Positions 1 through 35,052 of a DNA stretch of 35,052 nt are shown here, one piece after another; the stretch's first letter is position 1, and every line of letters starts with the position of its first letter. The position numbers and the translations under genes are program-made. The DNA comes from a virus: IMG/VR virus record IMGVR_UViG_3300032249_001356, positions 1-35,052 of that record; one strand, given 5' to 3'. The notes beneath the pieces were generated by a model that saw only the letters and a program-made list of their open reading frames with translations, was not told where the DNA came from and searched no databases.

Positions 1-11
1 GGATAGCGAGC

Positions 12-38
12 GGGAGTGAAAATCTGGTTTCCACTCCC
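12..38. other. Hairpin downstream of the dam gene
   Basis: The arm GGGAGTGAAA (12-21) pairs with TTTCCACTCCC (28-38) with one bulged C and a 6-nt loop. It lies 25 nt past the dam stop codon. No T tract follows on the minus strand, so it is more likely an mRNA 3'-end stabiliser or a weak terminator than a standard intrinsic terminator. Confidence 0.45.
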
Positions 39-62
39 GAAAAATCGGTGCTGACGCTCAAA

Positions 63-815
63 TCATTGTGTCTTTTTGCTGAAATGAAAATTAGAGACCA
101 AAATTTCGGTCTTGCGGGCATTTAGCGCGCGGCGCTCACCGAGGATGTGAACGTGGTGCCCTCTCTGCCTGGCCTGGTCAAGTATAAAAGGATGATCAAA
201 TTCAGACATCATCCAGGGCACTCCGGAGGCCTCCAGGCAGTTGAATAAATCGATGCTGTCTTGTTCTTTAAACCCGGAGGCGTAGTTGTTGGCCGTGTCC
301 AGGTAAGGCGGGTCACAGTAGCAAAAGGTCTTTTGGGGATTTGCAATGCTGATCTTGCGGAAGATATCCCGGAAATCGCAGCACATGAAGTCGACTTCAT
401 CGAGCTTTAGTGTGGTTAATGAGATGCGCTCGAGGATCAGTTGCCTGGTCTTTTTGCTCGGGAAGCGGAGCGTTTGAGCCTTGCCCATGTAGCCGAAGTT
501 GCTGAGGAAAAGAAAGCGAGCAGCCCGCCAGACCTGGTCTTCTTCGGGGTTCTTGCGCCAATGGTCCCAAAGGCGCTGGTGGATGGGGATCTCCTGAAAC
601 ACCTGGGCGAGTGCCTCCGGCTGGAAGCGTACTACCTGGAAGAGGTTGTACACTTCCGCGTCGGCGTCGTTGACTACATTGTACTTGGCCTTTGGCTTGT
701 GAAAGTAAAAACCTCCAGCGCCAAAGAATGGCTCGATAAACAGGTCGTGTTCCGGAATGTACGGTAGGATTTGGGAAGTAAGCCGTCGCTTATTTCCGAG
801 TCGATTAAGTATCAT
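63..815 (-). CDS. dam: DNA adenine methylase, Dam / D12 class
   Basis: This 250-residue protein should transfer a methyl group from S-adenosylmethionine to N6 of adenine in DNA. Motif I (FIEPFFGAGG, residues 26-35) binds the cofactor, and the catalytic motif IV DPPY is at residues 168-171. The order, motif I first and DPPY late, is that of the alpha group (T4 Dam, EcoDam). Length is normal for the family. It is the last gene of the left operon and no restriction endonuclease lies beside it, so it is most likely an orphan enzyme that protects phage DNA from host restriction or marks it for replication or packaging. GATC is the family's usual target, but specificity cannot be read from the sequence. 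The gene looks intact. Confidence 0.93.
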   Translation of the reverse strand: MILNRLGNKRRLTSQILPYIPEHDLFIEPFFGAGGFYFHKPKAKYNVVNDADAEVYNLFQVVRFQPEALAQVFQEIPIHQRLWDHWRKNPEEDQVWRAARFLFLSNFGYMGKAQTLRFPSKKTRQLILERISLTTLKLDEVDFMCCDFRDIFRKISIANPQKTFCYCDPPYLDTANNYASGFKEQDSIDLFNCLEASGVPWMMSEFDHPFILDQARQRGHHVHILGERRALNARKTEILVSNFHFSKKTQ

Positions 816-901
816 GGGATGATTTTTAAAACAATTTATTGTTTTAAATCACCCTTGAACAGGACAGAAGCAAAACAGACTGCTTGCGAATATGTACAAC
901 T

Positions 902-1186
902 TTATGGCTGTAAATATTTTTCCTTAAGAAATCGAATGGCCGTGACTGCTACCTGGATAGCTTCTACCTGGCAATTGTCCATGTTCCCTTTTTCGTAGTG
1001 AGCTTGTAATGCGGAGCGTGTTAACTCTCCGGATTCCTCCCCTACTATAGCTGCAGCATGGATGATATCCGTTGGCCAGTGTGGATGTTTTTGTTCTGCT
1101 CGTTTGAGTTCGTCGACGATCGCACTAAGTATCCAGAATGGAACATCCTTTTCAAACTGCGTTTTCTTAATCAGATCTGTGTTCAT
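902..1186 (-). CDS. MazG-like nucleotide pyrophosphohydrolase (all-alpha NTP-PPase)
   Basis: A 94-residue protein starting MNTDLIKK. It carries the ExxE-type metal motif GEESGELTR in mid-protein and a second helix EAIQVAVTAIRFL near the C-terminus. Together these are typical of small phage all-alpha NTP pyrophosphatases, which hydrolyse (d)NTPs to monophosphates and pyrophosphate and may clean the nucleotide pool or reduce alarmone signalling. The start at 1186 is chosen over one 12 codons upstream because it overlaps the preceding gene less (20 nt) and gives a family-like N-terminus. It sits between a small membrane protein gene and dam. Family assignment is by motif pattern only. Confidence 0.75.
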   Translation of the reverse strand: MNTDLIKKTQFEKDVPFWILSAIVDELKRAEQKHPHWPTDIIHAAAIVGEESGELTRSALQAHYEKGNMDNCQVEAIQVAVTAIRFLKEKYLQP

Positions 1187-1532
1187 CTTTGACTTTTTTG
1201 AATGAGATAATGTCGGTGGCACCGTAGATCAATGTGTTTGTATTGCATGGATGACTGTTCTGGAATTCGCTGTCATCATAAATGAAGTAACTGCCTTCAC
1301 AGAATCCAACTTTGAGGTCAATACCACCAGCATCCAGGTATAAACGGGTGGTCATTTTAGCTCCAGAAAGATGGATGTAATTCACTTCATACATGGCATA
1401 TTCTTTTTGCTCAGGCTTATCTGCTCCACGTAGCGAGTTAAGACCAACAGCCATTAAAAGAGCAGCAGCGATAATAAATGCAATGCACAAAAGATTTATG
1501 AGGCAACTTTTATAAAAAATTGGTGGCACCAT
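1167..1532 (-). CDS. Small membrane-anchored protein, unknown function
   Basis: 121 residues starting MVPPIFYKSC. One hydrophobic helix (about residues 8-31, LINLLCIAFIIAAALL) is followed by a soluble domain of about 85 residues with two cysteines. A longer frame begins at 1601, but the start at 1532 lies just after the stop of the preceding gene (1537) and puts the membrane segment at the N-terminus, so it is preferred. It lies in the operon with the DUF5675 gene, two tiny membrane proteins and the MazG-like gene. No family is recognised. A role in lysis or in altering the infected cell's envelope is possible but is inference from position. Confidence 0.6.
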   Translation of the reverse strand: MVPPIFYKSCLINLLCIAFIIAAALLMAVGLNSLRGADKPEQKEYAMYEVNYIHLSGAKMTTRLYLDAGGIDLKVGFCEGSYFIYDDSEFQNSHPCNTNTLIYGATDIISFKKVKDEHRSD

Positions 1533-1536
1533 TGCT

Positions 1537-1848
1537 TTAATGTTTAGATTGTTCACAAGTAATCGTTGCAAAAGCAGATTCACAGTGGCCAGGTCTTTCA
1601 ATCCAGATGATCTGCTGATCTTTGTTCATCGTAATCTGAACACCCCCAGCTCCTACCCTTCTTGTAGAAAGGCCTTTGTCTACCATTTCTTTGTAATGCT
1701 CCGTAAGCGCTCGGTGAAAATCGGTAATGTCCTTCATCACTTGAAATTCTTCTGGCACTGGCGCAGCCAAACCGATGGCATGCTGAATAAGAATTGCGCA
1801 TGTCTTGCTAAAAGGCTTCTTCGTTGTTTTAACTTTAAACTGAACCAT
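1537..1848 (-). CDS. Hypothetical protein, 103 residues
   Basis: A soluble, mildly basic protein with no signal or membrane segment. The middle (residues 30-60) is predicted helical and the C-terminal half reads like beta strands (VGAGGVQITMN, QQIIWIERPG). It begins 14 nt after the 27-residue membrane peptide gene and ends just before the next gene, so it is clearly part of the same operon. I do not recognise the family and assign no function. Confidence 0.6.
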   Translation of the reverse strand: MVQFKVKTTKKPFSKTCAILIQHAIGLAAPVPEEFQVMKDITDFHRALTEHYKEMVDKGLSTRRVGAGGVQITMNKDQQIIWIERPGHCESAFATITCEQSKH

Positions 1849-1862
1849 AGTCGCTATTTGAT

Positions 1863-1946
1863 TTACAGGATTAAGACAAAAAAAGAAATAATAATCACAG
1901 CCCAGAACAGCTCGTTCCAGGGATCATGGTCGTCAGACTTTTTCAC
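1863..1946 (-). CDS. Tiny single-span membrane protein, 27 residues (GTG start)
   Basis: Starting at GTG (1944-1946) the frame reads a charged head MKKSDDHDPWNELF and then a hydrophobic tail WAVIIISFFVLIL before a TAA stop. It fills the gap between two genes, with 11 nt before it and 14 nt after. Charged-head, single-span peptides of this kind occur next to lysis genes. It could be a second holin, an antiholin or a small membrane regulator. The short length and GTG start keep confidence moderate. Confidence 0.45.
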   Translation of the reverse strand: MKKSDDHDPWNELFWAVIIISFFVLIL

Positions 1947-1957
1947 GTTTTGATTTT

Positions 1958-2077
1958 TTACTCTCCGAAAATCACATCGATCAGCATGTAGACCAAGTAC
2001 AGTGCACCTACAATTATGCCGGCCACCAGGCCAATCACAATCCCGATCAAGACTCCGAAGAGGAATGAAACAATCAT
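1958..2077 (-). CDS. 39-residue glycine-zipper membrane protein, holin candidate
   Basis: A complete 39-codon frame whose ATG overlaps the stop of the upstream DUF5675 gene as ATGA, the usual sign of translational coupling. The protein is almost all membrane segment. Glycines fall at residues 8, 12, 16, 20 and 24, giving four overlapping GxxxG motifs in one helix, followed by LYLVYMLIDVIFGE. Repeated GxxxG is a known helix-helix packing motif that drives oligomerisation in membranes. With the DUF5675 protein directly upstream, a holin or pinholin role is the best inference. Other possibilities are an unrelated small membrane regulator or a superinfection-exclusion peptide. Confidence 0.65.
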   Translation of the reverse strand: MIVSFLFGVLIGIVIGLVAGIIVGALYLVYMLIDVIFGE

Positions 2078-2607
2078 TTTGGGTAAGCTTTTACCAGGTC
2101 AATCAATGGGATCCGAATGGTTTCCCAGTATACCGGTATCGAGAAGTCCATCTTCTTTTCGATGAAGTATGGATCCAAAATTTTGTGGATCCGTTTCAAC
2201 GCTTCCTTGCTCCGTGCCACGGTAAAATTGCTGTTGGCATCCATCCCCGTGCCTATGCCTGGGAGCTGGCACCCAGCTGTATCCCCAACGTCAACACCAG
2301 GATGTACCCGGATCAAGCTGAAATTTGGTACATCCTCCAGGGTAAGAATGTACTTCAGCTTTAGCGCTGGGTCATTGCGGTACTGTTGGTAAAACTTACT
2401 GTTTCGGGTAGGCTTGAGCCTAAACCGGCCAGCGGGGATCCTGGTTTCTTCCTTAACCTTCACTTCCCTGGGACCATCCTCCAGTATCCAGCATAGTCCT
2501 CTTGGACGAGTGGTCAGCGCATCGTGTTCTTCTACCCACAATCTGCTCAAAGTGGAGTTAGTGGTTGATGCTACCATGATGTTTTGGAAATCAATCGCTG
2601 TAATCAT
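2074..2607 (-). CDS. DUF5675 family protein, candidate cell-wall enzyme
   Basis: 177 residues with the DUF5675 pattern: EDGPREVKVKEETRIPAGRF (about 43-62), then NFSLIRVHPG with His102, then DTAGC with Cys113. DUF5675 is common in Bacteroidota phages and prophages and its activity is not established. The spaced His and Gly-Cys pair resembles the active site of YkuD-type L,D-transpeptidases, so a peptidoglycan-acting role is a reasonable inference. Coupling to the glycine-zipper membrane gene (ATGA overlap) supports a lysis cassette, and no other endolysin is visible in the window. Intact, of normal length. Confidence 0.75.
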   Translation of the reverse strand: MITAIDFQNIMVASTTNSTLSRLWVEEHDALTTRPRGLCWILEDGPREVKVKEETRIPAGRFRLKPTRNSKFYQQYRNDPALKLKYILTLEDVPNFSLIRVHPGVDVGDTAGCQLPGIGTGMDANSNFTVARSKEALKRIHKILDPYFIEKKMDFSIPVYWETIRIPLIDLVKAYPK

Positions 2608-2657
2608 GACTTTTTTTTAAGCAAATTGAAGAAGAGCAAGAAGGCATTCAAGGACAT
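2604..2657 (-). CDS. Possible 17-residue leader peptide
   Basis: A short frame reading MSLNAFLLFFNLLKKKS whose TGA stop overlaps the ATG of the DUF5675 gene (ATGA). The amphipathic sequence and coupling to the next gene are suggestive, but a frame this short can easily arise by chance. Confidence 0.22.
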   Translation of the reverse strand: MSLNAFLLFFNLLKKKS

Positions 2658-2697
2658 TTGCCCCAGGGCAAGGGCTACCCTACCCCAGGATAAATGT

Positions 2698-3027
2698 TTA
2701 GGCAATGGCACCCATTATTGGTTTGTCTACTGTACTGAAGACTCCATCACGAACCTCCAGCTCGGCAGCTTTTATCTTCAACTTCATTGCGTCCAGGGAT
2801 TGGAAAGCTTGTTCATTAATCGCCGCACAGCGCTCTTCATCCGAAGCCAATGCATTGCCAATTTCAATGTGCAACTGGATCGGCTGGTCTTCATAATTCC
2901 AGGCACTGAGTACGATGCGTGTACTGAGCCACTGATTTTGAATCACCTTTTGTACGGTTGCATACACTGCGAAGCTCGCTTCCTCGATCAGTTCTTCCAG
3001 ATTGGATTTATAGATAATGATGAACAT
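2698..3027 (-). CDS. Hypothetical protein, 109 residues
   Basis: A soluble, acidic, mostly alpha-helical protein starting MFIIIYKSNL. The C-terminal half, around INEQAFQSLDAMKLKIKAAE, could form a short coiled coil. It is the first gene after the terminator at 3114-3140 and so is probably the first gene of the lysis/nucleotide operon. A 5' hairpin (GCGTCG pairing with CGACGC, 3055-3080) would sit in its leader. I do not recognise a family. Confidence 0.65.
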   Translation of the reverse strand: MFIIIYKSNLEELIEEASFAVYATVQKVIQNQWLSTRIVLSAWNYEDQPIQLHIEIGNALASDEERCAAINEQAFQSLDAMKLKIKAAELEVRDGVFSTVDKPIMGAIA

Positions 3028-3054
3028 GGTTTTTGAATTTTGTGTGGTTTTCTC

Positions 3055-3080
3055 GCGTCGAACATATTAGGTGGCGACGC
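3055..3080. promoter_or_regulatory. Leader hairpin before the lysis operon
   Basis: Arms GCGTCG (3055-3060) and CGACGC (3075-3080) are perfectly complementary and separated by 14 nt. The element lies about 30 nt upstream of the gene starting at 3027, so it would be in the mRNA leader or serve as a DNA dyad. I could not find a convincing TAnnTTTG promoter here. Confidence 0.35.
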
Positions 3081-3113
3081 TATTTTGATTGATTTACAAG
3101 CGCTTAATTTCGG

Positions 3114-3140
3114 AAAAGTGCTGGGGCAATATGCCCCAGC
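3114..3140 (-). terminator. Intrinsic terminator after the zinc-finger gene
   Basis: A perfect 9-bp stem (3120-3128 with 3132-3140, GCTGGGGCA and its complement) with a 3-nt loop, followed on the minus strand by AC and TTTT. It lies 3 nt past the stop of the 51-residue zinc-finger gene and separates the replication operon from the lysis operon. Confidence 0.8.
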
Positions 3141-3143
3141 CCG

Positions 3144-3299
3144 TCAATCATACACTGCTAAACAACTCTTCTTTCGCTTGCGGTAGGCTCGATCCCGGCA
3201 CAGTTCCGAGCAATATTTCAGGCTGCGGCGCTGGTCGGTTCGGTACTCAAGATCACGTTGGCAGTGGCCACATTTTCCCCCTGGGAGGGTAGTGGCCAC
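3144..3299 (-). CDS. 51-residue C4 zinc-finger protein (GTG start)
   Basis: The frame from GTG (3297-3299) to TGA encodes a small basic protein with CGHC at residues 10-13 and YCSELCRDRAYRKRK at about 29-43. The spacing, CxxC, about 16 residues, then CxxxC followed by arginines, matches the small treble-clef zinc fingers common in phages and mobile elements. It should bind one zinc and probably nucleic acid. It begins 11 nt after the preceding membrane protein gene and is followed at once by a strong terminator, so it closes the operon. GTG is the only start that includes the first cysteine pair. The palindrome GTGGCCAC occurs both at this start and 25 nt inside the gene. Confidence 0.7.
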   Translation of the reverse strand: MATTLPGGKCGHCQRDLEYRTDQRRSLKYCSELCRDRAYRKRKKSCLAVYD

Positions 3300-3310
3300 G
3301 GCTTTTTTTG

Positions 3311-4057
3311 CTAGGCCAACTCCAAGTTGAGCCGAGCTGGATCTAGATCCAAAGGGGATTCGGCACCACCTCCAGAGCTCTTCTCTTCTGCAATCTTGCT
3401 GAATTCGCTGTAGCGTTTGGCCAATCTGCGGCTACCCGGTATGCGCGTTTCAGTTCCTGCGGGTAGGGTAGAAGACATGCTATCGTTGTCTTCTTCTTCC
3501 TGCAGCTTGTCCAGGAACTTCTTAAAGTCCCGGCGAGCCCGGTAATAATTTTGTAATTGATCCCACCATTTGGCATTGCGGAATAGCTCCATCTCGGTGT
3601 AAAACCGTACCTCCTTCAGCAGGTAGATTTCGATGCCCATGCCTGCAGCCATCAATACGCTGATTGAAAAAGCGACGGCAGGGTGGAGGTGAGTTGCTCC
3701 AACCAGGGATACTACTTCTCCGATCGAGATCACGCCCATGATGATGGCCACGGCTTCACCCCAGTATCCAAACGTAGGCCGGTTGGGATTGAGCTGAGGA
3801 AAAAACACCAGGAGGCCTCGAGTCATTTGGATGCCAAAGCCAATGGCCAATCCTACCCAAAAAGCTCCAGCCATATTGTTGCCGATAAGCTTGGCCAGCA
3901 GTTGGCCGGTTGAAATGGCACTCACAATGTACACTGTGGCCAATAGCGCGGCAGCCAGCTGGGGCAGTACCTTCCGGATGCTGGTTACCATCCGGGCAAA
4001 AGATTTGTTGTTCATTGATGGCATCTCGGCGGCCATCGTTGTTGTTGCTTCAGACAT
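3311..4057 (-). CDS. Integral membrane protein with four predicted helices
   Basis: 248 residues. Hydrophobic segments lie at about 34-52, 64-82, 99-120 and 127-147, followed by a long hydrophilic tail rich in charged residues (RARRDFKKFLDKLQEEEDND) that is probably cytoplasmic. It lies between replication-region genes and the zinc-finger gene in one operon. No homology is recognised. Early phage membrane proteins with large cytoplasmic tails can serve superinfection exclusion or anchor replication, but neither is shown here. Codon use looks like its neighbours. Confidence 0.65.
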   Translation of the reverse strand: MSEATTTMAAEMPSMNNKSFARMVTSIRKVLPQLAAALLATVYIVSAISTGQLLAKLIGNNMAGAFWVGLAIGFGIQMTRGLLVFFPQLNPNRPTFGYWGEAVAIIMGVISIGEVVSLVGATHLHPAVAFSISVLMAAGMGIEIYLLKEVRFYTEMELFRNAKWWDQLQNYYRARRDFKKFLDKLQEEEDNDSMSSTLPAGTETRIPGSRRLAKRYSEFSKIAEEKSSGGGAESPLDLDPARLNLELA

Positions 4058-4079
4058 ACACGAAAATATTTAAGTGGTT

Positions 4080-4562
4080 TTAAAAATTGCTCAAAACAGA
4101 GGCTGGATCAAACAGTTCCTCTTTTTCCTTCTTCTTGGGAGTAGGGGACTTTGATGTTTCAGCGGGGGCAGTTGTTAGAATTGCCCAGTATTCAGTACCA
4201 TCAATGATCTCAGGTTCTGCAGCAATGCGAAACCTGTAGGATTTTTGATTGGGGAGCGTTCGATGAAAGAGTTCTGTTACTAGCTTGTAATAGGCTGAGC
4301 AGTTAAACCGGCATTGTTTGTAGCGTCCTGTAATTCGTATCTCAAAACCATTTTCATGAAGTGTCAGGTAGAGATCTTTAGGATTATCGGCATCCTGTAC
4401 CAGTATTATCCGGTCATTGTCTTTCAATTGCAGTAGCTCAGTTGCTTTTCGACTCAATGCATTTACAGATTTAGAAAAGCATATTTCAGGGAGTAGTTTT
4501 TTTCCTCGAGTAGAGGAAAGTTGCGATCCAACATACTCCTTGTCCATTACGATCAATTTCAT
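4080..4562 (-). CDS. Hypothetical protein, 160 residues
   Basis: Starts MKLIVMDKEY. A longer frame from 4640 would overlap the upstream gene by 58 nt, so the start at 4562, 20 nt after that gene, is preferred. The protein alternates beta-like and helical stretches and ends in a lysine-rich linker (SPTPKKKEKEELFDP) and short acidic tail that looks like an interaction peptide. No family is recognised. Its place directly downstream of the replication gene group suggests a DNA-metabolism role, by position only. Confidence 0.6.
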   Translation of the reverse strand: MKLIVMDKEYVGSQLSSTRGKKLLPEICFSKSVNALSRKATELLQLKDNDRIILVQDADNPKDLYLTLHENGFEIRITGRYKQCRFNCSAYYKLVTELFHRTLPNQKSYRFRIAAEPEIIDGTEYWAILTTAPAETSKSPTPKKKEKEELFDPASVLSNF

Positions 4563-4582
4563 GGAATCATTTTTTTGAGTTG

Positions 4583-5029
4583 TTAAATAGATACGGTTCT
4601 TGCTTCTTCTGCGGTCAGTGGTACGTAGTGTTTGCTCCAATCATGGGGGTACGTTGAAGCATGCTCCATATCGGTATACAGGATATTGGTCTTATTGAGT
4701 CGGAGAGGGGAGGAATCATTCATGTCGTGTAAGTGAGCCCGGATCAGGTTCTGTGTACTTTCGTTGACGTAGGCCATGGTTTCAGCGCTGAACAATACGT
4801 AGAAATGGCTGCACAATAAGCTCGTTCGTTTCTTGTTGATCTGCTTGACCATTCTGCTGTGTACCTCCAGGAGGCCAAAGTAGGTGTGGTGTTCAAGGTG
4901 ATCCTTTTCGTTCTGGATGCGGTGGTGCAGTGCCTTGATCAATAGCTCGCGCAAGTCTTCAGGCATAATGAAGCTGAGCTTGCCATCCTGTAGTGGTTTC
5001 AACTTAGAACTCGTCGGTGTAGAACTCAT
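4583..5029 (-). CDS. Hypothetical protein, 148 residues
   Basis: A soluble protein with start chosen at MSSTPTSSK (5029). Alternatives upstream at 5065 and 5080 increase the overlap with the preceding gene. It is helical and rich in histidine around residues 30-50 (LIKALHHRIQNEKDHLEHHTYFG), which may bind a metal, though no known motif is matched. It overlaps the previous gene by 26 nt, showing tight packing in the replication operon. Function unknown. Confidence 0.55.
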   Translation of the reverse strand: MSSTPTSSKLKPLQDGKLSFIMPEDLRELLIKALHHRIQNEKDHLEHHTYFGLLEVHSRMVKQINKKRTSLLCSHFYVLFSAETMAYVNESTQNLIRAHLHDMNDSSPLRLNKTNILYTDMEHASTYPHDWSKHYVPLTAEEARTVSI

Positions 5030-5438
5030 CTGCGTAGATTTTTTTGAGTTGTTGCAATTGCTGTCCATTTGTTGCGTCAATGGCCGCTTGTTCGGCGCGT
5101 TGCTTTTGTGCCTGGAGTATCCGGACGTTTTCAGGCATATCGCTCAGTTTTTGCGTTTTGCCATCGCGGTGATGCCAGGTCTTTGGCGTGTTTTCTCCAG
5201 AGTCGGTAAACTCTGCAACGAGCCATTCGTTGTGGTACAGTCCGGCCCAATTGACGGTTCCGGAAAACTTGCCCACGGATACCATCCGCTTGAACCGGTT
5301 GGCGCTCAGGTTGCGCTGATCCTGGCTTTTGTTGCTCCGCATCGTGAAGGCTCTTCCAGTAGGGAGGCTGTGGTTGATGAAGAAGATGGCGATCTTGTAC
5401 TCACCACGGTCGCTTGCTTTAGGCTTTTTAGCTTGCAT
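5004..5438 (-). CDS. Hypothetical protein, 144 residues
   Basis: Starts MQAKKPKAS, overlapping the stop of the replication initiator gene by 11 nt, which favours this ATG over the one four codons earlier. The central part (VGKFSGTVNWAGLYHNEWLVAEF) looks like an antiparallel beta sheet and the last 45 residues form a glutamine- and alanine-rich helix (LQAQKQRAEQAAIDATNGQQ). The layout, a small beta domain plus a helical tail, is compatible with a nucleic-acid accessory protein, but I cannot name a family. It is co-transcribed with the initiator gene. Confidence 0.6.
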   Translation of the reverse strand: MQAKKPKASDRGEYKIAIFFINHSLPTGRAFTMRSNKSQDQRNLSANRFKRMVSVGKFSGTVNWAGLYHNEWLVAEFTDSGENTPKTWHHRDGKTQKLSDMPENVRILQAQKQRAEQAAIDATNGQQLQQLKKIYADEFYTDEF

Positions 5439-6933
5439 GTCTGTATTCAAGTATTTTGCGGTTAAATTGATCGAGTAGCAGTTGGTCTCTCTTGCCCAGG
5501 TTCTGGCTGATTTTGCGGTAGGTATCTTCCGGGCTGGTAGTAGCTCCAGGCTGCAAGCTCTTCACGTAAGCATTGAAAGCCTTGGTGAGTAGTTCCGAGT
5601 TTTTGATCTCGGCGCGCTTGACCACGTGCAGCTTGTACCAGCCCTTGGTACGGGTAAATCCATTCGGATTGCGGATATCGAAGTACAGCGAGGGTAGGGG
5701 CACCCATCGGTTGATCTCTTGTTTTTTGCCGCGCTCGATCCACTTCTTCACCAGGATGATGCGTTCCAGGATCTCAGTTGCGCCAGCGCTCCAGCGCTCT
5801 GGTTTTGCCCAGCGCAGGTACTCAGCCAGGTAAGCTCGAGTGCGGGTTTCTTCTTCTTCGCAGATGTATTTGTCGGCGTACAGCTGGGTGACAGCTGCCG
5901 TCCAGAGAACGTTGATGTGGCCGCAGAGGGTGTGCACCTGGTCCGGAGTTAAGCCTTCGGTGACCTGGCTCAGGGTAGTTGGCGCATGAACACCTGGGCC
6001 CGGCTTTTGCGCAGCTTCATCCGGAGCTGAGGGTGGGGTAGTGGCCGGTGGGGGCGTGACAGGATTTTGCACATTGGGGGTTTCTTTGACAGGATTTTGT
6101 ACATCTGGCTGGCCATGGCCGGCAGGGATCCCCATTTTTTCGCGGAGCCGGCTGCCAAATCCCTGCCGCTGGAATGCGCCGCCGCGCGGGGGGGCCGCCG
6201 CAACGGGGGGGGTGTATCCAGCGCTGTCGCTGCTGGTGGTGTAACCCGTCTCTACCGTACCCGGTTCAGTATCCGGTTTTCTATCCGAAAGAGGTAAACC
6301 AACAACCTCTTTTGGTTTTTCCACAGCTGTGCTGTGGAAATCCACATTCAACTCACACCCATTCTCCAGCAAAACCGGGGGTTGTTGGTTTTCCTCACCG
6401 CCTAATTTTATTAATTTATTTGTAACCTGTAAAATGTAACTGGTTACAGTATGCCGCAAACTTTGCGTCATACATTGAAAACGTATTGTTGAGAAGGCTT
6501 CTACCTGGTTGGCCGGATCGCCCCAGGTTTCGAGGTGCAAAACCTCTGGATTGAGCATCAATTCGAACTGGCTGTTGGTGCCGTGCCAGTCATGCCAGAC
6601 CGTAAGGCCAGATGCAGACAAACGTCGTCGCAGATTGATGATGGTGCGCTCACTGCAGTTCATTTTTTTAGACAACTGCACGTTGTTGGATTTTAAGCAG
6701 GGTAGGGTATCTCCTGGTGAAAGTGGCGCTACGTACACCTGGTGCTTCTCGATGGCCAGTGAGTATAGCACAAGTAGTGCCTCAGCTAAGTCTCGGTGCG
6801 CCTGGCGAAGTTGTTCGCGCAATGGCCGGTCGGTATTGTACCGGTCAATGTACTCTTTCAGCAAGGCTTTGCTTTTAGCCAGCTTGATCACGTACATTGG
6901 TTTTTTGTGGATGACATAAAGTGCTGCGCTCAT
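5428..6933 (-). CDS. Replication initiator-like protein with winged HTH
   Basis: 501 residues in three parts. Residues 1-130 hold a winged helix-turn-helix (VQLSKKMNCSERTIINLRRR, about 85-104, then a wing ASGLTVWHD). Residues 180-310 are a low-complexity linker rich in P, G and T with repeats of VQNPV. Residues 310-470 form a conserved helical domain (WVPLPSLYFDIRNPNGFTRT). DNA-binding head, flexible linker and C-terminal interaction domain is the layout of phage initiators such as lambda O or DnaD/RepA-type proteins. The linker-coding DNA contains a DnaA-like inverted repeat, an AT-rich patch and 7-bp iterons, as expected if the origin lies inside the gene. It overlaps the upstream gene by 4 nt. 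A general regulator is the main alternative. Confidence 0.6.
   Translation of the reverse strand: MSAALYVIHKKPMYVIKLAKSKALLKEYIDRYNTDRPLREQLRQAHRDLAEALLVLYSLAIEKHQVYVAPLSPGDTLPCLKSNNVQLSKKMNCSERTIINLRRRLSASGLTVWHDWHGTNSQFELMLNPEVLHLETWGDPANQVEAFSTIRFQCMTQSLRHTVTSYILQVTNKLIKLGGEENQQPPVLLENGCELNVDFHSTAVEKPKEVVGLPLSDRKPDTEPGTVETGYTTSSDSAGYTPPVAAAPPRGGAFQRQGFGSRLREKMGIPAGHGQPDVQNPVKETPNVQNPVTPPPATTPPSAPDEAAQKPGPGVHAPTTLSQVTEGLTPDQVHTLCGHINVLWTAAVTQLYADKYICEEEETRTRAYLAEYLRWAKPERWSAGATEILERIILVKKWIERGKKQEINRWVPLPSLYFDIRNPNGFTRTKGWYKLHVVKRAEIKNSELLTKAFNAYVKSLQPGATTSPEDTYRKISQNLGKRDQLLLDQFNRKILEYRHAS
6317..6448. other. Candidate replication origin inside the initiator gene
   Basis: Three elements lie within 132 bp. 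First, a perfect inverted repeat with 10-bp arms (TTTCCACAGC at 6318-6327 and its complement at 6331-6340, 3-nt centre) whose left end, TTTTCCACA at 6317-6325, fits the relaxed DnaA-box consensus TTWTNCACA; another TCCACA follows at 6341. Second, an almost GC-free stretch at 6402-6425. Third, four adjacent 7-bp units at 6421-6448 (TGTAACC, TGTAAAA, TGTAACT, and GGTTACA in inverted orientation). Boxes, an easily melted region and iterons inside the initiator's coding sequence recall the lambda origin inside gene O. Function is inferred. Confidence 0.5.
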
Positions 6934-7376
6934 AGCTGGCTTTTGAAATTTTGACGAGGTTGAACTCTTATTGAGGTATCTTCGACTTTGTCCGTTTGCT
7001 CTAAAAGTGAGTACTCACCGCGAGTGATTGCTTGACTAAGTGCTACCAAGTAATTTTCAGTCACATCAAACACATGGAGTAGATCAGACAGTGTCTTCAT
7101 ATCCGCAGTTATGGTCGCCTCATTTTCTTCTCCATTGATTTGAATAGAGATGACCAGGTTGATTTTTCTTTCTTTAGGATTCGCACTCACTTGTTTGAGT
7201 TTACAGGTTTTTAAAATTGGCCGAATCACATCGCTGCGATCCGGCCTGGCGTTTCTGCCGGTGGTTTCTTGCTGGGGTTTAAAATGCCTGGGCGCGGGCA
7301 TACGGCTACAGCGTAGGGGACAGCTGCCCGTGCCACAGGCTACAATTCCTATGAGTAAAAATGACTTCCAACCCAT
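6930..7376 (-). CDS. Putative lipoprotein of unknown function
   Basis: 148 residues starting MGWKSFLL. The N-terminus fits a lipoprotein signal: a short basic start, hydrophobic core, then the lipobox-like IVAC with the cysteine at residue 14. A basic, Pro-rich linker follows, and a compact domain (about 65-125) with beta strands (KINLVISIQING) and helices (MKTLSDLLHVFDV). An upstream ATG at 7403 would add nine residues and weaken the signal. The stop overlaps the initiator gene start (ATGA). A lipoprotein at the head of an early operon could act in superinfection exclusion. It is also possible that the signal is fortuitous and the protein is cytoplasmic. Confidence 0.5.
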   Translation of the reverse strand: MGWKSFLLIGIVACGTGSCPLRCSRMPAPRHFKPQQETTGRNARPDRSDVIRPILKTCKLKQVSANPKERKINLVISIQINGEENEATITADMKTLSDLLHVFDVTENYLVALSQAITRGEYSLLEQTDKVEDTSIRVQPRQNFKSQL

Positions 7377-7403
7377 TTGCCAGGGTAGGGGATGTATAAT
7401 CAT

Positions 7404-7540
7404 GGCAAAACCATCCCACTACCGTATACTGCACATCGAGTACAGTTGGCAAAGATTTGTCAGTGCACCCGGAGGTGCATTCCAAAATGTTTCTCTGTGT
7501 AACCTACCAGGTAGCCAGGGGGGGAGAAAACAGGCTACCT
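7404..7540. promoter_or_regulatory. Control region of the replication operon with several inverted repeats
   Basis: No gene is seen. Perfect dyads include TGCACC with GGTGCA around 7464-7479 and GGTAGCC with GGCTACC around 7511-7539, plus CTACC with GGTAG just before. The minus-strand promoter must lie here because the left operon starts at 7376. The closest match to TAnnTTTG is AATCTTTG (minus strand, about 7450-7457). Its upstream TTTTG is about 25 nt away, longer than normal, with the TGCACC dyad inside the spacer, as expected for an operator. The promoter call is tentative. Confidence 0.4.
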
Positions 7541-7572
7541 ATTGCGCAATCAAAAAAATCGCACTATCTTTG
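7541..7572 (+). promoter_or_regulatory. Bacteroidota-type promoter on the plus strand
   Basis: ATTG (7541-7544), a 20-bp spacer and TATCTTTG (7565-7572) match the primary sigma factor consensus of Bacteroidota exactly. Transcription should start at about 7578-7580. No protein gene follows on this strand. The transcript would run into the terminator ending at 7656. Confidence 0.7.
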
Positions 7573-7577
7573 AACTA

Positions 7578-7656
7578 GCGTTGTTCATCTCCCCTCCCTG
7601 GGGCGTTGCACAGCATACACGATATTCCGGGCAAGCTTCACTTGCCCTTTTTTTTT
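7578..7656 (+). ncRNA. Candidate small RNA of about 75-80 nt
   Basis: A complete unit: perfect promoter ending at 7572, predicted start near 7578, and a strong terminator at 7629-7656. The predicted RNA has a 5' hairpin (CCCC at 7590-7593 pairing with GGGG), a linker of about 25 nt (GTTGCACAGCATACACGATA) and the terminator stem. No start codon with a useful frame is present. It lies opposite to all neighbours in a gene-free gap upstream of the replication operon. It could act as a phage regulatory RNA. The existence of the RNA is predicted from the signals, and its target is unknown. Confidence 0.55.
7629..7656 (+). terminator. Intrinsic terminator of the small RNA
   Basis: GGGCAAG (7629-7635) and CTTGCCC (7641-7647) form a perfect 7-bp stem with a 5-nt loop, followed directly by nine Ts (7648-7656). 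A second hairpin, TTTGCCC pairing with GGGCAAA (7654-7675), reuses the end of the T run and the same GGGCAA word. Confidence 0.85.
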
Positions 7657-7675
7657 GCCCATTTCTCAGGGCAAA

Positions 7676-7820
7676 GTCGCGGGAGTAAACCCACTTATTT
7701 TAGTGTTTCATAGTGCCGATCCTGGTTGCCACCTTCTGGCGATTCTTCTCGAGTAGTGAACCCGAAGATGAACCGCCAGCTCGATGACACAAAAGACAAA
7801 ATGATTCATACAAACGAGGC
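7676..7820. other. Gene-free stretch with a long imperfect hairpin
   Basis: CTGGCG (about 7735-7740) pairs with CGCCAG (about 7777-7782), and inner segments TCTTC and GAAGA can pair as well. A plus-strand frame of 28 codons starts around 7770 (MNRQLDDTKDK) but has no promoter and runs into the minus-strand terminator, so it is not called a gene. Otherwise nothing is recognised. Confidence 0.35.
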
Positions 7821-7846
7821 AAAAAAAGCAGGAGGTCGGAACCTCC
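7821..7846 (-). terminator. Intrinsic terminator downstream of the 148-residue gene
   Basis: GGAGGT (7831-7836) and ACCTCC (7841-7846) form a perfect stem with a 4-nt loop. On the minus strand it is followed by TGC and seven Ts (7821-7827). It ends transcription coming from the gene at 7960-8406. A second hairpin, GAGGGG with CCCCTC at about 7904-7925, lies just upstream in the same transcript. Confidence 0.8.
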
Positions 7847-7959
7847 CCGAATAGAGCATAGAAAGGTTTATCAAAAGAACGTAAAGCGATCAAACTTCTC
7901 GGTAAAGAGGGGGGAAGGCGACCCCTCCCCGCCACTTGCAAAAAAAAATAAACCCCAGA

Positions 7960-8406
7960 TTAATGAAATTCTTGCTCGAGGGCCGCTGCCCACTCACCAT
8001 CGTAGGTGGCAATGGCCTCAATCTGTATCAGTTTATCCCGCATACTGCGCGTAGTAGGGGAGTTGTGCTTCGGGATCAGGCTCGTCAACTTTGGGATGAT
8101 CACCTCCGTCAACCAAGGCTGGATGATTTCCAAGCGGCCTTCCGACTCGAACTTTTGTAGCTCTTCCTTGATGTCCCACCAGGTCTCATTGGCTACTGCA
8201 GGCATTGACTTGCCAACGTAGTTGTACTGGGTCACAACATCACCAATCAGCTTCTTGGCCGTGGCGCAAAACATCAGCTGGATCGGTGCCAGGTGATTGC
8301 TTTCTTCAGGCGTAGTAGCCTGGCCAATCAACTTGCCTTTGAATGTCAGGTACAATCCTGTATCCAGTCCGGGAAAAAGTGCTTTGGTTCGAGCTACAGT
8401 AAGCAT
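7960..8406 (-). CDS. Hypothetical protein, 148 residues
   Basis: A soluble protein starting MLTVARTKALFPG. The N-terminal third looks beta-rich (TGLYLTFKGKLIGQA) and the rest is helical and tryptophan-bearing (ETWWDIKEELQKFES, IIQPWLTEVIIPKL). It stands alone between the terminator after tRNA-fMet and the terminator at 7821-7846, so it probably has its own promoter, although no good TAnnTTTG box is seen upstream. No family is recognised. Its position in the early/regulatory region is the only hint to its role. Confidence 0.6.
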   Translation of the reverse strand: MLTVARTKALFPGLDTGLYLTFKGKLIGQATTPEESNHLAPIQLMFCATAKKLIGDVVTQYNYVGKSMPAVANETWWDIKEELQKFESEGRLEIIQPWLTEVIIPKLTSLIPKHNSPTTRSMRDKLIQIEAIATYDGEWAAALEQEFH

Positions 8407-8432
8407 ACACGGTTTGTTTTATTGGTATTGGT

Positions 8433-8488
8433 AAAAAAGGGCGTACAAGGGTATTGCATCTTTTTGCAGCACTGGCTTTGCACGCCCT
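8433..8488 (-). terminator. Terminator after tRNA-fMet
   Basis: AGGGCGT (8438-8444) pairs with ACGCCCT (8482-8488). The 37-nt loop holds a second small stem (TGCA with TGCA). Six Ts follow on the minus strand (8433-8438). It lies 70 nt past the tRNA 3' end and should end the HTH gene-tRNA transcript. The long loop lowers confidence. Confidence 0.6.
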
Positions 8489-8557
8489 GGCTCCTTTGCG
8501 TTGTGTCGGTAAGCCAATCTCGATCACCCAGCGAATTGAATACTATGAGAAAACTTG

Positions 8558-8630
8558 TTGCAACGATGGGACTTGAACCCACGACCTCCGGGTTATGAGC
8601 CCGGCGAGCTACCAACTGCTCTACGTTGCT
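8558..8630 (-). tRNA. tRNA-fMet (CAT), initiator type
   Basis: A full cloverleaf with anticodon CAT (8595-8597) and three marks of bacterial initiator tRNA. Bases 1 and 72 are unpaired (A and A). The D stem is GAGC/GCTC, giving the A11:U24 pair, whereas elongator tRNAs have the reverse GCTC/GAGC. The anticodon stem CCGGG/CCCGG supplies the three consecutive G:C pairs next to the loop (CTCATAA). The T arm is GTGGG, TTCAAGT, CCCAT. CCA is not encoded. It starts 13 nt after the HTH gene stop and is probably co-transcribed with it. An elongator or Ile-lysidine tRNA is unlikely given these identity elements. Confidence 0.85.
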
Positions 8631-8643
8631 TTCTATTCTTCTA

Positions 8644-8985
8644 TCATGCGCGCGCTGGGATCACCAGCGTACCCTTCTGAATTTTTCGCAATACTTCCAT
8701 CACTTCCTCTCGAGCGTACGTGTAGGGGCGCATGCACCCAAAGCGACTCAGCAAACCTTTCTCACGCAGCCACTGCAGGCGCAGCCGGTGGGTATTGCTC
8801 CTGGTGATGGGGATGCCCAAAAGGGTGCATACTTCATCGCCACTGAGCCATTGCGACATGGGCTTGGCCTCAGCTGGTCGGCCTACCTCATTGAGTACAG
8901 TGGCCACCAAAACCTTCAGCGACTGAAACTCTGTCCGCATCCGGGTTACTTCCTCCAGTAATGTTGCTTGTTGCTCTTGTGACAT
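8644..8985 (-). CDS. Excisionase-like helix-turn-helix protein
   Basis: 113 residues: an N-terminal helical segment (about 1-40, coiled-coil-like: LLEEVTRMRTEFQSLKVLVA), then a MerR/excisionase-type winged HTH (WLSGDEVCTLLGIP, about 45-59; LRLQWLREKGLLSRF, about 68-82; YTYAREEVMEVLRK). This arrangement is widespread in Bacteroidota mobile elements and prophages as a small DNA-binding or excision-directing factor. It lies between the tRNA elements and tRNA-fMet. Because only a fragment of the integrase remains nearby, this gene may be a leftover of the lysogeny module or may now regulate tRNA expression. The domain is clear and the role is inferred. Confidence 0.75.
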   Translation of the reverse strand: MSQEQQATLLEEVTRMRTEFQSLKVLVATVLNEVGRPAEAKPMSQWLSGDEVCTLLGIPITRSNTHRLRLQWLREKGLLSRFGCMRPYTYAREEVMEVLRKIQKGTLVIPARA

Positions 8986-9003
8986 TGTCGCTTTTTTTTG
9001 TTC

Positions 9004-9042
9004 AAAGTGGGGGGAAACAATTCATTCCCCCCCGCACACTTT
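9004..9042. promoter_or_regulatory. Long leader hairpin upstream of the HTH gene
   Basis: AAAGTG (9004-9009) pairs with CACTTT (9037-9042), and GGGGGAA pairs with TTCCCCC further in, with a small internal mismatch. The hairpin ends 19 nt before the HTH start codon, so it would fold in that mRNA leader and could influence translation. Confidence 0.45.
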
Positions 9043-9077
9043 CACATGAAAAAACTCTGCTCTAATTTACAAACTGG

Positions 9078-9128
9078 TGAGCAAGAGCGAGGATTCGAAC
9101 CTCATGATGCCTTTACATCTTCTTGCTA
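9078..9128 (-). other. tRNA-like element lacking D and anticodon arms
   Basis: On the minus strand AGCAAGA and TCTTGCT form a perfect 7-bp acceptor-like stem. Inside it lie one hairpin (GATG, loop TAAAGG, CATC) and a canonical T arm (GAGG, TTCGAAT, CCTC). ACCA follows the 3' side. Total length is only about 50 nt. The single hairpin resembles the variable arm of a class II tRNA (Leu/Ser/Tyr), so the element could be a deletion derivative of one. It could also be a free-standing mimic of the acceptor-T half. Confidence 0.45.
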
Positions 9129-9129
9129 T

Positions 9130-9225
9130 AAAAAATTGTGGTAGGGTTCCTCTGAATCCCGACTAACCGCGCGGCTTTACGCTGCGACTCACGGCGGTCA
9201 TCCCCTGGCCAAAGTCTGCTTTTTT
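9130..9225. other. Structured, gene-free segment between tRNA elements
   Basis: On the minus strand the segment shows a hairpin (GGG, bulged A, TTC, loop AGAG, GAACCC) followed 7 nt later by six Ts, which may be a weak terminator. It also holds the word GTAAAG in a short stem-loop (GC-A-GC, GC-C-GC), echoing the loop of the neighbouring tRNA-like element. No complete tRNA can be folded. It could be part of a larger RNA or a decayed tRNA. Confidence 0.25.
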
Positions 9226-9272
9226 TTAACCCCAAAAGCTTAAAAAGGGGGCGTTTCTCCTAGAGATGTGGT

Positions 9273-9295
9273 ACATTGACACATGTGATCAATGT
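9273..9295. promoter_or_regulatory. Operator-like dyad
   Basis: ACATTGA (9273-9279) and TCAATGT (9289-9295) flank the palindrome CACATGTG. The nested symmetry and 23-bp size resemble a protein-binding site rather than an RNA hairpin. It lies in the tRNA region. Which protein would bind is unknown; the HTH or Cro-like proteins are candidates. Confidence 0.35.
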
Positions 9296-9338
9296 GCGTC
9301 CCCTAGCAGTGCTTTAAACCATCCAATGGTTTTTTATG

Positions 9339-9411
9339 AGCAGAACCCAGGACTCGAACCCGGACAACGCGGCAGTTTTGACGCTGGATTAGCCATTTCT
9401 CCCAGTTCTGC
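9339..9411 (-). tRNA. tRNA-like gene with a defective anticodon arm (identity uncertain)
   Basis: Acceptor GCAGAAC/GTTCTGC is perfect, the D arm has GGA/TCC with the invariant GG in its loop, and the T arm is CCGGG, TTCGAGT, CCTGG. Length is a normal 73. The anticodon arm does not fold properly. The best stem (CAGCG with TGCCG) has one mismatch and one wobble and puts C at position 33 and AAA at the anticodon. An alternative 8-nt loop reads CAA after a U. The gene may be degenerate, may code for an unusual tRNA, or the contig may have an error here. Confidence 0.5.
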
Positions 9412-9527
9412 TTGAGCTTTCTAAGATTCCTCATCGAACTCCAGCTCGTAGTTACATCCAAAGTCCGTGCAGAGGCACTAAGGGCTAATTTTGACATTGC
9501 AAAATCCCTGTGCGTATCGTGTCCTTG

Positions 9528-9600
9528 AGCCGAATCTGGGACTCAAACCCAGCACCTCCCGCTTACAAAGCGGGCTACCACACCAGGTGGATTCTTCGGC
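9528..9600 (-). tRNA. tRNA-Thr (TGT)
   Basis: A good cloverleaf: acceptor GCCGAA with TTCGGC (position 7 mismatched G/A), D stem CCAC/GTGG, anticodon stem CCCGC/GCGGG with loop TTTGTAA giving anticodon TGT (9565-9567), and T arm CTGGG, TTTGAGT, CCCAG. It reads ACA and probably ACG threonine codons. CCA is not encoded. A terminator hairpin ends only 2 nt upstream of its 5' end. Confidence 0.85.
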
Positions 9601-9602
9601 TT

Positions 9603-9630
9603 AAAAAAAGAGCCCCGAACCGCAAGGCTC
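9603..9630 (-). terminator. Terminator or attenuator just upstream of tRNA-Thr
   Basis: GAGCC (9610-9614) pairs with GGCTC (9626-9630), with seven Ts on the minus strand (9603-9609). The T run stops 2 nt before the tRNA-Thr 5' end. Any tRNA transcript must read through it or be released by processing, so it may attenuate tRNA expression. Confidence 0.65.
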
Positions 9631-9640
9631 TCAATACTAA

Positions 9641-9668
9641 CAAATTAACTAAACCCTATAAGTAACAA
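9641..9668 (-). promoter_or_regulatory. Possible weak promoter for the tRNA unit
   Basis: On the minus strand TTG (9666-9668), 18 nt, then TAATTTG (9641-9647) resembles the Bacteroidota promoter with one base missing in the downstream element. It sits between the Cro terminator and the tRNA-Thr attenuator, where a tRNA promoter is needed. Confidence 0.3.
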
Positions 9669-9683
9669 TAAGTCCTCTCGAGT

Positions 9684-9713
9684 AAAAGACCTTGGCGCTA
9701 TGACACGCCAAGG
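9684..9713 (-). terminator. Terminator after the Cro-like gene
   Basis: CCTTGGCG (9690-9697) and CGCCAAGG (9706-9713) form a perfect 8-bp stem with an 8-nt loop, followed on the minus strand by TCTTTT. It ends the short transcript of the gene at 9775-10086. Confidence 0.75.
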
Positions 9714-9774
9714 GGCGAATAGAACACTGTAATACTTGACACCTAAAACTCTGAATCTCGAATGCTAATTTCGA

Positions 9775-10086
9775 TCAAACCCCAGAGGGTAGTAAGGACA
9801 AATCCTCTGCTTTTTGTTGTACACTGGTAAGTGATTTTACCCAGCGAGGGTTGCCTAATCCAAAGGACTGTGCTAGGTCTTCGGGCCTTTGCCCGACCAC
9901 GCTCGCCAGCAGAATCACTTCAATCGGATTCATCTTTACCAGTCGATCTTCCTCTACCTTCTCATTGATGAGCCAATTCCAGCGGTTGGACGTGATGTCC
10001 AACTTGTTAGGCATAGCTTCAAAATCTATGTCTGCCTCCGCCAAAAAAAGTTTTAGGCGAATCACTTTTGTATTTAGCTTTAGCAT
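9775..10086 (-). CDS. Cro-like / XRE-type regulatory protein
   Basis: 103 residues starting MLKLNTKVIRLKLF. The start at 10086 is supported by an upstream AGGAG at 5-nt spacing; a frame start 14 codons earlier lacks this. The helical pattern (VIRLKLFLAEADIDFEAMP, LDITSNRWNWLINEK, MNPIEVILLASVVG) fits an XRE/Cro-type HTH in which the recognition helix carries N-R-W-N-W. It is divergent from the repressor remnant across a 177-bp control region, the standard place of Cro, and is followed by its own terminator. The recognition sequence is not known. A different early regulator is the alternative. Confidence 0.6.
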   Translation of the reverse strand: MLKLNTKVIRLKLFLAEADIDFEAMPNKLDITSNRWNWLINEKVEEDRLVKMNPIEVILLASVVGQRPEDLAQSFGLGNPRWVKSLTSVQQKAEDLSLLPSGV

Positions 10087-10263
10087 TGCTCTCCTTTTTT
10101 TTTGGCAAAAATTTGCAACCCTAAACACATTTGTTATATTTGTGCTAGTTATTGCAAGTGTGGTTATTTATCAATCATGCAGTAAAAATATAAAGAGATC
10201 AGTATTTTGTCAAGCTTTACTTGATTTTTTTTACTGATGTGTTTATAATTTTATTTTAATTAC
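10087..10263. promoter_or_regulatory. Divergent repressor/Cro control region
   Basis: The AT-rich space between the divergent regulator genes holds the plus-strand promoter (10112-10142) and a dyad around 10104-10115 (GCAAA, 2 nt, TTTGC) that overlaps the promoter's upstream element, suitable for an operator. The word TTGCAA recurs nearby (about 10113 and 10152). No clear TAnnTTTG box was found for the minus strand. Confidence 0.5.
10112..10142 (+). promoter_or_regulatory. Bacteroidota-type promoter of the repressor remnant
   Basis: TTTG (10112-10115), a 19-bp spacer and TATATTTG (10135-10142) are an exact match to the Bacteroidota consensus. Predicted start near 10149, leaving a leader of about 115 nt before the GTG start at 10264. 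The promoter is intact although the gene it serves is truncated. Confidence 0.7.
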
Positions 10264-10575
10264 GTGTATGTGTCTGTAATTGATAGGATTACGGTTTTAG
10301 TAGAATTAGCAGGGAGCAAGACCAAATTTGCTCGAGTTGTTGATTTGAGTGTACAAACTGTAACCAACATGGTGAACAATAGTACCTCAGTTCGAAGTGA
10401 CACCCTTGAAGCAATATTGAAAGGCTATCCAAATCTCAGCGCCCGCTGGCTACTCACTGGCGAAGGCGAGATGTGGACTGAAGAGCATATACAATTTCCA
10501 ATTTCTACTGCTCGGCAGGCGCAAGCAAATTTGCTGGTGCCTGTACGAGGGAAGGGCCAAAGTGTTCTTTCGTAG
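10264..10575 (+). pseudogene. Truncated CI-like repressor (HTH part only)
   Basis: A 103-residue frame beginning at GTG with an XRE-type HTH (about residues 18-42: SKTKFARVVDLSVQTVTNMV) and the segment LSARWLLTGEGEMW that is typical of Bacteroidota phage repressors. Full-length relatives continue through NLLVPVR into a LexA/S24 peptidase domain. Here the match stops at ANLLVPVRGKG and the frame ends 8 codons later. The following DNA, in another frame, is the end of a tyrosine recombinase. Without the C-terminal domain it would lack dimerisation and RecA-triggered cleavage. It might still bind the operator weakly or act as a short dominant form. Promoter is intact. Confidence 0.75.
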
Positions 10576-10748
10576 CCACACACACGGCCAGGCGCAGCGC
10601 GGCCACGAATATGTACCTCCAGAACGTTTCATTGAAACTGATTGCTGACCTGGGCGGATGGTCCAGAATAGAAACCCTGAAGCTCTACCTGCGAGCCTCA
10701 GGGTTGGAGACGGCCATCATGGCCACTGACCTGGAGTTTTTTAAATAA
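10560..10748 (+). pseudogene. C-terminal fragment of a tyrosine recombinase (integrase)
   Basis: In the frame ending at TAA (10746-10748) the sequence reads CSFVATHTARRSAATNMYLQ, then NVSLKLIADLGGW and RIETLKLYLRASG. These are the last catalytic elements of a phage integrase: the HxxR box (HTARR, from 10581), the His/Trp position (W of LGGW) and the nucleophile Tyr (TAC at 10686-10688). The N-terminal DNA-binding domains and the first catalytic Arg are missing. The frame is shifted relative to the repressor remnant, so no fusion protein is made through the join. Its end overlaps the convergent connector gene by 8 nt. The remnant places the integrase originally downstream of the repressor on the same strand. 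Confidence 0.8.
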
Positions 10749-11790
10749 AGATGCCACCAATATGATCCTCCGATTCATAGATCGTATTCAAGTCCTGATC
10801 CTTCACGTATGCACCACTGGCCACAAAAAGCGGGTAATCGCCGTGATTTTTTTGCAAAAATGACAATAAATCAGCGCGCGCGGTACGGGCATTGTCCTCG
10901 CATGATGAGCGCAGCGCGGCGATGGCCTGCAACTGAAAGGGGTTTGTGATGCTTTTGCGGTCATCCATTCCATCTGTACTGGAGAGAACGCGGATCCCGT
11001 CGCCTTCAACCAGGATTGAGATATGAGGAATGGCTTCGAAAAGTCCCCACTCTGAAACAAATCGCTTAATCAGTGCAATGAGCTTGAGGTTATTGGCGCT
11101 CAGGTTGTTGGCAGCCAGCTGCGTTTTGATCTCGTTGTAAAGGTCTGCACCCAGCAAAGGGCACAAGTATTTTTCCTCAGATTTGAGGAGGTATTTACCC
11201 AGGGCCATGTAGGCGCGGCGACTGCTCTGGATGTTGATGTAATTGTCCAGGTCTTCGGTGCCTTCAAAGAAGGTGGATCCTTTCGCCTTATAGGCTTTGC
11301 TGGCCTTCCATGCATTGTAAAAGGTATTGCTCGCTTTGATCTGAGCTTCCATGTGGGCCAATGCAAGGTCCAGGAAGGTATCAGCTGATCGAAGAGCGTC
11401 CCAGCGCGCATTCTTGAAGGACCACTGGTTGGCCGGCGCAGCCGTACCCTCCGTCGCGTTGAGTTGTTGGATGCCCATGTCGGCCACACTTAAATTCAAG
11501 TGTGGAAATCCATCAAAAATAGCGTAATAAGCAATCGAATCCTGGAGGTGATTGATAAGATCTTTCTGTTCATCCGTTCCGGTACCGGATTCGTGAAGGT
11601 TGGCCAAGGCACCATACAAGTCAGCTGTCAGAAAAGGGATCACGTACTTAGTGGTTGCTTGCCGAATGAACGGCGACAAGGTATCCCAGCGCATATTGAA
11701 ATTAACTCCGGGATAGTGCTCCCGAAAATTGTAGTGGCCAACTACATCTCCACTCAGGCCTTCGCTCGTTTTTTTAAAAAGAAGTTTCAT
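10741..11790 (-). CDS. DUF6712-like head completion / connector protein
   Basis: 349 residues starting MKLLFKKTSEG; the ATG lies 6 nt after the terminase stop, preferred over one 8 codons upstream. The protein appears to contain two similar halves, each beginning with a phrase like RWDTLSPFIRQATTKYVIPFL or SRRAYMALGKYLLKSEEKYLCPLLGADLYNEI and ending in a helical bundle. This is the pattern of Bacteroidota phage DUF6712-type proteins that lie near terminase or capsid genes and are thought to act at the head-tail connector. Family assignment is from recollection of this pattern and should be treated as likely, not certain. It is the last late gene before the regulatory region and converges on the integrase remnant. 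Confidence 0.6.
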   Translation of the reverse strand: MKLLFKKTSEGLSGDVVGHYNFREHYPGVNFNMRWDTLSPFIRQATTKYVIPFLTADLYGALANLHESGTGTDEQKDLINHLQDSIAYYAIFDGFPHLNLSVADMGIQQLNATEGTAAPANQWSFKNARWDALRSADTFLDLALAHMEAQIKASNTFYNAWKASKAYKAKGSTFFEGTEDLDNYINIQSSRRAYMALGKYLLKSEEKYLCPLLGADLYNEIKTQLAANNLSANNLKLIALIKRFVSEWGLFEAIPHISILVEGDGIRVLSSTDGMDDRKSITNPFQLQAIAALRSSCEDNARTARADLLSFLQKNHGDYPLFVASGAYVKDQDLNTIYESEDHIGGIFI

Positions 11791-11797
11791 TGCTTCG

Positions 11798-13258
11798 TTA
11801 TTGAAACCCAGCAAAGCCAGGTGATGAGTTAGTCATGAATTGTTTCCAGCCATGCTTCTGGATCAGGTAGTAATCGATGGTATCTGTGTAATGCGGCGCA
11901 TGCTCCTGGGGAAAGTTTCGGTTCTTTTCGTTCGTTTTTACCTTCTCAAATTTATCGTTGATCTGAGTGACCTGGATGGCGATCACCATGTCCTTGCAAT
12001 CATCCTCACTGAAGCGGACTTTAGGATACAGTAGGTTTGTTTCCTCCAGAACTTCGTTGACGAATTGATGGCGCTCCAGGTGGTTATTGGTTCGACCTGG
12101 TTGCACTGCGATCTCGCAGCCCCATCCACCATCTGCCAATATTCGAGCGATGGTTTCGTAGATGGTTTCGCCCATGGGGTTTTTATCGTGGCCACGTGGT
12201 TCCCCCCAAATACGTGCAAACTTAAACTCATGGTCTTCAAAATGCTTCATCACCTTACGTACTAGCTCAGGCACCTTCTCATCACCTTTAACGTGAAACT
12301 GTTTGATGCAGCGCTCTACATTTTCTTTCTCCTGGTAACAGCTGCAGCAGTTGAACCAACCGCTGAAGTCAAAGCTCAGCTCAATGAGTTCATTTTTCTT
12401 GATGTCTTTTCGGCCAGTGACGGTTAGTCCTCTTTCTGCTTCACCATACTCGTAAGTGGGCTTGTAGATGTGCTTTTTGTCATCGAACTTGTGGTAAAAA
12501 CCATCGGGCAATTTGGTGATGCGCATGTTCATTACTTCCACTTGAAACTCGAGGTAACTCATTTCCTTTTCAAGGAGAGCAATGCCTTCCTCCCCAAGAA
12601 CTTCAATGTTATCATATGCAGTGGCCTCGACAACTTTGTACAGGTTAGGCTCTAACTTCTGTTTTTCCTCAAAACTCAAAACCCAATAACCACTCGGCTT
12701 CCATGGGATCGATGTGTAAAAATTCACGTTGTGGTGTAGGTGATGCCGAAACACGTGCCGGTTGCCGCGTACGCTAGGTAGTAAGATTTTTGTCCAGTCG
12801 GTTTCGTCTAGGAGCGCGGCCTCATCTACTTCACCTCCATCATAGGATCCACCCCTCGCGAGGTCAGGACGATCCATACTGAGCAGCTCGATGCAAAATC
12901 CATTCAAAAACGAGATTACATTTTGATATTTTCGAGGTGGCGCGATTGGCTTTTCGAACCAGCGTGGAGGCCTGCGCCCAACAACATAATGCTTCTCATC
13001 GATGAGGCCCATGCTATTCCACATTTGCTCGATCGCAGGAAGCGTTTTGGTAAGTATCTGATTGTAAGTTGTACTTGCAAAAAAAATCTTGCCCCTGGGC
13101 AAAGCGCCCATTTTCTGGCGGGAGCTGACTCCAGCTGCAGTGCTTTTTCCAAAGCCTCGACCCGCAAGCAAAATTTTTATTTTCTGCGGCGAGGCCAAGA
13201 ACTCGATCTGTTTTTCGTTGAGGTATAGTTCCTTTTTAGGTCTCGTCGTCGTCATCAT
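11798..13258 (-). CDS. terL: Terminase large subunit
   Basis: 486 residues. The ATPase has Walker A AGRGFGKST (32-40) and Walker B with catalytic Glu in GGEVDEAALL (141-150). The C-terminal nuclease shows the first metal-binding Asp in ELSFDFSGW (Asp297) and the closing HYTDTIDYYL near the C-terminus. It cuts concatemeric DNA and drives it into the procapsid through the portal. The small subunit gene overlaps it upstream by 23 nt. Length and motif order are normal. The nuclease domain contains a cysteine cluster (WFNCCSCYQ) that is unusual. No frameshift seen. Confidence 0.93.
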   Translation of the reverse strand: MMTTTRPKKELYLNEKQIEFLASPQKIKILLAGRGFGKSTAAGVSSRQKMGALPRGKIFFASTTYNQILTKTLPAIEQMWNSMGLIDEKHYVVGRRPPRWFEKPIAPPRKYQNVISFLNGFCIELLSMDRPDLARGGSYDGGEVDEAALLDETDWTKILLPSVRGNRHVFRHHLHHNVNFYTSIPWKPSGYWVLSFEEKQKLEPNLYKVVEATAYDNIEVLGEEGIALLEKEMSYLEFQVEVMNMRITKLPDGFYHKFDDKKHIYKPTYEYGEAERGLTVTGRKDIKKNELIELSFDFSGWFNCCSCYQEKENVERCIKQFHVKGDEKVPELVRKVMKHFEDHEFKFARIWGEPRGHDKNPMGETIYETIARILADGGWGCEIAVQPGRTNNHLERHQFVNEVLEETNLLYPKVRFSEDDCKDMVIAIQVTQINDKFEKVKTNEKNRNFPQEHAPHYTDTIDYYLIQKHGWKQFMTNSSPGFAGFQ

Positions 13259-13829
13259 ATTCTGCTTCTTCTACTTCAACACGTTGATTTAAAACCTTGG
13301 GATTAGAAGTGATGATTAACTCCGGGATAGTTGTATCTGGAATTTCCTCATCATCAAGGTCAAGCCGGTCAAGCTTCATCAGCGTTTCAATGATTTTTCG
13401 GGCTGGTTCAGTATCCTTATTTCGAGCAATAAAAAACTCCGGATCTTCCGGATCTTCATTGTCGGAGAAATCAGATAAATCGCCCTCCGCTATTTGGAGT
13501 AGCCGATTAAGCTTATCTCTCAAAATTCCACGTTGCACTCGCTTATCTACTTCCTCAAAATTTCCAAACAATTGCTGAGCCTCAGCTATGATTCGGTATT
13601 CACTTGTACCTGCAGCTCCCGTGAGGGATTTTATCAGCCTGGCTGTTTCAGCTCGGCTTTTGCCCTTCACAATGATCAAATATGCTGCACGAAGTAGGTC
13701 CAGGTGATCAGCATCCTCCTGACACAATTCAAAAGAAGGTTGAATCATGTGCATGTACATTCGCTCAACCCGGGTAGCCTTAAGGAAGTCATTTCGGCTA
13801 AATATTTTCCTGAGCAATACGCGACTCAT
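13236..13829 (-). CDS. terS: Probable terminase small subunit
   Basis: 197 residues. The N-terminal half is helical with an HTH-like segment (YLIIVKGKSRAETARLIKSLTG, about 50-71), the middle is helical, and the tail is very acidic (EVEEAEYDDDDET). DNA-binding head, oligomerising core and acidic tail is the normal plan of small terminases, which recognise the packaging site and load the large subunit. Overlap with the large subunit gene and position just upstream support this. Sequence similarity to a named family is not recognised. Confidence 0.7.
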   Translation of the reverse strand: MSRVLLRKIFSRNDFLKATRVERMYMHMIQPSFELCQEDADHLDLLRAAYLIIVKGKSRAETARLIKSLTGAAGTSEYRIIAEAQQLFGNFEEVDKRVQRGILRDKLNRLLQIAEGDLSDFSDNEDPEDPEFFIARNKDTEPARKIIETLMKLDRLDLDDEEIPDTTIPELIITSNPKVLNQRVEVEEAEYDDDDET

Positions 13830-14397
13830 ACAATGCTTTTTTGCGTTTCAGTTCCTTCAAATTGGCCTCCAGTGTAGGTATTTTCTTTCGTTCCGGGTTA
13901 TCCTCTGCCAGGGCAGCCAAAATGCGGATCCGGCGTTGGTTGTAGCTGATTGAACTACGAACACTAAGCAGGCGATTCATTAGCGCGATCGGATCATCTG
14001 GTATGTCGATATCGACCTGGTTTCCTTCAGGTAGCTTACCATGCTGCTGGTAGTAATTGATCTGGGCATTCTTCGCTTCGATGGCACGTTGAATACGTTG
14101 AATACTGGAGCTGACGTTGGCCCGGGATTCGTCAGAGCTGCAGTCGTGAAAGCTATTGCTCAGCTTTGCGCGCGAAGCGTATAGGATCCGCTTTTCCTTC
14201 AGCAAGTTGACTAAAACAGGATCCGCTCCAGGTATTCCCTCTTCATCTGGTTTAGGCGTGGCCACGTCCTTTAGAGCACGCTCCAGGTACAATTCATTTA
14301 ACCTGGTGTGTCCACTACGGATGATGGCAAGTAGCGGATGATATGGTTTCCGCATAGCCAGAAACTCCACTCCAGCTAGGTAATCCTGCTTACTCAT
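13798..14397 (-). CDS. Hypothetical coiled-coil protein between portal and terminase
   Basis: 199 residues. Residues 75-115 (ESRANVSSSIQRIQRAIEAKNAQINYYQ) and 155-195 (KKIPTLEANLKELKRKKALYESRI) are strongly helical and charged, likely coiled coils. It overlaps the portal gene by 4 nt (ATGA) and the small terminase gene by 32 nt, so expression is coupled to both. A packaging accessory or second small terminase-like factor is possible by position. No family is recognised. Confidence 0.6.
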   Translation of the reverse strand: MSKQDYLAGVEFLAMRKPYHPLLAIIRSGHTRLNELYLERALKDVATPKPDEEGIPGADPVLVNLLKEKRILYASRAKLSNSFHDCSSDESRANVSSSIQRIQRAIEAKNAQINYYQQHGKLPEGNQVDIDIPDDPIALMNRLLSVRSSISYNQRRIRILAALAEDNPERKKIPTLEANLKELKRKKALYESRIAQENI

Positions 14398-15710
14398 TGG
14401 CCAGTTACTTGGGCGCCAGACGGATTTTGATCAAGGGTTGTAATCTCCATATCCTGGATGGTGAAATACAAGTCTTTTGGCCATTTGTTTTCGGTGCCAA
14501 TGAATCTGAGAACATTGTTTACCACCAAGCGCCGTGGCCTGGCCACCTTAGTTGCAACGTACATTAACAATGCATTTCGCATTTCACTTCCTGAGGAAAG
14601 TTTGCCGGCAGTTTCTACACTGGCAAGGGTCGGGTGGATGCCCTGGGCGCTGATGTTCGCTTGATTGCTTTTCTCGAAAAGCTTCAACAGCGCTTCATCC
14701 TGTAAATCCACATTTATGGGCGTTATCTTGATGCCTGAGAACTCTTTTCCCGTAGCGCGGTCAATGTTGTAGGAAGAATACAAGCTTCGGCCAGTTTGAG
14801 GAATGCCGGCCAAAAAGTCGTTTAACTTTTTGAGGAATGTCTGCTTAGCAGTCTCTTCTTTTCCTATTGCAGATTTACGATCGTCTGGGGTGAGTTGTTG
14901 GCTGGTGCTATCTGCAAAATATCCGCTTGGTATTTGGATGTGGTATCGGATGGTGTACCCATGCGTAAGATTGGCCTTGTGAAACTCCGGAATAGCATTG
15001 GCCAATTCGATCCAGTTTTTACCACCCCACCAGGCTGGGCTGAAATAGTATTCATCTGGTTTGAGGAGGTCATCTCCAGAGTGAATTAAAAATTTCGACT
15101 GCTTTAATTCTTTTCGATATCGAGGAATTATGGTGATTGGATAATCCTTTGCTTCCGAAGCTTTTGGTTTCCAGTGGCCGCGCCAGGCGTAGTTATTGAC
15201 TACTCCTTTAGAGTCCATTCTTTCACACCTGGTGTGCCGACTTTCGAGCGATTTGATAGAGGCTATTCGGCCACCTTTGTCCCGTACGAATTCGGAGAAA
15301 ATGTTGGCGTGTACATACAAATTCTTGCAAGCTGAGAAGCGATAAGTATCGAAGTCTGAGGCCTCCAACCACTCCTCGATCTCCGGAGGAATCATTTGGT
15401 AGTCTTTGATGATCTTTTCTCCTTCGAATCGTTTTTTGTAACAAATCAATTCGCCACCTACGGTGATATCTAGCTTAGTTTTTAGGAGCTCAGGCACGAT
15501 GTTGTTTTCGCCAATCAGGCTTTCACGCTGGTTGGGTTGCTCATTCTTTTTTCCCCATTGTTTGATCTCGATGCTTTTGGATTCAGCAAGGCTTACATTG
15601 ATACACTTACCTATGTCCTCCGCAATTGGATCCAAAGTCCGGGTCACGATGGCCTGGCCACCTTTCAGGTAGTATACATTATCTGATACTTGTTCTACTT
15701 GGTTACTCAT
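14394..15710 (-). CDS. Portal protein
   Basis: 438 residues. Evidence is a portal-like architecture: an N-terminal strand region ending in NIVPELLKTKLDITVGGELI, a clip-like middle (WRGHWKPKASEAKDYPITIIPRY), long helices (DDRKSAIGKEETAKQTFLKKLNDFLAGI) and a C-terminal segment similar to other phage portals (IHPTLASVETAGKLSSGSEMRNALLMY). It would form the dodecameric ring through which DNA enters and leaves the capsid. Genes for the small and large terminase follow. It shares one base with the upstream gene (TAATG). Direct family naming is not certain, but context and size fit well. Confidence 0.75.
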   Translation of the reverse strand: MSNQVEQVSDNVYYLKGGQAIVTRTLDPIAEDIGKCINVSLAESKSIEIKQWGKKNEQPNQRESLIGENNIVPELLKTKLDITVGGELICYKKRFEGEKIIKDYQMIPPEIEEWLEASDFDTYRFSACKNLYVHANIFSEFVRDKGGRIASIKSLESRHTRCERMDSKGVVNNYAWRGHWKPKASEAKDYPITIIPRYRKELKQSKFLIHSGDDLLKPDEYYFSPAWWGGKNWIELANAIPEFHKANLTHGYTIRYHIQIPSGYFADSTSQQLTPDDRKSAIGKEETAKQTFLKKLNDFLAGIPQTGRSLYSSYNIDRATGKEFSGIKITPINVDLQDEALLKLFEKSNQANISAQGIHPTLASVETAGKLSSGSEMRNALLMYVATKVARPRRLVVNNVLRFIGTENKWPKDLYFTIQDMEITTLDQNPSGAQVTGQ

Positions 15711-16018
15711 TAGTGCCGAACTTTAAAGTTGTTGTACTCGATGATGTGCGAAATAAGGGGTGTGAAATATTTGCCGGTCTCAGTATCGGTCATTGGGATG
15801 GTACCAGCGTCCACATGCTTTCGTGGTTTATTGGTATTGTCTGCCGGAGCTGATGATTGAGCTTTACGTTTTGCTGCGCCATACACTGCCTTCGCGACAG
15901 TTTTGATAGAGCCTTTCTTCTTGCCTACGCTGCGGACAAAGCGAATCACAAATGTCTTCCCGGCATGTTCATCGTCCGTAATTTCAGCTAAAACCTGACT
16001 AATGTTTATCCACTCCAT
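15710..16018 (-). CDS. Hypothetical protein upstream of portal, 102 residues
   Basis: A small basic protein with a lysine-rich middle (RFVRSVGKKKGSIKTVAKAVYGAAKRKAQ is split between helix and loop) and a short C-terminal domain (YFTPLISHIIEYNNFKVRH). The stop and the portal start share one base (TAATG), so translation is probably coupled. Overlap with the upstream membrane protein is 20 nt. Function unknown; basic composition would allow DNA contact. Confidence 0.6.
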   Translation of the reverse strand: MEWINISQVLAEITDDEHAGKTFVIRFVRSVGKKKGSIKTVAKAVYGAAKRKAQSSAPADNTNKPRKHVDAGTIPMTDTETGKYFTPLISHIIEYNNFKVRH

Positions 16019-16439
16019 TCTTCAGAGGTAAGATTACACTGTAGGAGAGACGGAAACTGGCACTAAATACAATGCCTAATGCTATCCAAATTATGAGCCA
16101 GGCAATGATATTGTGAACTAGATTATTGGCAATGACAACCCATGGACTTGCAGCCAGTATTACTGAAGTGCGCAAACATGCCAGCATGCAGCTTTTAAAA
16201 AGGTGCCAGGCATCGGTAGTCCATACAAAGATGGTCGTGGATCCAGGGAAACGAGGCCCTTGGTTTTGATCTTGGTTTTTGTACTTATTGCGCCAAGACA
16301 CCAGTGGATCCCAATAGAATGGCTTGCCTTTTTGCGAGAAAATAGAGGTTGAATAATGAAACTGGAGGGTATCCATCACCCCATTTAGAAATCCTGCTAA
16401 GGCAAAAAACACTACAGAAAGGATAAGCTTAATGATCAT
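15999..16439 (-). CDS. Membrane protein of a Bacteroidota-conserved type
   Basis: 146 residues. Hydrophobic helices at about 3-22, 82-105 and 108-130 surround a soluble loop (YWDPLVSWRNKYKNQDQNQGP, then RFPGSTTIFVWTTDAWHLFK). The pattern WDPxxSWRNKYK followed by TDAWHLFK is one I associate with conserved hypothetical membrane proteins of Bacteroidota chromosomes. It is the first gene after the terminator at 16491-16520, at the head of the packaging operon, an odd place for a membrane protein. It may be an acquired host gene. Its role in the phage is unknown. Confidence 0.65.
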   Translation of the reverse strand: MIIKLILSVVFFALAGFLNGVMDTLQFHYSTSIFSQKGKPFYWDPLVSWRNKYKNQDQNQGPRFPGSTTIFVWTTDAWHLFKSCMLACLRTSVILAASPWVVIANNLVHNIIAWLIIWIALGIVFSASFRLSYSVILPLKNGVDKH

Positions 16440-16490
16440 GGCTGTTCTTTTTTTATGTAAAAAACAGCTGAAACAGCTTTAATTAAAGGA

Positions 16491-16520
16491 CAAAAAGAAA
16501 AGGCCGACTAAAAGCCGGCC
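16491..16520 (-). terminator. Terminator between head and packaging operons
   Basis: GGCCG (16502-16506) and CGGCC (16516-16520) form a stem extendable by wobble, followed on the minus strand by TTTTCTTTTT. It lies 16 nt past the stop of the 63-residue gene and separates the tail/head transcript from the packaging genes. Confidence 0.75.
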
Positions 16521-16535
16521 CCATTGGTAGTCTTG

Positions 16536-16727
16536 TTACACAGAGAAAAACTCTTTCAGCTGTGGAAATCGAAGGATGCAATCCTGTATTTCCGTATCGC
16601 TCATTTCAAGTGGTCGAATTTGGCTTCCATCGGGAAGGATCAGTCCAGATTTATAGGCAGGGCCTACATACTTGTACTTTACGACCGTTTTGTCGGTTTT
16701 CTCCTGATTTGTTTTTTCAGTACTCAT
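16536..16727 (-). CDS. Small virion-region protein, 63 residues
   Basis: A short protein with a charged head (STEKTNQEKTDK), a small beta-like core (VKYKYVGPAYKSGLILPDGSQIRPLEM) and a helical end (TEIQDCILRFPQLKEFF). It overlaps the stop of the upstream gene (TGATG). The end resembles the short helical tail of the neighbouring 119-residue protein. Possibly a small head or tail-tube accessory protein. The family is not recognised. Confidence 0.6.
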   Translation of the reverse strand: MSTEKTNQEKTDKTVVKYKYVGPAYKSGLILPDGSQIRPLEMSDTEIQDCILRFPQLKEFFSV

Positions 16728-17260
16728 CAGCTAACGATTGTTCCGGTGTAGTAATAAGGCAAGTAGTTGGATTCCCACTCGATGGTCACTTCGTACCCGT
16801 TTTTGGGGTTGGTTTGTTCCTTCACCTTGATGGTACATCCGTTATCCAACTCACCAAGAAGGCGCTGATTTCCATTGCGATCTTTGACGATCACAATGTA
16901 TTCTCCACCTAGCATACCGTTCATGATGTAGGTGATACCTGGCTGCAGCTTATTGATGAAGAATTTGGTTGAATGCTTGAAGGAAACATTTTCACCATCG
17001 CCATCAGGCTCTGAAACAAGTTCAGAATCGATTTTTGAGATGTTCCATTCAAAGAACAACCCTGCCGTGATGGCGGGAGGTCCTGTAACTGCCGAGCGCA
17101 TCGTAATGTTGCTGGAGATCACATGCGTTCCTTCTCCTGGAGCAGGAATCGAAGCAATTTGATCTACGCAAGTGATCTGGGCTTTGGTTTTCAACCCAGG
17201 GCTATTACCACTGCCACACTGCTTGGCAATGTTGTCTATGGTTTCACAGCAATCTGCCAT
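16727..17260 (-). CDS. Candidate major tail tube protein
   Basis: 177 residues, mostly predicted beta strands (GTHVISSNITMRSAV, YIVIVKDRNGNQRLLG, GYEVTIEWESNYL) with few helices, and cysteines near the N-terminus (MADCCETIDNIAKQC). Size, beta content and position between capsid genes and the operon end fit a tail tube protein, which polymerises around the tape measure. A head decoration protein is the alternative. It is far from the tape measure gene, which is unusual for a tube gene. Confidence 0.45.
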   Translation of the reverse strand: MADCCETIDNIAKQCGSGNSPGLKTKAQITCVDQIASIPAPGEGTHVISSNITMRSAVTGPPAITAGLFFEWNISKIDSELVSEPDGDGENVSFKHSTKFFINKLQPGITYIMNGMLGGEYIVIVKDRNGNQRLLGELDNGCTIKVKEQTNPKNGYEVTIEWESNYLPYYYTGTIVS

Positions 17261-17294
17261 TTTTTTAAGGTTACTTTCTGTTATGAAAAATGGG

Positions 17295-17654
17295 TTACTG
17301 CACTTCTTTGATCACGCCCACCCCCTTATGCACCAAAGTTTTCAGGAGTTCCTTATCCTTGATGGCCTCAGCTGAGGTTATTTTTTTGCCTTCCCAAATA
17401 AAGGCTGGAGCAATGAACTGGAAACTCTTTTTGCCTTGAGTAAAGACCTCTAAGCCCCCAGCAGCAGCAACGCTTACTGGTATAGCCTTCAGTTCTTCAA
17501 CTTGTGCTTTCAATTTTTCCAGCTCAGCATCCTTGTCGATCAACATCGACTCGAGCGCGGCAACTTGTGCTTTCAATTTTTCCAGCTCAGCATCCTTGTC
17601 GATCAACATCGACTCGAGCGCGGCAACTTGTGCTTTCAATGCTTCTGTTTCCAT
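17295..17654 (-). CDS. Coiled-coil head-region protein with internal 21-residue repeat
   Basis: 119 residues. The first 55 are a coiled coil containing two identical 21-residue units (three heptads, LKAQVAALESMLIDKDAELEK) and the start of a third, encoded by perfect 63-bp repeats. The C-terminal 50 (FIAPAFIWEGKKITSAEAIKDKELL cut by a turn, then LVHKGVGVIKEV) form a small globular domain. It begins 3 nt after the capsid gene. A trimeric capsid decoration or stabilising fibre is a reasonable inference, with stalk length set by repeat number. Function not shown. Confidence 0.6.
   Translation of the reverse strand: METEALKAQVAALESMLIDKDAELEKLKAQVAALESMLIDKDAELEKLKAQVEELKAIPVSVAAAGGLEVFTQGKKSFQFIAPAFIWEGKKITSAEAIKDKELLKTLVHKGVGVIKEVQ
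17499..17641. repeat. Perfect 63-bp tandem repeat, two copies plus a partial third
   Basis: The word CTTGTGCTTTCAAT recurs at 17501, 17564 and 17627, a spacing of exactly 63 bp, with identical sequence between. The unit is 21 codons, so copy-number changes keep the frame. Perfect identity suggests recent duplication. Confidence 0.9.
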
Positions 17655-17657
17655 TGC

Positions 17658-18635
17658 TTATTCTTGATCGTTAACAGTTAGGATACCATCTTTCTTCAGG
17701 AGGATTTGTGCGCCCATTCTGAAGTCCATCCAGAACCGAAGTTCACGAGTCTGTTTCTCCACTTCGAACATTTCGGTATCAGCGGGATCATCCATGCCAT
17801 ACACAAGATTTTCACGTGGAGTGATCACGATCCGGCTGCTGCCAGAAAGCCCAGCGATAGGAATAAGGTAAGTGTTGCCACCACCTAGTTCGTAGCGAAG
17901 ACCATTGATGGCATAGCCCGCATTGTTGATTAGGGTGGTTTCCTCAGGGTTGGCTCCGAAAAGCGCCTTGTAGCGTTTGCGGTAATTGTCGTAATGCGCA
18001 TACGAAAGCATGATGTCAACGCCACCTTCTTTCTCTGCTTCCCCAACCTGTTCCCACATGGTTCGGAGCGCTTCGACTGCGTTGGCTTGACTGATTGCTC
18101 CAGTCACGACTGGAGTAATTGCATTAGCAGTAATCGCGTCTACAATCAGCTTGAGATAGCCATCGAACGTTTCGCGCAGATACTGACCTGATGTCGGTAC
18201 TGCAGCTTCCTCGCCTTTCCAGATAGCAGTTTCAAACTCTTGTTTGAGTTTTGCCATTACTTTGTCCAAAACATAAGCCTGGAATGGCCAATCTTCTGAG
18301 CTTTGTCCTTTCTTGCGCGCCTGCCCCACGTAAGACTTTTCATATAGCTGAGGCACAATTGAAAAGTCAATCTTATTGAGTGCAGTTTTGAGCACATTTG
18401 GCTTTAGATCAATCGCATTGGCAACTGCTTGGAAGGTTTTATCCCAGCGACGAGCCAAGTTTTCACCGATTTCCAATTCAGTCAATACAAGCTCCCCTTT
18501 TACGCCTTCAAATGGTTGCGCCAGCTGAGCGGTACGAAACCCGTAAAACATACGGGTATAATACCCCTCTGAAAACTCGCGGATGTAATCTTGGAAAGCC
18601 TCCGCGTGGCCGTAATTAATGCTTTCCCCTGCCAT
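17658..18635 (-). CDS. Major capsid protein
   Basis: 325 residues with the layout of an HK97-fold capsid protein: helical N-terminus (AFQDYIREFSEGYYTRMFYGF), extended E-loop region, a spine helix (AYVLDKVMAKLKQEFETAIW, about 118-137), and a beta-rich C-terminal domain (RIVITPRENLVYGMDDP, ELRFWMDFRMGAQILLKKDG). It directly follows the protease and scaffold genes in the canonical order. The N-terminal helices may be removed by the protease, or scaffold may be a separate protein only. No anomaly seen. Confidence 0.85.
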   Translation of the reverse strand: MAGESINYGHAEAFQDYIREFSEGYYTRMFYGFRTAQLAQPFEGVKGELVLTELEIGENLARRWDKTFQAVANAIDLKPNVLKTALNKIDFSIVPQLYEKSYVGQARKKGQSSEDWPFQAYVLDKVMAKLKQEFETAIWKGEEAAVPTSGQYLRETFDGYLKLIVDAITANAITPVVTGAISQANAVEALRTMWEQVGEAEKEGGVDIMLSYAHYDNYRKRYKALFGANPEETTLINNAGYAINGLRYELGGGNTYLIPIAGLSGSSRIVITPRENLVYGMDDPADTEMFEVEKQTRELRFWMDFRMGAQILLKKDGILTVNDQE

Positions 18636-18667
18636 ACTTTAATCTTTAATCGGTTTTTGGAATTTGA

Positions 18668-19063
18668 TTAATTTAATACTACACGGCGCTGATTGATCGG
18701 TAGGTTCATCCAGGGCTTATCATTTTTTGCTGGAGCTGACGATTCGGCAGCACCTGCAGTATGCTCAGCAGCTGGTTCCTTTTTGAGGTTTTCGATTTCA
18801 GTAGCCTGGGTAGCATTGTTTTGCTCCAGGGTTTTGATTGTAGCTTCATGAGCAGCAATCGTTTGGTTCAGTCGATCAATTTGTTGTTGAAGCTCACCAA
18901 CTTGAGTGCTGTATTGTTGGCCAATTTCTTGGCGCAGCTCTTCACGAACTGCATCTGCACTTTCCTGTTGGCTAAGGTGCTCGTGCACTTCAGCCTCAGT
19001 TGCTTCTTGTGACATGTTGAAGATTGACTTTACCTTGCTTAAAATTTCATTATACCACTTCAT
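18668..19063 (-). CDS. Probable scaffolding protein
   Basis: 131 residues, dominated by a coiled coil (about 35-95: REELRQEIGQQYSTQVGELQ, QIDRLNQTIAAHEATIKTLE) with a short basic C-terminus (PWMNLPINQRRVVLN) that could bind capsid subunits. Position between the maturation protease and the capsid gene, with 3 nt from the protease stop, is the standard place of a scaffold. It should guide procapsid assembly and then be cleaved or leave. Confidence 0.75.
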   Translation of the reverse strand: MKWYNEILSKVKSIFNMSQEATEAEVHEHLSQQESADAVREELRQEIGQQYSTQVGELQQQIDRLNQTIAAHEATIKTLEQNNATQATEIENLKKEPAAEHTAGAAESSAPAKNDKPWMNLPINQRRVVLN

Positions 19064-19065
19064 GG

Positions 19066-19962
19066 TTACATTGCTTTTTTGCGCCGGCGAACGTTTGCTT
19101 CAAGTCGGCTTATGGCGTAGTTAAAGTTTCCAATTCCATCGATGAGCCCGCGACGTTTTGCATCTGGGGCAAAGAACATCCGACCGCTTAGTGTCTCTTC
19201 CACATTGCCTTTTAAGTCTCTGAATTTTTGAACGGTGGCCAAAAAGGCATCATTGAGCATGTTTACCGACTTGATCAAAGGGCCTTTGTCTCCTGCGAGA
19301 TAAGCCCGGAATTCCTCATTTTTATTGGTGGATTTGTCGGCATAGATGTCTTCGTAGTAATTGCCGTACCACTTGGGGAGATACTTGTCGATCGTAATAA
19401 ATGTACCTATGCTTCCCATGCGGGCCATATCCGTACTTGCGATTATTTCATCGGCACCAAGGGTTCCCATGATGCCAGCACTTGCAATCATGTGGCCGTA
19501 TACCACAACTGGTTTTGGTGAATCGGCTATTGCAGCCTGGAGTATTTGCCCAGCTGTAGCTTCTCCACCTCCAGTGTTGACCTCCAGGAGAATTCCATCA
19601 ATGTTGGGGTTGTCAACTGCGGCAATGAGATCATTTACAAGCGTATTGATACCGTAAGAGGATGCTCCATCACTAGCGCGCATGACCCCATTTAGGCGAA
19701 GAAGTGCAAATGATCCACTTGGGGTGACTGAAGGATCCCGCAATACTGCCGGGTCATTTACGACTTTGCCACCTGATAGGATGACTCCTGGCATCGAGGC
19801 TGCACGGCGCTGACTAATCCCAAGCTCACTGTATTTTGCTCCAGCTCGAAGCAATTCGAGCTCTTGCAAATACGTAGATAGCTGCTCCATCGCCCAGGAT
19901 TGTTCGATGTGCAGTTCTCCCTGCATCAGGAATATGTCTATGTCACGGTTAAATGGTAGCAT
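19066..19962 (-). CDS. Head maturation protease, S49/SppA-like
   Basis: 298 residues with the S49/ClpP-like core: NTGGGEATAG (about 129-138), the nucleophile region GHMIASAGIMGTLGADEI with Ser161, and ARMGSIGTFI (180-189), which matches the conserved TGSIGV of SppA. The N-terminal 80 residues are helical. This protease would cleave scaffold and capsid termini during head maturation. It is the first gene of the head group and follows a 52-nt gap after the secreted fibre companion. Start taken as the first ATG; later ones at codons 13 and 25 are possible. Confidence 0.85.
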   Translation of the reverse strand: MLPFNRDIDIFLMQGELHIEQSWAMEQLSTYLQELELLRAGAKYSELGISQRRAASMPGVILSGGKVVNDPAVLRDPSVTPSGSFALLRLNGVMRASDGASSYGINTLVNDLIAAVDNPNIDGILLEVNTGGGEATAGQILQAAIADSPKPVVVYGHMIASAGIMGTLGADEIIASTDMARMGSIGTFITIDKYLPKWYGNYYEDIYADKSTNKNEEFRAYLAGDKGPLIKSVNMLNDAFLATVQKFRDLKGNVEETLSGRMFFAPDAKRRGLIDGIGNFNYAISRLEANVRRRKKAM

Positions 19963-20014
19963 TGTGATACGAAAATGCTGTCAGTTTGTGGCTATTGGTA
20001 GGACAAAATATATT

Positions 20015-20725
20015 TCATTTGGGCGAAATTGCTGGCTGCGCATCTTGTCGTGCAGCCAATTTCTTATTCTTAATCGTGAAAATAGAGGCATCTGAAAACC
20101 AAGTTGGAAAATCATTTGCCCTTCGTACCAGATCGATGTTCCTACCCGCAGTAGGATGATTGAGTATCCGTATATGGACATCGGAGTATACTTGTACAAC
20201 TCGATTAGTAGTACCCCAGCGTAGACGTAGCGATCCATTTGGCTGTATGGTTATGGCAGCATCTACTGAAGCATTGGTGCCATCCTGAAGCGTGTATGTC
20301 CCTACAATGCTGGAGTCCTGAAACTCTTTGGCAACGAGGTCGAGGATGTTTTGATTAAGCGTTTTTTGCGCGGATCGATTGATTGCTCTAGCTGGGTTGA
20401 TTACGGCCTGGTTTTTCAGTCCGGCAATTACTACGGCGGCGACCCATTGGCGAGATCGGTTGATGATCTCGGACTTATACATACCTAGTACGATACTGGT
20501 ATCTCCCAGGGGCGTTTTGTTCGTCCCTTCTCGTCCATCTTCGCATAGGTAGTAGTCGTATCGGTAAAAGATGCTGTCGTTTTTTCCGAATTGAACTTTA
20601 TCTCGGTTTTTGTCGCGAGCTACCCAGCTACTATCCATCTCAACTTTGCATCCTTGCGGAAGTTGAATTTGGGCGGCCAAGCTGAGGGTGAAGAAAAAGA
20701 TTGCGATGGTAATAAAGCTTTTCAT
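20015..20725 (-). CDS. Secreted protein downstream of the fibre gene
   Basis: 236 residues starting MKSFITIAIFFF. The N-terminus is a Sec signal peptide with predicted cleavage after LSLAAQ. This ATG is 2 nt after the fibre stop, chosen over one 11 codons earlier. The mature part is beta-rich and reads like an export-type domain (SIVGTYTLQDGTNASVDAAITI, then LRLRWGTTNRVVQVYS). No family is recognised. It shares the signal-peptide oddity with the fibre and may be its partner at the cell surface, or a fibre-like adhesin component. Confidence 0.6.
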   Translation of the reverse strand: MKSFITIAIFFFTLSLAAQIQLPQGCKVEMDSSWVARDKNRDKVQFGKNDSIFYRYDYYLCEDGREGTNKTPLGDTSIVLGMYKSEIINRSRQWVAAVVIAGLKNQAVINPARAINRSAQKTLNQNILDLVAKEFQDSSIVGTYTLQDGTNASVDAAITIQPNGSLRLRWGTTNRVVQVYSDVHIRILNHPTAGRNIDLVRRANDFPTWFSDASIFTIKNKKLAARQDAQPAISPK

Positions 20726-20726
20726 T

Positions 20727-23516
20727 TTAGTAGATTTTGATCCAGCCGATACCGGCATAAAATTTGAACTTGCGCTGGGAACCAGGAACGGCAGTGGTGA
20801 CTGCGGATCCTACAATTGTATTGCCATTCCCATCAAGCGTTAAAGAGGTTATTGCATTGTTATAGGTTATGCTGAGTACCTGGCCATCACTCGGCGTTGC
20901 AGGAAAAAGCAGGGTAAAACTTGCTTGGGTGCTGCCTTGATTGATTAAATTATCAGATTGCGTGTTGCTGAGTGTTACTGGAGAGGTGGTTGAAGTTACT
21001 GTATTGTATTGCTCATGTAGGATTTGAGTGGGGACTGTGGATTCACTGGCAAAGAGAAGTCGTTCCCAACCAGTTGATTTTTTAATGTATAAGCCCTCCG
21101 TTGCATCTATTTGATAGCCAAACAATGCCGTTGCTGCGGAAGATATAGCCATGCGTTGAACATTTGTCCATCTCGGTGGTAAGATACCTTTTGTCGTAGA
21201 GTTTGCAGTCAGGATAGAGCTTGGTATATCAGTTATTGTACCAACTAGGATATTTCCTGTGTTTGGTGCAATTTTCATAGATATAGTTGGGCCAGTATAA
21301 AAGTCGTGGGCAGCTGTACTTGTAACGATGTAATTTAAGGTCGAAGCAGTTACCCCAAATCCATACTGACTGCCGTATAAATTAACTTGTGGTGTCGTAG
21401 GCGATGGAGCAATGTCCGAAAAATTCAATGTTTTTAAAGATTGCATATTAATTCCCGCTGACCCAACTGTAAATACTTTTGTAGCCCCAGTGTAGAATGA
21501 ATGCACGCTTCCATCGGTCATATAATCTAAGCTTCCTGCTGACACACCAAATCCATAGTTCGGGTATAATGTTATTTTAGGATTTGCTCCAGCTGTCGAG
21601 CTATATGTTGAACCCATATTGATTTGGCTGGGGGTTGAAGTTGAGGTAGAGGTAGTTGTTCCTATTTGCAGGATCGGCCTACTATCATTTGAAAGGCGAA
21701 AAAGAATATTTTGCGTAATCTGCCCATTTATATCAAAGTAAGGTATATATGTGTTTATCCCAGTTGCAATTGTACTTTCTGGATAATAAAACTTTCTTGT
21801 TCCATTATATCCACGTAGACCAATACCGTTTTCGTACTGAAATAATGCTTGTACTCCGGTTATTGCATCGGCTTGTACTCCGGTCATAATTGGAAATGGC
21901 CTACTACCTTTGGTCGTAGAAAGCACGTCAAAAATAGACGATGTTGCGGGGGCTGATCCTCCAATAGAAACCTGGCCATCAGATGAAATCCGCATTCTTT
22001 CAACTCCTGTACTATTTGAGATGTCAGCCGAGGCATCAGTCCTGAAAACTAGCCCTAAACCTTGTGAAAAAAGAGTTTTATCATATATCGAATAAATCCC
22101 GGCAGGATTGGATGTATACGATCCACCTAGTCCAAACACATAAGATGCCCCAAGAGCACCATTTGATCCGGTCGTAGTAGCAGTTACAGCTGCCTGATCC
22201 TTAATTGTTAATTGCCATTGTGCCCGACTAGCTGCATTCCCTATCATCACTCTACCGGAATTAGGTTGTAGTATTATGACATTGTCATTCCCACCTCCCC
22301 AATATCCATGTTGGATGTAACCATATCCTTGGTTAAATCCACCTCTTCCTGTATTGTTTAATCCAAAAGTCATATATCGACTATTTCCATCAGTTATACT
22401 TTCTCTAATACGTAAGCCAAAACTTTCATTCGCTATTCCTGTGCCACCAGCAGGAACCAGTAAATCAATTGGTGGATTTTTTCCAGAAGGAACACCAAGT
22501 GTAAATTTTCCAGAGAGATATGTAAAGTTTACGTTTCCAGATAATGGACTTCCATAAGCAATCTGATTTGCCCCAACCCCAGATAAAAGAGAACTTGCGT
22601 AATACTTCGTCGCAAGTTTTAACGTGTCAACTCGAATTGTTTTTGAAGTCTTAATGATTCCAAATCCCCCAGTGGATGGGTAATATGCAAGCATTGTGGC
22701 GGTATCACCCCGCTCGATATACCTGGTCAACATGGCCGACGTATCACTCCGCTCGATATACCTGGTCAACATGGCCGACGTATCACCTCGCTCGATGTAC
22801 CTGGTCAACATGGCCGACGTATCACCCCGCTCGATATACCTGGTCAACATGGCCGACGTATCACCTCGCTCGATGTACCTGGTCAACATGGCCGATGTAT
22901 CTCCCCGCTCTATGAACTTGCTCAACATGGCCGACGTATCTCCCCGTTCAATGTACTCAGAGACATCTATTGTATCACCATTCGTTTTTGCACTTGTACC
23001 TGCCCTTTCTTTGAGGTATAATATGTCCAGCTCATTGGTAGGATCCCGATCAAGGTCGAGGGTATCAAGGCTATCGATGTAGTTGCGGGCTGTGAGTATG
23101 CTATCGGCCAATTCGGAACGCACCTGGTTCGCGTACAGCTCAGCTACCCCAGCTGCATAAATGTTTGAGAGTTCTACTGCGTAGCTAATTATTTCTTTCC
23201 ATGCCGTACCATTCCACCAATAGATCAGGCCATTCTGAATGTTTATCGCCGTCCTGGTCTCATAAGTAGTGGGTGCTGTAGTAGGTGGGCCGTATTTCAG
23301 TGTAATGCCCATAAGTGGTTTCCACTTAGAGCTATCTCGATGCCACTGGTAAATCATTTTTCGATTAATGGATACACAAAGTTCCGATCCCTTCTGAGAG
23401 ATATTGGGGGTATGCGTAGGGAAATCATTTACATATCCAATTCCAGTGCCGTAGAGCTGGGCAAAGGTCAAGGCTGGTAATGCCAACAATAAAAGAATAA
23501 AGATCAATTGCTTCAT
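20727..23516 (-). CDS. Tail fibre / receptor-binding protein with signal peptide and repeats
   Basis: 929 residues. Residues 1-20 are a signal-peptide-like sequence (MKQLIFILLLLALPALTFAQ). Residues 30-140 form an N-terminal domain ending in a helix with DSLDTLDLDRDPTNELDIL. Residues about 185-273 hold seven copies of a 13-residue unit (YIERGDTSAMLTR). The rest is a long beta-rich shaft and head in which a module recurs (KGSRPFPIMTGVQADAITG; KGILPPRWTNVQRMAISSA), as in Bacteroidota phage fibres. It probably forms a trimer that recognises the host surface. No chaperone domain is seen. It overlaps the upstream gene by 4 nt. Confidence 0.75.
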   Translation of the reverse strand: MKQLIFILLLLALPALTFAQLYGTGIGYVNDFPTHTPNISQKGSELCVSINRKMIYQWHRDSSKWKPLMGITLKYGPPTTAPTTYETRTAINIQNGLIYWWNGTAWKEIISYAVELSNIYAAGVAELYANQVRSELADSILTARNYIDSLDTLDLDRDPTNELDILYLKERAGTSAKTNGDTIDVSEYIERGDTSAMLSKFIERGDTSAMLTRYIERGDTSAMLTRYIERGDTSAMLTRYIERGDTSAMLTRYIERSDTSAMLTRYIERGDTATMLAYYPSTGGFGIIKTSKTIRVDTLKLATKYYASSLLSGVGANQIAYGSPLSGNVNFTYLSGKFTLGVPSGKNPPIDLLVPAGGTGIANESFGLRIRESITDGNSRYMTFGLNNTGRGGFNQGYGYIQHGYWGGGNDNVIILQPNSGRVMIGNAASRAQWQLTIKDQAAVTATTTGSNGALGASYVFGLGGSYTSNPAGIYSIYDKTLFSQGLGLVFRTDASADISNSTGVERMRISSDGQVSIGGSAPATSSIFDVLSTTKGSRPFPIMTGVQADAITGVQALFQYENGIGLRGYNGTRKFYYPESTIATGINTYIPYFDINGQITQNILFRLSNDSRPILQIGTTTSTSTSTPSQINMGSTYSSTAGANPKITLYPNYGFGVSAGSLDYMTDGSVHSFYTGATKVFTVGSAGINMQSLKTLNFSDIAPSPTTPQVNLYGSQYGFGVTASTLNYIVTSTAAHDFYTGPTISMKIAPNTGNILVGTITDIPSSILTANSTTKGILPPRWTNVQRMAISSAATALFGYQIDATEGLYIKKSTGWERLLFASESTVPTQILHEQYNTVTSTTSPVTLSNTQSDNLINQGSTQASFTLLFPATPSDGQVLSITYNNAITSLTLDGNGNTIVGSAVTTAVPGSQRKFKFYAGIGWIKIY
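22697..22965. repeat. 39-bp tandem repeats in the fibre gene, arranged in 78-bp pairs
   Basis: Seven units of 39 bp share the core CTGGTCAACATGGCCGAC. Two variants alternate: units with CGCTCGATATACC and units with CGCTCGATGTACC. The alternation A, A, B, A, B shows that a two-unit 78-bp block was duplicated. The outer units are more diverged. All keep the frame (13 codons). Confidence 0.9.
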
Positions 23517-23812
23517 TTTCTTCTAATTAAAGTTCCTCCAGGTACGTTCCAATCATTATCGTCTGAGAGTTCATATACCTGATTAGGTAATACCCCCTCA
23601 GCTGCGGCAACATCATGATTCTTATAGGGCCCAGGGTAATTCGCTTCTCCAAGTAAAAGGGGGCCTGCAAGGCTTCGGTCAGGTAATCCATAGTAATATT
23701 CCCCTGTATCGTTGGTCATGTACCACTGCCCGACGCAAGCATTATTAGCGGCACCAATAGCTTCAATGTTGGCTTTAGTGTCATAGGAGTGTTGTATCAG
23801 ATGCAGAGGCAT
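23513..23812 (-). CDS. Small fibre-associated protein, 99 residues
   Basis: Overlaps the fibre start by 4 nt (ATGA). The protein has a beta-like region (CVGQWYMTNDTGEYYYGLPD) similar in style to short carbohydrate-binding or tail-tip proteins, and a basic end (GGTLIRRK). No membrane segment. It may be a fibre adaptor or a minor tail-tip protein. Not recognised. Confidence 0.6.
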   Translation of the reverse strand: MPLHLIQHSYDTKANIEAIGAANNACVGQWYMTNDTGEYYYGLPDRSLAGPLLLGEANYPGPYKNHDVAAAEGVLPNQVYELSDDNDWNVPGGTLIRRK

Positions 23813-23816
23813 ATCA

Positions 23817-24410
23817 TCATGGAATTAAAGTAGTAATCAGCGCTCCACAATTATCTACCTCGAGTCGGTAACGTTGGCCACTCGGAGGGATCAAGATCAA
23901 ATCGTTATTATCGATGATGATTTCGCTTTCAAAAAGCGCGCCGCCGTAAAATGGAGCTGGATCTATGCTTTGCTTGGTGAAGCTGAAGGAAAAACCATTG
24001 GGTCCTGAATGCCTGGGGCCATTTTCATTTCGAGCCTTTAGCCGGGCATTGTATAGCAATCGGTATTGTTTGTTTCGATCGCCAAAAAGCACATGCACTC
24101 GCTTATTCTGCAATTTCTTGGCCATGGTGACTACACTTGGCCGAACGACTTTTACATTTAAGTTTAGGTTTTGATTCCAATAGTCACCAGCTTTATCAAA
24201 AACTTGCTCTTCTACATAGGCGATGGATTGTTTGTCTGCTTGGATGATGTATGGGCGAGATTCAGAGATGAGTTCAATGTCATCGTCAACAACAACATTG
24301 CATTTGACTTTGGGGATTGTTTGAACATCTTCCAGGCGGAAGATGACAACTTTATTAAAGCCTGCTGATGATGGTTTGCAATAACGAACTATATCCGTGA
24401 GTTCACACAT
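23817..24410 (-). CDS. Tail-region protein, 197 residues
   Basis: Mostly beta strands with two basic patches (AKKLQNKRVHVLFGDRNKQYR; RLKARNENGPRHSGPNGF). It sits 4 nt upstream of the small fibre-associated gene and is likely part of the tail tip or baseplate. Start MCELTDIVRYC is the first ATG. No family recognised. Confidence 0.6.
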   Translation of the reverse strand: MCELTDIVRYCKPSSAGFNKVVIFRLEDVQTIPKVKCNVVVDDDIELISESRPYIIQADKQSIAYVEEQVFDKAGDYWNQNLNLNVKVVRPSVVTMAKKLQNKRVHVLFGDRNKQYRLLYNARLKARNENGPRHSGPNGFSFSFTKQSIDPAPFYGGALFESEIIIDNNDLILIPPSGQRYRLEVDNCGALITTLIP

Positions 24411-24448
24411 ATCTTTGGTTGTGAACCCAAATCTACCCTTCCCCTACC

Positions 24449-25213
24449 TCACGCCAAAGGACCTAAACATGCCTGTAGGCAACTGCGTAGCAACCTATCC
24501 TTATCCATTCTCCTGGTGAAGCTGGCAATTGACCGGTAGATCGTTTGTCGGGGCATTTGAAGTTTTGCAGAAATGTAGCCCCACTTGCGTTGTCCAATCT
24601 CGAAATACACATACACACGAAGCTGTTTCTCCAGTTTGGCTGGCACGTGGTTTACACAACGGGCATAGGTAGAAAAGATGTCGACAATTATTACATCCAA
24701 ATCAACATCCTCCTTAGGTAATTTGACTCCAAGGTGGTCACTCAAAAAGCGGGAATTTTGCAGGACAGTTCGTGATATTTTTTTCCCGCTTTTTCCCGCT
24801 TTTTTTTGGAAGCGTTGGAAGTATTTTATGCAGGTTTCGGTATCGAAGTCATCGTCAGCCAATTCATACCTCGAGTAAAAGGATGTGACGGCCTGCTTGA
24901 TTTGCATCCCGGAATTGACCAGGGCTTCGATGTAAAGCATCATCTGGTCCCGATGTAGCAGGTGAAGGTGATATCCGCATTGAGCCAGGTGATTTTTAAT
25001 CTTACTGGCCAGGTTGTTGTTGAGTAAGATCTTGAATTGATCGGTGAGATTGTTTTGAATGATCCGGGCATTGTTTTGGCTCAATGCCCGCTGGTAGCAG
25101 AGTTGTTGAAAGAGCAAATCGTGGTGAGTCAACTGAGCTGGCTCAGTTGGGTATTTAGCACTGAGTATCTTTCTACTCAGTCGAGAGACAGGGATTATAA
25201 CCAAAGCCGCCAT
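24449..25213 (-). CDS. Helical protein with C-terminal HTH, in the tail module
   Basis: 254 residues, nearly all helical. The C-terminal part (RKWGYISAKLQMPRQTIYRS, about 212-231) fits a helix-turn-helix of the sigma-70/Trip type, and the last 20 residues are basic (RRMDKDRLLRSCL). A DNA-binding regulator among tail structural genes is unusual; it may control late transcription. It could instead be a structural helical bundle with a chance HTH-like end. Not assigned to a family. Confidence 0.5.
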   Translation of the reverse strand: MAALVIIPVSRLSRKILSAKYPTEPAQLTHHDLLFQQLCYQRALSQNNARIIQNNLTDQFKILLNNNLASKIKNHLAQCGYHLHLLHRDQMMLYIEALVNSGMQIKQAVTSFYSRYELADDDFDTETCIKYFQRFQKKAGKSGKKISRTVLQNSRFLSDHLGVKLPKEDVDLDVIIVDIFSTYARCVNHVPAKLEKQLRVYVYFEIGQRKWGYISAKLQMPRQTIYRSIASFTRRMDKDRLLRSCLQACLGPLA

Positions 25214-25265
25214 ATGTAATAAAATGTTCAGGGTGGCTCTAAATTAAAACATTTCGCTCACATTA

Positions 25266-26957
25266 TCAAAAAAATGTAATCATTTCGGCTTCTACCGGCA
25301 GCAAACCTTGATGAGAAATGGTGATCCTCATTTTGCGCACGAAGTACTCCATGTTTTTGATCCGGACTTTGTCTTTGAAGGAAAAGGATTTGAGGTCTTT
25401 CAGCGTGAGTAATAGGTTGTAAGTTACCTCAGTACGGCGACTAAGCTTATCGATCCAGGCTTTCCACCAGCGGTTGTACAAGCCTTCTGGGCGATCCCAC
25501 ATAAGCGAGTAATTGGCTGGGTTGCCATCCACAGTGGCCAGGTTCTTGTCGGGACCATAAGCGCCAGTGGATCCAAAGGGGTACATACGTCCCCCCTCCC
25601 CTTCTGCCCAGCCGCGCAAAAACATGATGCGATCCTGATAGCTAGTTACATCTTCAGGCCGGCTGCCTTTCATGTTTATGGCCGGGATATAAGTTATCTC
25701 GACCAGGTCTTCATTGATTGGCACCCGCTCCATGAAGAGCGGCTTAAGTTCAGCCTTATACTCCAGCGTGCCGGCACTGGCTCGCACAAAGGGCATGGTT
25801 TTGAATTCAAACCGTAGCTCAGCCCCTATCCCATAGTTGAAGTTGTAGTGGTATTTGTTCCGGGAGTACTCGTACCAATAGCCTCCAGCTGAGAGTGGAG
25901 GAAGATCATCGATGTCGCGGATCTCATTAGTTGGAACGAAGTCGTACCCAAAATCAAAATAGCCGTTTTCAGTTGGGCGCTCGTCATAAGGATTGTCAAA
26001 TAAGAAGATATCGGGAATGTCATCCGCATACTTCTTTTCATAGGTTGCTGAGGCCTTACGGGTCCAGTCATGTTTTGGCTCCTGGTTGGCCAGTTGGATA
26101 ACCGGTACTATCTCAATGGTTCGTTCAAAGGGGTTGCGAAAGGTGGCCAGGTTGAATGTTCGGCTTATTTTTCGAAGAAAACTGGCATAGTCTTCATCCT
26201 TGTTGGCATGTTGCTTGAGGTCGACCTGAAGGTTCCAGATGCCATCATCGGCCACGATGTTGAATTGATTGTACAAGCATAAGCGCTTAAGCTCCACATC
26301 GGTTTGAAATTGGTTGTCCAGAGTGAAACCAATGTATTCGGCACCCAGCTCCAGGGCTTTCTTTACTTTCAGGAATGGGGAGGCGGGGATGTTGGCATCA
26401 TTGCTTACGAATGAGCCTAAAAATACGTCGTAAAAGTTGTGTGTCTCCCGGCGATCGTAGGTAGATTCGTTGCGATTTACAAAACCCCAGTTCCATACCG
26501 GAAAGAAAGCATAGTCGTAGTCCTCAGGGTTGTCGACGGTATCTTTGGCGTGATCCTCTGCCGCGTGCCGGTCAGCGCCCAGGGTGACGGTTGGCCAGGC
26601 GAGCTTGTTCATCTTCACTTCCTTCAGCTTGCGGATATCGTTCAGGATGATGTAAACCTTTGCTGAAGTTGAAGTCGCCGATTGAACAGTCAATTCGCCA
26701 CTAAACAAAAGCACTCCATCTACCCAAATTTCGCAGGCTTCATCACGGAGCAATCCAACATAATTTTCGATTATTTCAGGGAAGAGTAGTAAACTCCGAT
26801 TGGTCCGGGTTAAAGGCAAAGTAATAGGAAAACTATAGTCGCCCTGGATCGGATCCCCAGCTTCACCGCCAAAAAAAGCAGGGTTGTGCAGCTCAAAACT
26901 GATCGTTGTTTTAGGCTCCAAATCAAGGAAAGCTTCACGAATTTTTATACCCAGCAT
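25266..26957 (-). CDS. Tail-tip / baseplate protein
   Basis: 563 residues. The N-terminal part (about 10-90) has the phrase YSFPITLPLTRTNRSLLLFP and DGVLLFSGELTVQSA, which recurs in Bacteroidota phage tail proteins downstream of the tape measure. The rest is beta-rich with aromatic loops and ends in RIKNMEYFVRKMRITISHQG. This fits a distal-tail or tail-tip hub protein. The neighbouring 518-residue protein has a similar style and both probably form the tail tip. No enzymatic motif is visible. Confidence 0.6.
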   Translation of the reverse strand: MLGIKIREAFLDLEPKTTISFELHNPAFFGGEAGDPIQGDYSFPITLPLTRTNRSLLLFPEIIENYVGLLRDEACEIWVDGVLLFSGELTVQSATSTSAKVYIILNDIRKLKEVKMNKLAWPTVTLGADRHAAEDHAKDTVDNPEDYDYAFFPVWNWGFVNRNESTYDRRETHNFYDVFLGSFVSNDANIPASPFLKVKKALELGAEYIGFTLDNQFQTDVELKRLCLYNQFNIVADDGIWNLQVDLKQHANKDEDYASFLRKISRTFNLATFRNPFERTIEIVPVIQLANQEPKHDWTRKASATYEKKYADDIPDIFLFDNPYDERPTENGYFDFGYDFVPTNEIRDIDDLPPLSAGGYWYEYSRNKYHYNFNYGIGAELRFEFKTMPFVRASAGTLEYKAELKPLFMERVPINEDLVEITYIPAINMKGSRPEDVTSYQDRIMFLRGWAEGEGGRMYPFGSTGAYGPDKNLATVDGNPANYSLMWDRPEGLYNRWWKAWIDKLSRRTEVTYNLLLTLKDLKSFSFKDKVRIKNMEYFVRKMRITISHQGLLPVEAEMITFF

Positions 26958-26966
26958 GATTAGAAG

Positions 26967-28523
26967 TTAGAAGTTTTGGTAAGCCTGATCATATCCAGCA
27001 ACTTTGAATTGAAAGGTAAGCGCAAATAAATCTTGATCATCAGCCTGGTCGGTCATGCTGGATGTCTCAATCAACACTTTGACAAAACGGCCATTGAGCA
27101 TGAGCCAAGTCTCTCCCAGGAGCAATTGTCGGAGGCTTTGGATGTATCGCTCAGGATACCATCCCGTACTGCACTCATACTGCGCATTGCCTTCCTGGAA
27201 GTAGTACCCCAGCTCGCCATCAGCTGGAGTATAGCCATACCATTTCGCAGATCGGAAAGTTTCTCGGTTTACTTCGTATCCTTGAATCGTCTTTCCCTTT
27301 ACCCGGATAGTCTCACATCCACCCAGGCCATTGGCCACCAGGAGATACATGTTCCAGGGATGGCAAGAACAATCGACATCGAAGTAGATGCTGCGGATCA
27401 CATCACCTCCAGCGCGCATTTCCCAGTCGTACCCGATCAGCTCCTTGGTGTTGTAGTCTGCATGATTGTGGATTTTACATTGCTTAACTCCGGATTGAAA
27501 CCAATACAATGTGCGGGCATCCAGCGTTACTGGATCCATATCGGGATAATCCCAGGTAGCCGTAGTCCCATCCGACCAGTAGAGCGTTGCGCCAAAGCTT
27601 ACGTCCGTAAGTTCATCTTCAGTAAAAAAATAGAGCCAATCAGGCTGATCGACTCCAACCATTTTTGGGATTGATGATGCTTGAGTAGGGGTATAATTGT
27701 GACATAAAACAGGCGGAATCAATGCATCGGTAAAGGTATTGGCATACAATGCCCCCACCCCTCCGAATAACATCCAATACGGCCCAGAATCAACCGAAGG
27801 CTGCACTGCAGGTGGCGATCCATATCGCTCCGCGCGGCGCAGGTAATATTTTTGAAAAGCATTACTGGCAATGCCATACTGGAGAGTGGCCAGGGGATTG
27901 AAAGAGTTCGTAGATGGCAAATGGGGTTTAAGATCTGCAAAGGCGGGGGAAAGATTGAATATACATCGAGCATCTTTGTAGGAAAATGGCGCTTCCATTT
28001 TCAACAGGATAGTCTCGCTCATGGTCGTTTCATCCCGGGTGACCAGGGCAACATAAGCCGAAAGATTGTCCTGACTGATTACCACTGGAGCAATGATCAG
28101 GTATGAATCAAGTGCATCAGTGATTGGGATGTCAAATTCGGCTGGAGTTTCCAATTCCTCCATATACCGGTAAGTGAGCACGATGCTTTCCTCCCCGCTG
28201 TACACCTCCCTCGTGATGATGAAATCATCGGTGAGCATGCTATTGTCAATCAGGGTGTCCCGGACGATATCCATGTACTCAGCTGGAGTGTAAATCGTAT
28301 TGGTCTGGATCTCGAAAGGCCCGGTGACAAGAAACTTGATGGTATAGGTAACGGTATTGCCTTTCCAAAGGAGTTGGAATTGGCTAAGATTGGCAGGGGT
28401 ATTGAAGCGCAGCACCAGGCGATTTACCGCAGCTGGGTTGATCTGATCAGTTTGAACAACCGTGTAAACGGGAGAAAGGCATAACCCAATTGTAGCCGGT
28501 GCCTGGTGTAGTGTGGTGGCCAT
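26967..28523 (-). CDS. Large tail protein, 518 residues
   Basis: A beta-rich protein with N-terminal strand repeats (LVLRFNTPANLSQFQLLWKG), a region rich in Trp/Tyr/Gly (AVRSPYWMLFGGVGALYA-like turns near the middle) and a C-terminal segment (CSTGWYPERYIQSLRQLLLG then LMLNGRFVKVLIETS). It lies 9 nt from the tail-tip gene and after the tail-terminator-like gene. A tail-tip or receptor-interacting role is likely by position. Two Cys residues in CSCHPW are notable. No family named with confidence. Confidence 0.55.
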   Translation of the reverse strand: MATTLHQAPATIGLCLSPVYTVVQTDQINPAAVNRLVLRFNTPANLSQFQLLWKGNTVTYTIKFLVTGPFEIQTNTIYTPAEYMDIVRDTLIDNSMLTDDFIITREVYSGEESIVLTYRYMEELETPAEFDIPITDALDSYLIIAPVVISQDNLSAYVALVTRDETTMSETILLKMEAPFSYKDARCIFNLSPAFADLKPHLPSTNSFNPLATLQYGIASNAFQKYYLRRAERYGSPPAVQPSVDSGPYWMLFGGVGALYANTFTDALIPPVLCHNYTPTQASSIPKMVGVDQPDWLYFFTEDELTDVSFGATLYWSDGTTATWDYPDMDPVTLDARTLYWFQSGVKQCKIHNHADYNTKELIGYDWEMRAGGDVIRSIYFDVDCSCHPWNMYLLVANGLGGCETIRVKGKTIQGYEVNRETFRSAKWYGYTPADGELGYYFQEGNAQYECSTGWYPERYIQSLRQLLLGETWLMLNGRFVKVLIETSSMTDQADDQDLFALTFQFKVAGYDQAYQNF

Positions 28524-28558
28524 GTGTGTTTTTTAGCTTACGCTTTCTGTAAGTCGAA

Positions 28559-29020
28559 TTAATCATCATCAAAAGCCTCATCTGGCAAGCAAGGGGTGAT
28601 TGAGCTTAACTCAAAGGATACCCGCCACCCGTGATCATTGTCGTCGCCATACTTGGCTTTATGCTGGATATCGATACCGGAAATATCAAATTCGAACAAT
28701 TCTCCAGCTTCTTCATCCTCTACCATTCGGTTCAAAAACTCCAGGCAGATTTGATAAGCTTGGTTGAGATCAGCATCTTCTTGATCCCAGTTGTCTGGTT
28801 TACACTGAAACAAGATCAAGAAGGATCCGGAGAATCGCGCCTTTGTTCCTCCGTCACTGAAGAGGCTTACATCAGGATATTCCAGCCAAAAGATGGGGTA
28901 CTTGATGGCAGAGCGCATCCGGTTCAGGATGCGCTCACTTCCACCAACACAAAAATCCTGAATTACCGAGTGGTGCTCAGTAAGCGACTTAAAATAGGCT
29001 ATGTATTCAACTAAAGTCAA
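28559..29020 (-). CDS. Tail terminator-like protein
   Basis: 153 residues with a mixed alpha/beta pattern: N-terminal helix (MTLVEYIAYFKSLTEHH), strands (ARFSGSFLILFQCKP), a helix (ADLNQAYQICLEFLNRMVED) and strands again (WRVSFELSS). This alpha-beta arrangement and size match tail terminator / minor tail proteins that cap the tube and bind the head connector. It overlaps the upstream gene by 4 nt. Based on fold pattern and position only. Confidence 0.5.
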   Translation of the reverse strand: MTLVEYIAYFKSLTEHHSVIQDFCVGGSERILNRMRSAIKYPIFWLEYPDVSLFSDGGTKARFSGSFLILFQCKPDNWDQEDADLNQAYQICLEFLNRMVEDEEAGELFEFDISGIDIQHKAKYGDDNDHGWRVSFELSSITPCLPDEAFDDD

Positions 29021-29442
29021 GGTAGTTCTCGTTTGCGGAGAATGGCAAAAATTCGGAATTCAAACTTACCGGTTCCCGTGGTGACAATACTCGCTCGCTG
29101 CCTCAATCCATATAGGTAGCCTTCGGAAATGTTTTGCACGGTTGTGGATCCACTCATGGCCAGGGTGTCGACATTTCGCCAATAATTCCCAGTTCGAGCA
29201 TTAGTGGTTTGAATGTAGAGACTCCCAGTGTTGGTTCCAGAAACCCTAGCCACTTGGATATGGTAGCTGTAGTAATACAGGTCATCGAGGGCTTTGGGAG
29301 TGAGATCAATGTTGATGGTCTCGGCATTGTTGGTTGTGTCAACCGTAAAGGTTTTGCTCCAGGATGGGCCAAGTTGCGCCTCAGCCTTTGGCTGAAATGC
29401 AAATGCAATCAATGAAAATAAGAAAAAACGCAGCAATTTCAT
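29017..29442 (-). CDS. Small secreted tail-region protein with signal peptide
   Basis: 141 residues. Residues 1-23 form a Sec signal peptide ending in PKAEAQ. The mature protein is a beta sandwich of about 118 residues (YYYSYHIQVARVSGTNTGSL, SIVTTGTGKFEFRIFAILRK). It is one of three proteins in this structural region with a signal peptide. A role as an adhesin or surface decoration is possible; function unknown. Confidence 0.6.
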   Translation of the reverse strand: MKLLRFFLFSLIAFAFQPKAEAQLGPSWSKTFTVDTTNNAETINIDLTPKALDDLYYYSYHIQVARVSGTNTGSLYIQTTNARTGNYWRNVDTLAMSGSTTVQNISEGYLYGLRQRASIVTTGTGKFEFRIFAILRKRELP

Positions 29443-29454
29443 TTTTAATGGTTT

Positions 29455-30318
29455 TTATGGTTCACTGACCTTTGGCGTTTGTCGCTCCAGGTCTTTTGCT
29501 TCCTTCTTCTTTTTCACGAGGTACATGCAGATGGTGTGAAAGTTGGTTTGGTGAACCTGGTCCAGGGTACCAAAAACTCCGGACTCGGCAACATCCATAA
29601 AGATGCCCCACCAGCCAAACATTACGCCATCATTCTGCTGTTTGTAGATTTCCACCTCATCGTCTTCCTGCTCATCATCTGGCTGCTCAGGCATTTGAAA
29701 CAGCCATTCTCCGTAGGTTTCATGGATGTATTTTTTCACTCCAGCGAAGTACATCAGAATAGCCATTTTAACCTCCAGGGGAGCGCTATCCAGAAGTTGG
29801 CCACGCTTTTCAGCATCAGCACGACTGAGCAATGGTTGTCGCTTATCGCCCAGCTGGGCACTTATGCTTTCATCTCGGTTTTCTGGCCTGGCCAGCGTAC
29901 CTATCAGGTAGTTGAGGCACTTCACATCACCCTCCAGAAACCGGGTGTAGTAATCATCTGCTATAGGGTACTCTTTAGCAGCGCCATTGCTGAATTTAGT
30001 AGCTGGCAAATGATAGGTTTGGCCTTTGTGCCGAAAATTAGAAATCAGTGGCCGTGGGCCTGCTTCCAAAGTCATCCAGGACATCGCATTCATCAAATCA
30101 GTTGATTGCTCAGTACTGAGTAGATTTCGAAGCAATACGGGAAGATTTAGGAAGTAGATACCACAGGCCAACTGTGCGAGATTGAGTGGACGATAAGAAA
30201 GCTGCCGAAGGCAATAAAAGGCATCTTTTTCAGAAACCTCATCCCAACAGCTTGGAAGGGTGCGCTGCATAGCTTGCACCCTTCCCCTCTTCATCACTGC
30301 AACCTCTAATTCAATCAT
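29455..30318 (-). CDS. Tail-region protein, 287 residues
   Basis: A soluble helical protein. It overlaps the upstream gene by 4 nt (ATGA), which supports the start at 30318. Helices around residues 30-75 (DAFYCLRQLSYRPLNLAQLA) and 165-215 resemble tail assembly chaperone-like proteins of Bacteroidota phages, but the gene lies after, not before, the tape measure gene. An acidic stretch (DDEQEDDEVEIY, about 225) precedes the C-terminal helices. Function not assigned. Confidence 0.55.
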   Translation of the reverse strand: MIELEVAVMKRGRVQAMQRTLPSCWDEVSEKDAFYCLRQLSYRPLNLAQLACGIYFLNLPVLLRNLLSTEQSTDLMNAMSWMTLEAGPRPLISNFRHKGQTYHLPATKFSNGAAKEYPIADDYYTRFLEGDVKCLNYLIGTLARPENRDESISAQLGDKRQPLLSRADAEKRGQLLDSAPLEVKMAILMYFAGVKKYIHETYGEWLFQMPEQPDDEQEDDEVEIYKQQNDGVMFGWWGIFMDVAESGVFGTLDQVHQTNFHTICMYLVKKKKEAKDLERQTPKVSEP

Positions 30319-30728
30319 GCGGCTTTTTTGGCAAACATGCCTTTAAGGTCATCGATAATATCGGATCCTTCATCAATGATGTGATCGACTAAGCGATAAA
30401 TCCGGCTGGCCGTTTTCATGGCGGTCAAGATCACGCGATCGATACCATTTACTGGCAAGCCAGTTTTTGTGGCGATTTCGGCATATGCTGCCTGAGATTC
30501 CTCCGGAGTCAGGTCCGCAAATTGCTGGGCGAAAATTTTCCGATCGTTGACGACACTTTGGATGTTGGGATATTGCTTCCAAATGACCATAGCATCGGTT
30601 ACTTGTACTCCATCAGATAAAGCCTGTTGGAAGTCTCGGCTCATGGAGATCACCTTCACGGAGCTGTCTACAATTTCATCGTAGCCATACTTGTTGCTAC
30701 CAACGGCTTTGTTAAATAGATTTTTCAT
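30315..30728 (-). CDS. Helical tail-region protein, 137 residues
   Basis: Starts MKNLFNKAVG; a start 20 codons earlier would overlap the preceding gene more. The protein is helical (AMVIWKQYPNIQSVVNDRK, ESQAAYAEIATKTGLPVN) and ends in a basic KKAA tail. It overlaps the upstream 42-residue gene by 17 nt. No family recognised. By position it may be a tail assembly factor. Confidence 0.55.
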   Translation of the reverse strand: MKNLFNKAVGSNKYGYDEIVDSSVKVISMSRDFQQALSDGVQVTDAMVIWKQYPNIQSVVNDRKIFAQQFADLTPEESQAAYAEIATKTGLPVNGIDRVILTAMKTASRIYRLVDHIIDEGSDIIDDLKGMFAKKAA

Positions 30729-30840
30729 CTTTATTGGATTGAATTGGTTGCTCCAGTAGAGTGGATACCTCGGTGCGGGTGTTTTCAATTTCCGCGTAAA
30801 GCTTACGCAGTCTTTTCATTTGTAGCGCTAGAATGCTCAT
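30712..30840 (-). CDS. Small coiled-coil protein, 42 residues
   Basis: Starts MSILALQMKRL, 13 nt after the stop of the membrane-anchored coiled-coil gene; a longer frame to 30936 overlaps that gene almost entirely. The protein is one charged helix (RLRKLYAEIENTRTEVSTLL). It is in the same cluster as the membrane coiled-coil protein and could be its partner. Confidence 0.45.
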   Translation of the reverse strand: MSILALQMKRLRKLYAEIENTRTEVSTLLEQPIQSNKDEKSI

Positions 30841-30853
30841 CTGCACCAGGTGG

Positions 30854-31210
30854 TTATTGCGGGGGGCGTGATGCCGCTTCACAGATCTTTTTAATTGTTG
30901 CCCTGTCATCGCGATTGCAAGCATCGATAAGCTCATTTAAAGTGTTTTGTAGATTGATTTTAGCCTCGGTTTCTTGTCGAGTACGCATCAACAGATTCAG
31001 ATAATCCGTATTCATACTGGACATTTGGTCCGTCATTTCTTTCAGCTCCCCCCGAAAGCTTCGCACCATATCATCCACACTGGTATGTTCTTGTAAGCTT
31101 GCTGAAGCTTGCTCTTTTTTTCGCCTGGAGCGAAAGGTGAAGAGCCACTGTGCACCTGCACCACCAACAAAAAGCACCAGTATTTCGAGTATTTTGATCA
31201 GGCCGTCCAC
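30854..31210 (-). CDS. Membrane-anchored coiled-coil protein, 118 residues
   Basis: One N-terminal membrane helix (about 4-24, LIKILEILVLFVGGAGAQWL), then a basic stretch (RSRRKKEQ) and a long coiled coil (about 45-95). By the positive-inside rule the C-terminal coil would be cytoplasmic, which argues against a spanin (these face the periplasm). It follows the tape measure gene with a 48-nt gap and may be a holin-like or tail-assembly membrane factor. Not assigned to a family. Confidence 0.5.
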   Translation of the reverse strand: MDGLIKILEILVLFVGGAGAQWLFTFRSRRKKEQASASLQEHTSVDDMVRSFRGELKEMTDQMSSMNTDYLNLLMRTRQETEAKINLQNTLNELIDACNRDDRATIKKICEAASRPPQ

Positions 31211-31258
31211 TTTTTTAATGTAAAATCAGGGCATCAGCGGGCGTTTAAAAGGACAAAA

Positions 31259-34200
31259 TCAAATACTTGCCGCGTTTTTGATGGTGGAAATATCAGCTGC
31301 AGCTGACTCATATTCGCCATAAACTACCTTCGCCTTCAGCTCGCGCGGGAAGGATAGAAAGGCCATGCGCAGGCCGCGCATTTCGGCGGTAATGGCCTCG
31401 ATATCGATGGTGCTGTTGGTGTTGGAGGATCCTGATGTTAGGTTAACAGTTGGGGTGGTATTGGCCGTGGTGAATGCACCTCCATTTTCAAATTTCAGCA
31501 GGCCTCCAGATTGGAAGAAAGGCACTCCCCCACCCATTTGATTCAGCGCACTAAGACCGCGCAGTATGCCTGAGCTGCGGCGGTTCACCACTGTGAAATA
31601 TTCGTCTTTTTCGACTTCGACAACGGTACCATCATCAAAATAGCCCATGGTACCTCCCTGGGAGTGTGGCTGGCCACCAAAGAAGCCACGTTTACCACCT
31701 CGTGCATATTTTGTAGCGGTTATTTTGCGCACCGCAACTCCAGTACGTGCCAGGGAAATTCCTGTTTGTACCGCTGCAAAAGCTGGCCCCCAACCTGGTA
31801 TCAAAGCGTTTAATGGGTTTGAGTTGGCATTTCGCCATATACCGGCTATCTCTTTGGTGCTGTCAATCAAGACTTGGCCAATTTCAAAGGCTTTGATGGC
31901 TCCGGCATGCTTTTTACGTGCATTTTCATCCTTACTGAGCAGTTCGATACCTACACTTAAAGCATCGCTGGTAATACCCAAAGTCGCATCTTGAGCTTGA
32001 CGTTGCAATTCAACTGTCCTCAGTTGATTGTCAGCTTGCTTTTTTAAGAGGTCATCATCAAGTTTGATTTTTTCATCCAGGGTCTTTTTGTAGACATCTG
32101 TCTCCTGGAGACCGGCATTGCGCAGCGCCTGGAGCTTTCGCTCGGCCTGATTTGCCCGCAGCTGAGCCAATTGCTCTTCAAACTGCAGCTCATTGATGAC
32201 CTGGTTGGCGAACTTTTGCCGGAGTAAGCCTTCCTCGAGGAGTGATTGCTCCTGGATCCGCTGCTCAGTAGATTTGGTATTGCTTTGAGCCTGGCCTGGC
32301 TGCCGAGTTTCAATTCTTTGCACCTCGAGGCGCTGCGGGGTAAGTTGGCTAGTAACTTCCTGGAGGTTTTTTTGGATATCCAGGGCTTCTTTGGTTTGAA
32401 GTTGGCTAAACTGTTTGTAAACGGCCAGCTCTTCCTGGTACTGCTTTTGCTTCAGCTCCAGCATGCGCTTGCCGGCAGCGCTTTCACTGATTTGGCGATC
32501 GAGGAGCTGTTTTTCGACCACGATCTCCTCACGGCCAGCGGCGAGCTCCACTTCTTTGAGCCTGGCTTCGAAGGCTTCTTTGGCAGCCGCTGCCAGGGCT
32601 TTACCGTCTCTTTCTCCGGAGTTTTTTAGCCGGTTAAAAAGCTCTTCATTTGTTCCCCCAGCATCTTTATTGCCTCCATTCTTTCCCCCAGTGCCTTTAT
32701 TGCCCTTTTTTGATTCTTCTTGAGCTTTTGCTGCTTCTTCAAGCTCCTTTTTTTGAGCATCCTTTAGCTTGCTTTTGTCATAACCTGCCAAAAAAGATTT
32801 TTTCAACCGGTCGCCCTGGGTAAATGCAATGCCGAGTGGGTTGGCTTTAATGATTCCCTCCCCTATCTGAGCAAAACCTTCTTTAAAATTGCCTTTAAGC
32901 AAGTTGTTGAAGCCGGCACCAAAGGCTTTGAAGGATTCACCAATGATTTTGAAGATTTCAACAGCGACATTGCCTAGGCCTTGGATGCTTGCGCGGAAAT
33001 TTTCGGATTTGGTGTAAGCCAGCACAAAAAGACCAACCAAGCCCGTAATTGCGCCGATCAGTAAGCCAATTGGGTTGGATTTTATGGCTAGGTTCAACAA
33101 GCGCTGTGCAACTGTCCATGCATTGGTTGCAATAGCTCCAGCTTTTTGCGCTGCAGCTACACGAAGCGAATTGGCAGCCGCCAAAACCCCTTGAAAATTG
33201 AATGCAATGAGGCTGGTGACCAAAAAGGCCAATGCTACCTTGTTTTCAGAGATAAACTTGGGCAAAGCCGCAAAACCTTGTACTACACCAACCACAACTG
33301 AAATCAACCCTGAAAAAAGGTTTAAAACGACTCCTGCAATCGGTACCAGGGCCTGGGCCAAAGTTTCGCTTACCTCAGCCAAGCGCGCGCGCAGTTGAGC
33401 TTGCGTTTTGACCAATCCTCCGGAGTTTTTTTCAAATGCCTCATTGGCGCTGGTACTTTGCTTGGTAACCTGCTCCAGGGTGATCAAAGCTTCTGCCTGG
33501 CGCAAGCTCTCTCCAGTAAGATCAGAAAGGCCTTTTTTCTTGAGTTCCTGCTTGATCAGTTCCTCATCGATCTGGATGCCCAAGGTTTTTAGTGAATCGC
33601 GTTCACCAAGGATCGCGTCACGCAGGATTTCTTGCGCTCGAGCGGTATCTACAGTACCTCCACTCCATTGTGATAAGATACCGGCTTGATTGACCACCTC
33701 GCTACTCAGCCTGGCTGCTTCCTCTTGAGCAAAGCCAATTGGAATCAATAAGTCGCCGATACCGGTAGCCAGGTTGGCGTATTCTTTTCGGGTTAAACCG
33801 ATATCCTCAGACGATTTTTGAGCGAACCCCTCGACGATCGCCGTCGAGTCGCCGAAAACTGTCTTGGTTTTTTGGGCAAAAAAGTCGTAACTGGTACCTA
33901 TGCCGATCAGTTTTGAGCCATAATTGACCAGTTGATTGACCAGGTTATCCAGGGTAAGGCCGCCAAAGGTGCCGGCAATGGATTCAAAAATCCGGGCAGC
34001 TGCTCCACCTGCAGCTGGAATATCATTCAATCCTGCCACTACACCGCGGGTTGCTGCCCTGGTGGTGACCAATTGATCATTGATTTCTTTTAGGTTTGCT
34101 TGGAGGATTTTGTATTGAGGATTACTCTGAGGTATTCGCCTCATGATCTGGTCCAACTGCCGGGCACGCTCGACCAGCTGGGAGGGGGTGAGCTTGGTAA

Positions 34201-34393
34201 GGTCGATATCGGCTACACCTTTGCCTGAATCAACGATCTTCTTGATGGTATCAGCTACATCCTGGCCCTTCTTTTGGGCACTGATCAGGTCGGAGATAAA
34301 CTGCTTATTGTCCTGGATGAGCTTTGCATACCGCTTGCTCTCATCAGTGATAAAGGAGATATTGAGCTGTACCTCATCCTTACGAACTGCCAT
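31259..34393 (-). CDS. Tape measure protein
   Basis: 1044 residues. N-terminal 130 residues are helical. Hydrophobic segments around 345-480 (ALVPIAGVVLNLFSGLISVV, LAFLVTSLIAFNFQGVLAAA) are typical of tape measure proteins, followed by an amphipathic coiled-coil region rich in Q, E, L and A (about 560-780). The C-terminus has the Gly-rich phrase GGKRGFFGGQPHSQGGTMGY, also common in this family. It sets tail length and may help DNA entry; by the usual rule of about 1.5 angstrom per residue, the tail would be roughly 155 nm. Intact. Confidence 0.88.
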   Translation of the reverse strand: MAVRKDEVQLNISFITDESKRYAKLIQDNKQFISDLISAQKKGQDVADTIKKIVDSGKGVADIDLTKLTPSQLVERARQLDQIMRRIPQSNPQYKILQANLKEINDQLVTTRAATRGVVAGLNDIPAAGGAAARIFESIAGTFGGLTLDNLVNQLVNYGSKLIGIGTSYDFFAQKTKTVFGDSTAIVEGFAQKSSEDIGLTRKEYANLATGIGDLLIPIGFAQEEAARLSSEVVNQAGILSQWSGGTVDTARAQEILRDAILGERDSLKTLGIQIDEELIKQELKKKGLSDLTGESLRQAEALITLEQVTKQSTSANEAFEKNSGGLVKTQAQLRARLAEVSETLAQALVPIAGVVLNLFSGLISVVVGVVQGFAALPKFISENKVALAFLVTSLIAFNFQGVLAAANSLRVAAAQKAGAIATNAWTVAQRLLNLAIKSNPIGLLIGAITGLVGLFVLAYTKSENFRASIQGLGNVAVEIFKIIGESFKAFGAGFNNLLKGNFKEGFAQIGEGIIKANPLGIAFTQGDRLKKSFLAGYDKSKLKDAQKKELEEAAKAQEESKKGNKGTGGKNGGNKDAGGTNEELFNRLKNSGERDGKALAAAAKEAFEARLKEVELAAGREEIVVEKQLLDRQISESAAGKRMLELKQKQYQEELAVYKQFSQLQTKEALDIQKNLQEVTSQLTPQRLEVQRIETRQPGQAQSNTKSTEQRIQEQSLLEEGLLRQKFANQVINELQFEEQLAQLRANQAERKLQALRNAGLQETDVYKKTLDEKIKLDDDLLKKQADNQLRTVELQRQAQDATLGITSDALSVGIELLSKDENARKKHAGAIKAFEIGQVLIDSTKEIAGIWRNANSNPLNALIPGWGPAFAAVQTGISLARTGVAVRKITATKYARGGKRGFFGGQPHSQGGTMGYFDDGTVVEVEKDEYFTVVNRRSSGILRGLSALNQMGGGVPFFQSGGLLKFENGGAFTTANTTPTVNLTSGSSNTNSTIDIEAITAEMRGLRMAFLSFPRELKAKVVYGEYESAAADISTIKNAASI

Positions 34394-34397
34394 TGCT

Positions 34398-34919
34398 TTA
34401 TTGTTTTAGGGCTTTTTTGATTTCGTCACCCACTATGGTTGGGATATTGGCTGCCACCTCATTGTATAGGTTACTAATGAGCGCCTGCTTGGGCTTGTTG
34501 TACCAGGTCTTGCGGCGGCGCTTACCATCTCTGCTGTTCAAGAAGATACCCCAGGCAATGGAGTTGGCCAATGCCTCAGGGGTCTTGGGAGCGTACTTGC
34601 GCTTGCGTATGTAGCCTGGGCGGAAGCGCTCTACACCTTTATCTACAACCCATGCAGCCAGGCGATCAATGGCCCTCCTACCCCATGCATCATGGGTGAG
34701 GCTTTTCATCTCAACAAAGCGTCCTTCTTCCTTAAAAGCAATCAGCGACTCAATGACCTGGCGGTTGGCTTCCTGGGTGATCTCATACTTGAAGCTATTG
34801 AGCAGCTCGCCTGAGCCAACGATCTTCTTGCGGCGCACAGTGCGCACCATCTGCTGCACGAAGTCAGCGCTCCACCTGGTGAGCTCCCGCTCGATGTGAT
34901 CCTTGATCTCTTGGGACAT
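34398..34919 (-). CDS. Minor tail / head-tail joining protein, HK97 gp10-like
   Basis: 173 residues starting MSQEIKDHIE; upstream starts at 34949 and 35003 add a doubtful hydrophobic extension. The protein has an N-terminal helix (REL-TRWSADFVQQMVRTVRR), the phrase KKIVGSGELLNSFKYEI that resembles the gp10-type motif, and a basic C-terminal half (IRKRKYAPKTPEALANSIAW; RDGKRRRKTWYNKPKQALI). gp10-like proteins act at the head-tail junction. It lies 4 nt from the tape measure gene and is the first gene of the late operon in this contig. Assignment is by pattern. Confidence 0.6.
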   Translation of the reverse strand: MSQEIKDHIERELTRWSADFVQQMVRTVRRKKIVGSGELLNSFKYEITQEANRQVIESLIAFKEEGRFVEMKSLTHDAWGRRAIDRLAAWVVDKGVERFRPGYIRKRKYAPKTPEALANSIAWGIFLNSRDGKRRRKTWYNKPKQALISNLYNEVAANIPTIVGDEIKKALKQ

Positions 34920-35003
34920 GGTAGCATGATTTGATACGAAGATGGCCATGCCAACGAAGGTGTGAAAGGACAGAAATGCAAAGTGGCCACCAGATAACCT
35001 CAA

Positions 35004-35037
35004 TTTTCCCCACCCTTTAATTAAAAAAAAGCAAATC
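35004..35037. other. Contig end upstream of the late operon
   Basis: A short AT-rich stretch with no complete promoter visible. If the true genome continues, the late promoter probably lies just beyond. Confidence 0.3.
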
Positions 35038-35052
35038 AGATCGGAAGAGCAC
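35038..35052. other. Sequencing adapter remnant at the contig end
   Basis: The last 15 bases, AGATCGGAAGAGCAC, are identical to the start of the standard Illumina TruSeq adapter. They are not phage DNA. The left end shows no adapter. Confidence 0.95.

Follow-up and report, generated by a model that had tools for sequence, protein, structure and literature searches.

An initiator tRNA gene with an A1·A72 acceptor end in a phage of a Bacteroidota-type bacterium

A gene at 8558-8630 on the minus strand of the window carries every sequence determinant of a bacterial initiator tRNA and, judged by these, is a phage-carried initiator. The window is the whole stretch of DNA analysed here, a single linear IMG/VR virus record of 35,052 bases, and it represents a virus of a Bacteroidota-type bacterium. 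We consider it likely that the tRNA is processed, charged and formylated by the host and raises or safeguards the pool of initiator tRNA.

8558-8630 (-), initiator tRNA gene, tRNA-fMet(CAU), supported by ARAGORN, Rfam, covariance models, fold and leave-one-out profile

ARAGORN called a tRNA-Met (cat) at 8557-8630 (-), and the Rfam tRNA model RF00005 matched 8558-8630 (-) with 65.8 bits (E 2.4e-12). The RNA reads AGCAACG UA GAGC AGUUGGUA GCUC G CCGGG CUCAUAA CCCGG AGGUC GUGGG UUCAAGU CCCAU CGUUGCA A and is followed by CAAG, so that CCA is not encoded. Folding yielded an exact cloverleaf with positions 1 and 72 unpaired (-27.3 kcal/mol, z -2.4). A chance tRNA-like fold was ruled out by the Rfam score and by folding against shuffled sequences.

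A73 counts among the features of bacterial initiator tRNAs and is present here, together with the CAU anticodon and the formylation helpers G2:C71 and C3:G70. The original prediction had recognized the CAT tRNA as an initiator by an unpaired 1:72 position, A11:U24 and three G:C pairs below the anticodon loop, and all of these marks are found in the sequence. Position 1·72 is A·A, which forms no strong pair according to both the sequence and the predicted fold, the D stem contains A11:U24, and the pairs G29:C41, G30:C40 and G31:C39 follow one another beneath the anticodon loop CUCAUAA. At the fourth pair of the acceptor stem, A4:U69 takes the place of G4:C69. The 1·72 mismatch, the three G:C pairs, A11:U24, G2:C71 and C3:G70 are the determinants described for bacterial initiators (PMC7949028, PMC9976931).

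For the assignment to a class, CAU tRNAs from Bacteroidota chromosomes served as controls, the phylum having been chosen by means of a Bacteroidota MAG (G001). Three covariance models were built from 14 initiators, 16 elongator Met tRNAs and 12 Ile2-type tRNAs; the division of the non-initiators, for which the acceptor type and the base preceding U33 were the main criteria, is a working assignment. Beforehand, a higher elongator Met or Ile2 score had been named as the result that would speak against the prediction; the window tRNA scored 90.1 bits with the initiator model, against 70.1 with the elongator Met model and 64.1 with the Ile2 model. A leave-one-out profile, which classified all 42 chromosomal control tRNAs correctly, gave 74.6, 42.7 and 13.6, respectively, with A11, G12, C23, U24 and G31 as the deciding positions. 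An identity as elongator Met or Ile2 tRNA, or as a tRNA-like RNA of another role, is therefore extremely unlikely. A CAU anticodon does not distinguish the three classes, and an acceptor end with A1·A72 is unusual, but the competing scores lie 20 and 26 bits below that of the initiator, and among the control tRNAs only the initiators have A11:U24, G12:C23 and G31:C39. Elongator Met and Ile2 identities were ruled out by the model scores and the leave-one-out controls.

Compared with the chromosomal tRNA-fMet genes fetched from Bacteroidota, which normally do not encode CCA either, the window tRNA is up to 93% identical over positions 7-62. Its CUCAUAA loop is the same as in all 14 Bacteroidota initiators of the model alignment, and the 29-31:39-41 stem is identical to that of host initiators. 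In contrast, the outer anticodon stem differs from theirs, and the acceptor stem is wholly unlike theirs: position 1·72 is A·A where the chromosomal genes have C·U or C·C. These two are the usual combinations in Bacteroidota chromosomes, where U·U also occurs. A pattern search revealed A1·A72 in four of 167 distinct initiator-type tRNAs, which came mostly from viral contigs; 36 of the 167 have a standard 1:72 pair, which is G:C in only one. Thus, the acceptor end is indeed diverged, as had been proposed, but the C1/A72 taken as the norm in that proposal does not apply to Bacteroidota.

According to a PHROG search, the genes of the window include terminase, head protease, capsid-like and tape-measure genes, and the cultured relatives of the terminase belong mostly to Flavobacterium, Cellulophaga and Polaribacter phages. 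Related phages were found via the capsid and via an alignment scan with the large terminase subunit, TerL (28 loci). A scan of viral contigs with the single TerL protein and a search of viral contigs for the exact 42-nt core of the tRNA gave no matches; alignment scans with the DUF6712 and cro-like proteins returned only contigs already known and did not widen the cro/tRNA cassette. The following features of the window were used for comparison with these relatives.

9775-10128 (-), small ORF upstream of the tRNAs, in the position of the relatives' cro-like gene
10264-10575 (+), CI/XRE-type repressor-like gene, HTH_3 E 3e-4 (below the curated cut-off), similar to the repressor of relative G006
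10572-10697 (+), C-terminal remnant of a tyrosine integrase, PF00589, 28.7 bits, profile positions 127-168
10741-11814 (-), DUF6712 gene (PF20459), syntenic marker shared with the tRNA-carrying relatives
11798-13258 (-), terminase large subunit (PHROG 2), used to find relatives

Two distant relatives, whose TerL proteins are 44-48% identical to that of the window, also carry initiator tRNAs. In G006 (IMG/VR 3300002220_000544) the gene lies at 4157-4229 of locus L175 and 1·72 is C·C; in L405 (3300034107_001095) it lies at 4828-4900 and 1·72 is A·C. Both are on the same strand as the DUF6712 gene and 2-3 kb beyond it, the same place as in the window. The order DUF6712 gene, integrase, CI/XRE-type repressor, divergent small gene, tRNA and early genes is common to all three. 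The repressor, the cro-like protein and the small downstream proteins of G006 have homologues in L405, whereas the window shares the layout with both and its repressor is weakly similar; the ORF at 9775-10128 has no sequence similarity to the relatives' cro-like gene. Since the tRNA occupies the same place in these related phages, it is phage-encoded and not host flank, and the synteny rules out host flank or a chimera as its source. The integrase is intact in both relatives and reduced to the C-terminal remnant, which abuts the repressor ORF, in the window. A deletion seems to have cost the window phage its integrase.

Compared with the window tRNA, those of the relatives have five or six base pairs replaced in a compensated manner; no pair is broken, and 1·72 is unpaired. 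Between the window and G006, six pairs differ on both sides, one differs on one side and none is broken, and positions 1 and 72 have both changed yet are unpaired. These compensating changes in three diverged copies indicate that the gene is under structural constraint, and, together with the synteny, they back the phage-encoded identity assumed in the original prediction. Among 84 distinct initiator-type tRNAs from viral contigs, a set that may contain host flank and whose alignment was fitted to the model, 99.1% of the pair cells form a pair, and both sides have changed in 15 of the 20 pairs. On the other hand, about six relatives that cover the region (L384, L386, L389, L394, L395 and L403) have no tRNA there, and hence the gene is accessory. 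The integrase of L389, which lacks the tRNA, is 97% identical to that of L405, which has it, and the three carriers are not grouped together in the TerL tree.

The initiator gene lies among further small elements on the same strand.

8644-8985 (-), small ORF of 113 aa without PHROG or Pfam match, ending 13 nt before the tRNA
9079-9127 (-), miniature tRNA-like element without a D arm, read from the sequence, fold z -2.8 against shuffles
9338-9411 (-), degenerate tRNA-like gene, called tRNA-Phe(AAA) by ARAGORN, below the Rfam tRNA cut-off
9528-9600 (-), weak tRNA-Thr(UGU)-like gene of the same array, ARAGORN, 30.1 bits

The element at 9338-9411 has C instead of U33 and a near-perfect acceptor; its best Rfam match is a sub-threshold tRNA-Sec (18.7 bits), and it is probably a decayed or non-decoding tRNA. 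The miniature element combines a 7-bp AGCAAGA/UCUUGCU acceptor with a small hairpin and a T arm (GAGGUUCGAAUCCUC). Thus, none of the other tRNA-like elements in the array is well formed; they are weak or degenerate and score about 30 bits or less. The initiator, by contrast, is intact, and the decay around it suggests that it has been selectively retained. The ORF at 8644-8985 is possibly co-transcribed with the tRNA. Further upstream there are two terminator-like hairpins, at 9713-9690 and 9632-9608. No promoter stood out, and a scan with the Bacteroidota promoter consensus performed no better than chance. Elsewhere in the window, a strong terminator-like hairpin (GGGCAAG-CTTCA-CTTGCCC followed by a T run) occupies a gap between early genes at 7629-7647 (+), and a run of near-identical ERGDTSAMLTRYI repeats is located at about 22700-23080 (-) within the large ORF 20727-23516, which is probably tail-fibre-like.

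Initiator tRNAs have been described in other phages, and the rarity among phages implied in the original prediction was overstated. A BLAST search with the window tRNA matched 659 phage records (E up to 1, a figure that includes partial matches and is not a count of initiators), and all five phage matches sampled scored best as initiators. Cyanophages (PMC4810235) and prophage NV1.1.1 (PMC10460002) are known to carry initiator tRNAs, and Sinorhizobium phiLM21-like prophages, which are temperate and about 50 kb in size, have a single tRNA-Met or tRNA-fMet (PMC12429752). The phiLM21 copy (KJ743987) scored 72.0 as initiator and 61.9 as elongator but is atypical, with an extra 2:71 mismatch in the alignment; the host and phage family of these prophages differ from those of the window. 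A tRNA-fMet is annotated in a Bradleyvirinae phage, and the tRNAs of the Bradleyvirinae phages vB_Sm_QDWS359 (a Stenotrophomonas phage, NC_073028) and Donnerlittchen (NC_073031) and of Pseudomonas phage PaMx74 (NC_028809) likewise fit the initiator model best. These three phages of Proteobacteria, unrelated to the window phage, have genomes of about 60 kb, in which the tRNA-fMet, accompanied by at most one further tRNA, adjoins the terminase gene. Unlike the window tRNA, those of vB_Sm_QDWS359 and Donnerlittchen encode CCA and have C1·A72 or U1:A72. Mycobacterium phage Myrna, Prevotella Lak phages and Bacteroides LoVEphage also encode an initiator; in these and in the cyanophages it is part of a large tRNA set, whereas in the window it is the only well-formed tRNA. 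The tRNA-CAT of Cellulophaga phage phi4:1 (L317 3001-3074), with A1·C72 and a D-loop insertion, scored nearly equally as initiator (78.1) and elongator (80.1) and may be a hybrid or transitional tRNA. Phage tRNA-fMet is thus already documented, and in the literature searched we found no earlier report of an initiator tRNA in this group of Bacteroidota phages. What is modestly new is the occurrence in this group, the A1·A72 combination and the probable targeting of the host tRNA-fMet gene by the integrase of a relative.

The last point rests on two relatives. The contig of G002 ends at a host-like tRNA-fMet directly beside the integrase, and this tRNA is identical to the gene of the Bacteroidota MAG G001 at 71 of 73 positions. 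In G006, a putative attP core, TCCTGCCTCCGCCAC, is located at about 2483-2497 of L175, just upstream of the integrase gene (1191-2369, minus strand); these 15 nt match the host initiator gene of G001 exactly at its 3′ end. When the region upstream of the G006 integrase was compared by BLAST with 791 tRNA 3′ ends, the initiator gene was the sole match (E 0.006), while the corresponding regions of L405 and L389 gave no matches. The G006 and G002 integrases are 59% identical, and the attB of this integrase family is probably the host tRNA-fMet gene. The G002 contig (C129), which holds a relative of the Bacteroidota-type phage of the window and ends with the Bacteroidota-type tRNA-fMet at L165 19884-19956, was binned as an Alphaproteobacteria MAG; it was probably mis-binned.

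Integration at the host gene offers another explanation for the phage tRNA: an ancestor inserted in the host tRNA-fMet could have taken it along by imprecise excision, leaving a captured attachment-site relic without a role. The probable target of the relatives' integrases, the integrase remnant in the window and the existence of close relatives without the tRNA gene would all agree with such an origin. However, in G006 the complete tRNA and the putative attP lie in different places, and the tRNA sequence is not that of the host gene; the tRNA is thus not just the attP. The preservation of all pairs and of the unpaired 1·72 in three diverged copies is unexpected of a functionless relic, as is an intact initiator amid decayed neighbours. 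We regard a relic without a role as very unlikely, although the tRNA may have been captured from an attachment site in the past. A role in counter-defence, in which the phage copy would replenish the pool or withstand the attack where hosts cleave or modify initiator tRNA, appears rather unlikely. Initiator tRNA is cleaved by VapC toxins, and evasion of tRNases has been put forward as a role of phage tRNAs (PMC10264068). The gene is optional, a frequent trait of counter-defence genes, and its acceptor stem and outer anticodon stem depart from those of host initiators. On the other hand, an anticodon-loop nuclease should cut the phage copy too, given the identity of the loop and the 29-31:39-41 stem with the host, and the window tRNA shows no change in the anticodon loop relative to host initiators of the nuclease-evading pattern (PMC10264068). 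Moreover, phages are reported generally to avoid tRNA-fMet where this is the cleaved tRNA (PMC10264068), and PADLOC recognized no defence genes in ten early ORFs scanned.

The reading we prefer is that of a functional initiator that adds to the pool. Because the gene follows the same-strand ORF 8644-8985 after 13 nt, in the stretch beyond the regulator genes, it is probably transcribed lytically, and transcription may occur early in the lytic programme. Host RNase P and the CCA-adding enzyme would process the transcript, host MetRS would charge it and the host formyltransferase would formylate it. The resulting fMet-tRNA could then be used by IF2 and the ribosomal P site, enlarging the initiator pool when new mRNAs are heavily translated or when the host initiator is limited or damaged.

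The case bears on the question of why phages carry tRNAs at all. An initiator is not accounted for by codon supplementation, since every gene uses it exactly once, and small phages with tRNA-fMet as the only good tRNA therefore provide a clean test of an effect on initiation. As phage initiator tRNAs in general are already on record, the gain is incremental. As a broader proposal, temperate phages of Bacteroidota that integrate at the host initiator-tRNA gene might carry a spare, expressed initiator in the early operon, thereby insuring initiation against loss of the host initiator pool, whether the phage itself causes this loss by entering or leaving a host gene of low copy number or an initiator-targeting defence does so; we judge this quite unlikely. 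That a phage initiator tRNA coincides with a relative's integrase whose probable target is the host tRNA-fMet gene points to a specific reason, accessible to testing, why these phages may carry the gene.
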